Positions 1-41,038 of a DNA stretch of 41,038 nucleotides are shown here, one piece after another. Source of the DNA: Candidatus Berkelbacteria bacterium (lineage in GTDB: Bacteria > Patescibacteriota > UBA1384 > 2-12-FULL-50-11); NCBI GenBank assembly GCA_016213365.1, contig JACRAP010000005.1, positions 1 to 41,038 of the forward strand, read 5' to 3'. A program made the position numbers and the translations under genes. Numbering within the stretch: the first letter of the stretch is position 1; the number at the start of each line of letters is the position of its first letter. The notes beneath the pieces were generated by a model. The model was given only the letters and a program-made list of their open reading frames with translations. It was not told where the DNA came from and made no database searches.

Positions 1-5
1 CAGCG

Positions 6-323
6 ATGGGCGCCAAGGGGATCGAAGAAAAAGGCAAAGCCGAAAATATGCTTAGCGACACCTTGAAATCGTTATTTGCTGTTGCCGAAGCTTACCCAGA
101 TTTAAAATCTTCGCAAAACTTCTTAGAGCTTCAGGGTGAATTGTCCGATACTGAAAATAAAATCCAAGCATCGCGTCGGTTTTATAACAGTAACGTTCGC
201 GACTTGAACACTAAAATTGAGACTTTCCCGACCAATATAATGGCTGGAATGTTCGGTTTCGTTAAAAAAGAATTCTTCGAAGCCGATGAGTCAGAAAAAG
301 CGAACGTTAAAGTTCAGTTTTAA
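6..323 (+). CDS. lemA: LemA family protein, C-terminal part (5' end probably lies upstream of the window)
   Basis: Translation '...AVAEAYPDLKSSQNFLELQGELSDTENKIQASRRFYNSNVRDLNTKIETFPTNIMAGMFGF' is the characteristic LemA C-terminal half; N-terminal TM part is missing at the window edge. Confidence 0.9.
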   Translation: MGAKGIEEKGKAENMLSDTLKSLFAVAEAYPDLKSSQNFLELQGELSDTENKIQASRRFYNSNVRDLNTKIETFPTNIMAGMFGFVKKEFFEADESEKANVKVQF

Positions 324-362
324 CCGACTGAACCTTGATCAATTTTTAGGAGCTTAAGTTAG

Positions 363-1253
363 ATGTATAACCAAATCTCTATAAACAAACGCCGGACGTT
401 TTATATGTTTGCGATTTTTGCGCTGTTAATTATCGGTCTTGGCTGGGCGCTAAGTTATATGTTCAACGATCAGTCGATTTTGTTCATTGCGGTGATAATT
501 TCAATAATCCAAAGCTGGGTGAGCTATTATTATTCGGATAAAATTGCGCTGATGGCGACCGGCGCTAAAGAGCCAGACAGGCAAAAATTTTTAGAGTTGC
601 ATCGTTTGGTGGAAAACATCGCGATCGCTGGCGGACTTCCTAAGCCCAAAATCTACGTAATTAACGATCCGTCGCCAAACGCGTTTGCGACCGGCCGCGA
701 TCCGAAACACGCTTCTGTGGCGGTTACAACTGGCTTGCTGGAGGTGCTAGATAAAACCGAGCTCGAAGGAGTGATGGCACACGAGATGGCCCACGTTGGT
801 AATCGAGATATTTTGGTTATGACGGTGGCGGTAACTTTGGTTGGAATTGTAGTTTTAATTTCGGATATCGCTTTTCGGGCCAACTTTTGGAAAAACAACG
901 ACAATTCAGATAGTAAAGCTGGCGGCGCGCTGATGATTGTTGCGCTAGTTTTGGTGCTACTTTCGCCGCTATTTGCCCAGTTAATTCAACTAGCGGTTTC
1001 TAGGAAACGCGAGTATATGGCGGACGCAACCGGCTCGCTACTTACCCGTTATCCCGAAGGATTAGCCAGAGCGCTTGAAAAAATTGAGAAGTACGAGAGG
1101 CCGATGCACTCGGCTAATCGCGCGACTGCTCACTTGTTTATAAACGAACCGTTTGGTCGCGAAGAGCCAAAGAAACACAACTGGTTTTCGACCGTTTTCT
1201 CTACCCATCCGCCGATTCCAGACAGGGTAAAGAAACTGCGCCAAATGGCGTAA
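363..1253 (+). CDS. htpX: M48 family zinc metalloprotease HtpX homolog
   Basis: HExxH motif 'MAHEMAHVGNRDILV', multiple TM segments, downstream 'SRKREYMADATG'; AGGAG upstream of the ATG. Confidence 0.93.
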   Translation: MYNQISINKRRTFYMFAIFALLIIGLGWALSYMFNDQSILFIAVIISIIQSWVSYYYSDKIALMATGAKEPDRQKFLELHRLVENIAIAGGLPKPKIYVINDPSPNAFATGRDPKHASVAVTTGLLEVLDKTELEGVMAHEMAHVGNRDILVMTVAVTLVGIVVLISDIAFRANFWKNNDNSDSKAGGALMIVALVLVLLSPLFAQLIQLAVSRKREYMADATGSLLTRYPEGLARALEKIEKYERPMHSANRATAHLFINEPFGREEPKKHNWFSTVFSTHPPIPDRVKKLRQMA

Positions 1254-1275
1254 GGAATTAGTATCGAATTTCTAA

Positions 1276-3291
<2,016 letters not shown>

Positions 3292-3292
3292 C

Positions 3293-3967
3293 TTATTTCT
3301 TATCACAAATCTTATAGGCAAGGTTTCCGCTTCCAAACACAGATTCAACTATTGGCGTGCTAACGTTTGCTTCTTTATAACTACTGATTTTGGCGTCTAA
3401 TTTTTTAGAGCTATATACGGTTTTAAGTTTGGCGTACTTTTTATTTACGTAATCTGAAACAGCATAAATTCCATCAGTCTTGACCACGGCTTTAAATTGA
3501 TAATCATATTTTATTAGTGCTGAAGACAAAGTATCGTCGCCGTAGAAGAAAGCACTATACCAATCAAATCTACCGGGAGTTTGTCTGATAGTTGCCGATA
3601 ATGGTCCTGTATATTTTAGGCGGGCGTCGTTATTTGGGTATAGAGTAGGTTTGGTTAATGTACTTTTTAAGTAGTAGTTGCCGTACATGTCCTTAAAAAG
3701 CAGGTTAGTAGAATCGTTGTAAGAGTATGATGATGATACGTAACCGGAAGAATTATCACATCTAAATTTATCAGAAAATGAAATTTCGTTATACGTAAAA
3801 TTGTAATAACTTGGGCTAGTACTACTTACATTGTCTGCATATAGGTTACTAGAAAAGTAGTCCGAATCCCCAGCGGCCTTATAACTAAAAAAGTCAGTAT
3901 ATTTTCCCGCCAGGTAACCCAACAAAAAAACTAAAACAAGCAATAATATAATTAATGATTTCTTCAT
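3293..3967 (-). CDS. Hypothetical secreted/membrane-anchored protein (N-terminal TM/signal anchor)
   Basis: N-terminus 'MKKSLIILLLVLVFLLGYLAGKYTDFF' followed by a Tyr/Ser-rich extracellular-looking region. Confidence 0.7.
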   Translation of the reverse strand: MKKSLIILLLVLVFLLGYLAGKYTDFFSYKAAGDSDYFSSNLYADNVSSTSPSYYNFTYNEISFSDKFRCDNSSGYVSSSYSYNDSTNLLFKDMYGNYYLKSTLTKPTLYPNNDARLKYTGPLSATIRQTPGRFDWYSAFFYGDDTLSSALIKYDYQFKAVVKTDGIYAVSDYVNKKYAKLKTVYSSKKLDAKISSYKEANVSTPIVESVFGSGNLAYKICDKK

Positions 3968-4050
3968 TCTATATTAATAATTAATGCTTTATTATTGTTT
4001 GTCAAACTCTTATTGAGATGATTAACTAATCTTGTTAAACTTAACCAAGA

Positions 4051-4356
4051 ATGTCTGAAATATCTGTAACGGAAATTGAGCGCCTTGCGGCGTTGGTGCG
4101 GCTGGAGCTAACTGAAGCGGAGAAGCAAAATTTAACCACGGACTTACCTAAGATTTTAAATTTTGTGGAACAATTGCGCTTGGCTAAACTGGAATCCGAT
4201 TCTTTAGATAAAGAGGTGTTAGCGCTCGAGGATTTACGAAGCGACGAAGTGAGCGAAACAAACTTGTCGCTTGGTGAAATCGAAAAGTTAGCGCCGCAAT
4301 TTAAGAACGATCAAGTAATCGTACCAGCTGTATTTGGGGAGAGCGAAGATGAGTAA
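4051..4356 (+). CDS. gatC: Asp-tRNA(Asn)/Glu-tRNA(Gln) amidotransferase subunit C
   Basis: 'IERLAALVRLELTEAEKQNLTTDLPKILNFVEQL' GatC signature; directly followed by gatA. Confidence 0.93.
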   Translation: MSEISVTEIERLAALVRLELTEAEKQNLTTDLPKILNFVEQLRLAKLESDSLDKEVLALEDLRSDEVSETNLSLGEIEKLAPQFKNDQVIVPAVFGESEDE

Positions 4357-5692
4357 GGCACACGATTACATTAAAAAAGCCGAGCAGCAAAAAGACTTAA
4401 ACACCTTTTTGTTTATGCCCGAGCCGGGCGCAGTAAGAATGTGCGACGACGGCGAATTGAAAAATTACGCGCTAGCAATTAAAGATAATATTCAAATTAA
4501 AGATTGGCCGACTACCGCCAGCTCTAAAATTTTAGATGGGTTTATAGCCCCGTACGACGCAACTGTTATCAAAAAACTCAAAACTGCCGGTGCAATGTTA
4601 ATCGGCAAAACCAATTTAGACGAATTCGCGATGGGCTCGAGTACCGAAAACTCGGCCTTTGGTGTAACTAAAAATCCTTGGGATAAAGAGCGCGTTCCCG
4701 GCGGGTCGTCGGGCGGTTCGGCCTCGGCTGTGGCGGCAGATTTGTGCGACGCGGCGCTTGGTAGCGACACCGGCGGCTCGATCCGTCAGCCAGCAGCATT
4801 TTGCGGAGTGACTGGCTTAAAGCCAACCTACGGCTCGGTTTCGCGTTACGGCTTACTTGCTTTGGCCTCGTCGCTCGATGTAATTGGCCCGCTTACCAGA
4901 AGTGCCGAAGACGTAGAAAAAATCTTCCAAGTAATTTCCGGTAAAGACGAGCTCGATCAAACAACAATTGACTACAATTACCAGCCAACAGAAATCGATT
5001 GGTCCAATTTCACAATCGGCTTACCAAAAGAATTATGGCAAATCGAATTAGACCCAGAAATTAAAGCCCAAACCGAAGCGTTGGTAGAATTTTACAAGCA
5101 AAAAGGCGTCAAAGTTATTGAGGTCAGTTTACCGTCGAGCGATTTGGCTTTGCCTGCGTATTACATTATTTTACCTTCGGAAGTTTCCGCCAATTTAGCT
5201 CGCTACGACGGGATCCGTTACCAAAAATCTGCCGAAGCCAAGAACTTGCTGGAAAAATATCTGCACACCCGCGCTAATTTCGGTCCAGAAGTTAAGCGCC
5301 GAATCTTACTTGGAACATATTCTCTGTCGGTCGGCCACTACGACGACTACTATATGATTGCCGAGCGTGTTCGCACCCAGATTAAAAAAGAGTACGCCGA
5401 AGTTTTTGGCCAAGTCGATATGTTAATTACCGCTACTACTCCAACCCCAGCGTTTAAAATCGGCGAGAAAGCCAGCGATCCGATCGAGATGTATAAATCC
5501 GACCTACTTACCGTTGCCGCCAATTTAGCTGGCGTGCCGGCATTATCACTTCCCGTTGGTTTCACAAAAGCCGGTTTGCCGATCGGGGCGCAGTTAATTT
5601 CAGCGCGAAAGAACGATAATATTATTATTGCGGCCGCAAAAGCTTTCCAAAAAGAAACCGATTTCCATCAACAGACCCCAAAAATAAAATGA
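4349..5692 (+). CDS. gatA: Asp-tRNA(Asn)/Glu-tRNA(Gln) amidotransferase subunit A
   Basis: Amidase signature 'VPGGSSGGSASAVAADLCDAALGSDTGGSIRQPAAFCGVTGLKPTYG'. ATG at 4349 preceded by GGGGAG; overlaps the gatC end. Confidence 0.96.
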   Translation: MSKAHDYIKKAEQQKDLNTFLFMPEPGAVRMCDDGELKNYALAIKDNIQIKDWPTTASSKILDGFIAPYDATVIKKLKTAGAMLIGKTNLDEFAMGSSTENSAFGVTKNPWDKERVPGGSSGGSASAVAADLCDAALGSDTGGSIRQPAAFCGVTGLKPTYGSVSRYGLLALASSLDVIGPLTRSAEDVEKIFQVISGKDELDQTTIDYNYQPTEIDWSNFTIGLPKELWQIELDPEIKAQTEALVEFYKQKGVKVIEVSLPSSDLALPAYYIILPSEVSANLARYDGIRYQKSAEAKNLLEKYLHTRANFGPEVKRRILLGTYSLSVGHYDDYYMIAERVRTQIKKEYAEVFGQVDMLITATTPTPAFKIGEKASDPIEMYKSDLLTVAANLAGVPALSLPVGFTKAGLPIGAQLISARKNDNIIIAAAKAFQKETDFHQQTPKIK

Positions 5693-5741
5693 CAATATTA
5701 TCACCAACGTTTAGAGTTTTGAATTTTGAGTTTAATCAACT

Positions 5742-5963
5742 ATGAGTAAAAAACAACGACTTAAAAAAGAAATAAAACTTACGCAAAAACAGCAGGAACG
5801 CGCGGCAACGCGGACACGTTACAGCGAGCTGATGAAGCCAACGTACAAGCTACTTCGAAAAGCAATAATCACCTGTTTATTAACGGTAGTAATATTAGTA
5901 ATCGGCGTTCAAATAAACGATAAATTGCCGGAGATTACTAGAAAATTGTTGGGGGAGAGTTAA
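5742..5963 (+). CDS. Small basic single-TM hypothetical protein
   Basis: 73 aa, basic N-terminus then hydrophobic 'AIITCLLTVVILVIGVQI'; start/stop overlap with the next ORF. Confidence 0.6.
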   Translation: MSKKQRLKKEIKLTQKQQERAATRTRYSELMKPTYKLLRKAIITCLLTVVILVIGVQINDKLPEITRKLLGES

Positions 5964-6349
5964 TGGGATTTTGGGCAAGTTTATTTGGAGTAGGTAATCA
6001 GGCGTCGTTTCGTAAAATCGACTGGTTAGAGGTGGAGGGCAAAATACGCTCGCTCGAGGCGCTATCGATGCAGAAAGATCAGGCCAACGCCAAGCAGCTG
6101 ATAATTCAGGCCGATATTTTAGTTGATTCGATTACTAAACAAGCCGGCGTTAAGGGCGCGACTTTTGGGGAGCGCTTAAAGAGCTTGCGCGGTAAAATCG
6201 ACCGAAGCGTTTACAGTAATTTATGGCAAGCCCATATTAAACGTAACGAATTAGTGCACGACCACGGGAGTTTTGTGGCCGAGTGGGAGAAGAGTAAATA
6301 TTACCAAGCGTTTAAGGATGCTATTTCTGCAATGAGGGGACTTAGGTGA
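5963..6349 (+). CDS. Small HEPN-like protein (RNELVH motif)
   Basis: 128 aa, predominantly helical; 'HIKRNELVHDHG' fits the HEPN R-x4-H motif with Asn right after Arg; overlaps the preceding ORF by its start codon. Confidence 0.6.
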   Translation: MGFWASLFGVGNQASFRKIDWLEVEGKIRSLEALSMQKDQANAKQLIIQADILVDSITKQAGVKGATFGERLKSLRGKIDRSVYSNLWQAHIKRNELVHDHGSFVAEWEKSKYYQAFKDAISAMRGLR

Positions 6350-6486
6350 TGGCAGTTGCAACTAATTTTTCGCGACCGCTCCTTCGCTCCAGCGGCTCAC
6401 TCGCTTATGTCCTCGGCGATTTTTTGCTGTCGCAAAACCAAGCAAATCGCTTGCGAATGTCGCTGGAAAAGTTGTTGCAACTGCCA
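6350..6486. repeat. Long imperfect inverted repeat, structured element A (outer stem enclosing two hairpins)
   Basis: TGGCAGTTGCAAC (6350-6362) is perfectly reverse-complementary to GTTGCAACTGCCA (6474-6486), imperfect extension to 6376/6459; inside: CCGCT(6376)/AGCGG(6395) and TTTTGC(6422-6427)/GCAAAA(6432-6437). Confidence 0.75.
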
Positions 6487-6496
6487 ATAAGCAAGA

Positions 6497-6645
6497 CGGG
6501 CGAGATAATAATTGATTTTAGGACCGTTGCGCAGGCGAAAAAGCACGGTCTCCGAGCTTGTCGAGGAGTTTTTCGCCGAGCGAGAGCGCTGTTTGTCGCT
6601 GGACAAACAGACTGCGTGTCCGAAAGTCAATTATTATTTCGCCCG
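6497..6645. repeat. Long imperfect inverted repeat, structured element B (outer stem enclosing two hairpins)
   Basis: CGGGCGAGATAATAATTGATTTTAGGAC... (6497-6534) pairs with CTGCGTGTCCGAAAGTCAATTATTATTTCGCCCG (6612-6645); inside GCGAAAAA(6535-6542)/TTTTTCGC(6569-6576) and the perfect 9-bp CTGTTTGTC-GCTG-GACAAACAG (6589-6610). Confidence 0.78.
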
Positions 6646-6665
6646 GTTAATGGAGAAATGTATTG

Positions 6666-8051
6666 ATGAGCGAATATAAATTGACGGTTGGCTTGGAAAT
6701 TCATGTAGAGCTCGAAACTAAAACCAAAATGTTTTGTGGCTGTTTGAACGAGCCGTTCGAATCGGCGCCCAATACCAACGTCTGCCCGGTTTGTTACGGC
6801 TTGCCTGGGGCATTACCTTTAATTAATAAAGAAGCGGTTAAAATGGTAATTCGTTTGGGTCGAGCCATTAACGCAACAATTCCAGAAAAAACCCAGTGGG
6901 AGCGCAAAAACTACTTTTATCCAGATTTGCCAAAGGGCTACCAGATCTCGCAGTCAGTTGCGCCGCTAATTCAGGGCGGAGTGATAACAATTAACGGTGT
7001 CGATCATCATTTAGACCACGCACATCTCGAAGAAGACGCCGGTAAATTAATGCACGCCCCAGATAAGTCGCACTCGATGGTTAACTACAATCGCGCCGGT
7101 GTACCGCTACTTGAAATTGTTACCAAACCAGATTTCCATAGCGCCGAAGACGTAAAGGCATTCTGCCAAGAGCTCCAGCGAATAATGCGCTCGCTAAAAA
7201 TCTCCAGCGCCGATATGGAAAAAGGTCGGATGCGCTGCGAAGCCAACATTTCCGTTAAGAAGGTTGAAGAGTTGAATCCGGGCGAGCTAAGATCACTTAC
7301 AAAAGTTCTTGGCACCAAAGTTGAAGTAAAAAACATCAACTCTTTTCGCGGAATCGAACGAGCAGTTAAATACGAGTTCGATCGCCAATACCGAGCGCTC
7401 GAAAACGGCGATAAACTCTTTCAGGAAACTCGCACTTGGAACGATGATCAAGGCAAAACTATTTCGATGCGCGTAAAAGAAACCGGCGCCGATTACCGTT
7501 ATTTCCCAGAACCAGATCTGCCAGTCGTTGACTTAAGCTCGTTCGTCGATGAAGGTACTCATTTGTTACCAGACGAGCAGCGTAAAATGCTCGCAAAATT
7601 GGAAATCCACAACGAAGCCATTCAAGCGATTATCGATAAAGACGGCTTTGAAATGGTGATGGAGCTCGGTCGCGAGAACGCACAACTCGCGCGCGAAGCG
7701 GCAAAAGTGTTTTTAGCGGTGCCGGAGTTTTCACAACTACCAAAAGATCAGCAAAAACAACTAATTGAAAAGAAAGAGGAGCTTGGCTTAACCTCAACTC
7801 GCACTAAAGAAATCATCATTGAAGCGCTAAAATCTGGAACGGAAATTTCCAAATTGCTCGAGCAAAGCGACTCGATCGATCTTGCCGCAATAGTCGACCA
7901 AGTAATAACCGACTTCCCCAAAGAAGTAGCCCAGTACAAGGATGGCAAAGAAGTGCTATTCAACTTTTTAGTCGGTCAGGTTATGGCAAAAACCAAAGGC
8001 CAAGCCAATATTGCCCAAGTTCGCGAGTTACTACAAAATCAGCTCTCGTGA
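6666..8051 (+). CDS. gatB: Asp-tRNA(Asn)/Glu-tRNA(Gln) amidotransferase subunit B
   Basis: 'GLEIHVELETKTKMFCGC', 'CPVCYGLPGALPLIN', 'YFYPDLPKGYQISQ', 'DYRYFPEPDLP'. ATG at 6666. Confidence 0.96.
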   Translation: MSEYKLTVGLEIHVELETKTKMFCGCLNEPFESAPNTNVCPVCYGLPGALPLINKEAVKMVIRLGRAINATIPEKTQWERKNYFYPDLPKGYQISQSVAPLIQGGVITINGVDHHLDHAHLEEDAGKLMHAPDKSHSMVNYNRAGVPLLEIVTKPDFHSAEDVKAFCQELQRIMRSLKISSADMEKGRMRCEANISVKKVEELNPGELRSLTKVLGTKVEVKNINSFRGIERAVKYEFDRQYRALENGDKLFQETRTWNDDQGKTISMRVKETGADYRYFPEPDLPVVDLSSFVDEGTHLLPDEQRKMLAKLEIHNEAIQAIIDKDGFEMVMELGRENAQLAREAAKVFLAVPEFSQLPKDQQKQLIEKKEELGLTSTRTKEIIIEALKSGTEISKLLEQSDSIDLAAIVDQVITDFPKEVAQYKDGKEVLFNFLVGQVMAKTKGQANIAQVRELLQNQLS

Positions 8052-8063
8052 TAACATATAAAT

Positions 8064-8582
8064 ATGGACGTATTTAAGTCGCTAGAAGATTCAATTTTAC
8101 TTGGGGTTGAAAAACTACCGGGGTTATTACTTACGTTTGTAGTTGGCTTTATAATTATTCGTATCGCTCGCTCGGTATTGCGCGGAGTTGTTGGCGCAAC
8201 AAGGGCCAACGTGGCGATGCGCGCTCTGATAATCAACATTATCGATATCGCGCTTTGGATTTTTCTATTTGCGGCGCTCTTACAGCAAATGGGGTTTGTC
8301 CAAATTTCTTACGCGCTTTCCGGCTCGGTTGCACTTGGGGCGATCGCTATCTCGATCGGCTCCAGTTCTTTCGTTCAAGACATCGTTTCAGGAATCTTTT
8401 TAGCGCAAGATACCGACTTTGGCGTTGGCGACACCATAAAAATTAACGACATTACCGGCGAAGTTGAAAAAATGGACGCCCGCAAAGTTCGTTTGCGCGA
8501 TAAAAGCGGCGAGCTCCACATCTTCCCAAACTCCAGTTTCGATAAATCGCACTGGACGGTAATAAAACGGAGCGTAAAATAA
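8064..8582 (+). CDS. Small-conductance mechanosensitive channel, MscS family
   Basis: 'SVALGAIAISIGSSSFVQDIVSGIFLAQDTDFGVGDTIKINDITGEVEKMDARKVRLRDKSGELHIFPN' is the MscS TM3/beta-domain pattern. Confidence 0.88.
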   Translation: MDVFKSLEDSILLGVEKLPGLLLTFVVGFIIIRIARSVLRGVVGATRANVAMRALIINIIDIALWIFLFAALLQQMGFVQISYALSGSVALGAIAISIGSSSFVQDIVSGIFLAQDTDFGVGDTIKINDITGEVEKMDARKVRLRDKSGELHIFPNSSFDKSHWTVIKRSVK

Positions 8583-8595
8583 TTAAAGGAGGGTT

Positions 8596-8853
8596 ATGAC
8601 TATTATAGATACAATAAATATTTTAACGGTGTTACTACTAATCGGCAGTTTAATCGCAGTATGCTTATTGATCGCGTTGTTATTTAAGGCAAACAAAGCA
8701 GTATCGGCGATCGAAAACCTGTCAGAAAATTTTGGAAAATTTGTGCGTGACATTGTTGCCTCAATGGTTAATATACAAACTGTAACAACTGCGGTTCACG
8801 AAATCGTTGAGAAATTTACAGACCACAAAAATACAAAGAAGAAATCAAAATAA
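8596..8853 (+). CDS. Small single-TM hypothetical protein
   Basis: 85 aa, N-terminal TM 'ILTVLLLIGSLIAVCLLIALLF', AGGAGGG upstream, overlaps next CDS start. Confidence 0.65.
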   Translation: MTIIDTINILTVLLLIGSLIAVCLLIALLFKANKAVSAIENLSENFGKFVRDIVASMVNIQTVTTAVHEIVEKFTDHKNTKKKSK

Positions 8854-10022
8854 TGCCACCGAAAAAAGATTGGAAAATTTTACTAGCATGGGCGGCCGTC
8901 GGCTCGTTTTTAATTAGTTTTATTTGGGTGGTGGTAATTTTATACTTTTTATCGGCTACTCCAATTGGCGAAAAATGGCGGGAGAAATTGGGGCTTGATG
9001 ATTTAAAGGCCTTAAATATCAACTCAACTAAAACTGAAAAATTAGTGATCGAAGAATCCTCGGCGATTATTAATGCTAGTAAAGATGTCTCGCGCTCGGT
9101 GGTAAGTATCTCGGTAAAGGGCGAAGTTCAAACCCGCAATATTTTTGGCCAGGGGATTATCCAAAACACCGAAGCGTCGGGAACCGGTTTTATAGTTACT
9201 AACGACGGCTTAATTGCAACCAACAAACACGTAATCGAAGACGGCACCGAGTTTGAGGTAACAACTTCGGAGGGCAAAAGTTATAAAGCCAAATTAGCCG
9301 GCAAAGATCCAGTAACCGATATCGCGCTACTAAAAATAGAAGCTCGCGGTTTGCCGGTAGTAGAGATAGGCGATAGCGACAAAATCGAAGTCGGCCAATG
9401 GGTAATTGCGATCGGTAACGCGCTCGGCGAGTTTCAAAATTCGGTAACGGTTGGAGTGGTTTCGGGGTTAAATAGAAGAGTTGACGCATCCGATTCCAAC
9501 GGCAGTGGCGCCGTCTCTTTGGACGGAATTATTCAAACCGACGCTGCTATTAACCCAGGTAACTCCGGCGGACCGTTAATTACGCTTAAAGGGCAGGTTA
9601 TCGGAATTAACACGGCCATTAGCGCTTCAGGGCAAAACCTAGGGTTTGTAATCCCTTCGAACGAACTTAAGAAATCGCTTGAAAGTTATCTTAAAAACGG
9701 CAAGATTTTACGTCCGTATATGGGAGTGCGCTACGATACACTTACAAAAGTTAAGGCATCTAGCTACAAGCTTAACGTTGAACAGGGTGCGTACATCTTT
9801 TCACAAGGATCTCCAGCGGTAATCGCTGGTTCGCCAGCCGAAAAAGCGGGGCTAAAAAGCGGCGATATTATTATTAAAGTAGAAACCAGACAAGTAACAG
9901 AACAGTATCCGCTGGCACGAATTATCCGCCAATACAATCCGGGCGACAGCGTAGAGCTCACAATTATCCGTGACAGCAAAGAGCAAAAGATACGGCTTAC
10001 TTTTGGGACACTTGGGGACTAA
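8853..10022 (+). CDS. DegP/HtrA-like S1C serine protease with C-terminal PDZ domain
   Basis: His 'GLIATNKHVIEDG', Asp 'PVTDIALLKIE', Ser 'AAINPGNSGGPLITLKGQVIGIN'; PDZ 'AGSPAEKAGLKSGDIIIKVETRQV'. Confidence 0.95.
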   Translation: MPPKKDWKILLAWAAVGSFLISFIWVVVILYFLSATPIGEKWREKLGLDDLKALNINSTKTEKLVIEESSAIINASKDVSRSVVSISVKGEVQTRNIFGQGIIQNTEASGTGFIVTNDGLIATNKHVIEDGTEFEVTTSEGKSYKAKLAGKDPVTDIALLKIEARGLPVVEIGDSDKIEVGQWVIAIGNALGEFQNSVTVGVVSGLNRRVDASDSNGSGAVSLDGIIQTDAAINPGNSGGPLITLKGQVIGINTAISASGQNLGFVIPSNELKKSLESYLKNGKILRPYMGVRYDTLTKVKASSYKLNVEQGAYIFSQGSPAVIAGSPAEKAGLKSGDIIIKVETRQVTEQYPLARIIRQYNPGDSVELTIIRDSKEQKIRLTFGTLGD

Positions 10023-10069
10023 TTCTTTTTGAAAGAAACAAAAGTTTGCCTTGAATAAGGCGGCAATTA

Positions 10070-10120
10070 GTAGAGGGGTAGGGCGCGGCCTTCGCAACTC
10101 TGAGCACCCTACCCCTCTAC
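10070..10120. terminator. Hairpin with perfect 14-bp stem between convergent degP and prmC (possible bidirectional terminator)
   Basis: GTAGAGGGGTAGGG (10070-10083) and CCCTACCCCTCTAC (10107-10120) are exact reverse complements. Confidence 0.6.
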
Positions 10121-10186
10121 ACAGTTTCCGTCTTCACAAAGACAATTTTTATGTATTTATTAAAAGTTCACTTACTTTCTTGAAAG

Positions 10187-11029
10187 CTAATTTTTTATCA
10201 CCGCAAACCGGTCGAAGCCGGCTAAGTCTTTATGGACTTCAACGGAGTAGTCGGGTAAATATTTTTCTACTAAATCACGGACATCGTCGCCGTGGGTGTG
10301 CCAGAATTCTATTCCGACAACAGCTTTTTCGCTTAAATGTTTACCGATATTCTCTAGAAACGGCGTGATATATTTAAGGCCGTCTTCGCCGGCGTCGATT
10401 GCTACCATCGGCTCAAAATCGAGTATTTGATCGCTAACAAAAGCTAATTTCGGTGTTGGTACGTACGGCAGATTTGCCACAATACAGTCAAATTTACCTT
10501 CAACTTTTTCAAATAAATCACTCTCAATAAAATTAATATCTACTTTCAATAGCTTCGCATTTTCTTGGGCGAGTTCTAACGCCTCTTCGCTGATATCGGT
10601 TGCGGTAATTTGAGAGGCGGGGAAATATTTTTTTAATGCAAGTGCCATCGCGCCGCTACCGGTACCAATTTCTAAAATTTTTGGCTCGGCACTGCCAAGC
10701 GATCGGATTTGGCGAATCATTAATTCGGTAAGTTGCTCGGTTTCTGGGCGCGGAATTAGTGCTCGGGAGTCGCAATTTAATTTCCAGCCCATAAATACTT
10801 GGTTGCCTACAATATAAGCAAGTGGTTCACCTTTTATCCTGCGCTCCACCGCTTCGTTAAAGCGCTCCAACAGTTCGTCGTTAAGTTTTTCTTCGTATTT
10901 AGAGTAGATGCTGGCGGTATCGATTTCCAAAATTTCACTTAAAATTATTTCAGCTTCTTTGTCGCCGTGTAGATAGCCGTTATCTTTTAAATAATTAGCC
11001 GCTGATTTGATTGCTTCTTCAATGATCAT
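10187..11029 (-). CDS. prmC: Peptide chain release factor N5-glutamine methyltransferase
   Basis: 'YIVGNQVFMGWKLNCDSRALIPRPETEQL', 'ILEIGTGSGAMALALKKYFP', NPPY-like 'VANLPYVP'. Start 'MIIEEAIKSA' at 11029 chosen; adjacent to prfA. Confidence 0.92.
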   Translation of the reverse strand: MIIEEAIKSAANYLKDNGYLHGDKEAEIILSEILEIDTASIYSKYEEKLNDELLERFNEAVERRIKGEPLAYIVGNQVFMGWKLNCDSRALIPRPETEQLTELMIRQIRSLGSAEPKILEIGTGSGAMALALKKYFPASQITATDISEEALELAQENAKLLKVDINFIESDLFEKVEGKFDCIVANLPYVPTPKLAFVSDQILDFEPMVAIDAGEDGLKYITPFLENIGKHLSEKAVVGIEFWHTHGDDVRDLVEKYLPDYSVEVHKDLAGFDRFAVIKN

Positions 11030-11036
11030 ATTTACT

Positions 11037-11146
11037 GGGGCAAGGTAACGCTTTTTGAGCTTTTTTTGCCTGCTCTGCCATAAAATAGGGTTGACCGACG
11101 ATGCGGAGCAAGGCAAATTTTAGCGAAAAGAGCGTTAGCTTGCCCC
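11037..11146. repeat. Long imperfect inverted repeat between prfA and prmC
   Basis: GGGGCAAGGTAACGCTTTTTGAGCTTTTTTTGCCTGCTC (11037-11075) versus GGAGCAAGGCAAATTTTAGCGAAAAGAGCGTTAGCTTGCCCC (11105-11146); reverse complements align along about 40 nt with a few mismatches. Confidence 0.7.
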
Positions 11147-12025
11147 ATTAGTGTCTTCAATTCCTAAATTTGCGTCGATTAGCGCCTCGACTATCGAATC
11201 GATGTTGCCGTCTAAAATTGCATCCATATTGTGCCAGCTCTTGTTGATACGGTGATCGGTAATTCGGCTTTGGGGGAAGTTATAGGTTCGAATTTTATCC
11301 GATCTGTCGCCGGATTTAATCATCTCGCGTCGGCTTGAACCAAGCTCGGCTTCTTGTTTTTGCTGTTCTAGCTCCCAAAGTCGGGCGCGCAGGACGCTCA
11401 TCGCTTTATCTTTATTCTTTAATTGGCTGCGTTCGTCTTGGCAGGTTACAACGATTCCGGAAGGCAAGTGAGTGATTCGAACCGCTGAGTCGGTGGTGTT
11501 TACGCCTTGACCGCCGTGACCGCCGGAGCGGTAAACATCGATTCGAAGCTGATCTTGGCGAATTTCTACGTCCACGTCTTTTGCTTCTGGTAAAACGACC
11601 ACACTAGCGGCACTAGTGTGGATTCGACCGGATTTCTCGGTTTTAGGTACCCTCTGAACACGGTGGACGCCGCCTTCGAAACGCAAATTACTGTACGCGC
11701 CGTCGCCCTTAATTAATGCGACGATAGATTTAACGCCGCCAAGCTCGGATAGGTTACTGTCTATAATTTCGAGTTTCCAGTTATTGCGCTCGGCGTAACG
11801 TTGGTACATTCGAAAGAGTTCTTTGGCAAATAACTCCGCTTCGTCGCCGCCGGTGCCGGCGCGAACCTCTAAAATAGCGTTACGCGAATTGACCGGATTT
11901 AGCTCATCCAGCTGTTTGCGCAAACTATTTACCTCTTCTTGGGCTAAAGCGCGGATATCCTTATCGTCGGTTTCCGCCAGTAACACCTCCGCCTGCTGAA
12001 GTTTTTGTTCTAACTCTTTTTCCAT
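11135..12025 (-). CDS. prfA: Peptide chain release factor 1 (N-terminally short)
   Basis: '[22 protein letters not shown]', PxT anticodon region '[14 protein letters not shown]', GGQ motif '[26 protein letters not shown]'. Confidence 0.95.
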
Positions 12026-12038
12026 CCCTGTAATTTTA
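12018..12038. repeat. 21-nt direct repeat, copy 1 (prfA start codon plus -10 region)
   Basis: TTTTCCATCCCTGTAATTTTA, identical to 13100-13120. Confidence 0.9.
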
Positions 12039-12140
12039 CCACGAAATCTGGCTCAAGTCGCTTGATTAGCCAAGGTAATTGTGATAATATATCGGCACAC
12101 AGAGTTTGTGCTGTGAATTCAAGTACGAGGTGTGCCAAAA

Positions 12141-12902
12141 ATGGCGAACTTTAACGTAAAAGCAATCGGAGTCCTCTGGGAGGCGCTTCAGCGCCTTGTC
12201 AACATTCCTGGAAATTCCTGGGACAACGTCTCGCGATGTGTCCAGAGAATTGTCGATGATCCTATCTATAGAAAGCAGATTCACTTGGCTATGTGTGGAC
12301 GGTTGATCGTTACCGAAATCACTCGCGATGAGTGGCTCGACCGGGAACTGAACTTCCAGGACCAGCTCAAGGAACTTGGTCTGCCGTCCGCAACCCGCGA
12401 ACAGCTCGAAGCAGCGTACAAGGAAGGATTTGGCTCCAACCATCGCTTCGTTCCGGCTGGTCTGACCCGTCAGATGCTGCTTGACGCTTCGGCGAAGGCG
12501 GGCATCAAAACCGGAACCGACTACCCGTCGGGCGAGCAGCTTCCGACCGAAGCTGGCATCTTCGAGTGCGTCCTCGCAACCTTGATGCAGCCGATGGACG
12601 CTGACCAGCGACCGTTTATGCTCGATTACAATGAGCACGAAGCTTGGTCGAAGGACCAGGGCGGCAGCGGCCTATCCAGTGCGGAAGAGGCCCAATACCT
12701 CATCCTGCGGATGAAGCTCGAATTCGGCCGAGTGCTCTTTATAGGCGGTAGGATTAGATGCCGAAATGCCGCTGGCTCCGGCGGCTCGGTCAGCGTGCGC
12801 TTCTTCGCGGGCGATGGTCTGAACGTCTACTACGGCTACCGGTCCGACCGCGGCTGGTACTATGGGTGTCTGCCCCGGAAGTTCACGGCCCTTGGGGCTT
12901 AA
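12141..12902 (+). CDS. Hypothetical protein with Gly/Ser/Tyr-rich C-terminus; compositionally distinct single-gene cassette
   Basis: ATG at 12141 with CGAGGTG upstream; visibly GC-richer codon usage than neighbours; followed immediately by a palindrome and terminator-like hairpin. Confidence 0.75.
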   Translation: MANFNVKAIGVLWEALQRLVNIPGNSWDNVSRCVQRIVDDPIYRKQIHLAMCGRLIVTEITRDEWLDRELNFQDQLKELGLPSATREQLEAAYKEGFGSNHRFVPAGLTRQMLLDASAKAGIKTGTDYPSGEQLPTEAGIFECVLATLMQPMDADQRPFMLDYNEHEAWSKDQGGSGLSSAEEAQYLILRMKLEFGRVLFIGGRIRCRNAAGSGGSVSVRFFAGDGLNVYYGYRSDRGWYYGCLPRKFTALGA

Positions 12903-12976
12903 TCCGCCAATTGGCGGATCGACCCTTTTGGCTCCTTGGTTTTTCCTCTCACGAGGGAAGGCCGGGGAGCTTCTTT
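12903..12976 (+). terminator. 18-bp palindrome followed by a terminator-like stem-loop after the cassette gene
   Basis: ATCCGCCAATTGGCGGAT (12903-12920), then GGCTCC...TTCCTCTCACGAGGGAA...GGAGCTTCTTTT. Confidence 0.7.
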
Positions 12977-13099
12977 TATTTCACGAGTTTATCGAGTTAA
13001 AATAATCGAAGATTATATTACACAAAAATTAAATAGAAACACCGTTTCTTTCGCTCATCGCCATTCGCGAATCGAAGCCATCGGGCTGACAAATCCGAC

Positions 13100-13120
13100 T
13101 TTTCCATCCCTGTAATTTTA
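13100..13120. repeat. 21-nt direct repeat, copy 2
   Basis: TTTTCCATCCCTGTAATTTTA; similarity to copy 1 continues more loosely (GCTCAA...TTAGC...GTGATAATA). Confidence 0.9.
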
Positions 13121-13319
13121 GCAGAAAAATGCTCAATTAGCAGTGATAATAGTAATAGTTTCAGGTAAATTTCAATAAACCTCGCTTACGGTTCAGTTGT
13201 TACGAAATTTACCAGCAAACTATAAGAATATGTCGGGAAGTATTGTTTTAGCAATTCTCGGTAGATTTGAGTATAAGAATAAATTTAGATATTCTTTTTA
13301 CAAATAATTATAAAAATAG

Positions 13320-13342
13320 GGGGCCGCAGAAACTGCGACCCC
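13320..13342 (-). terminator. Terminator-like hairpin, better oriented on the minus strand
   Basis: GGGGCCGCAGAAACTGCGACCCC: stem with one mismatch and AAA loop; on the minus strand it is followed by CCTATTTTTATAATT. Confidence 0.5.
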
Positions 13343-13414
13343 TTTGATCATGGCCAGGACCCCTTAGGAAGGATCCGGACTCACTGGGCGGTTAAAGAGT
13401 AACATCGAACGCCC

Positions 13415-13443
13415 TTGATTGCAATACGGCGGTTTGCTATAAT
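13415..13443 (+). promoter_or_regulatory. Promoter for rpmE (TTGATT-17-TGC TATAAT)
   Basis: -35 TTGATT 13415-13420, 17-nt spacer, -10 TATAAT 13438-13443, ATG at 13456. Confidence 0.7.
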
Positions 13444-13455
13444 TTTCAGGTATCA

Positions 13456-13677
13456 ATGAAAAAAGACACTCACCCACAATATTTTAAAGCCAAAGCCGTC
13501 TGTTCTTGCGGTAATACTTTTGAAATCGGCGCAACCGTTAGCGATTACCGATTGGAAATTTGCTCGAACTGCCACCCGATGTACACCGGTAAAATGAAGA
13601 TGGTAGACACCGCCGGTCGCTTAGATCGCTTTAAGATGCGTTTAGAAAAAGCCCAAACCAAGGAGAAAACTAACTAA
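13456..13677 (+). CDS. rpmE: 50S ribosomal protein bL31
   Basis: 'MKKDTHPQYFKAKAVCSCGNTFEIGATVSDYRLEICSNCHPMYTGKMKMVDTAGRLDRF' with the Cys quartet. Confidence 0.95.
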   Translation: MKKDTHPQYFKAKAVCSCGNTFEIGATVSDYRLEICSNCHPMYTGKMKMVDTAGRLDRFKMRLEKAQTKEKTN

Positions 13678-14537
13678 TGACAATCCCAACCTTACTAGAA
13701 TTAGCCGAAGCCGGCGCTCATTTCGGTCATCATCGTTCGCTCGTTTCGCCAAAAGCGCGCAAATTTGTTTTCGATATCAGAAGTAACGTCGCCTTAATTA
13801 ACCTTGAAGAAACGCAAAAAGCGATCGAAACTGCGCAAAAAATAATTACAGATGCACAAAAAAACAATCAATTAATTCTATTTGTTGGCACAAAACGATC
13901 AATTCGTAATATGGTAAAAGAGGCGGCAAATGCCATCGGCGCATCGTTTATCACCGAACGTTGGTACGGCGGCACGCTAACCAATTTCGAAAGTATTAAA
14001 GAAAACATTAAAAGAATGAACGATTTGCGAGAATTCTTAACTAGCGAAAAAGCGGCAAAACTTAGCAAAAAAGAGCGATTAACTTTCGAGCGCAAACTCC
14101 ACCGCTACGAACGCTTTTTAGGCGGCGTATCCAAGCTAAATAAAATGCCAGAATTAATTATTTTGGCTAGTGCCAGCGAAGATAATATCGCTATTGCAGA
14201 AGCAAACCAACTCAACGTACCAGTTATGGCGATTACCGATACCGATATCAACCCAACCAAAATCGATTTCCCAATTCCAGCTAACGACGACGCGCCGAAG
14301 GCAATCGAGCTTATTTTAAACGCAATTATTTCTGCGCCTACAAAGGCAAATTCAGAAAAAGTTGAAGAAGCTTCAACGGATGAAGTTTCTAAAGCAGTAG
14401 AAGAAAAGATCGAGAAAAAAGCGGTCACAAAAAAATCAACAAAAAAAACTACCGCCAAAAAAACAGTAGTCAAAAAAGCTCCAGCTAAAAAAGCCGAAAA
14501 GAAAGAAGTTAAGAAAGCAAGCATTAAGAAAAAATGA
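13677..14537 (+). CDS. rpsB: 30S ribosomal protein uS2 with Lys/Ala-rich C-terminal extension
   Basis: 'LLEAGAHFGHHRSLVSPKARKFVF', 'FVGTKRSIRNMVKEAA', 'RWYGGTLTNF', 'VPVMAITDTDINP'. Confidence 0.96.
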   Translation: MTIPTLLELAEAGAHFGHHRSLVSPKARKFVFDIRSNVALINLEETQKAIETAQKIITDAQKNNQLILFVGTKRSIRNMVKEAANAIGASFITERWYGGTLTNFESIKENIKRMNDLREFLTSEKAAKLSKKERLTFERKLHRYERFLGGVSKLNKMPELIILASASEDNIAIAEANQLNVPVMAITDTDINPTKIDFPIPANDDAPKAIELILNAIISAPTKANSEKVEEASTDEVSKAVEEKIEKKAVTKKSTKKTTAKKTVVKKAPAKKAEKKEVKKASIKKK

Positions 14538-14986
14538 TAACAGTCGATCAAATTAAAGCGCTTCGCGCAAAAACAGGTTTAGGAGTTAGCGACGTTAAAG
14601 CGGCACTAGAGGCATCTGGTGGCGACGAAGAAAAAGCAATCGCTTGGCTTAAAGAAAAAGGGTTATCAACCGTCGCTAAAAAAGCCGACCGTTCAACTTC
14701 GCAGGGCTTAATCGACGCCTACGTTCACTCCGGCCGCATCGGCACATTAGTAGAAGTTAGTTGCGAAACCGATTTTGTTGCCAGAAACGAAGATTTTAAA
14801 GCTTTCGTACACGATATCGCCTTACAAGTTGCGTCGATGAACCCTCAAAACGTAGAGGAGCTGTTAAAGCAAGAATTTTTCAAAGACCCATCAAAAACCA
14901 TTCAAGATTACCTAAACGAAGTAATCGCTAAAATCGGTGAAAATATGAAAATCAACCGATTCGTACGCATCGAACTTGGCGAGTAA
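14534..14986 (+). CDS. tsf: Elongation factor Ts (short form)
   Basis: 'IKALRAKTGLGVSDVKAALEASGGDEEKAIAWLKEKG', 'VEVSCETDFVARNEDF'. Confidence 0.95.
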   Translation: MITVDQIKALRAKTGLGVSDVKAALEASGGDEEKAIAWLKEKGLSTVAKKADRSTSQGLIDAYVHSGRIGTLVEVSCETDFVARNEDFKAFVHDIALQVASMNPQNVEELLKQEFFKDPSKTIQDYLNEVIAKIGENMKINRFVRIELGE

Positions 14987-15021
14987 TTTTATTGTCTAAA
15001 CTTTTCTGGTAGATTTTAATT

Positions 15022-15705
15022 ATGGTCAAACCAGAACCGATAAAAATATTTAAAACGTCTTGGGACGGATTCAAACAAAACTGGATATTTTGGACTATTA
15101 TAGGGGTAATTTTTACGTTAATTAAATTACCGATCGAGGGAATTAGCAAAGAGGAATTTAATTCCAATATGATGCTTGGCCCGTTATTTGGAGTGAGCAT
15201 GACGGTTTTTGCGCTAAATGCGCTAGTTATGCCGTTTATTTACGGACCCGCGCTGCTTACGGCCGAGAAAAAAGACGTTAATCAAGAATTTTTTAAACGC
15301 ACTATAATCGTTTACCTAAAACTGATCGGTTACGGCTTAATTTATATGATTATGGTAACGATTGGTTTAATAGCGTTAATATTCCCGGGCGTTTACCTGG
15401 GAGCACGTTATAGTATGGGGTTCTATTTTATCTACAACAACCCGAAAATCGGATTTTTTGATGCGTTCACAAAAAGCTCGCAAATAACTGAAGGTAAAAC
15501 GCTTAGTATTTTTACTAGTTGGTTTTTTGTAGGCCTGATTGCAAATATTTTTAGTTCAATAATTATTGAAGCAGCCGTCTTGATAACAGGTTTTTCGCTC
15601 GCGCAAACAATACAATACCTAATAGAAGTTGTAGCTTCGACTGTATCGAACAGTTTCCCGGCAATTGCAGCCGCGGCGATTTATCTACAAATAAAGAAGA
15701 AATAA
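15022..15705 (+). CDS. Polytopic membrane protein of unknown function
   Basis: 227 aa, several hydrophobic segments, extended -10 box upstream. Confidence 0.75.
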   Translation: MVKPEPIKIFKTSWDGFKQNWIFWTIIGVIFTLIKLPIEGISKEEFNSNMMLGPLFGVSMTVFALNALVMPFIYGPALLTAEKKDVNQEFFKRTIIVYLKLIGYGLIYMIMVTIGLIALIFPGVYLGARYSMGFYFIYNNPKIGFFDAFTKSSQITEGKTLSIFTSWFFVGLIANIFSSIIIEAAVLITGFSLAQTIQYLIEVVASTVSNSFPAIAAAAIYLQIKKK

Positions 15706-15743
15706 CACTACCGAAACCAAATCAGATTTGGTAAAGTGTCGTT

Positions 15744-16283
15744 ATGAATATTAAACAACTAATGGAACAAGCAGTAGTTGCTCTGGAAGAAGATTTGCGC
15801 ACGCTTCGACCAGGACGAGCGTCGTCGGATTTAGTTGGTACGCTTCCCGTATCTGCTTACGGTAGTAGTTCGCAGATTAACGCTCTTGCCGCGATCTCTG
15901 CCAACGAACAAGGACAGCTTATTATTTCTCCTTGGGACAAAAGTGTTATCGGGGCGGTTGAAAACGCAATACGCGATAGTCAGCTCGGTTTTTCGGTAAT
16001 TAACGAGGGCGCGCAACTTCGCCTAACTTTACCGCCGATGAGCCAAGAAAGGCGGATGGAGTTTGTAAAATTAACCCAACAAAAAGGCGAAGCAACTCGT
16101 ATCAAACTTCGTCAAATTCGCACCGATGCCCTGCAAGACGCAAACCGTAAAAAAACTTGCGGCGAAATCCGCGAAGACGAGCTTACGCGCTTAACAAAAG
16201 ATCTTAACGAAGCGATCGATCATGCAAATACCAAAATAAAGCAAGCCGTAGAGGCCAAAGAGAAAGAACTTTTAAACGTATAA
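15744..16283 (+). CDS. frr: Ribosome recycling factor
   Basis: 'LEEDLRTLRPGRASSDLV', 'AIRDSQLGFSVINEGAQLRLTLPPMSQERRMEFVKL'. Confidence 0.95.
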   Translation: MNIKQLMEQAVVALEEDLRTLRPGRASSDLVGTLPVSAYGSSSQINALAAISANEQGQLIISPWDKSVIGAVENAIRDSQLGFSVINEGAQLRLTLPPMSQERRMEFVKLTQQKGEATRIKLRQIRTDALQDANRKKTCGEIREDELTRLTKDLNEAIDHANTKIKQAVEAKEKELLNV

Positions 16284-17372
16284 ATGATTATAACAACGCT
16301 CGTTTTCCTGTTGATTATCGGCATACTGGTGTTCGTGCACGAACTCGGGCATTTTTTAGTAGCAAAACGCAACGGCATTCTGGTTGAAGAGTTTGCCTTT
16401 GGTTTTAAACCACGGCTTTGGGGCAAAAAAATCGGCGAAACAGTTTATGCGATTAATTTAATCCCGCTTGGCGGCTACGTAAAACTTTACGGCGAAGGCG
16501 AGGGCGAAACAGGCGAGCGATCGTTCAAAAACAAAACCCTGTTTCAGCGATTTCAAGTTTTAGTGGCTGGCTCGGCGATGAACTTGATGCTTGGATTTTT
16601 AGTGCTGACAATCCTTTTTGGCGTCGGTTTCCAGCCGATTTTTCCAGGAGTAGGCGATAACCCATTTATTAAAGAAGCGCCTAGCGTTGTAATCGAACAA
16701 ATTGCACCCAATTCGCCGGCGTCACTCTCCGGATTACAACCGGGCGACAGAGTTGTAACGCTAGACGGTAATAAAGCGAGTATTTACGAGCTTATTGCAT
16801 ACGTAAGTCAAAATATCGGCAAAGAAGTAACGTTAGTTGTTAACAGAAACGGCACCGAAATTACTAAAAAACTTCTTGCTAGAAAAGAATATCCGCAAGG
16901 TCAGGGGCCGCTGGGGATAGCATTAGAAAATGCTGGCGAAGCAAAAAGTAGTATTTTGCTTGCTCCGGCCTCGGGTGCGTACGAAACCGGAAAAGTTATC
17001 GGATTGTCGGTAAAGGGATTTGCACTTTTTGTTAAGGATTTAGTTGTAAAGCAAGAAGTTTCAGACGACGTTACTGGTTTAATCGGTGTTGGGGCGGTAA
17101 CCGGTGTTGCTAGGCGGATGGGGATAGAATACTTAGCACAACTGCTTGTTGTGATAAGTATTGGACTTGGTGTAATAAATCTAATGCCGATAATGCCGCT
17201 TGATGGCGGACACGTGGTGGCACTAGGATATCAGAAAGTGTTTGGCCGACCACTAAGCGAAAAACAAATGGGCTACTTTGTAACTTTTGGCTTGGCGTTT
17301 GTAATTTTAATGTTTCTAGTAGTAACCTATAAAGACTTTATCCGCTTCGACGTGCTAAATCGATTATTCTAA
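16284..17372 (+). CDS. rseP: RseP-like M50 site-2 metalloprotease with PDZ
   Basis: 'FVHELGHFLVAKRNGILVEEFAFGF', PDZ 'PNSPASLSGLQPGDRVVTLDG', 'LMPIMPLDGGHVV'. Confidence 0.93.
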   Translation: MIITTLVFLLIIGILVFVHELGHFLVAKRNGILVEEFAFGFKPRLWGKKIGETVYAINLIPLGGYVKLYGEGEGETGERSFKNKTLFQRFQVLVAGSAMNLMLGFLVLTILFGVGFQPIFPGVGDNPFIKEAPSVVIEQIAPNSPASLSGLQPGDRVVTLDGNKASIYELIAYVSQNIGKEVTLVVNRNGTEITKKLLARKEYPQGQGPLGIALENAGEAKSSILLAPASGAYETGKVIGLSVKGFALFVKDLVVKQEVSDDVTGLIGVGAVTGVARRMGIEYLAQLLVVISIGLGVINLMPIMPLDGGHVVALGYQKVFGRPLSEKQMGYFVTFGLAFVILMFLVVTYKDFIRFDVLNRLF

Positions 17373-18580
17373 TGCGACGTAGTCATTTTTTTATAAAAAC
17401 AAAGCGCGACGTGGCCGCGCAAGATAGTAAGAACGCTTACTTATTAGATAAAGCCGGCTATATTAGTCAGGTTTCAAGCGGCGTTTACGCGCTGATGCCG
17501 CTAGGTTTAAGAGTAGTTCAAAAAATCGAACAGGTTGTCCGCGAAGAGATGAACGCGCTTGGTGCCAGTGAAGTTAGTTTTTCTGCGCTTCAGCCAAAGG
17601 AAGTTTGGGAGCAATCCGGTCGGTTCGAGGATGAAAATTTCAAACAAATCTTATATTTCGACGAGCAGTCGCAGATGACTTTTGCGCCAACGCACGAGGA
17701 GCCGATGACAAAAGCAATTTTGGGTGCTGTTCAGTCTTACAAAGAACTGCCAGTTTTGCTTTATCAATTTCAAACCAAGTTTCGACGCGAATTGCGTGCC
17801 AAAAGCGGGTTACTGCGCGGCAGGGAATTTCGGATGAAGGATTTGTATAGCTTTCACAGCGACGCGAACGAACATAATAAGTTTTACGAATCGGCCGCCA
17901 AGGCCTATTTGAAGGTGTTTGAACGTCTTGGGCTTGAAGTTTATCGAACTAAAGCCAGTGGCGGCATTTTTACAAAACAGTTTTCAGACGAGTTTCAGGT
18001 TTTGTGCGATACCGGCGAAGACGAGCTTCTAGTAAATCATCAAACTCAAACCGGTTACAACACCGAACTGGAGGGTGAGTTAAGTGAAACTGAAAAACGT
18101 GGCTTAGAAAAAGTGCGCGGTATCGAGGTCGGTAATATTTTTCACTTAGAAAGTAAGTATTCCGATGCTTACAAATTAAAATATCAAACAAAAGAAGGTG
18201 AGCAAAAAAGCGTGATAATGGGTTCGTACGGCATTGGGATTACTCGGTTACTTGGCACGATCGCTGAAATCAGTAACGATGAGGACGGCTTAATAATGCC
18301 AGCAGTGGTAGCGCCGTTTAAAATCTACTTAATCGATTTAACTAAGGACAACCAAGGCGAAGCGATTTACAAACAGTTAATCGACGCCAAAGCGGAAGTG
18401 TTATTCGACGACAGAGACGTTTCTACCGGCGAGAAAATGTTCGACGCCGACTTAATCGGCTTGCCGATAAGGGTTGTTGTCAGTCAAAAATCGCTTGAGC
18501 AGGGCGGGGTAGAGTTGAAAAATCGCGCTCAAAAAGCAACTAAAGTTATTCCAGTCAGCGAATTATTGAAATTAGTTTAA
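17372..18580 (+). CDS. proS: Prolyl-tRNA synthetase without the long INS editing insertion
   Basis: 'YLLDKAGYISQVSSGVYALMPLGLRV', motif 2 'TFAPTHEEPMTKAI', 'LRGREFRMKDLYSFH', motif 3 'MGSYGIGITRLLGTIAE'; only 402 aa. Confidence 0.94.
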   Translation: MRRSHFFIKTKRDVAAQDSKNAYLLDKAGYISQVSSGVYALMPLGLRVVQKIEQVVREEMNALGASEVSFSALQPKEVWEQSGRFEDENFKQILYFDEQSQMTFAPTHEEPMTKAILGAVQSYKELPVLLYQFQTKFRRELRAKSGLLRGREFRMKDLYSFHSDANEHNKFYESAAKAYLKVFERLGLEVYRTKASGGIFTKQFSDEFQVLCDTGEDELLVNHQTQTGYNTELEGELSETEKRGLEKVRGIEVGNIFHLESKYSDAYKLKYQTKEGEQKSVIMGSYGIGITRLLGTIAEISNDEDGLIMPAVVAPFKIYLIDLTKDNQGEAIYKQLIDAKAEVLFDDRDVSTGEKMFDADLIGLPIRVVVSQKSLEQGGVELKNRAQKATKVIPVSELLKLV

Positions 18581-18591
18581 ATTACTATTGA

Positions 18592-18620
18592 CAGGTTAGT
18601 GGCGGGGTGTTAACCTTAAA
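18592..18620 (+). promoter_or_regulatory. Possible promoter for the micro-ORF (TTGACA-17-TAACCT)
   Basis: TTGACAGGTTAGTGGCGGGGTGTTAACCT upstream of the 18706 ORF. Confidence 0.45.
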
Positions 18621-18705
18621 ACAAGCAGAGCAATTGTTGCTTATGCGATATATATAAGCGCCCGCAAGGGCAGGCAATTTTTGCCTAGTAACTATAGGAG
18701 GTCTT

Positions 18706-18819
18706 ATGGAAGACACACAAATGCCAGTAGCAGAAGAAGGTACAGAAGAAGAGAAGACAGAAGAAATGCCAGCAGCAGGCACTGATATGCCAGAAGGTGG
18801 AGTAACACCAGAAGCGTAA
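18706..18819 (+). CDS. 37-aa acidic micro-protein MEDTQMPVAEEGTEEEKTEEMPAAGTDMPEGGVTPEA (absent from the supplied ORF list)
   Basis: Consensus SD (TAGGAGGTCTTATG), upstream hairpins, strong intrinsic terminator 18 nt downstream. Confidence 0.65.
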   Translation: MEDTQMPVAEEGTEEEKTEEMPAAGTDMPEGGVTPEA

Positions 18820-18836
18820 ATTCCTTTTAGGAATTA

Positions 18837-18867
18837 AAAAAGCCCCCGCGAAAGCGGGGGCTTTTTG
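18837..18867 (+). terminator. Intrinsic terminator
   Basis: AGCCCCCGC-GAAA-GCGGGGGCT followed by TTTTT. Confidence 0.92.
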
Positions 18868-18880
18868 GTATTATAAGTAC

Positions 18881-19663
18881 ATGGAGAAAATAATAGTGGG
18901 TAACTGGAAAATGTACCCTACGCTTAGCGACGCAATAATTTTAGCAAGCGGCATCAAAAAACATCTCGAAGAGCTTCAGGGCGTGCAAGTTGTAATCGCC
19001 CCGCCAACGCCGTGGTTAGTGCCGGTTAAGGAAACGTTACATCGAAGCGGAAAACATCTTCATCTATCTAGCCAAAACGCGTGGAGCGAGGATCAGGGCG
19101 CTTTCACCGGCGAAACATCGGCGTATTTACTTAAAGATATCGTAAAATTTGCGATTATCGGCCACAGCGAGCGGCGCAGTATCAATAAAGAAGATAACGT
19201 CTTAATCTCTAAAAAAATTAAAGCTTGCCTGCGCTGGCAGATTAGGCCGATAGTTTGCGTAGGTGAACTGAAAAAAGCCCAAAACAGCGACGGCACGCTT
19301 GATCAGTACGAGTGGAGCCGGTTATCGAACCAAGTAATGGACGCGCTAGAAGGCGTTAATAAAGATTTACTTGAGCAAATAATTATCGCCTACGAGCCGG
19401 TTTGGGCAATTGGCACCAGTAACGCGGCAACGGGAGAGTACGCTTACAAAATTATCGAGCGACTGCGCGAGCGTATTGCCAAAAAATACACCGGCATGGT
19501 CGCATCGAGCATTAACTTCTTGTACGGCGGTAGTGTAAACGCACAAAACTCGAGCGAATTCTTGCGTTACCCGCAAATTAACGGCCTTCTCGTTGGCAAC
19601 GCTTCCGTTAATATAAAGGAATTCATCGAAATTTGCCGTCAGGCCAGCTTGCTAAGAGTCTAA
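18881..19663 (+). CDS. tpiA: Triosephosphate isomerase
   Basis: 'VGNWKMYPT', 'FAIIGHSERRS', 'IAYEPVWAIGTS', 'INFLYGGSVNAQN'. Confidence 0.96.
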   Translation: MEKIIVGNWKMYPTLSDAIILASGIKKHLEELQGVQVVIAPPTPWLVPVKETLHRSGKHLHLSSQNAWSEDQGAFTGETSAYLLKDIVKFAIIGHSERRSINKEDNVLISKKIKACLRWQIRPIVCVGELKKAQNSDGTLDQYEWSRLSNQVMDALEGVNKDLLEQIIIAYEPVWAIGTSNAATGEYAYKIIERLRERIAKKYTGMVASSINFLYGGSVNAQNSSEFLRYPQINGLLVGNASVNIKEFIEICRQASLLRV

Positions 19664-19664
19664 A

Positions 19665-20639
19665 ATGACAAATATTACCGTTGTCGGAAATGTTTTAGCC
19701 GATATTATATTTTCTTTACCCAAGCATTATTTAGGCAGAAAACTTAGCGAAGAGGCGATCAACTTGCCGTTTGGCTCGAAGGTTGAAGCGAGTGAGTATC
19801 AATTACTTAGCGGCGGCACTGGCGGAAATATGGCGGTCGGCCTAAAACGCTCGGGGTTAAACACGCTACTAATAAGCGGTATATCTAGCGATGCCCTCGG
19901 AGCGCTATTAAAAAGTAAATTAACCGAGGAAAAACTAGATTTAGATATCGTTGAATACAGCGAACCGACAGGGATTTCGGTAATTTTGCGTGTTGGGGCC
20001 GAGCGGACAATTCTTAGCGCCCACTCGCGAAACTACGATTACCTAAACTCCGAAATTCCGGAAAAAGGTTGGATTCACGCCTGCCCAATACCTGATAGCC
20101 AAAGCAAATTTTACGCAAAATTAACGCAACACTTTATTAAAACCGGCCAGCGCTATTCTTGTAACCCTAGTATGGAGGTAATTGAATTGCGAAGCCACGA
20201 CTTTATGGTGTTCTTGCGCAGTTGCACGATTATTTTCCTAAATATGGAAGAAGCGCTTCGATTAACACGCTTACCGATTCATAGTCGCGGCGAAGATGTT
20301 ATTAAGGCGATTCACCGAATGGGGGTAAAAATTGCGTGTATAACAGATGGTGAACGCGGTGCTTACACCGGCATTAGTGGCGAAGTGTTGTTTGCCCCAG
20401 CGCTAAGTGATAAGTTAAGCCGCGTAGACGCAACCGGCGCCGGTGACGCCTTCGCAAGTGGCTTTCTAGCGGCTTATTTAAGCGATTCGATAGAAGCGTC
20501 CAGCCAACTCTCAACCTCACTCCGTTGGGCGATTGCTAACAGCGCAAGCGTGGTTTCGCAACTCGGGGCGCAAGCTGGACTTTTAACGAAGCGCGAACTT
20601 GAGCAAAAGGCGATATCAGTTAAACTTAAAGAAGTATGA
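19665..20639 (+). CDS. PfkB-family carbohydrate/nucleoside kinase
   Basis: 'LSGGTGGNMAVGLKRSGLNTLLISGISSDALG', 'SRVDATGAGDAFASGFLAAYL'. Confidence 0.92.
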   Translation: MTNITVVGNVLADIIFSLPKHYLGRKLSEEAINLPFGSKVEASEYQLLSGGTGGNMAVGLKRSGLNTLLISGISSDALGALLKSKLTEEKLDLDIVEYSEPTGISVILRVGAERTILSAHSRNYDYLNSEIPEKGWIHACPIPDSQSKFYAKLTQHFIKTGQRYSCNPSMEVIELRSHDFMVFLRSCTIIFLNMEEALRLTRLPIHSRGEDVIKAIHRMGVKIACITDGERGAYTGISGEVLFAPALSDKLSRVDATGAGDAFASGFLAAYLSDSIEASSQLSTSLRWAIANSASVVSQLGAQAGLLTKRELEQKAISVKLKEV

Positions 20640-21598
20640 GAAAAAATATCGTATTAATCGGGGCGACGCCTTTACAGTTCTTTTTAGCCCAAGAACTGGA
20701 AAAAACGCTTGCCACCGATGTTCAATTTAACGTACTCTGGCTTATCGACGACGATAATTTTACCCTGCCAACTCAAAAATTATTTAATTTTACCAAAGCC
20801 AAATTTCTTAACGTCCGAGAAAAATTTGAAAACATTAAAATAATAAAAACCGAAGTACGCTCGATTAATTTAAAACAAAAAAGAATTAACACATTGCGCG
20901 GACCGCTTGGTTTTGAGTATTTAGTAATCGATCAGTATCAACATATCAACAAAAATAGCTTAAAAGAGATCGAACAACAGATTAATCGAATTGTTTTGGC
21001 GGTTAAAGCATCGGTAAAACTTAAGCAACCAAAAACAGTGTTAATTAATTGTAGCGATAACAGCTTAGCGATGGCGCAACTGGCGTTGCAGATTTCTTCA
21101 CACATTCGTAGCGGTGCCGCTGAAGTAATGCGATTTATAAAAATTTCCACCCAAGCAACCGAGCCGCTACGTAAATTTTTGGTTAGAAACCATGTTTTGC
21201 TCGATTCTGAAGCCGATTTGCCCGGTATTACCATAAAACTACCAAAAGCAATGGTTGCTTTAAAAGAAGTTAAGGGACTTATGTTAGACGAAGCGGGGTA
21301 TGCCGTAATCGACGGATTTTTTAGGCCAAAAGAAATTAACGGCGTATTTATTTTAAACGGTCGCAAACGCACGCTCTTAAATTCGTGGCGATCGCAACGT
21401 AGTTTAGCAAGGTTGGTTTATAGAAATTTAATTAAAACGATCGAAGGCGAGCGCTTAAATTATATTCAATTCGTACCGATTACAATTTTAAGCGGCGTTA
21501 ACGATAGTATCGCTGTAATTGAGAACGATTTACACGGGACCTGGAAAGTTCGCGGCGCCAAATTGCTCGAAAATAAGCTAATCAAGAAATTACTTTAA
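20636..21598 (+). CDS. Degenerate NDH-2/pyridine nucleotide-disulfide oxidoreductase-like protein
   Basis: Rossmann-like 'KNIVLIGATPLQFFLAQELEK' N-terminus and 'GLMLDEAGYAVIDGFFRPKEINGVFILNGR' matching the layout of the canonical 'VDE..RT...VFAIGD' region but without the GD motif. Confidence 0.5.
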   Translation: MRKNIVLIGATPLQFFLAQELEKTLATDVQFNVLWLIDDDNFTLPTQKLFNFTKAKFLNVREKFENIKIIKTEVRSINLKQKRINTLRGPLGFEYLVIDQYQHINKNSLKEIEQQINRIVLAVKASVKLKQPKTVLINCSDNSLAMAQLALQISSHIRSGAAEVMRFIKISTQATEPLRKFLVRNHVLLDSEADLPGITIKLPKAMVALKEVKGLMLDEAGYAVIDGFFRPKEINGVFILNGRKRTLLNSWRSQRSLARLVYRNLIKTIEGERLNYIQFVPITILSGVNDSIAVIENDLHGTWKVRGAKLLENKLIKKLL

Positions 21599-22558
21599 TT
21601 AACCAAGTGTTTTACTGCGACTTTTTATCGCAAAATAGATCCCAAGAATTAGTGAGACAGCGCCCAAGCTTAAGGTAATAATACTTAAGTTACCTAAAAT
21701 TGTTTTCATAACTTCGATTATTGAGGCGCTAATATCAACCAACAGGGCGGCAAACAGTTCTTGTTGTGTTTTAAACCCGTCTACAAGACTATTTCGTAGC
21801 CACTCCCAGCCAATTAACCCGAAGCCAATTTCCAATAGTCCTGCGATAATAAAGATAATTGATAGCGACATAAAAGCGTGGGCGCGAAAGAAAACGAAGT
21901 ATAAAGCGATAAACAGAAACGTAGCCACCCATATAATTAGAATTGCTTTGTTGGCGGCCTTCACACTCTCTTTAATTTTTAGTTCAAGCGGACTTGGTGT
22001 ATCGCCGGTTTTAAAGGTGTCGGGCAATTCTTTAATTTGGTTCTCGATCTGGGCTTTAAATAACGGTTTTACGGTATTGCTGTCGCTTGCGCTTGATGAA
22101 ATTTTACATTCAGGTAGTCCTTTAGTTGCGTCCCAAGCAGTTAATTGTTTATTTGTACAAACATCTAGCGAATCATATCTTACCAATGCCTTGTCGGTTG
22201 CGGTGGTTACTAATTTTTCTTTGATTTGAGTTAGGTTGTAGCTAAAGCCAACAAATTGATCGTCGCTTTTGAACCAGTTAATATAAGCCGTCAGCCATTT
22301 GTCGGTAAAGTCGTAAAAAGTATTAGCGTCAATTGTGCTTTTTATAATATCTTCGAGATCTTGATTATTAAACGGTAAGTTCTCGATATTTTCTTTAGGT
22401 AAGAAGGTTTCGGTGTGCGAACTTAAGCGCTCGTAAGTTTTAGCTTCGCGTAATTGTTCAGTTAAAAATTCTGGCTGTTGGAGTTGATTTAGGGTATAGC
22501 CAAGTGATGAAAAGAATACCAACCAAATTAACACAAAGTTAAAGAAACTTTTGATCAT
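21599..22558 (-). CDS. Hypothetical membrane protein (N-terminal anchor plus three or more C-terminal TM segments)
   Basis: Hydrophobic N-terminus, long extracytoplasmic-looking domain, C-terminal TM cluster. Confidence 0.75.
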   Translation of the reverse strand: MIKSFFNFVLIWLVFFSSLGYTLNQLQQPEFLTEQLREAKTYERLSSHTETFLPKENIENLPFNNQDLEDIIKSTIDANTFYDFTDKWLTAYINWFKSDDQFVGFSYNLTQIKEKLVTTATDKALVRYDSLDVCTNKQLTAWDATKGLPECKISSSASDSNTVKPLFKAQIENQIKELPDTFKTGDTPSPLELKIKESVKAANKAILIIWVATFLFIALYFVFFRAHAFMSLSIIFIIAGLLEIGFGLIGWEWLRNSLVDGFKTQQELFAALLVDISASIIEVMKTILGNLSIITLSLGAVSLILGIYFAIKSRSKTLG

Positions 22559-22601
22559 AAGTCCATTGTAGCATTTCGTAATGTTCGTTTATGATAGATA
22601 A

Positions 22602-23705
22602 ATGAGATCACTAGAAGACGCAAACGTATCGGGCAAACGTGTGTTGCTTAGACTCGATTTAGACACACCGCTTTATCAAGGAAAAGTAATAGACACCTTT
22701 AGGATAAAATCAGCGTTACCGACAATTCATTTTTTATTAAATCGTAGGGCAAAAGTTGTAATTTGCGGGCACCTAGGTCGGCCAAACGGTAAGGTCGTAA
22801 AAGAGCTGTCGTTAAAGCCAGTGATTCAGGAGTTATCAGACTTGCTTAATCAAAGGATAATCTTTGCAAGCGACTTATTTAGCGAGAGTACAAAAACAGC
22901 CGTTGAAGAATTAAGCGACGGCCAAATACTTGCGCTTGAAAATTTACGTTTTGACGCCGCTGAGGAAGCTAACTCTCGAACTTTTGCAAAAAAATTAGCC
23001 CATTATGGCGAAGTATTTGTTAACGAAAGTTTTGCTACTTGCCACCGTGAGGCATCATCGCTAATTGCGATAACAGAGTTCTTGCCGAGCTTTGCCGGGT
23101 TACTTCTAGAGCGAGAAGTTGGGGTTTTAACAGAATTATTATCTCGTCCAGCCAGACCGTTTGTGGTGATTATGGGCGGCGCTAAAATAGCCGATAAGCT
23201 ACCAACAATAAGCTCGCTAGCAAATCATGCCGATAAAATTTTAATCGGTGGCGGAATCGCCAATACATTTCTAGCCGCAACTGGTATTGATGTAAAAAAA
23301 TCTTTAGTCCAAGAAGATCAGTTCGGTAATGCCGCTAACATTTTCAAACGCTATAAAGACAAGATAATCTTACCAACTGATTATATTTGGCACGAAGACA
23401 AGATTTTAGATATCGGAGCCGAAACAGTAGGAAGATTTGAAAAGGAAATTAGGGGCGCTAAAACAATTTTTTGGAACGGACCGGTTGGTTACAGCGAAGA
23501 CGAGCAGTTCGCAATTGGTTCAGTAAAGATTGCGCAAGTAATTGCTGATACCGACGCAACAACGATTATCGGTGGGGGCAATACTATCGAGATTATTGCA
23601 AAACACGATTTGATTAGGGAGATGTCGTTTGTTTCAACGGGCGGCGGCGCGGCCTTAGAATTGTTAGCAGGCAAACAATTACCGGCAGTTAAGGTACTTG
23701 ATTAA
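22602..23705 (+). CDS. pgk: Phosphoglycerate kinase
   Basis: 'VVICGHLGRPNGK', 'ILALENLRF', 'IMGGAKIADKLPTI', 'FWNGPVGYSEDEQF', 'STGGGAALELLAGKQLPAV'. Confidence 0.95.
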   Translation: MRSLEDANVSGKRVLLRLDLDTPLYQGKVIDTFRIKSALPTIHFLLNRRAKVVICGHLGRPNGKVVKELSLKPVIQELSDLLNQRIIFASDLFSESTKTAVEELSDGQILALENLRFDAAEEANSRTFAKKLAHYGEVFVNESFATCHREASSLIAITEFLPSFAGLLLEREVGVLTELLSRPARPFVVIMGGAKIADKLPTISSLANHADKILIGGGIANTFLAATGIDVKKSLVQEDQFGNAANIFKRYKDKIILPTDYIWHEDKILDIGAETVGRFEKEIRGAKTIFWNGPVGYSEDEQFAIGSVKIAQVIADTDATTIIGGGNTIEIIAKHDLIREMSFVSTGGGAALELLAGKQLPAVKVLD

Positions 23706-23706
23706 T

Positions 23707-25125
23707 TTAAGCCGGACTAGCCATCGGCATTAGTGTAAGAGTGGTTCCTTCGGCCTCGCCTGAAATTGTTTTTTCTGATGCCTCAAAACCGTTCTTTGCC
23801 GCAATAATGGTGTGAACCCCCGGCGGTACAAGGGCGATAAACTTACCGTCGTTATCGGTAATTGTAGAGTGAACAAAGCTCTCGCGCTTCTTGGAGGTAA
23901 TTTGAATTACCGCGTTTGGTAGCATAATTCCGTCAACCGATTGAACGCGTCCGTATTTTGTACTTGGTGTGGCACTAAATAATCTTAATATCCATAAAAT
24001 TGTGTAAAGTGAGGTTAATAATATCGGTTGGTAGCCAAGTGCGGCGATTAACCAAATTAAACTAATAATACTACCAAAAATTAATACTACCAACTGAAAC
24101 ACTTTTAACACAGTTACAAACTTTAAATAACTGGCAACTTTATGGAGGTTGTTAGCTCGGGCTTTTTCTTTTGCGACTAAATAAATATCAAACGATACTG
24201 GATCTTTTGCTTGCCCATTAAATTTTAGTAAATGGCTTCTAAACGGTTCATAAAGCGGATTTGAAATCTGGATATAGTAGTTACCGCTTTGCGGCGCTAA
24301 AAAGCCAAATCTGCCGGTTGAGTCGGTTAAAATACGCTTAATCATCTTACCGGTTTTATGATCGAATAAGCTCACAAAGACACCTGGAATTGGTACTTTT
24401 GTTATAGAGTCGCGAACGACGCCCCATTTTCTAGGAGCGCGAAGCGAAGGGAAGAGGCGGTAAATTAGCGCCTGGAATATCGGCAACCCGCTCATTAACG
24501 CAAACAAGATACTATTTGTAAACGGCGTTAAGATAAGTAAAGATGGAATAATTGTAAAAAACCCGATACCAATCTTAAAATTATCAGGAATTAACTCGTT
24601 TAATCGATCGATCGGATTTTGGGGCGGTGGTGTAGGGGGTGTTGGTGTCGGTGGCACTACCGGTTCTTCAGGTTCTTCGGGACCTGGCTCCTCCGGCACT
24701 TCAGTTGGAGCGATAAAAATAATTTCAGGTTGGTCGGTTAATGTTATCGAATCAGAAACAACCTTAATTTTACTTACGCCAATTAAGTTTGAGGATATAC
24801 GACAAATAATAACACCGCTTGCGTTTGTTATTGCTGAACTTGGTGAAACGGATGTATCGGCAATGTTACAATCAATATTATCAGTTATTCGGTCGGAACT
24901 AACGGTAACTAATTTACTTGGGATAACTTGCCCGGTTTGATCACGCAAGGTAATCGTAATAGTTGAATATTGCGAAGTTGTAACTGTTGTCGGGGATACT
25001 GATACGGTAGAGCGATCTGGATCGACTGGGGAAACAACTTCACCGTAAACGTTTACTGGTTGGGCGTAGGAAATAGAAGCGCTTAAAAGATAGATTAAAG
25101 AAAAAACTGCACCGACAAATTTCAT
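23707..25125 (-). CDS. Surface protein with invasin/Ig-like domain, TM segments and two carboxypeptidase-regulatory-like domains
   Basis: Signal peptide; 'SVSPTTVTTSQYSTITITLRDQTGQVIPSKLVTVSSD'; 'GVVRDSITKVPIPGVFVSLFDHKTGKMIKRILTDSTGRFGFLAPQSGNYYIQIS' and 'IQITSKKRESFVHSTITDNDGKFIALVPPGVHTIIAAKNGF'. Confidence 0.8.
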   Translation of the reverse strand: MKFVGAVFSLIYLLSASISYAQPVNVYGEVVSPVDPDRSTVSVSPTTVTTSQYSTITITLRDQTGQVIPSKLVTVSSDRITDNIDCNIADTSVSPSSAITNASGVIICRISSNLIGVSKIKVVSDSITLTDQPEIIFIAPTEVPEEPGPEEPEEPVVPPTPTPPTPPPQNPIDRLNELIPDNFKIGIGFFTIIPSLLILTPFTNSILFALMSGLPIFQALIYRLFPSLRAPRKWGVVRDSITKVPIPGVFVSLFDHKTGKMIKRILTDSTGRFGFLAPQSGNYYIQISNPLYEPFRSHLLKFNGQAKDPVSFDIYLVAKEKARANNLHKVASYLKFVTVLKVFQLVVLIFGSIISLIWLIAALGYQPILLTSLYTILWILRLFSATPSTKYGRVQSVDGIMLPNAVIQITSKKRESFVHSTITDNDGKFIALVPPGVHTIIAAKNGFEASEKTISGEAEGTTLTLMPMASPA

Positions 25126-26471
25126 TAAGCGCTCTTGGCGCTCGAATCGGTTGGGGGAGGGGATTTCTTAGTTTTGGGCGTTTCGGCAGCGGGAATCTTT
25201 GGTTTCTCCGGAGCGTTAACTTCTAATGTTACGCTTGGTTCTGTTGGCTGTGGTGCTGTTGCTGGAGTAGCTTGAGGAGCTGTTTCGGTTGTAGCCGGTG
25301 TAGGAGTTACAACTGGTGCTGGAGTTACTACGGGCGATGGCGTTACAGCCGGTGTAGGATTTTCGACTGGTGTTGCCGTTGGAGCGGGTGTAGTCGGTGT
25401 TATTGCCGGTGTGGGTGCTGTCGCTGCGATAGTGGGCGGAACAGTTGCTTGTTGGACGTTTGGCGCAGGAGACGAAGGAGTTGGGACTGATGGGGTAGGG
25501 TTATTGGTATCGCCTAAAATATCTTCGTCTTTACCGCCTCTAATTTTTCTTATAATCAGAATAATTATTATCAGGACTAGTGCAGCAAGTGCTGCAATCA
25601 ACCAAATTGGCAAAATTAGTACTTTAACGGTTGAGTCAACGAGTGTGTTGTTTTTACCGTAAGTTAAACTTGCAGTTAAGTTATAGTAACCAAAATGTTT
25701 CCAATCGTTTTCCCATTTATCCGTGAATTTTCGCTCTGCTTTTGGTAATGCCTTACCGAAAGTTGTGTTGAGTTCGATATTTTTTATTTCCTTACCTTGC
25801 CAGTTAGTAACCTTAACCGATCCCTTTGGCGTTAGATGAACATTTCCGTTATTTTTTACAACTACATTAAAGTTTATCGGTCCAGAGGTGGTAAATTTAG
25901 TTGCGCTAAACTCTTTAATCTCAAGCTGTTCGGTAATTGCGCCGTCAACTGTTAAAAATACTAACGAAGAAATTAATCCAACTGCACCAACTTGGGTACT
26001 ACTACCGGTTGTACTAACTGGTTTGCTGGTTGAAAACATTACACCGGCGTAATGTCCGCCTGGCTCGGCGTTACTTGGGATAGTAATTGTATACTCTACT
26101 TGTCTTGATTGATTGGGTTGTAGGGTAATGGATTCCTCAATAAAAGTTACCCATTTTGATAACTGATAACTACTTTTGGTTTGTCCTTCGTCGTCGTTAT
26201 AAAAAAGTGGGGTACCGTTTTGATCATCGGTATAAAAATCTTTACTTAGTAGATAGAGCGTTACCGCTTTGTCGAGTGGGTTCTTGACTGTTATCTCTTT
26301 CGTAATAGACGTACCGGGTTTACCAGATATCTCAATTACCGCTGGGCTAATTTCAAGGCCGCTAGAAGTATCGGTTACAGAATCAGTGTTGGTATTTAAC
26401 TGTGCGTACGCTGGCACGCTAATAATTGTTAACAATATTGACGCAAAGAAAAATCGGATTAATTTATTCAT
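25125..26471 (-). CDS. WxLIP/DUF916-like extracellular protein with C-terminal TM and Pro/Thr/Ala-rich tail
   Basis: 'GLEISPAVIEISGKPGTSITKEITVKNPLDKAVTLYLLSKDF...PSNAEPGGHYAGVMFSTSKP' then 'ILPIWLIAALAALVLIIIILIIRKIRGG'. Start MNKLIRFFFA at 26471. Confidence 0.72.
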   Translation of the reverse strand: MNKLIRFFFASILLTIISVPAYAQLNTNTDSVTDTSSGLEISPAVIEISGKPGTSITKEITVKNPLDKAVTLYLLSKDFYTDDQNGTPLFYNDDEGQTKSSYQLSKWVTFIEESITLQPNQSRQVEYTITIPSNAEPGGHYAGVMFSTSKPVSTTGSSTQVGAVGLISSLVFLTVDGAITEQLEIKEFSATKFTTSGPINFNVVVKNNGNVHLTPKGSVKVTNWQGKEIKNIELNTTFGKALPKAERKFTDKWENDWKHFGYYNLTASLTYGKNNTLVDSTVKVLILPIWLIAALAALVLIIIILIIRKIRGGKDEDILGDTNNPTPSVPTPSSPAPNVQQATVPPTIAATAPTPAITPTTPAPTATPVENPTPAVTPSPVVTPAPVVTPTPATTETAPQATPATAPQPTEPSVTLEVNAPEKPKIPAAETPKTKKSPPPTDSSAKSA

Positions 26472-27577
26472 TAAAATATTGCTGTACATACATATGTTAA
26501 CGTATCAGTATAATCGCTTCCAGCCGGAACTAAACCTGAAATTTTTGCTTTGAGCGTACTGGTAACGGTAGCGTTTGCAACCGGACCGGTGGCGCTAGCT
26601 AGGGTTGTTGCGGTGCGCTCAAAGCCGCCCACGTTATTTCCAGTTACGTTGTAGGTTGCGGCAACAGTTGTGGCGGCACTGCCGGCGTCACCATCAGTTT
26701 TAGTACCCTGCAAGCCGTAACCGATGCTAAGCGCGCCTAAATCGCCGGCGTTATTAAACGAGTTATCGGCTGAGCCGATTAAATATCCAGCTGCGGCGCT
26801 ATAAAGTCCCGGATTTGTGCCGTTACCCTGATCTCGAACTGTTAATGCGTAGCCGCTAGTTGCGTTAGTACTTACAGTCCAAGTAATAGTGCTTGAAGCG
26901 GTGTCGATTGTATTAACTACAAACGTACCAAATGCAGTTGAAGTGTTATCGACCGTACAAGCTAAAGAAGAATCAACGCTGGCAGTTACGGTAACCTGAT
27001 CTTCGTTAACAATATTAGTTGAAATCGTTCCAGTATCACCGAAGGTTCCGCCGATTGTTACAGTGTAATCTCCGGCAGTGGTTGGGTTGGTAATAATCGA
27101 TGCTCCAGAGGCACCGCTAGTTGCGTTTGAGCCGATTTCAATCTTAACGCATCTATCGGCCGTAATTTCACCGGTTGTTGCGTCGGTCGGTGCGTCGAAA
27201 GTTATAGTCTGGCTGGCCTGTGAAACGCCCCAAACTCCGGCTGCGTTGGTAGCGGCAAGGGTTTTATCGGTAAAGGTGGCAGTCGTACAGTTATTAGAAT
27301 CGCCTACGGATAAATCGATATTGTTGACGCTAAAAGTTCCAAGCGCGTAGTTAGATTCAAAAGCCACTGTAATTGTATCGGCATCGGCTTGTACGCCAGT
27401 AGGGGTAACAAATTTAATTTCGTGATCCGCCAAAGTACTAATCTTAGATCTGCTTAATACGTCGCGAGCGCTGGTAATTGAGGCAGCGATGGAAATACCT
27501 GGGATAAATACCCAAAAAGTTATTGAAAGATATACCGCCAAAATAGTTAAATTAACAACCCCTCGAGCTAAGTGCAT
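26471..27577 (-). CDS. Secreted surface protein with a WxL-like C-terminal domain (GYALTV ... LTYVCTAIF)
   Basis: N-terminal hydrophobic segment; C-terminal region alignable by eye with the end of the 2036-aa protein. Confidence 0.7.
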   Translation of the reverse strand: MHLARGVVNLTILAVYLSITFWVFIPGISIAASITSARDVLSRSKISTLADHEIKFVTPTGVQADADTITVAFESNYALGTFSVNNIDLSVGDSNNCTTATFTDKTLAATNAAGVWGVSQASQTITFDAPTDATTGEITADRCVKIEIGSNATSGASGASIITNPTTAGDYTVTIGGTFGDTGTISTNIVNEDQVTVTASVDSSLACTVDNTSTAFGTFVVNTIDTASSTITWTVSTNATSGYALTVRDQGNGTNPGLYSAAAGYLIGSADNSFNNAGDLGALSIGYGLQGTKTDGDAGSAATTVAATYNVTGNNVGGFERTATTLASATGPVANATVTSTLKAKISGLVPAGSDYTDTLTYVCTAIF

Positions 27578-27616
27578 AAGACAAGCGTAATAAAGAATTT
27601 AGTTATTGTCAAACTG

Positions 27617-30600
27617 TTAGAATGTTGCCGAAACGATGTAGTAAATTACGGTTTGATAACTTCTTGCTCTCTGCAAAGCGTCTACCGCAATTTTATGAGT
27701 AATAGTATATTCTTCACTAACTACTTTTCCGGTTGTACCGTTCACGGCATCGGTGTGATCGGCAACGATGTCGCCTGGGCTTGTGGTGGAGAACGGCGCG
27801 TACTTGGTTGCGCCAGCAAAAATATTCGAACCCTGAATGGTTGTATCGCTACTGGTATAACCGTAACCGCAAGTGGTGCCCGAGCAAGCTCCAGCAGGCC
27901 AGGTGGCGGGCGCGGCGTACGAACCGGCCGAAAACATTGGGATTGTGTAAGCACCAGAGGTTAGTAAACCACTTGCATAAGCCCGAATTACATAGCCGCC
28001 GTAAGCGTTAGTGCTGGTTGTGAGCGTAGTTGTTTTAGTATCACTTCGGTTGTTTGAAGATGTAAGTAAATCAAACGTTAAAGTATTACTTGAAATTGAC
28101 ATCGAAATTTCTGGCAGCACTGTTTGGCCGTTTGAGCTAACAACGTTTGAAACATTTGTTGCGTTATCGGTTGCGCGAACGTTAAAGAAGTATAATTGTC
28201 CGGTATTTAATACCAAACTGGTCGCCGTAACACTGGTAGTGGTGCTGTTGTTTGTCCAGGTTTTAATGTCGGTTGCGCCAGCAGTTGTTCCGATGGAATA
28301 TTCGTATTTATTTAATCCTGATACATCAGAGTTAAACGCATCCCAGTTAGCGCTAACGCTTGTGAGCGAGCCGTCGTTATACGTAGCGTCTACGCCAACG
28401 GTTGTGCCGTCGTAAACATTATTAGTTGATGGCGCAGAAGTATCAGTTCCAAAATCGCGCGCCGATTCGGCGTTGCCACCGTAAGATACCCAAGCTGAAT
28501 ACTCATTTGCCGCATCTTTTACCCGAACTTGCCAGTGATATTCGCTGTTATTTGCAAGCCCGCTAACAGTTGCGCTTGCAGTTAATGGGGTACCGGCGTA
28601 ACTAACACTACTACCGCAACCGTCTTCTGTGTTACTGAATGCATTGGCGATTAGATCGACTTCGTAACATAAATATAATGTATCTGGGTTATCAGTATCG
28701 CTAACAGTTGCCTTAAATACCACCGTTGTTTCGTTCGTCCAATCGCCGGTGGCAAGAACGGTGGTGCCGTTACTCTTATATTGAACCAAACTGCTCGGGC
28801 TGTTTGGGGCGGTGTTACCGCTAAAGTTCCAGTTCGTATTGTTGTTACAGTTAGTATTAGTGCCGTTATTGGCAACGATTGTGTTTCCTCCTGAAGCGTC
28901 GGAGCGCGAAACGTTTATATAACTGACAGCGGTTTGGGTGCCGGAAACGTTTAACAGCCAAGTTCCAGTCTCCGCCGAGTTTCTAAAGTAAATTTTTGTG
29001 CCGCTAGCTTGGCCGTTCCAGTTAATGTTGGTAAACGTATAAGTGGAGCCGGAGTTAAATTCGATACGAGTGTTGGCAGTTGTGAAAACAAGATTGTTAG
29101 TTACTGTTGCGGCCGCGTCGAAATCGATCGATGGGGTAAAGCCAGTTCGTTCGCAGTCCGATGCGCTGGCGCCAGAGCTATTAGTGACTGTTAAATTATA
29201 AAACGCCGAAGTCGTAGTCCAAGTACCGGTTATGTTTTGTTCGACCGAACCATCAAGGGTAACGGTTGCGCTATTGGCGGTAAAAGTTCCGGAGTTTGCG
29301 AGGTGTCGCCCAACTGTTAAGGCGTAATTTGAACCAGTAACTGTATCGTACGTGCCGTTTGTAATTGTAAAGTCGTTATTAACATCAACTGCACCGGCCG
29401 GTTGAACGGTTCCGCCGCTAGCATCTAGGGTTAGGTTGTATAGCGACTGACTGTTTGGCGTAAAAGTTTTAGTACCGGAAGTGTGCGCCCATTTTAAAGT
29501 TGAAGTACCGGCGCTTAGCGTAATACTACCCCCAGTGTTTAGTAATTGAACGTTGCCGTAAACTGTCATCGTTCCAGAACCCATATTAATAGTATGTGTA
29601 CTGTCCGACCCCACGGTAATTGAGCTACTTGTTGATGTAAAACTGGTGTTTGAGGCGTTTAAATTTAGCGTCCAACTACCGGTCCTGTTTGCGGTAACTG
29701 GTTGCATTTGTAATACACCAGCAGTTACGGTGTAGTTTGATCCAGTTGTTGTAAAAGTTGGAGTGGCAAGCGTTTCGGCGTCGAATCTTAGATTTCCGGT
29801 TGTTGTTAAATTACCGTTTAACTGCCAAATAGAGGAAGTAATTTCTTCAAATGATGCGTACGGGTTTATGTCCCACGAGCCGTAATCGTTGCCGGCAACG
29901 GTAATTGTTATGCCGTTTACTGTCCCTTTATAGATTAATGTTTCCGTGCCATTTAAGGTTGTTGCAGAGTTAAATACAACCGGAGTGCAGTTAGCTGAAC
30001 AAGGCAGAGTAATTATTCCGCTACTTCCACCGCCAGTTACAGTCCCGCCGTTAAAGGTTAACGATGAAGTTATTTGAAAGCTGTTGTTTGGCAAGGTAGT
30101 AGTGAAGGAAGTGTAGCCAATGTTTAAAGTGCTAAAATCACCGGTAAACGTGGCGGTACCAGTTCCATTTAAAGTAACAATTGAAGTCGTGCCCTCAACA
30201 AATTTATTACCGCTATCGTTATAGTGCCTAGAGATGGCGACGGTGGAAGTGCCCGGTGTGTACGATACGCCCGTTGTATTATCCAAAGTAAAGTCGCGAG
30301 TTACGGTTAGGTTGTTGCCGTTACCGGCAACCGCGCCGTTTGAAACTGTAAAGTCGTTTGTTGCAGTAACTGCGGCGTTGAAAGTCCAGCCGCCGCCAGA
30401 GCCGTTAAAAACTAAGTCGTAGAAAGCTGAAGAACCGGTCATCGTTCCGCCCAAAGTTTTACCAGTTGCAGTGGAGTTAAAAGTTACGGTTCCTGATCTA
30501 GCGGTAAAAGTTCCAGAGTTTGAATACGATCCGCCGATTGTGATGGCGTAATTATTTCCGCTAGACGTATCAAGCGTACCAGCTGTAATTGTTAAATTAT

Positions 30601-33600
30601 TCGTTGCCGCAATTGCCGCACCAAGCGTCCAACCACCCCCGGAACCGTTGAATACTAGAGCATAAAACGCAGAAGAGCCGGTCATTGTACCGTTTAAGGT
30701 TTTGCCAGTTGCTGTTGATGTAAATGTTGTAGTGTTTGAGCCGGAAGTAAACGTACCAGAGTTAGTGTACGAGCCGCCAATCGAGAGCGCGTTGCCGCCC
30801 ATACTTAACGTACCGCTGGTATTAATTTTTACGTCGCCACCGGTAACGTTGGTAGTAACAGTTCCGCCCGGAGTAAAGGTTTTACTCCCCCAAACGTATA
30901 ACGAGATTCCAGATTCAACAGTTAGATTACCGGCTGAGACGGAGTATCTAATTCCGGCATTGGCGTTATCGGCTGTTGAGAGCTTACTATTGGTTATCGG
31001 CCCAGAATCTTCGTGCCGAACAATCAGCATATTTTGGTATAAATTCATTCCAGATAAAGATGACATTCCACTTGTCGCCATTGTTACCGCAGTGGCTTTA
31101 GGAGTTTCAGCCGAGTTTATCCAAACAGCAATTGGATCAGCTGCTGCTGGTGCGGCGGTAGTGGTAATTGCGTAAGTTCCGCCTGCGGCTGTGCATGTTG
31201 TTGATTCAGTCGTGCCACCGGCAACCGCAACTTCGATAGTTAAGTTATCGCTAGAGCAATTGTAAGCGGTACTACCTTCGTCGGTATAAATTGTACCGGT
31301 AATATTTACACCAGAAACGTACTCAACAAGTAGCCATAGGGCTGTTACTTCAACTGTACCAGATCCGCCGGTGTCGCGAACTCCAATTTGGGCGCTGTCT
31401 AAATAAGTATCGTTCCACGCCCCGTCAACATCTGGGCGAGTATAGGCAGTTAGCGGATATTTCCTAGGATCGGCAGTTTGGTTACTAACCCAAGTAGTGC
31501 TGGCGGGGGATAATGTATCAGACTCAATCGTTGCCCCACTTGCTGTATCTTTAAGTCGAACCTTAAAATCTTCTTGCGTAGCGCCGCTGGTTCTAAATCT
31601 TGCTCCCACACTAACTAATGATACTGCGGCAGTGGATGATAAAGAGGAATTAGCTAAATTTACATCAAGTATGTCGCCGGTCGTGGTTTCGGTAACTGAA
31701 TCGGTTGCGTCGTTCGGTGTGGTTTCGTCAATATTTGTGTAGGTGTTTGTCCAGGCAGAGTTATCGCCGGCGGCATTTGGATTTAAGTGGAATATTGAAC
31801 CGCTACCGGGCCAAGTACTTTGGTTTGTACCTAAGCCAGCATTTACCGCAATATCATCAAAGTAGTACTCAATAGACTCAGCAGCAGAACCACTACCCAT
31901 AATTACCCTTCCAACACCAGCAGTTAAATCAGCAGTACCACTTCCAACGGTTGCGCCGTCCATACGCAATTCTGCTGAAGTTGAAGCAAGTGTTGTTGTG
32001 TCAATTTTAACTTCGAGTCGAGTCCAGTCAGTCGAAGAAACAGTCCCAGAACTTTGGCTCCCAATGCCAGTGCTATCCTCTATATTATACAGTTGAACTT
32101 TTCCAGTCGAGTACAACACAATTCCGATTTTTGCATTTGATGATGTGTCCGCAAAATATGCAAGAGTTCTATTGCCCGCAGGGAGTGTAGTTGCTCGCAT
32201 ATATACCCTAAAATAATAAACGCCTTGCTGGTTTGTGGTAGCAAAACGATATTGTAATAATTCTGTAGCCAAGGTTGTTGTTAATTTAAACGATGCTGCG
32301 CCACTACGATATATTGACGTACTAATTTCCGGAGAACCGGTAATTGCGTCAACTTCAACCCCTGCAGTAACCGATTGCAACTCGGCGCCGCTGGAAATTA
32401 ATCGCCCGCCGGTTCTTGGAATATATTCTACCAGTAGCCAAATAGTCGATACTCTGGTTCTAGCAGTAGAAGCGTGTACTACGCCAATTTGGGTAGTGTC
32501 CAAATTAGATGCTTGCCAGGCAACGGTACTGCTACCTGGTAGGTCGTATGTGGTTAGTTGATATGTCTCTTGATCTGTAGTGTTGGTGTTATGGATTAGA
32601 GCAGTGTCTCTGGTAAGATTAGATGATTCCTCAACCGTACCAGAGGCAGATGCTTTAATTCTTAGTCTATCGGTAGTAGAAGCTTCTAAATCACAAGTTC
32701 CTAAATCATCGGTACATGTCTTAAATCTGTAACCAACTTGGGTTAACTTTATGTAGTCGGTTGATGCAATTCCGACCGTTGAGCTACTTTCTAGATTCAA
32801 GTCTTCAGTTGTAGGATTGGCTGTTGCTTCAATATAATCCGTGCCATCGTTAGGGGTAGTCTCGTCTACTGTTTGATAGTCCGAACCGCTTGATGCAGTC
32901 CAAGCGACATTATCGCCGTCTGAATCTGGGTTCATATGAACTATTTTTCCTTCCCCGGGCCAGTTATCGCTTCGGGCGGAGTTGCCGTTAACGGCAAGAT
33001 CGTCGAAATACATGTCGGCTGTACTGTTATTATTTGATCCAAATGCCATAATCATAACTCCAGCTGTAAGGTTGGAGGTTCCCGAAGCTTCAGTAACGCC
33101 ATTTATTCGCATTTCTGATGTTGTTGAGCTTAGCGTTGTAGTGTTTACATACAATTCTAACCTGTACCAAGTCGAGGTTGTGATAGTTGTACTTCCCGTT
33201 GCGATACTAACAGCATCTTCGGCGTTGTAGAGTTGTAATTTAGAGGAGCTTTGAATGTAGTAGACGCAAATTTTATAAGCCGTAGGGCTACCCGCAGTAG
33301 CACATAATAAGCCATTATATCCGTCTGGGAGCGAACTAAAATAAATGTATGTTCTGAACCAAAATGCGGAAGATTGGTTAGTACTTGCAAATCTAGAATA
33401 AATTATCGAAGTTTGTGCTGAAGTATTTACTCTATACGAAGCATCGCCCGATCTTTTTGTAGATGTGCTTATTGTTGTTGCTGAGGCAGTACCAGCAATT
33501 GATTGAAACTCTACTCCATTAGTAGCGCTTTGGAGTTCGGCGCCACTCGACCAAAGTCTATTTGCACTCGCCGAGCCACTTTCAGAGACAGTTGTTTCGT

Positions 33601-33727
33601 TTATTTTACTAAATGGCTTAGCGGTCGAAAATAAAGTAGTGATTAAAAGTAAAATTATTGTAACTCGATAACTAATAGTAACGAAATTAAGACTCTTCAA
33701 TAACCGAGCAGTGTTACTCCCCTTCAT
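27617..33727 (-). CDS. Giant (2036 aa) modular secreted surface protein: two LamG-like modules, tandem beta-rich repeats, Fn3-like region, WxL-like C-terminal domain
   Basis: N-terminal hydrophobic segment; repeated '(L)WSSGAELQS...VEF' and '(L)ISSGAELQSVTAGVEV' modules; 80-aa repeats 'GSSAFYxLVFNGSGGGWT'; 'YGGYVIRAYASG...YQTVIYYIVSATF' C-terminus. Confidence 0.85.
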   Translation of the reverse strand: MKGSNTARLLKSLNFVTISYRVTIILLLITTLFSTAKPFSKINETTVSESGSASANRLWSSGAELQSATNGVEFQSIAGTASATTISTSTKRSGDASYRVNTSAQTSIIYSRFASTNQSSAFWFRTYIYFSSLPDGYNGLLCATAGSPTAYKICVYYIQSSSKLQLYNAEDAVSIATGSTTITTSTWYRLELYVNTTTLSSTTSEMRINGVTEASGTSNLTAGVMIMAFGSNNNSTADMYFDDLAVNGNSARSDNWPGEGKIVHMNPDSDGDNVAWTASSGSDYQTVDETTPNDGTDYIEATANPTTEDLNLESSSTVGIASTDYIKLTQVGYRFKTCTDDLGTCDLEASTTDRLRIKASASGTVEESSNLTRDTALIHNTNTTDQETYQLTTYDLPGSSTVAWQASNLDTTQIGVVHASTARTRVSTIWLLVEYIPRTGGRLISSGAELQSVTAGVEVDAITGSPEISTSIYRSGAASFKLTTTLATELLQYRFATTNQQGVYYFRVYMRATTLPAGNRTLAYFADTSSNAKIGIVLYSTGKVQLYNIEDSTGIGSQSSGTVSSTDWTRLEVKIDTTTLASTSAELRMDGATVGSGTADLTAGVGRVIMGSGSAAESIEYYFDDIAVNAGLGTNQSTWPGSGSIFHLNPNAAGDNSAWTNTYTNIDETTPNDATDSVTETTTGDILDVNLANSSLSSTAAVSLVSVGARFRTSGATQEDFKVRLKDTASGATIESDTLSPASTTWVSNQTADPRKYPLTAYTRPDVDGAWNDTYLDSAQIGVRDTGGSGTVEVTALWLLVEYVSGVNITGTIYTDEGSTAYNCSSDNLTIEVAVAGGTTESTTCTAAGGTYAITTTAAPAAADPIAVWINSAETPKATAVTMATSGMSSLSGMNLYQNMLIVRHEDSGPITNSKLSTADNANAGIRYSVSAGNLTVESGISLYVWGSKTFTPGGTVTTNVTGGDVKINTSGTLSMGGNALSIGGSYTNSGTFTSGSNTTTFTSTATGKTLNGTMTGSSAFYALVFNGSGGGWTLGAAIAATNNLTITAGTLDTSSGNNYAITIGGSYSNSGTFTARSGTVTFNSTATGKTLGGTMTGSSAFYDLVFNGSGGGWTFNAAVTATNDFTVSNGAVAGNGNNLTVTRDFTLDNTTGVSYTPGTSTVAISRHYNDSGNKFVEGTTSIVTLNGTGTATFTGDFSTLNIGYTSFTTTLPNNSFQITSSLTFNGGTVTGGGSSGIITLPCSANCTPVVFNSATTLNGTETLIYKGTVNGITITVAGNDYGSWDINPYASFEEITSSIWQLNGNLTTTGNLRFDAETLATPTFTTTGSNYTVTAGVLQMQPVTANRTGSWTLNLNASNTSFTSTSSSITVGSDSTHTINMGSGTMTVYGNVQLLNTGGSITLSAGTSTLKWAHTSGTKTFTPNSQSLYNLTLDASGGTVQPAGAVDVNNDFTITNGTYDTVTGSNYALTVGRHLANSGTFTANSATVTLDGSVEQNITGTWTTTSAFYNLTVTNSSGASASDCERTGFTPSIDFDAAATVTNNLVFTTANTRIEFNSGSTYTFTNINWNGQASGTKIYFRNSAETGTWLLNVSGTQTAVSYINVSRSDASGGNTIVANNGTNTNCNNNTNWNFSGNTAPNSPSSLVQYKSNGTTVLATGDWTNETTVVFKATVSDTDNPDTLYLCYEVDLIANAFSNTEDGCGSSVSYAGTPLTASATVSGLANNSEYHWQVRVKDAANEYSAWVSYGGNAESARDFGTDTSAPSTNNVYDGTTVGVDATYNDGSLTSVSANWDAFNSDVSGLNKYEYSIGTTAGATDIKTWTNNSTTTSVTATSLVLNTGQLYFFNVRATDNATNVSNVVSSNGQTVLPEISMSISSNTLTFDLLTSSNNRSDTKTTTLTTSTNAYGGYVIRAYASGLLTSGAYTIPMFSAGSYAAPATWPAGACSGTTCGYGYTSSDTTIQGSNIFAGATKYAPFSTTSPGDIVADHTDAVNGTTGKVVSEEYTITHKIAVDALQRARSYQTVIYYIVSATF
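30360..30840 (-). repeat. Tandem repeats of about 240 bp coding 80-aa beta-rich units
   Basis: Two near-identical segments containing '...GCATCGTTCCGCCCAAAGTTTTACCAGTTGC...' / '...GTCATTGTACCGTTTAAGGTTTTGCCAGTTGC...' about 240 bp apart; encoded 'NSTATGKTLGGTMTGSSAFYDLVFNGSGGGWT'. Confidence 0.75.
31290..33550 (-). repeat. Two tandem modules of about 1.1 kb (LamG-like plus paired beta domain)
   Basis: Each module runs SSGAELQS...RSGxASxxxxT...FRxYxxxxxLPxG...LYNxED...MYFDDIAVN...W PGxGxIxHxNPxxxGDN..WT...DETTPNDxTD...STIWLLVEY. Confidence 0.8.
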
Positions 33728-33764
33728 ATTTATAAAGTATCATTACTCCATATATTTGCCAACT

Positions 33765-33793
33765 AAAAACCCCCTCTCGTTTCCGAAAGGGGG
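33765..33793 (-). terminator. Intrinsic terminator after the GT-C gene
   Basis: Minus strand CCCCCTTTCGGAAACGAGAGGGGGTTTTT. Confidence 0.9.
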
Positions 33794-33807
33794 AGTGTTG
33801 TGCGGGC

Positions 33808-35565
33808 TTATCTTACCCACACGGTTGTGTTGAACCTCTTCAGCACCATCCTTTGAGATGCTTTGAGACTGGGCTCTGGGAGCAGTACAATACCCGACCT
33901 ATACTCACCTTCCACCAGCTTTTGCCATCTTCGAATGTTCCGAAGAATGATCTTCTCGTCCTCTTTTTCCGCGATATACAACTCCTTGCGAGAGTTGTCC
34001 ATGTCCACTATTGCACTCGGTTTTTTCTCGAGTAGAACTCGAAGATAATTTGAATGCTTGATAGACACAAGGTCTACAGGGCTGCCAAGTCCGAGGGGGT
34101 CAACAATCCTTGTGCTCGGAGCAAACCATCCGATGATACCGATCTCAACGTGTGCTACGTCTTTGATACGATTACTTTCGATGTATCTTCCAACAGTTTC
34201 GTACCGCTTTGCGGCTTCAACCTGCATGAAGTCTTTCGATGGGATGGTTTTTGAGAGCAACGCAGTTTGTGTGTTCAGGTAGGGGTAGAGCCCGAAAAGG
34301 CAGTATGCCCCAACTGCCACACCGAACGGGATCAGTTTCTTGTTCTGGATATCCCGTAGCCAGCAGAGCCCACTTGTTATGTGTCGTCTACCGGCATAAA
34401 GTGTCACCAGAACTAGGATTCCAAGAAGAATCAACGACACAGACATTGTGGAAGTCGGCAGTTCGCCGTTGACCAAAATGTAGACAGTGTTGTTGTATGC
34501 CCATTGAGTCGCTCTGTAGAGTCCGTAACAAAGCAGTGCGATGAAAGTTGCTTTTGCGAATTTTTCGCTTAGACAGTAATCAAGGACTGTTTCGAATAGA
34601 CTCCCAACACACAGGTAAGCCGCAACAGTAATTGGCACCAAGTACCAACCATAGTACGAGATTGCCTGGAAATGGTAGAACCCAACCTGCAGAATCGCCC
34701 AAACGAATACGGCAAACTGGCACTTCCACACGTTGCCCTTTAATGATCTCAATAGAACAAGAAATGCCCCAAAGACCAATAAAGCGAGCCAACCCTTCCA
34801 TTCAGGCTGAATAGTTGGCGTATACCAATAGAGGAGTGACGGCAATTTCTCCGAGAAAGTTTGCCAATTCCCAGATGCAACCTGGGCCTGTTTTGCCTCC
34901 ATCGTAGGAGGCAACACATAGCCGTAGAACGATAGTGCCAGAAGTGCAAATGCGCCAAGCGTTACTGCACTTATAGCAATCTGTTTCAACGGAAGCTTTT
35001 TCTCAACGGAAATGAACAAGACCGCCCCTACAAACAGCGCAAGTATCCCGTCAGGACGTACGAGCGTCGCGAGCGTTAGACAAGTCGTTCCCCAGCCGCT
35101 TCTTTTGACAGCGATGCAATACAGGCCACACAGGACTAGCGCTGCTTGTGGCAACATCTCGTTTCCAATTGACGTTGCCAAAACCGGTGAAGTGACTATT
35201 GCCATTACGGCAATCATCCCAGCGATTATCCCTGCGATGGGATTGGTAGCTCCACGCTCAATTATCAGATATGCCATAAAAGCAATTCCAACAAAAGCGA
35301 GCCACGACAGCACCACGGCGGTAACTGGAATGTTGTCTGTGCCAATAACCTTCCCAATCACGCCAAGCACGATCGCGTACAGCGGCGCCGAAGAGGCAAG
35401 GTGTCTCTCGCCAACGTTGTAAACGAGTCCGTTCCCTTCCGCGAAGTTTCTGGCCACGCGAAAGGTGATATAGCAATCGTCCCGCAAATATGTCCCGTAG
35501 GATATCGATACCCAACCCGTTACGGCCAGGATAAGAAACAACATCAAAAGCCGAAATCGAATCAT
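33808..35565 (-). CDS. GT-C-type membrane glycosyltransferase-like protein
   Basis: 'RDDCYITFRVARNFAEGNGLVYNVGERHLASSAPLYAIVLG' near the N-terminus, many TM segments. ATG at 35565 with AGGAGG. Confidence 0.78.
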   Translation of the reverse strand: MIRFRLLMLFLILAVTGWVSISYGTYLRDDCYITFRVARNFAEGNGLVYNVGERHLASSAPLYAIVLGVIGKVIGTDNIPVTAVVLSWLAFVGIAFMAYLIIERGATNPIAGIIAGMIAVMAIVTSPVLATSIGNEMLPQAALVLCGLYCIAVKRSGWGTTCLTLATLVRPDGILALFVGAVLFISVEKKLPLKQIAISAVTLGAFALLALSFYGYVLPPTMEAKQAQVASGNWQTFSEKLPSLLYWYTPTIQPEWKGWLALLVFGAFLVLLRSLKGNVWKCQFAVFVWAILQVGFYHFQAISYYGWYLVPITVAAYLCVGSLFETVLDYCLSEKFAKATFIALLCYGLYRATQWAYNNTVYILVNGELPTSTMSVSLILLGILVLVTLYAGRRHITSGLCWLRDIQNKKLIPFGVAVGAYCLFGLYPYLNTQTALLSKTIPSKDFMQVEAAKRYETVGRYIESNRIKDVAHVEIGIIGWFAPSTRIVDPLGLGSPVDLVSIKHSNYLRVLLEKKPSAIVDMDNSRKELYIAEKEDEKIILRNIRRWQKLVEGEYRSGIVLLPEPSLKASQRMVLKRFNTTVWVR

Positions 35566-35609
35566 AAGACCTCCTAATTGTGAACGTGCGAAACGCACAA
35601 TATGTGAAT

Positions 35610-35638
35610 TATAATTACTTTAATCCATAAAATCAATT
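35610..35638 (-). promoter_or_regulatory. Promoter for the GT-C gene (TTGATT-17-TATAAT)
   Basis: Minus strand TTGATTTTATGGATTAAAGTAATTATAAT, then leader with GTGCG-TTT-CGCAC hairpin and AGGAGG. Confidence 0.75.
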
Positions 35639-35681
35639 GATTTATTTATATTTTTAATTTTTCAGCTAAAATATAAAAACC

Positions 35682-36863
35682 ATGAAAACCAACACAACAG
35701 AGCTTCCAAACAGCCGTATAAAAATTATCGCCTCGTTATCTAAAGTAGAAGTCGACGAATTTTTTACGCTTGCGGCCGAACAACTATCCAAAAACATAAA
35801 AATAACTGGCTTTCGCCCGGGCAAAGCGCCGCTAAAAATGGTCCGGGAGCAACTAAGTAGCGATATTTTGCGTGATGAGGCCTACACTCAAGCGGTCCGC
35901 AAATGTTGGCAAGAAATTATTCCAACTCTAAAAAAGGGGCCAATACAGGATCCGGAAGTCGAGGTCGGAGAGTTTAAAGAAAACCAAGAAGCCGAACTAA
36001 TTTTTCTGTTTGATACTCGCCCTGAAGTAAAGGTTACCGCGTGGGACAAAATTAAATTAACTAAAACCAAAAAACCAGAGATTAAAAAAGACGAAGTCGA
36101 CGACGTTATTCGTTCGCTTCAAAAGGGTTATGCCGCCACAGTTGTTAAATTAACCGAAGCCAAAGCGGGCGATAAAGTAGAAGTAACTTTTACCGGCAGT
36201 ATCAAGGGTGTCCAAAAAGATAAATTATCGAGCAAGCATTTTCCGGTTGTTATCGGCGAAGACGGCGTAATTCCTGGATTTGCCGAACAATTAATCGGGC
36301 TTAAAAAAAACGACACTAAAAAATTCTCAATAACTTTCCCGGTCGATCATTACGATAAAGAGCTAAAAGGCGCAAAAGTAGATTTCGAGGTTACGGTTGA
36401 AGAAGTTTTCGATGTTCAAATTCCAGAACTTACCGACGGACTGGCTAAAAAATTCGGTCACGACAAAGTGGACCAGTTAAGACAGGCAATAACCGAAGAT
36501 TTAGAAAGGCGTCACGACGAAGAGTATAAAACCCAACTTAAAGCCGAGTGGCTCGAGGCGTTCGAAAAATGCGTAAAAACTGATTTACCAATTACATTGG
36601 TAGAAAGCGAAGTCGATCGATCGCGCTTAAATTGGGAGAAATATTTGGAAGATCGCAAGCTTACTAAAGAAGCGTGGTTCGAGCGCACCGGCGGCAAACT
36701 CGAAGATTTAGAAAAAAATTGGCAAGAAGCGGCGAAAACCTCAGTTCGAATCGGACTTGGCCTAGCCGAAGTTGCCCGAACTCAAAATAAAGAACTGGTA
36801 ACCAACGAAGATTTTCAAAAGTTTTTAGACGAGTTAGTTGAACAGGCGATTGCAAAGAAATAG
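35682..36863 (+). CDS. tig: Trigger factor
   Basis: 'ITGFRPGKAPLKMVREQLSSDILRDEAYTQAVRKCWQEI', FKBP-type 'AGDKVEVTFTGSIKG...GEDGVIPGFAEQLIGLKKNDTKKFSITFPVDHYDKELKGAKVDFEVTVEEV'. Confidence 0.94.
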   Translation: MKTNTTELPNSRIKIIASLSKVEVDEFFTLAAEQLSKNIKITGFRPGKAPLKMVREQLSSDILRDEAYTQAVRKCWQEIIPTLKKGPIQDPEVEVGEFKENQEAELIFLFDTRPEVKVTAWDKIKLTKTKKPEIKKDEVDDVIRSLQKGYAATVVKLTEAKAGDKVEVTFTGSIKGVQKDKLSSKHFPVVIGEDGVIPGFAEQLIGLKKNDTKKFSITFPVDHYDKELKGAKVDFEVTVEEVFDVQIPELTDGLAKKFGHDKVDQLRQAITEDLERRHDEEYKTQLKAEWLEAFEKCVKTDLPITLVESEVDRSRLNWEKYLEDRKLTKEAWFERTGGKLEDLEKNWQEAAKTSVRIGLGLAEVARTQNKELVTNEDFQKFLDELVEQAIAKK

Positions 36864-36865
36864 CA

Positions 36866-36894
36866 TTGACTTTTTGTAAAGTAAGCTTTACATT
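36866..36894 (+). promoter_or_regulatory. clpP promoter (TTGACT-17-TACATT), 6 nt from ATG
   Basis: TTGACT 36866-36871, TACATT 36889-36894, ATG at 36901. Confidence 0.7.
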
Positions 36895-36900
36895 AGGCGT

Positions 36901-37500
36901 ATGAAAACAGAGCTCAACAACAACTACCTTGTGCCTATGGTTATCGAAAAAACCCAGTTCGGGGAGCGCGCTTACGATATTTACTCGCGCTTGCTTAAAG
37001 ATCGCATTATTTTTGTGGGCGGGCCGATCAACGACGAAGTCGCCAATTTAATAATGGCGCAACTCCTATTTTTAGAGTCTGAAAATCCAAACAAAGATAT
37101 CCAGATGTATATCAACAGTCCGGGCGGTTCGGTACCAGCTGGTTTAGCGATATACGACACGATGCAACACATCAAACCGGAGGTCTCTACTATATGTATG
37201 GGTATGGCGGCGTCGATGGGGGCATTTTTACTTGCGGGTGGCGCCAAAGGCAAGCGTTTTGCCCTGCCAAATTCGCGGATTATGACGCATCAAATTATCG
37301 TTTCCGGACTTGAAGGCCAGGCGAGCGATATCGAAATCGAAGCGCGCGAAATAATTCGAATGAAGAAACTAATGAACGAAATTCTAGCCAAAAACACTGG
37401 CCACAAAGTTGAAAAAGTTGAAAAAGACACCGATCGCAACTACTGGATGAGCCCCGACGAGGCAAAAGAGTACGGGATTATCGATAAAGTACTAAACTAA
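36901..37500 (+). CDS. clpP: ATP-dependent Clp protease proteolytic subunit
   Basis: '[45 protein letters not shown]', 'MTHQ', '[22 protein letters not shown]'. Confidence 0.96.
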
Positions 37501-37547
37501 CTTATTTAAGGTAGTTCACCGGACTTCCCGGGCTTTGGGGCGATTAA

Positions 37548-39902
37548 CTACTTTTGAACGTTAACGGTTATTATTTTTTCGCCCACCCCACCCGAATTAT
37601 CAGTTGCAACAACTCGAATTTGTTTAGTACCGTAACTAACGTTCTTTCCCTTACCCCCAGAGCTCCAAGCGTAAACAAAACTACTGACACCGGTATATGT
37701 TTTAATTAGTGCGCCATCGATATACAGTTGCATGCTTGCAATTACGCCCGAGTCGTCAGTTGCGTTAGCGATAATATTTACCCGACCGCTCACGGTTGAG
37801 CCGTCTATCGGGTTGGTTATATTTACTACCGGAGCTATTATATCGGTACTTGAGATTTTGTAGTTTATATATGCTGGATTTGTACTATCGTAGCTAGTGT
37901 TGCTAATGTTGTACGCCTTGAGCTGGATGGCATAATAGCCGGCAGCTAGTTCTGATGATGATGTAACTGTGATGTTTTTTGTTTGGGATTGTCCTGGTGC
38001 AAGATCAAAAGTAGTTGGGCTTAAAGTGAAACCGGATCCTTCGTAGTCTTTATTGCTTTTTATCGCAAAACTTGAGCTAGAGCATAACGAGTTATCTTCG
38101 TTGGTAACTGTTACTGAATAAGTTAACGTATCACCTGCATTTCCCCACTGTTCATATGGTTCTGCTGCAATTTTTGGGTTAGCTTTTTGACATGTCGGGC
38201 CAAGAAATTCTACTTTGACAGTAGCGCTATTATTATCTAACGCTAAAGTAGTAATTCTTATGTTAGTTTTTGGATCGGTAACTGATTTACCAACAGCAAG
38301 CGCAGAGTCACTAAAAGTTGAAGTAGACGGATTTGCGTCGAGTAAATACGAAAATGTTTGTGCGCTATAATCTGGACCAAGGTGAATAGATATTCCGTTA
38401 ACAACAGGAGCAGTTGAACTGTAATTATCTATTACCGACGGACGTCTGTAGTCTAAATAGATATGTTTAGTTGTGTACGAATTAGGATCTCTTAAAATTT
38501 GTAGTGTCTGCGGTTGGTCCGTTTTGAATTCAAGGGGTTTAATTGTGTACTCTCCATTTGTTCCAACTGTCTTTATGTTGGCCGGGGATAAATACCCCAT
38601 AGCGGCTTTTCTGTAAGTGGTAAATTGTCCGTTTTGGCCCATAATATCGAAACTATCGCCGTATTCAGAAAATCCGGAACAGCTATTTTGCTGACTAAAC
38701 GTTGACGGTAATCCATCGAAAGAACAGGTATAAGTTGATGCGTGGTCCGTACCGAGGTTATGTCCCAATTCATGGCCGTAGACCGCAAGCCCGTTCCAAC
38801 CGTTAATCCATACTTGATTTCCTGGCATTTCAGCGATACCCCCAAATCCGCAACCAGAAGTACTTGGGAAAAAGTAAATTTTATGTTGCGCAGAAATATT
38901 ATATCCGGCATTTCTGGCGGCGTTTTCTGCTGCTGATCCCCATTTTTCATAATTATTACCGCAATCACTGTTTGTATTGTTGATTGTTACCCAGCCAGTA
39001 ACGCCGCTACCACCTGGCGCAAAACCAACTTGATTAAAAGACGTCTCTTCGTAATACGCATCAACCGATCTAGGGTTTGTAAACATCTCGGCGTAAACCT
39101 GCTCTTTAGTAACTGGTTGCCTGGTGTCGTTACTGAAATTAAATAGAATTACTACTGCAGTTTTTTCCGAAGTAGCGGCTGAAATTAAGACGTCTTTATC
39201 GCTTTGTTTACTTACTGATGCTGTTTGCGTGTTGTTGCCATGAATATGCCCCGCAGTGGAGGTTGCGATTTTAGATTTAGCGGTAACTTTAATTTGATAC
39301 GGCTGAAATACGATATTTTCCCCCAACTTAACGGCGTTATTGATAGTTACCGTGTCTCCATTTCGAAGTGTTGGCGTTTCAAGTCTATTTGTTGGAAATA
39401 TTTGATAGTCAAAGTCACCGTTTTGAGATCGATTTAAATAATAAAAATCTACGGAATTTATTATGCCACTGTCGCTAAACTTGTGCCCATGGACGTAAGT
39501 TAATTTTCCGGTGATATTATTTGCCCGTTTTTCAGTATATTTTGTTAAATTAGCCGGAACGTTTGCTAATATTTCATCAGGAAGAATGTTTAAATAAAAC
39601 GTAGAATACTGCTGGGCTTCAAGTAATTTTTCTAGATTTTCTTTTCGAGATTTTAAAATTACTTCTAAGTTAGAAAAATCCTTTTGTGACTGTTTTTTAA
39701 TTTTATTCCACTCTCGCGTTATGGAAATGGTTTGTTTTTTGGTTAATTCTGTTAGCGATTCGTTAATAGTTGCCGAGTCTTCGTTGGCCTTAAAAGCGCT
39801 TACCGATAATAGTAACGCAACAATGGCAATAACGGTAAACGAAATTATCGAGCTTCTAAGTACTTTTTTCTTTAATAATTTAAAGTTTATTTTATTAGGC
39901 AT
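37548..39902 (-). CDS. Secreted/anchored metzincin-type (M11/gametolysin-like) metalloprotease with C-terminal Ig-like domains
   Basis: 'VYGHELGHNLGTDHAS' (HExxHxxGxxH), Met-turn-like 'SFDIMGQNG', 'NPIDGSTVSGRVNIIANATDDSGVIASMQLYIDGALI'; N-terminal TM. Confidence 0.85.
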   Translation of the reverse strand: MPNKINFKLLKKKVLRSSIISFTVIAIVALLLSVSAFKANEDSATINESLTELTKKQTISITREWNKIKKQSQKDFSNLEVILKSRKENLEKLLEAQQYSTFYLNILPDEILANVPANLTKYTEKRANNITGKLTYVHGHKFSDSGIINSVDFYYLNRSQNGDFDYQIFPTNRLETPTLRNGDTVTINNAVKLGENIVFQPYQIKVTAKSKIATSTAGHIHGNNTQTASVSKQSDKDVLISAATSEKTAVVILFNFSNDTRQPVTKEQVYAEMFTNPRSVDAYYEETSFNQVGFAPGGSGVTGWVTINNTNSDCGNNYEKWGSAAENAARNAGYNISAQHKIYFFPSTSGCGFGGIAEMPGNQVWINGWNGLAVYGHELGHNLGTDHASTYTCSFDGLPSTFSQQNSCSGFSEYGDSFDIMGQNGQFTTYRKAAMGYLSPANIKTVGTNGEYTIKPLEFKTDQPQTLQILRDPNSYTTKHIYLDYRRPSVIDNYSSTAPVVNGISIHLGPDYSAQTFSYLLDANPSTSTFSDSALAVGKSVTDPKTNIRITTLALDNNSATVKVEFLGPTCQKANPKIAAEPYEQWGNAGDTLTYSVTVTNEDNSLCSSSSFAIKSNKDYEGSGFTLSPTTFDLAPGQSQTKNITVTSSSELAAGYYAIQLKAYNISNTSYDSTNPAYINYKISSTDIIAPVVNITNPIDGSTVSGRVNIIANATDDSGVIASMQLYIDGALIKTYTGVSSFVYAWSSGGKGKNVSYGTKQIRVVATDNSGGVGEKIITVNVQK

Positions 39903-39974
39903 TCCCCCCCTATATATAGTAACTTAACGTTTTATTATCCAGATTGTCAATTTTTATCGTTGTTAGTTGCGCTC

Positions 39975-40004
39975 TTGACCCCCACTATATTTATTAGGTA
40001 TAAT
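39975..40004 (+). promoter_or_regulatory. rRNA promoter (TTGACC-18-TATAAT)
   Basis: TTGACC 39975-39980, TATAAT 39999-40004, about 385 nt upstream of 16S. Confidence 0.75.
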
Positions 40005-40328
40005 TGCTTATGTAATTTGCTACTTTACAAGTAGGGCTCTTTCTTTGGCCCCAAATCTTAGAAAGAGATAAGTCCAGCGTATTACCAATTTACGTTGGCA
40101 TTACCGCGAGCATTTTGCGGTTACAAGAAAAGCTAGTTAGTGAGCTAGTCTAAAAATTCACTCCCATAACCTTTGTAAGTTATGGTGCCAAACAATTCCA
40201 AAAAACAAAAAATATATGTCAGTGAAAGCGCAAGCTTTCGCTCATTAAGTTTCGTCGGGATCTTTGGAGTCTGTAATAAGTTTACTTATTGCAAACTCGC
40301 GTAATTTGTTCGCAAGAATAAATTACCA

Positions 40329-40411
40329 GAGAGTTTGATCCGAAGTGCGTAGCACGTAGGACAAACTCTCATAAAAGATTCCCGTTGGAATCTTTTATGA
40401 GAGTTTGATCC
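40329..40411 (+). promoter_or_regulatory. 16S leader with direct (A), inverted (B) and native (C) copies of the 16S 5' end; alternative hairpins
   Basis: A GAGAGTTTGATCC 40329-40341; B GGACAAACTCTCATAAAAGATTCC 40359-40382; C GGAATCTTTTATGAGAGTTTGATCC 40387-40411. Confidence 0.85.
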
Positions 40412-41038
40412 TGGCTCAGGATTAACGCTGGCGGCGTGCCTAATACATGCAAGTCGACTGTGAACAGCGCAAGCTGTCGAACAGGGCGAACGGGTGAGTA
40501 ACGCGTAGGAACGTCCTCCGAAGTCTGGGATAACCCGCCGAAAGGCGGAGTAACACCGGATAGCCTTAAAGCAGAAATGGGGATAGCGGTCGTGGATTAG
40601 ATACCCATGATTGTAGAGTTCGTTTAGTGTTGCGCGTACAACTTGCGCATACAAACTGACGAGATACTCGGTATCCCCTTCAAAACTTTGACAAGCACCA
40701 TGCTTGTCTCCCCATTTCTGCTTTAAGTAAAGTTTACGCTTCGGAAGCGGCCTGCGTCCTATCAGCTAGTTGGTGAGGTAATGGCTTACCAAGGCGATGA
40801 CGGGTAACTGGTCTGAGAGGATGATCAGTCACAGTGGGACTGCGACACGGCCCACACTCCTACGGGAGGCAGCAGTAGGGAATCGTCGGCAATGGACGAA
40901 AGTCTGACCGCGCGACGCCGCGTGAAGGAAGAAGGTCTTCGGATTGTAAACTTCTTTTATGAGGGAAGATTATGACGGTACCTCATGAATAAGGGCCTGC
41001 TAACTACGTGCCAGCAGCAGCGGTAATACGTAGGGCCC
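40393..41038 (+). rRNA. 16S ribosomal RNA, 5' part (truncated by window end)
   Basis: AGAGTTTGATCCTGGCTCAG, CTCCTACGGGAGGCAGCAG, GTGCCAGCAGCAGCGGTAATACG. Start estimated by E. coli numbering. Confidence 0.97.
40565..40727 (+). other. Stem-bounded intervening sequence/extended helix in 16S V2
   Basis: CTTAAAGCAGAAATGGGGA (40565-40583) and TCCCCATTTCTGCTTTAAG (40709-40727) are exact reverse complements, enclosing 125 nt of non-canonical sequence. Confidence 0.85.

What the first reader, a model, noticed from the sequence alone, without database searches (positions are those of the whole stretch)
40329..40411. Mutually exclusive hairpins in the 16S leader that mimic and sequester the 5' end of 16S rRNA
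Three related segments lie in series. A (40329-40341, GAGAGTTTGATCC) copies the first conserved nucleotides of 16S. B (40359-40382) is the antisense of that sequence plus 12 nt. C (40387-40411) contains the real 16S start. B-C forms a 24-bp hairpin with one A bulge and a CGTT loop that locks the 16S 5' end; A-B forms a shorter competing stem with an inner GTGC-GTA-GCAC hairpin that frees it. In mature 16S these nucleotides form h1/h2 and the central pseudoknot, so the leader could act as a folding timer, processing signal or decoy. Leader-16S interactions assisting folding are established for E. coli, but I do not recall this decoy/anti-decoy layout. The switch function is inference.
Basis: partly seen in the sequence, partly recalled or inferred. 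Interest (0 to 1): 0.85.

Follow-up and report, generated by a model that had tools for sequence, protein, structure and literature searches.

The report
Leader RNA that rivals 16S start
Just before the 16S ribosomal RNA of this Patescibacterium, the precursor RNA carries an antisense of the 16S start and, further upstream, a copy of that start which can take the antisense away; the antisense half is an oversized form of a helix known from E. coli ribosome assembly, while the copy appears to be specific to this bacterial family and could be an RNA-built release switch.

Summary
A (40329-40341) is a 13-nt copy of the 16S start, B (40359-40382) its antisense, and C (40387-40411) spans the mature 5' end (16S nt 1 at 40393). 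B-C folds at z = -9.9, A-B at z = -6.2. It is not an assembly palindrome: four other genomes of the family, each from a different genus, keep A-B-C; a fifth keeps a weakened form, one lacks it, and one gave no 16S start to test. B-C is not new in kind. It is an enlarged version of the leader/16S helix called h1' or h0 in E. coli (leader nt about -11 to -1 with 16S nt 7-17), which excludes h1 and is thought to be remodelled with the help of RbfA. A-B is the new part: a hairpin with complete two-sided compensation (6 of 6 variable pairs, none broken), found in this family and not convincingly in 39 other Patescibacteria leaders or 20 other bacteria. The A-B and B-C states lie within 3.4 kcal/mol in five of six genomes. 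Folding by transcript length puts A-B first, then B-C as C emerges. Best reading: a leader-encoded strand-exchange partner for h0. The pairing is supported by comparison; the switch function is inferred.

The parts
39975..40004 (+). sigma-70-like promoter of the rRNA leader, TTGACC-18-TATAAT
   Evidence: 11 of 12 consensus positions; a consensus match only, about 1.2 such sites expected in shuffles
40105..40132 (+). 5' arm of the leader-trailer (RNase III type) stalk, GCGAGCATTTTGCGGTTACAAGAAAAGC
   Evidence: homologous segment GCGGTTRCAAGAA pairs with TTCTTGYAACCGC in the trailer of five relatives; trailer absent from this contig, so inferred for the window
40266..40298 (+). second, upstream A-B-like hairpin GGAGTCTG-TAATAAG-TTTA-CTTATTG-CAAACTC
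   Evidence: MFE -13.8, z -4.35; similar second modules upstream in G006 and, by eye, in G002
40329..40341 (+). segment A: copy of the 16S 5' start, 5' arm of the A-B hairpin
   Evidence: conserved in relatives
40342..40358 (+). GAA/GTA internal loop and GTGC-GTA-GCAC stem-loop closing A-B (tandem G-A plus variable stem in relatives)
40359..40382 (+). segment B: antisense of the 16S start; shared strand of the two exclusive helices
40383..40386 (+). CGTT loop of the B-C hairpin
40387..40411 (+). segment C: last 6 leader nt plus the first 19 nt of mature 16S; pairs with B (enlarged h0/h1')
40393..41038 (+). 16S rRNA, cut by the contig end
   Evidence: RF00177 465.5 bits, model positions 1-535

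Best explanation
The element is the pre-16S leader of a Patescibacteria family carrying an enlarged h0 (h1') helix, B-C, plus a leader-encoded competitor strand, A. During transcription A-B forms first. When the 16S 5' end emerges, the inner B-C hairpin zips up and C displaces A from B by branch migration, so 16S nt 1-19 (the 5' strand of h1 and part of the central pseudoknot) are held away from premature pairing. Because A repeats the 16S start, A-B and B-C cost nearly the same, so the reverse exchange (A retaking B) can release C with little energy when r-proteins and RbfA are ready to trap h1/h2. Shown: sequence, conservation, compensatory changes in A-B and in the inner hairpin, near-equal predicted energies, predicted order of folding. 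Inferred: that both states occur in the cell, that A speeds release, and that this sets the timing of pseudoknot formation.
For: A-B-C in five genomes of five genera of the family, degenerate in a sixth. Compensation in A-B: 66 of 66 cells paired, 6 of 6 variable pairs changed on both sides, 0 of 500 shuffles for four of five measures (2 of 500 for the other), slid versions fail; matched arms beat swapped arms, best of 40,320 permutations for the distal stem, 4 of 40,320 for the core arms, best of 720 for the inner hairpin. The two bases of B next to CAAAC follow A (UC/GA, CG/CG, CU/AG, CC/GG) although C stays UCC. Energies of the A-B and B-C states: -39.7/-43.1, -34.8/-37.2, -30.7/-30.5, -32.0/-31.8, -31.4/-33.8. 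B pairs with A and with the C core within 1.0 kcal/mol in five of six. Pair probabilities by length: A-B about 1.0 until C is made, then B-C takes over by about nt +8 (G000, G002, G006). h0 precedent: PMC10250234, PMC3996153, PMC4371863.
Against: Energies are nearest-neighbour predictions without proteins and with errors of several kcal/mol. G005 favours B-C by 8.7 kcal/mol and folds A partly elsewhere. In leader-plus-600-nt folds B-C dominates in three genomes but A-B in G004, so the resting state is not constant. G007 of the same family does without A-B-C. Any strand pairing with B would look like C, so mimicry alone does not prove exchange. The A-B alignment was built by hand with the structure in mind.
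Confidence: 0.5

Rival explanations
1. Only B-C matters (it is the h0 helix, enlarged). A-B is an ordinary leader hairpin, perhaps a protein or RNase site, that resembles C because it also pairs with B or because the region duplicated; no exchange cycle takes place.
For: h0-like hairpins close to the 16S start recur: E. coli 11 bp, Pasteurella 11, Ensifer 12, several Patescibacteria 8-10; pairing near the start exceeds pairing further upstream, Wilcoxon p 0.006 in each of two groups; 19 of 389 phylum genomes match a strict pattern. Extra A-B-like modules upstream in G000 and G006 suggest the hairpin can exist without a neighbouring C.
Against: B is shared, so the two helices cannot coexist; the shared pairs are kept in five genera and the energies are balanced.
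Confidence: 0.33
2. The hairpins are mainly a processing signal: with no RNase E/G in the family, RNase III or RNase J uses the B-C or A-B helix to set the 16S 5' end, which lies inside the B-C helix.
For: RNase E/G absent in 8 of 8 family genomes; RNase III present in 8 of 8 and RNase J matched in 8 of 8; the 24-bp B-C helix spans the mature 5' end.
Against: A normal long leader-trailer stalk is also present in five relatives, so RNase III already has a site; G007 has no such hairpin; in G006 the B-C helix is split by a tandem G-A loop, poor for RNase III.
Confidence: 0.14
3. Assembly artefact or chance palindrome.
For: The contig ends inside the 16S, and palindromes do arise at contig ends.
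Against: Same layout with different sequence and compensatory changes in independently assembled genomes; one relative appears in a GTDB contig of 685 kb.
Confidence: 0.01

Closest known systems
h1' / h0 helix of the E. coli pre-16S leader (Young and Steitz 1978; Dammel and Noller 1993; named h0 in Warner et al. 2023, PMC10250234)
   Same: Leader just upstream of 16S pairs with 16S nt about 7-17, excluding h1 (9-13/21-25); the E. coli rrsH leader fetched here shows the 11-bp helix ATCAAACTTTT/AAGAGTTTGAT.
   Different: Here the helix is 24 bp, runs through the mature 5' end, has a short loop, and its leader strand has a second, competing partner A. E. coli has no significant A copy (7/10, p 0.35).
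U3-like leader sequences proposed for the SSU 5'-end pseudoknot (Dennis, Russell and Moniz de Sa 1997; seen here only as a citation in PMC3608112)
   Same: Same idea, an external sequence holding the 5' pseudoknot strands (from own knowledge; paper not held).
   Different: No copy of the 16S start competing with it is known to me.
Transcriptional riboswitches working by cotranscriptional strand exchange (e.g. B. subtilis yxjA, PMC9756952)
   Same: One strand shared by two exclusive helices, exchanged as RNA emerges.
   Different: No ligand or terminator here; the displaced strand is rRNA itself. Analogy only.

Membership tests
h0 / h1' leader-16S helix | leader immediately upstream pairs with 16S nt about 7-17 | tested here: met
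   B-C; conserved core CAAAC/GUUUG in G000, G002, G004, G005, G006
h0 / h1' leader-16S helix | excludes mature h1 (9-13 with 21-25) | tested here: met
   C contains 16S nt 9-13 GAGUU fully paired in B-C; partner GGCUC present at 21-25
h0 / h1' leader-16S helix | covariation of the helix | tested here: inconclusive
   inner hairpin covaries (best of 720 permutations) but it forms in both states; the core cannot covary because the 16S side is invariant
h0 / h1' leader-16S helix | lies inside a leader-trailer helix | tested here: met
   stalk predicted in five relatives; trailer not in the window's contig
h0 / h1' leader-16S helix | RbfA available to remodel it | tested here: met
   RbfA-like match in 8 of 8 family genomes but weak, 30-42 bits, in G000 31.8, under the cut-off of 34.7
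h0 / h1' leader-16S helix | melts during 30S maturation | not testable with these tools
   needs RNA probing
two-state RNA switch | two mutually exclusive helices each kept by selection | tested here: inconclusive
   A-B supported by compensation; B-C core supported by conservation and the h0 precedent, not by covariation

The most novel reading that the evidence does not exclude
The leader encodes its own release device for h0: a copy of the 16S start that swaps with the real one in a near-isoenergetic three-strand exchange, doing in RNA part of what RbfA does in E. coli, in a lineage whose RbfA is strongly diverged.
Probability: 0.3. Interest if true: 0.8.

Novelty: new variant of a known kind. 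Interest (0 to 1): 0.52.

Why it matters
How and when the 16S 5' end leaves its leader helix to form h1 and the central pseudoknot is an old question in ribosome assembly, with RbfA as the main known helper. A family in which the leader carries a second, equal-energy partner for that helix gives natural variants to test whether strand exchange alone can drive the step, in bacteria reported to have about half the usual set of ribosome biogenesis factors (PMC12641178).

Tried and rejected
Assembly palindrome: rejected, conserved with compensation. E. coli having the full A-B-C layout: considered because AAAGUUUAAUUC upstream resembles the start, rejected (7/10, p 0.35); only B-C is shared. A widespread Patescibacteria feature: rejected for A-B; hairpins with GAGTTTG/CAAACTC arms number 6 in 7 family leaders (0.26 expected), 2 in 39 others (0.81 expected), 0 in 20 outgroup leaders (0.37 expected). 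Loss of RbfA as the reason for A: rejected, RbfA-like genes are present though divergent, also in G007, which lacks A-B-C. Kink-turn reading of the A-B internal loop: considered and dropped, no 3-nt bulge. Fake h1 (A with 16S nt 21-25): appears in short folds of G002 and G006 but has probability 0 in the -115..+600 folds. Automatic alignment of the A-B-C region shifted the B strand in some rows, so the pairs were counted on a hand-built block alignment. The RF00177 whole-genome search found nothing in G000 although the window has the 16S; treated as a miss of that search's first look. The single genome contigs pattern scan gave one locus.

Full report
Observation. A, 40329-40341, is GAGAGTTTGATCC; B, 40359-40382, is its antisense plus 12 nt; C, 40387-40411, holds the 16S start. 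Rfam's bacterial SSU model begins at 40393, so the mature 5' end falls inside the B-C helix: six leader bases and nineteen 16S bases make up C. Alone, the B-C stretch folds at -37.2 kcal/mol (z -9.9) and the A-B stretch at -23.0 kcal/mol (z -6.2); no shuffle of 200 did as well in either case. The wider leader 40300-40450 has z -7.7. The window is a whole contig that ends inside the 16S.

Conservation. Seven other genomes of the family are held; six gave a 16S start. G002, G004, G005 and G006, each a different genus, keep A, B and C in order; G001 keeps a degenerate version; G007 lacks it. G003 gave no match and could not be tested. The sequences differ enough to be informative. The A-B hairpin has the form GUUUG, a bulged A, two variable pairs, usually a tandem G-A loop, then a stem whose sequence changes freely. 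On a hand-built block alignment of six modules, all 66 cells pair; five pairs never vary, and the six that vary all change on both sides; shuffles and slid structures fail. Swapping arms between genomes weakens the hairpin: the true matching is the best of 40,320 permutations for the distal stem, within the best 4 for the core arms, and the best of 720 for the inner hairpin of B-C. Related sequences are not independent and the alignment was made with the structure in view, so these are strong hints, not probabilities. The two bases of B beside CAAAC follow A (UC/GA, CG/CG, CU/AG, CC/GG) and not the constant 16S bases, which shows that A-B is kept for its own sake.

Range. GAGTTTG/CAAACTC hairpins number 6 in 7 family leaders against 0.26 expected, 2 in 39 other Patescibacteria leaders against 0.81, and 0 in 20 leaders of other bacteria against 0.37. 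By contrast, helices between the 16S start and the leader close upstream are widespread: 11 bp in E. coli and Pasteurella, 12 in Ensifer, 8-10 in several Patescibacteria. Pairing potential near the start exceeds that further upstream in both comparison groups, Wilcoxon p 0.006 each. A strict pattern for such a hairpin matched 19 of 389 genomes of the phylum, most with short loops. So B-C belongs to a general class and A does not.

What is known. In E. coli the leader pairs with 16S nt 7-16 (h1'; Young and Steitz 1978, Dammel and Noller 1993, as described in PMC3996153). Warner et al. 2023 name it h0, place it at -11 to -3 with 7-17, find covariation in some clades, and state that h0 melts and 9-13 re-pairs with 21-25 (PMC10250234). 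The mutually exclusive leader structure is thought to block premature formation of the central pseudoknot, with RbfA helping to refold it (PMC4371863; PMC9032327; PMC8201178). B-C has the same position, partners and exclusion of h1. It is larger, and its leader strand has a second partner. Several primary papers on leader-16S contacts are not in the library, so an earlier description of a competitor copy cannot be ruled out.

Mechanism. With either core helix enforced, the two states of the A-to-C region differ by 3.4 kcal/mol (G000), 2.4 (G002), 0.2 (G004), 0.2 (G006) and 2.4 (G001); G005 differs by 8.7. Equilibrium pair probabilities computed at increasing transcript length give A-B near 1 until the 16S start is transcribed and B-C afterwards in G000, G002 and G006, later in G004 and G001; in G005 A is partly in another hairpin. 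These are equilibrium folds at each length, not a kinetic simulation. With 600 nt of 16S, B-C dominates in G002, G005 and G006 and A-B in G004. This fits a near-balanced exchange but not a fixed resting state. I favour a leader-encoded exchange partner for h0 at about 0.5, a plain enlarged h0 with an unrelated neighbouring hairpin at about 0.33, and a processing signal at about 0.14.

Context. Five relatives show a long leader-trailer stalk built on GCGGTTGCAAGAA and TTCTTGCAACCGC; the window has the 5' arm, GCGGTTACAAGAA. RNase III is present and RNase E/G absent in all eight family genomes; RNase J matches in all eight. RbfA-like genes are found in all eight but score low, 30-42 bits, against 43-90 bits in most of the other class members. 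That is suggestive of altered RbfA use, but G007, without A-B-C, has the same kind of RbfA. A promoter-like site lies at 39975-40004.

Noticed in passing
window 40565-40727: Insertion in the V2 (h8) region of the 16S closed by a perfect helix CTTAAAGCAGAAATGGGGA/TCCCCATTTCTGCTTTAAG (MFE -73 kcal/mol); it contains GGATTAGATACCC at 40594, an exact copy of a universal 16S segment (about nt 787-799), a second 16S mimic in the same transcript.
   Followed up: partly
L043 about 1040-1340 (G005 16S): The G005 16S carries a V1 insertion with an apparent GIY-YIG-like reading frame (MKMHYVYLLKSKKNGRLYTGFTDDLKQRLQDHN...) between inverted repeats CCACACCTCT and AGAGGTGTGG (identified by eye, not searched).
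   Followed up: no
L045 about 490-660 (G009): The first 35-40 nt of 16S, TATTTGAGAAGAGTTTGATCCTGGCTCAGGGTGAG, are repeated 149 nt upstream of the real start; duplication or assembly artefact.
   Followed up: no
window 40266-40298; L005 (G006) about -124; L003 (G002) about -130: Second, upstream A-B-like hairpins in the leaders of G000, G006 and, by eye, G002.
   Followed up: partly
relatives G000-G007: RbfA homologues of this family are unusually divergent (30-42 bits against PF02033) compared with most of the class.
   Followed up: partly
window 37548-39902, - strand: 784-aa protein with HELGHNLGTDHA metalloprotease motif next to the rRNA operon (motif seen by eye).
   Followed up: no

What the first reader, a model, noticed from the sequence alone, without database searches (positions are those of the whole stretch)
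40565..40727. 16S V2 intervening sequence closed by a perfect 19-bp stem
A 19-bp exact inverted repeat encloses 125 nt that itself contains perfect small hairpins (ACAAGCA-CCA-TGCTTGT, GATAC-TCG-GTATC). The normal h10 hairpin (CGCTTCGGAAGCG) follows separately, so the insertion appears to extend the h9 area. This resembles RNase III-excised IVSs known from some bacterial rRNAs (e.g. Campylobacter 16S) rather than a self-splicing intron: no ORF and too short. 16S insertions are known in CPR, but those emphasised are often larger and intron/HEG-bearing.
Basis: partly seen in the sequence, partly recalled or inferred. Interest (0 to 1): 0.7.

Follow-up and report, generated by a model that had tools for sequence, protein, structure and literature searches.

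The report
Extra hairpin insert in 16S rRNA
The 16S ribosomal RNA gene of this tiny CPR bacterium carries an extra ~150-letter folded insert at the tip of helix 9; such inserts are already known in CPR bacteria, and this one is probably cut out of the RNA (not shown here).

Summary
A perfect 19-bp inverted repeat (40565-40583 / 40709-40727) encloses 125 nt inside the 5' part of a 16S gene; 200 shuffles gave at most 11 bp. Infernal places the insert in the loop of helix 9 (h9). Four same-family relatives have a short GCAA-capped h9 there, so the insert is not normal for the lineage. No intron, ORF or known RNA family was found in the insert.

h9 is a recurrent insertion site in related genomes. 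At least nine loci, including this one, carry extended h9s closed by 19-36 pairs. One, at the same Rfam model position, encodes a 23S_rRNA_IVP protein (PF05635), the usual passenger of classical intervening sequences (IVSs). The window's genome has RNase III, hairpin inserts in 23S, and a 23S group I intron with a likely LAGLIDADG endonuclease.

Best reading: an ORF-less IVS-type insert in h9, probably excised by RNase III without ligation. Excision was not testable; retention as an expansion segment is the main rival. One oddity: the insert's first hairpin presents the exact h24 '790 loop' (GGATTAGATACCC; shuffle p about 0.008). New member of a known kind.

The parts
40393..41038 (+). 5' part of the 16S rRNA gene (RF00177 model 1-535), cut by the contig end
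   Evidence: cmscan 465.5 bits
40565..40583 (+). 5' arm of the closing stem; its outer pairs are the base of h9
   Evidence: perfect 19-bp inverted repeat; RF00177 aligns the outer 10 pairs to h9
40584..40708 (+). interior of the insert, 125 nt, branched, no ORF, no Rfam family
   Evidence: folding; Rfam with E up to 5 gave only sub-threshold noise
40586..40614 (+). hairpin 1: 10-bp stem with 9-nt loop ATTAGATAC, identical to the 16S h24 '790 loop' with its closing GG/CC (GGATTAGATACCC at 40594-40606)
   Evidence: fold; local alignment to relatives' 16S h24; BLAST of the insert hits h24 of G040 and G050 at 88% over 25 nt
40616..40669 (+). hairpin 2, a two-segment stem
   Evidence: minimum-energy fold
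40690..40708 (+). hairpin 3: GACAAGCA-CCA-TGCTTGTC
   Evidence: fold
40709..40727 (+). 3' arm of the closing stem

Best explanation
The 40565-40727 segment is an ORF-less, IVS-type insert that has replaced the tetraloop of helix 9 of 16S rRNA and lengthened its stem to 19 bp. Shown: position, stem, absence from close relatives, recurrence of unrelated inserts at the same helix in related genomes, and presence of RNase III. Inferred: during maturation RNase III cuts both strands of the stem, the ~125-150 nt internal piece is lost, and the 16S rRNA works as two pieces (about 180 nt, and the rest) held together by h9 flanks and ribosomal structure, with no ligation.
For: RF00177 puts the extra bases in the h9 loop. 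Relatives G001, G002, G004 and G006 have a short h9 such as GTCCC-GCAA-GGGTAAAG in place of the insert. Classical 23S IVSs are described in the same way, a tetraloop replaced by an extended stem-loop (PMC4990558). In relatives, anchor-to-anchor V2 length is mostly 130-150 nt and exceeds 160 nt in 12 of 67 loci. The nine longest have enclosing stems of 19-36 pairs with unrelated interiors. G043 (L061) carries a 404-nt insert at the same model position encoding a PF05635/TIGR02436 protein. The genome has a complete RNase III (nuclease plus dsRNA-binding domains). Its 23S carries hairpin inserts, one at 23S h9, a known RNase III-processed site in Alphaproteobacteria (cited in PMC4990558).
Against: No RNA data, so excision is unproven. 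The stem is the shortest of the nine long ones and just under two helical turns, a modest RNase III substrate. No relative shares this insert sequence, so there is no covariation within it. The gene is cut by the contig end and the genome is a draft; read coverage over the insert was not available.
Confidence: 0.62

Rival explanations
1. Expansion segment: the insert stays in the mature 16S rRNA as a long, branched h9 on the surface of the 30S subunit, uncut.
For: The outer stem pairs keep h9 geometry. h9 is highly variable in length across relatives, with a continuum of short, intermediate (147-177 nt) and long forms. The interior is well structured.
Against: A same-site relative carries an IVP-type IVS. 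A perfect 19-bp dsRNA in a cell with RNase III is a likely target. Inserts of this kind elsewhere have been found cut out: 23S IVSs (PMC4990558), and a 16S V4 insert in the uncultured bacterium AB1_lowgc by RNA-seq (PMC5041132).
Confidence: 0.3
2. Self-splicing or protein-spliced intron.
For: CPR 16S genes often carry group I and II introns (PMC11270868); this genome has a group I intron in 23S.
Against: No match to any Rfam intron at E up to 5; too short; no ORF; lies in a variable stem-loop, not a conserved core site.
Confidence: 0.02
3. Assembly or binning artefact near the contig end.
For: The contig ends 311 nt downstream; draft genome.
Against: Similar h9 extensions occur in independent related genomes, some in near-complete assemblies (G005, G021, G081). 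Contigs breaking in 16S is common among the relatives. The insert closes h9 exactly.
Confidence: 0.05

Closest known systems
Short ORF-less 16S insertion sequences of CPR bacteria (Tsurumaki et al. 2024, PMC11270868)
   Same: CPR 16S gene, insert of at least 100 nt and under 200 nt, no ORF, no intron match; they suggest such ISs may be RNase III-type IVSs
   Different: Their site map (Fig. S1) was not readable here, so whether h9 is one of their numbered sites could not be checked
Campylobacter/Helicobacter 16S IVSs (PMC11261738, PMC3335488)
   Same: Structured 16S insert in the V2 region, closed by a 24-bp stem in H. fennelliae, usually no ORF, taxon-specific sequence
   Different: Campylobacter IVSs lie in h10, this one in h9; they are larger (about 230-355 nt)
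Classical 23S IVSs (h9, h25, h45), with or without IVP/S23p ORF
   Same: Replace a tetraloop by a long stem-loop; sporadic; RNase III in the host
   Different: In 16S, not 23S; excision not shown; no ORF in this copy

Membership tests
Bacterial rRNA intervening sequence (IVS) | Insert in a variable rRNA hairpin, replacing the loop | tested here: met
   RF00177 alignment puts it in the h9 loop; relatives have GCAA tetraloops
Bacterial rRNA intervening sequence (IVS) | Complementary ends forming a long closing stem | tested here: met
   19 bp perfect
Bacterial rRNA intervening sequence (IVS) | Sporadic distribution among close relatives | tested here: met
   Absent in G001, G002, G004, G006; an unrelated extended h9 in G005
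Bacterial rRNA intervening sequence (IVS) | Host RNase III | tested here: met
   TIGR02191 247 bits at G000:C19:21303-21956; RNase III and dsrm domains
Bacterial rRNA intervening sequence (IVS) | Excised without ligation, fragmented rRNA | not testable with these tools
   No RNA data
Bacterial rRNA intervening sequence (IVS) | IVP/S23p ORF (optional, not required for membership) | tested here: not met
   No ORF in the insert; no PF05635 in the genome; present in the same-site insert of G043
Group I / group II intron | Conserved catalytic core | tested here: not met
   No Rfam intron match at E up to 5
Group I / group II intron | Homing endonuclease or reverse transcriptase ORF (optional) | tested here: not met
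   Interior is only 125 nt; no ORF of at least 100 aa lies within it

The most novel reading that the evidence does not exclude
The insert arose from, or now mimics, the h24 '790 loop' of 16S rRNA: its first hairpin shows the same 9-nt loop with the same closing pairs on a different 10-bp stem, so a second 790-like loop (in cis on the 30S, or as an excised small RNA) could engage initiation or assembly factors that read that loop.
Probability: 0.05. Interest if true: 0.7.

Novelty: new member of a known kind. Interest (0 to 1): 0.3.

Why it matters
It adds a clear h9 case to the CPR 16S insert catalogue. It also shows that one helix in related genomes hosts both ORF-less hairpin inserts and an IVP-encoding IVS, which links the unclassified short CPR inserts to the classical RNase III IVSs. 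Such inserts lengthen V1-V2 amplicons and can hide these bacteria from PCR surveys. If the 790-loop resemblance were functional it would be surprising, but the evidence is thin.

Tried and rejected
Intron: rejected. Homologous insert elsewhere: none in 55 class genomes. The exact 19-mer scan of genome contigs gave one hit in a Bacteroidetes MAG; it looks intergenic, with no rRNA in the fetched 8-kb stretch. The arm scan of viral contigs gave one hit with no 16S anchor or insert sequence around it. Both counts are about what chance gives. Rfam sub-threshold hits to snoR60, HAV_CRE and WT1-AS_7 are noise. The insert as a general 16S-derived duplication: only the 13-nt h24 match stands out (14-19 of 2000 shuffles; 4 of 500). 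Other relatives' inserts show no such match, apart from a spurious L010 hit caused by including h8. Over about 18 comparisons p about 0.008 is weak, although the loop register adds weight. The RF00177 search of the own genome returned nothing although the gene is there, so DNA queries were used instead. My alignments of the six leaders mis-oriented two rows and were not used.

Full report
The window is the end of contig C18 of a 560-kb, 23-contig genome rated 94% complete. The 16S gene starts near 40393 and is cut by the contig end at 41038 (RF00177 model 1-535, 465.5 bits). A search with a relative's 16S found no other 16S piece in the genome.

Observation. The arms 40565-40583 and 40709-40727 are a perfect 19-bp inverted repeat with 125 nt between them. 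Shuffles of the 16S part gave at most 11 bp. The RNA folds 9.2 standard deviations below dinucleotide shuffles. The interior forms three main hairpins on a multibranch loop: 40586-40614, 40616-40669 and 40690-40708.

Placement. RF00177 aligns the outer ten pairs of the stem to h9 and leaves 141 nt in the h9 loop. The next bases, TAAAG, are the normal linker after h9. Its partner UCCGAAG is at 40517-40523, and relatives covary there (for example CCCGTAC/GTACGGG in L015). So the insert lies in h9, and h10 is reduced to a few bases.

Relatives. In the same family, G001, G002, G004 and G006 have a short h9 with a GCAA tetraloop, so the insert is not a lineage-normal length. The base pairs next to the loop changed on both strands (CCC/GGG in relatives, CUU/AAG here), as expected for a kept helix. 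G005, also same family, has a longer h9 of unrelated AT-rich sequence. Across 67 16S loci from related genomes, most V2 anchor distances are 130-150 nt and 12 exceed 160 nt; a few rows in that survey, including L011 (also extended), were mis-anchored and read too short. The nine longest, this one included, have enclosing stems of 19-36 pairs. In G043 (L061) the insert is 404 nt, at the same model position, and encodes a 119-aa protein matching PF05635 23S_rRNA_IVP (8e-25) and TIGR02436. Other genomes of the phylum carry PF05635 genes inside or beside their 16S genes (for example G039, G040, G059, G081; coordinates). The window's own genome has no PF05635 gene.

Machinery and context. RNase III is encoded at G000:C19:21303-21956, with nuclease and dsRNA-binding domains. 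The 23S gene (G000:C15:74481-78596, 4116 nt against a 2925-position model) carries an 80-nt insert at h9 of 23S, another of 94 nt near model 282, and a group I intron (71.9 bits) beside a 207-aa ORF that resembles a LAGLIDADG endonuclease by eye (not scanned). The organism therefore lives with several rRNA inserts of both kinds.

Mechanism. The arrangement matches the textbook IVS, a tetraloop replaced by an extended stem-loop (PMC4990558). For CPR, Tsurumaki et al. (PMC11270868) report that most unclassified ORF-less inserts are under 200 bp and may be of the RNase III type. The likely course is cutting in the 19-bp stem, loss of the insert and a two-piece 16S. Anatomy, site sharing and enzyme are shown; cutting is inferred. 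Retention as an expansion segment remains possible (0.3).

Comparison. Campylobacter 16S IVSs lie in h10 (PMC11261738). H. fennelliae has a 355-bp 16S IVS with a 24-bp stem and no ORF (PMC3335488). The present case works like these; the one defining feature that could not be tested is excision. Hence 'new member of a known kind'.

Oddity. Hairpin 1 shows GG-AUUAGAUAC-CC, identical to the h24 790 loop and its closing pairs. BLAST of the insert hits the 16S h24 region of two relatives at 88% over 25 nt (E 0.05-0.08), and shuffles give about 0.8%. This may be chance, a fossil of a short 16S-derived duplication, or a mimic; I give the functional reading 5%.

Noticed in passing
40330-40407 (16S leader): Leader holds a copy of the mature 16S 5' end (AGAGTTTGATCC, 40330-40341), its antisense (40359-40371), and a perfect 21-bp hairpin (40362-40382/40387-40407) that buries the 16S start. 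Five same-family genomes show the same layout or a diverged version; exact sense copies are 7-13 nt in the six family leaders against mostly 4-6 nt (maximum 9) elsewhere in the phylum. It looks like an enlarged h0 (known in E. coli, PMC10250234) plus a decoy that could switch pre-16S folding. G007, same family, lacks it.
   Followed up: partly
L111 (G000:C15:74481-78596): The 23S gene of the same genome carries several hairpin inserts and a group I intron beside a likely LAGLIDADG ORF (207 aa). The gene upstream of 23S resembles dUTPase (by eye), so 16S and 23S appear unlinked.
   Followed up: partly
L006, L016, L058, L104 (16S V2 inserts); L023 (V1 insert); L111 23S inserts: Many inserts in related genomes are built of nested palindromes of AT-rich CAATTTTCAA / TTTGAATTTTGAA-like repeats, as if one kind of small hairpin element keeps landing in rRNA stems.
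   Followed up: no
L061:1147-1506: Helix 9 of 16S in G043 carries a 23S_rRNA_IVP (PF05635) gene.
   Followed up: yes
G039, G040, G059, G081 16S loci: PF05635 matches lie within or next to the 16S gene (coordinates), suggesting V1-region IVSs with IVP genes in 16S.
   Followed up: no
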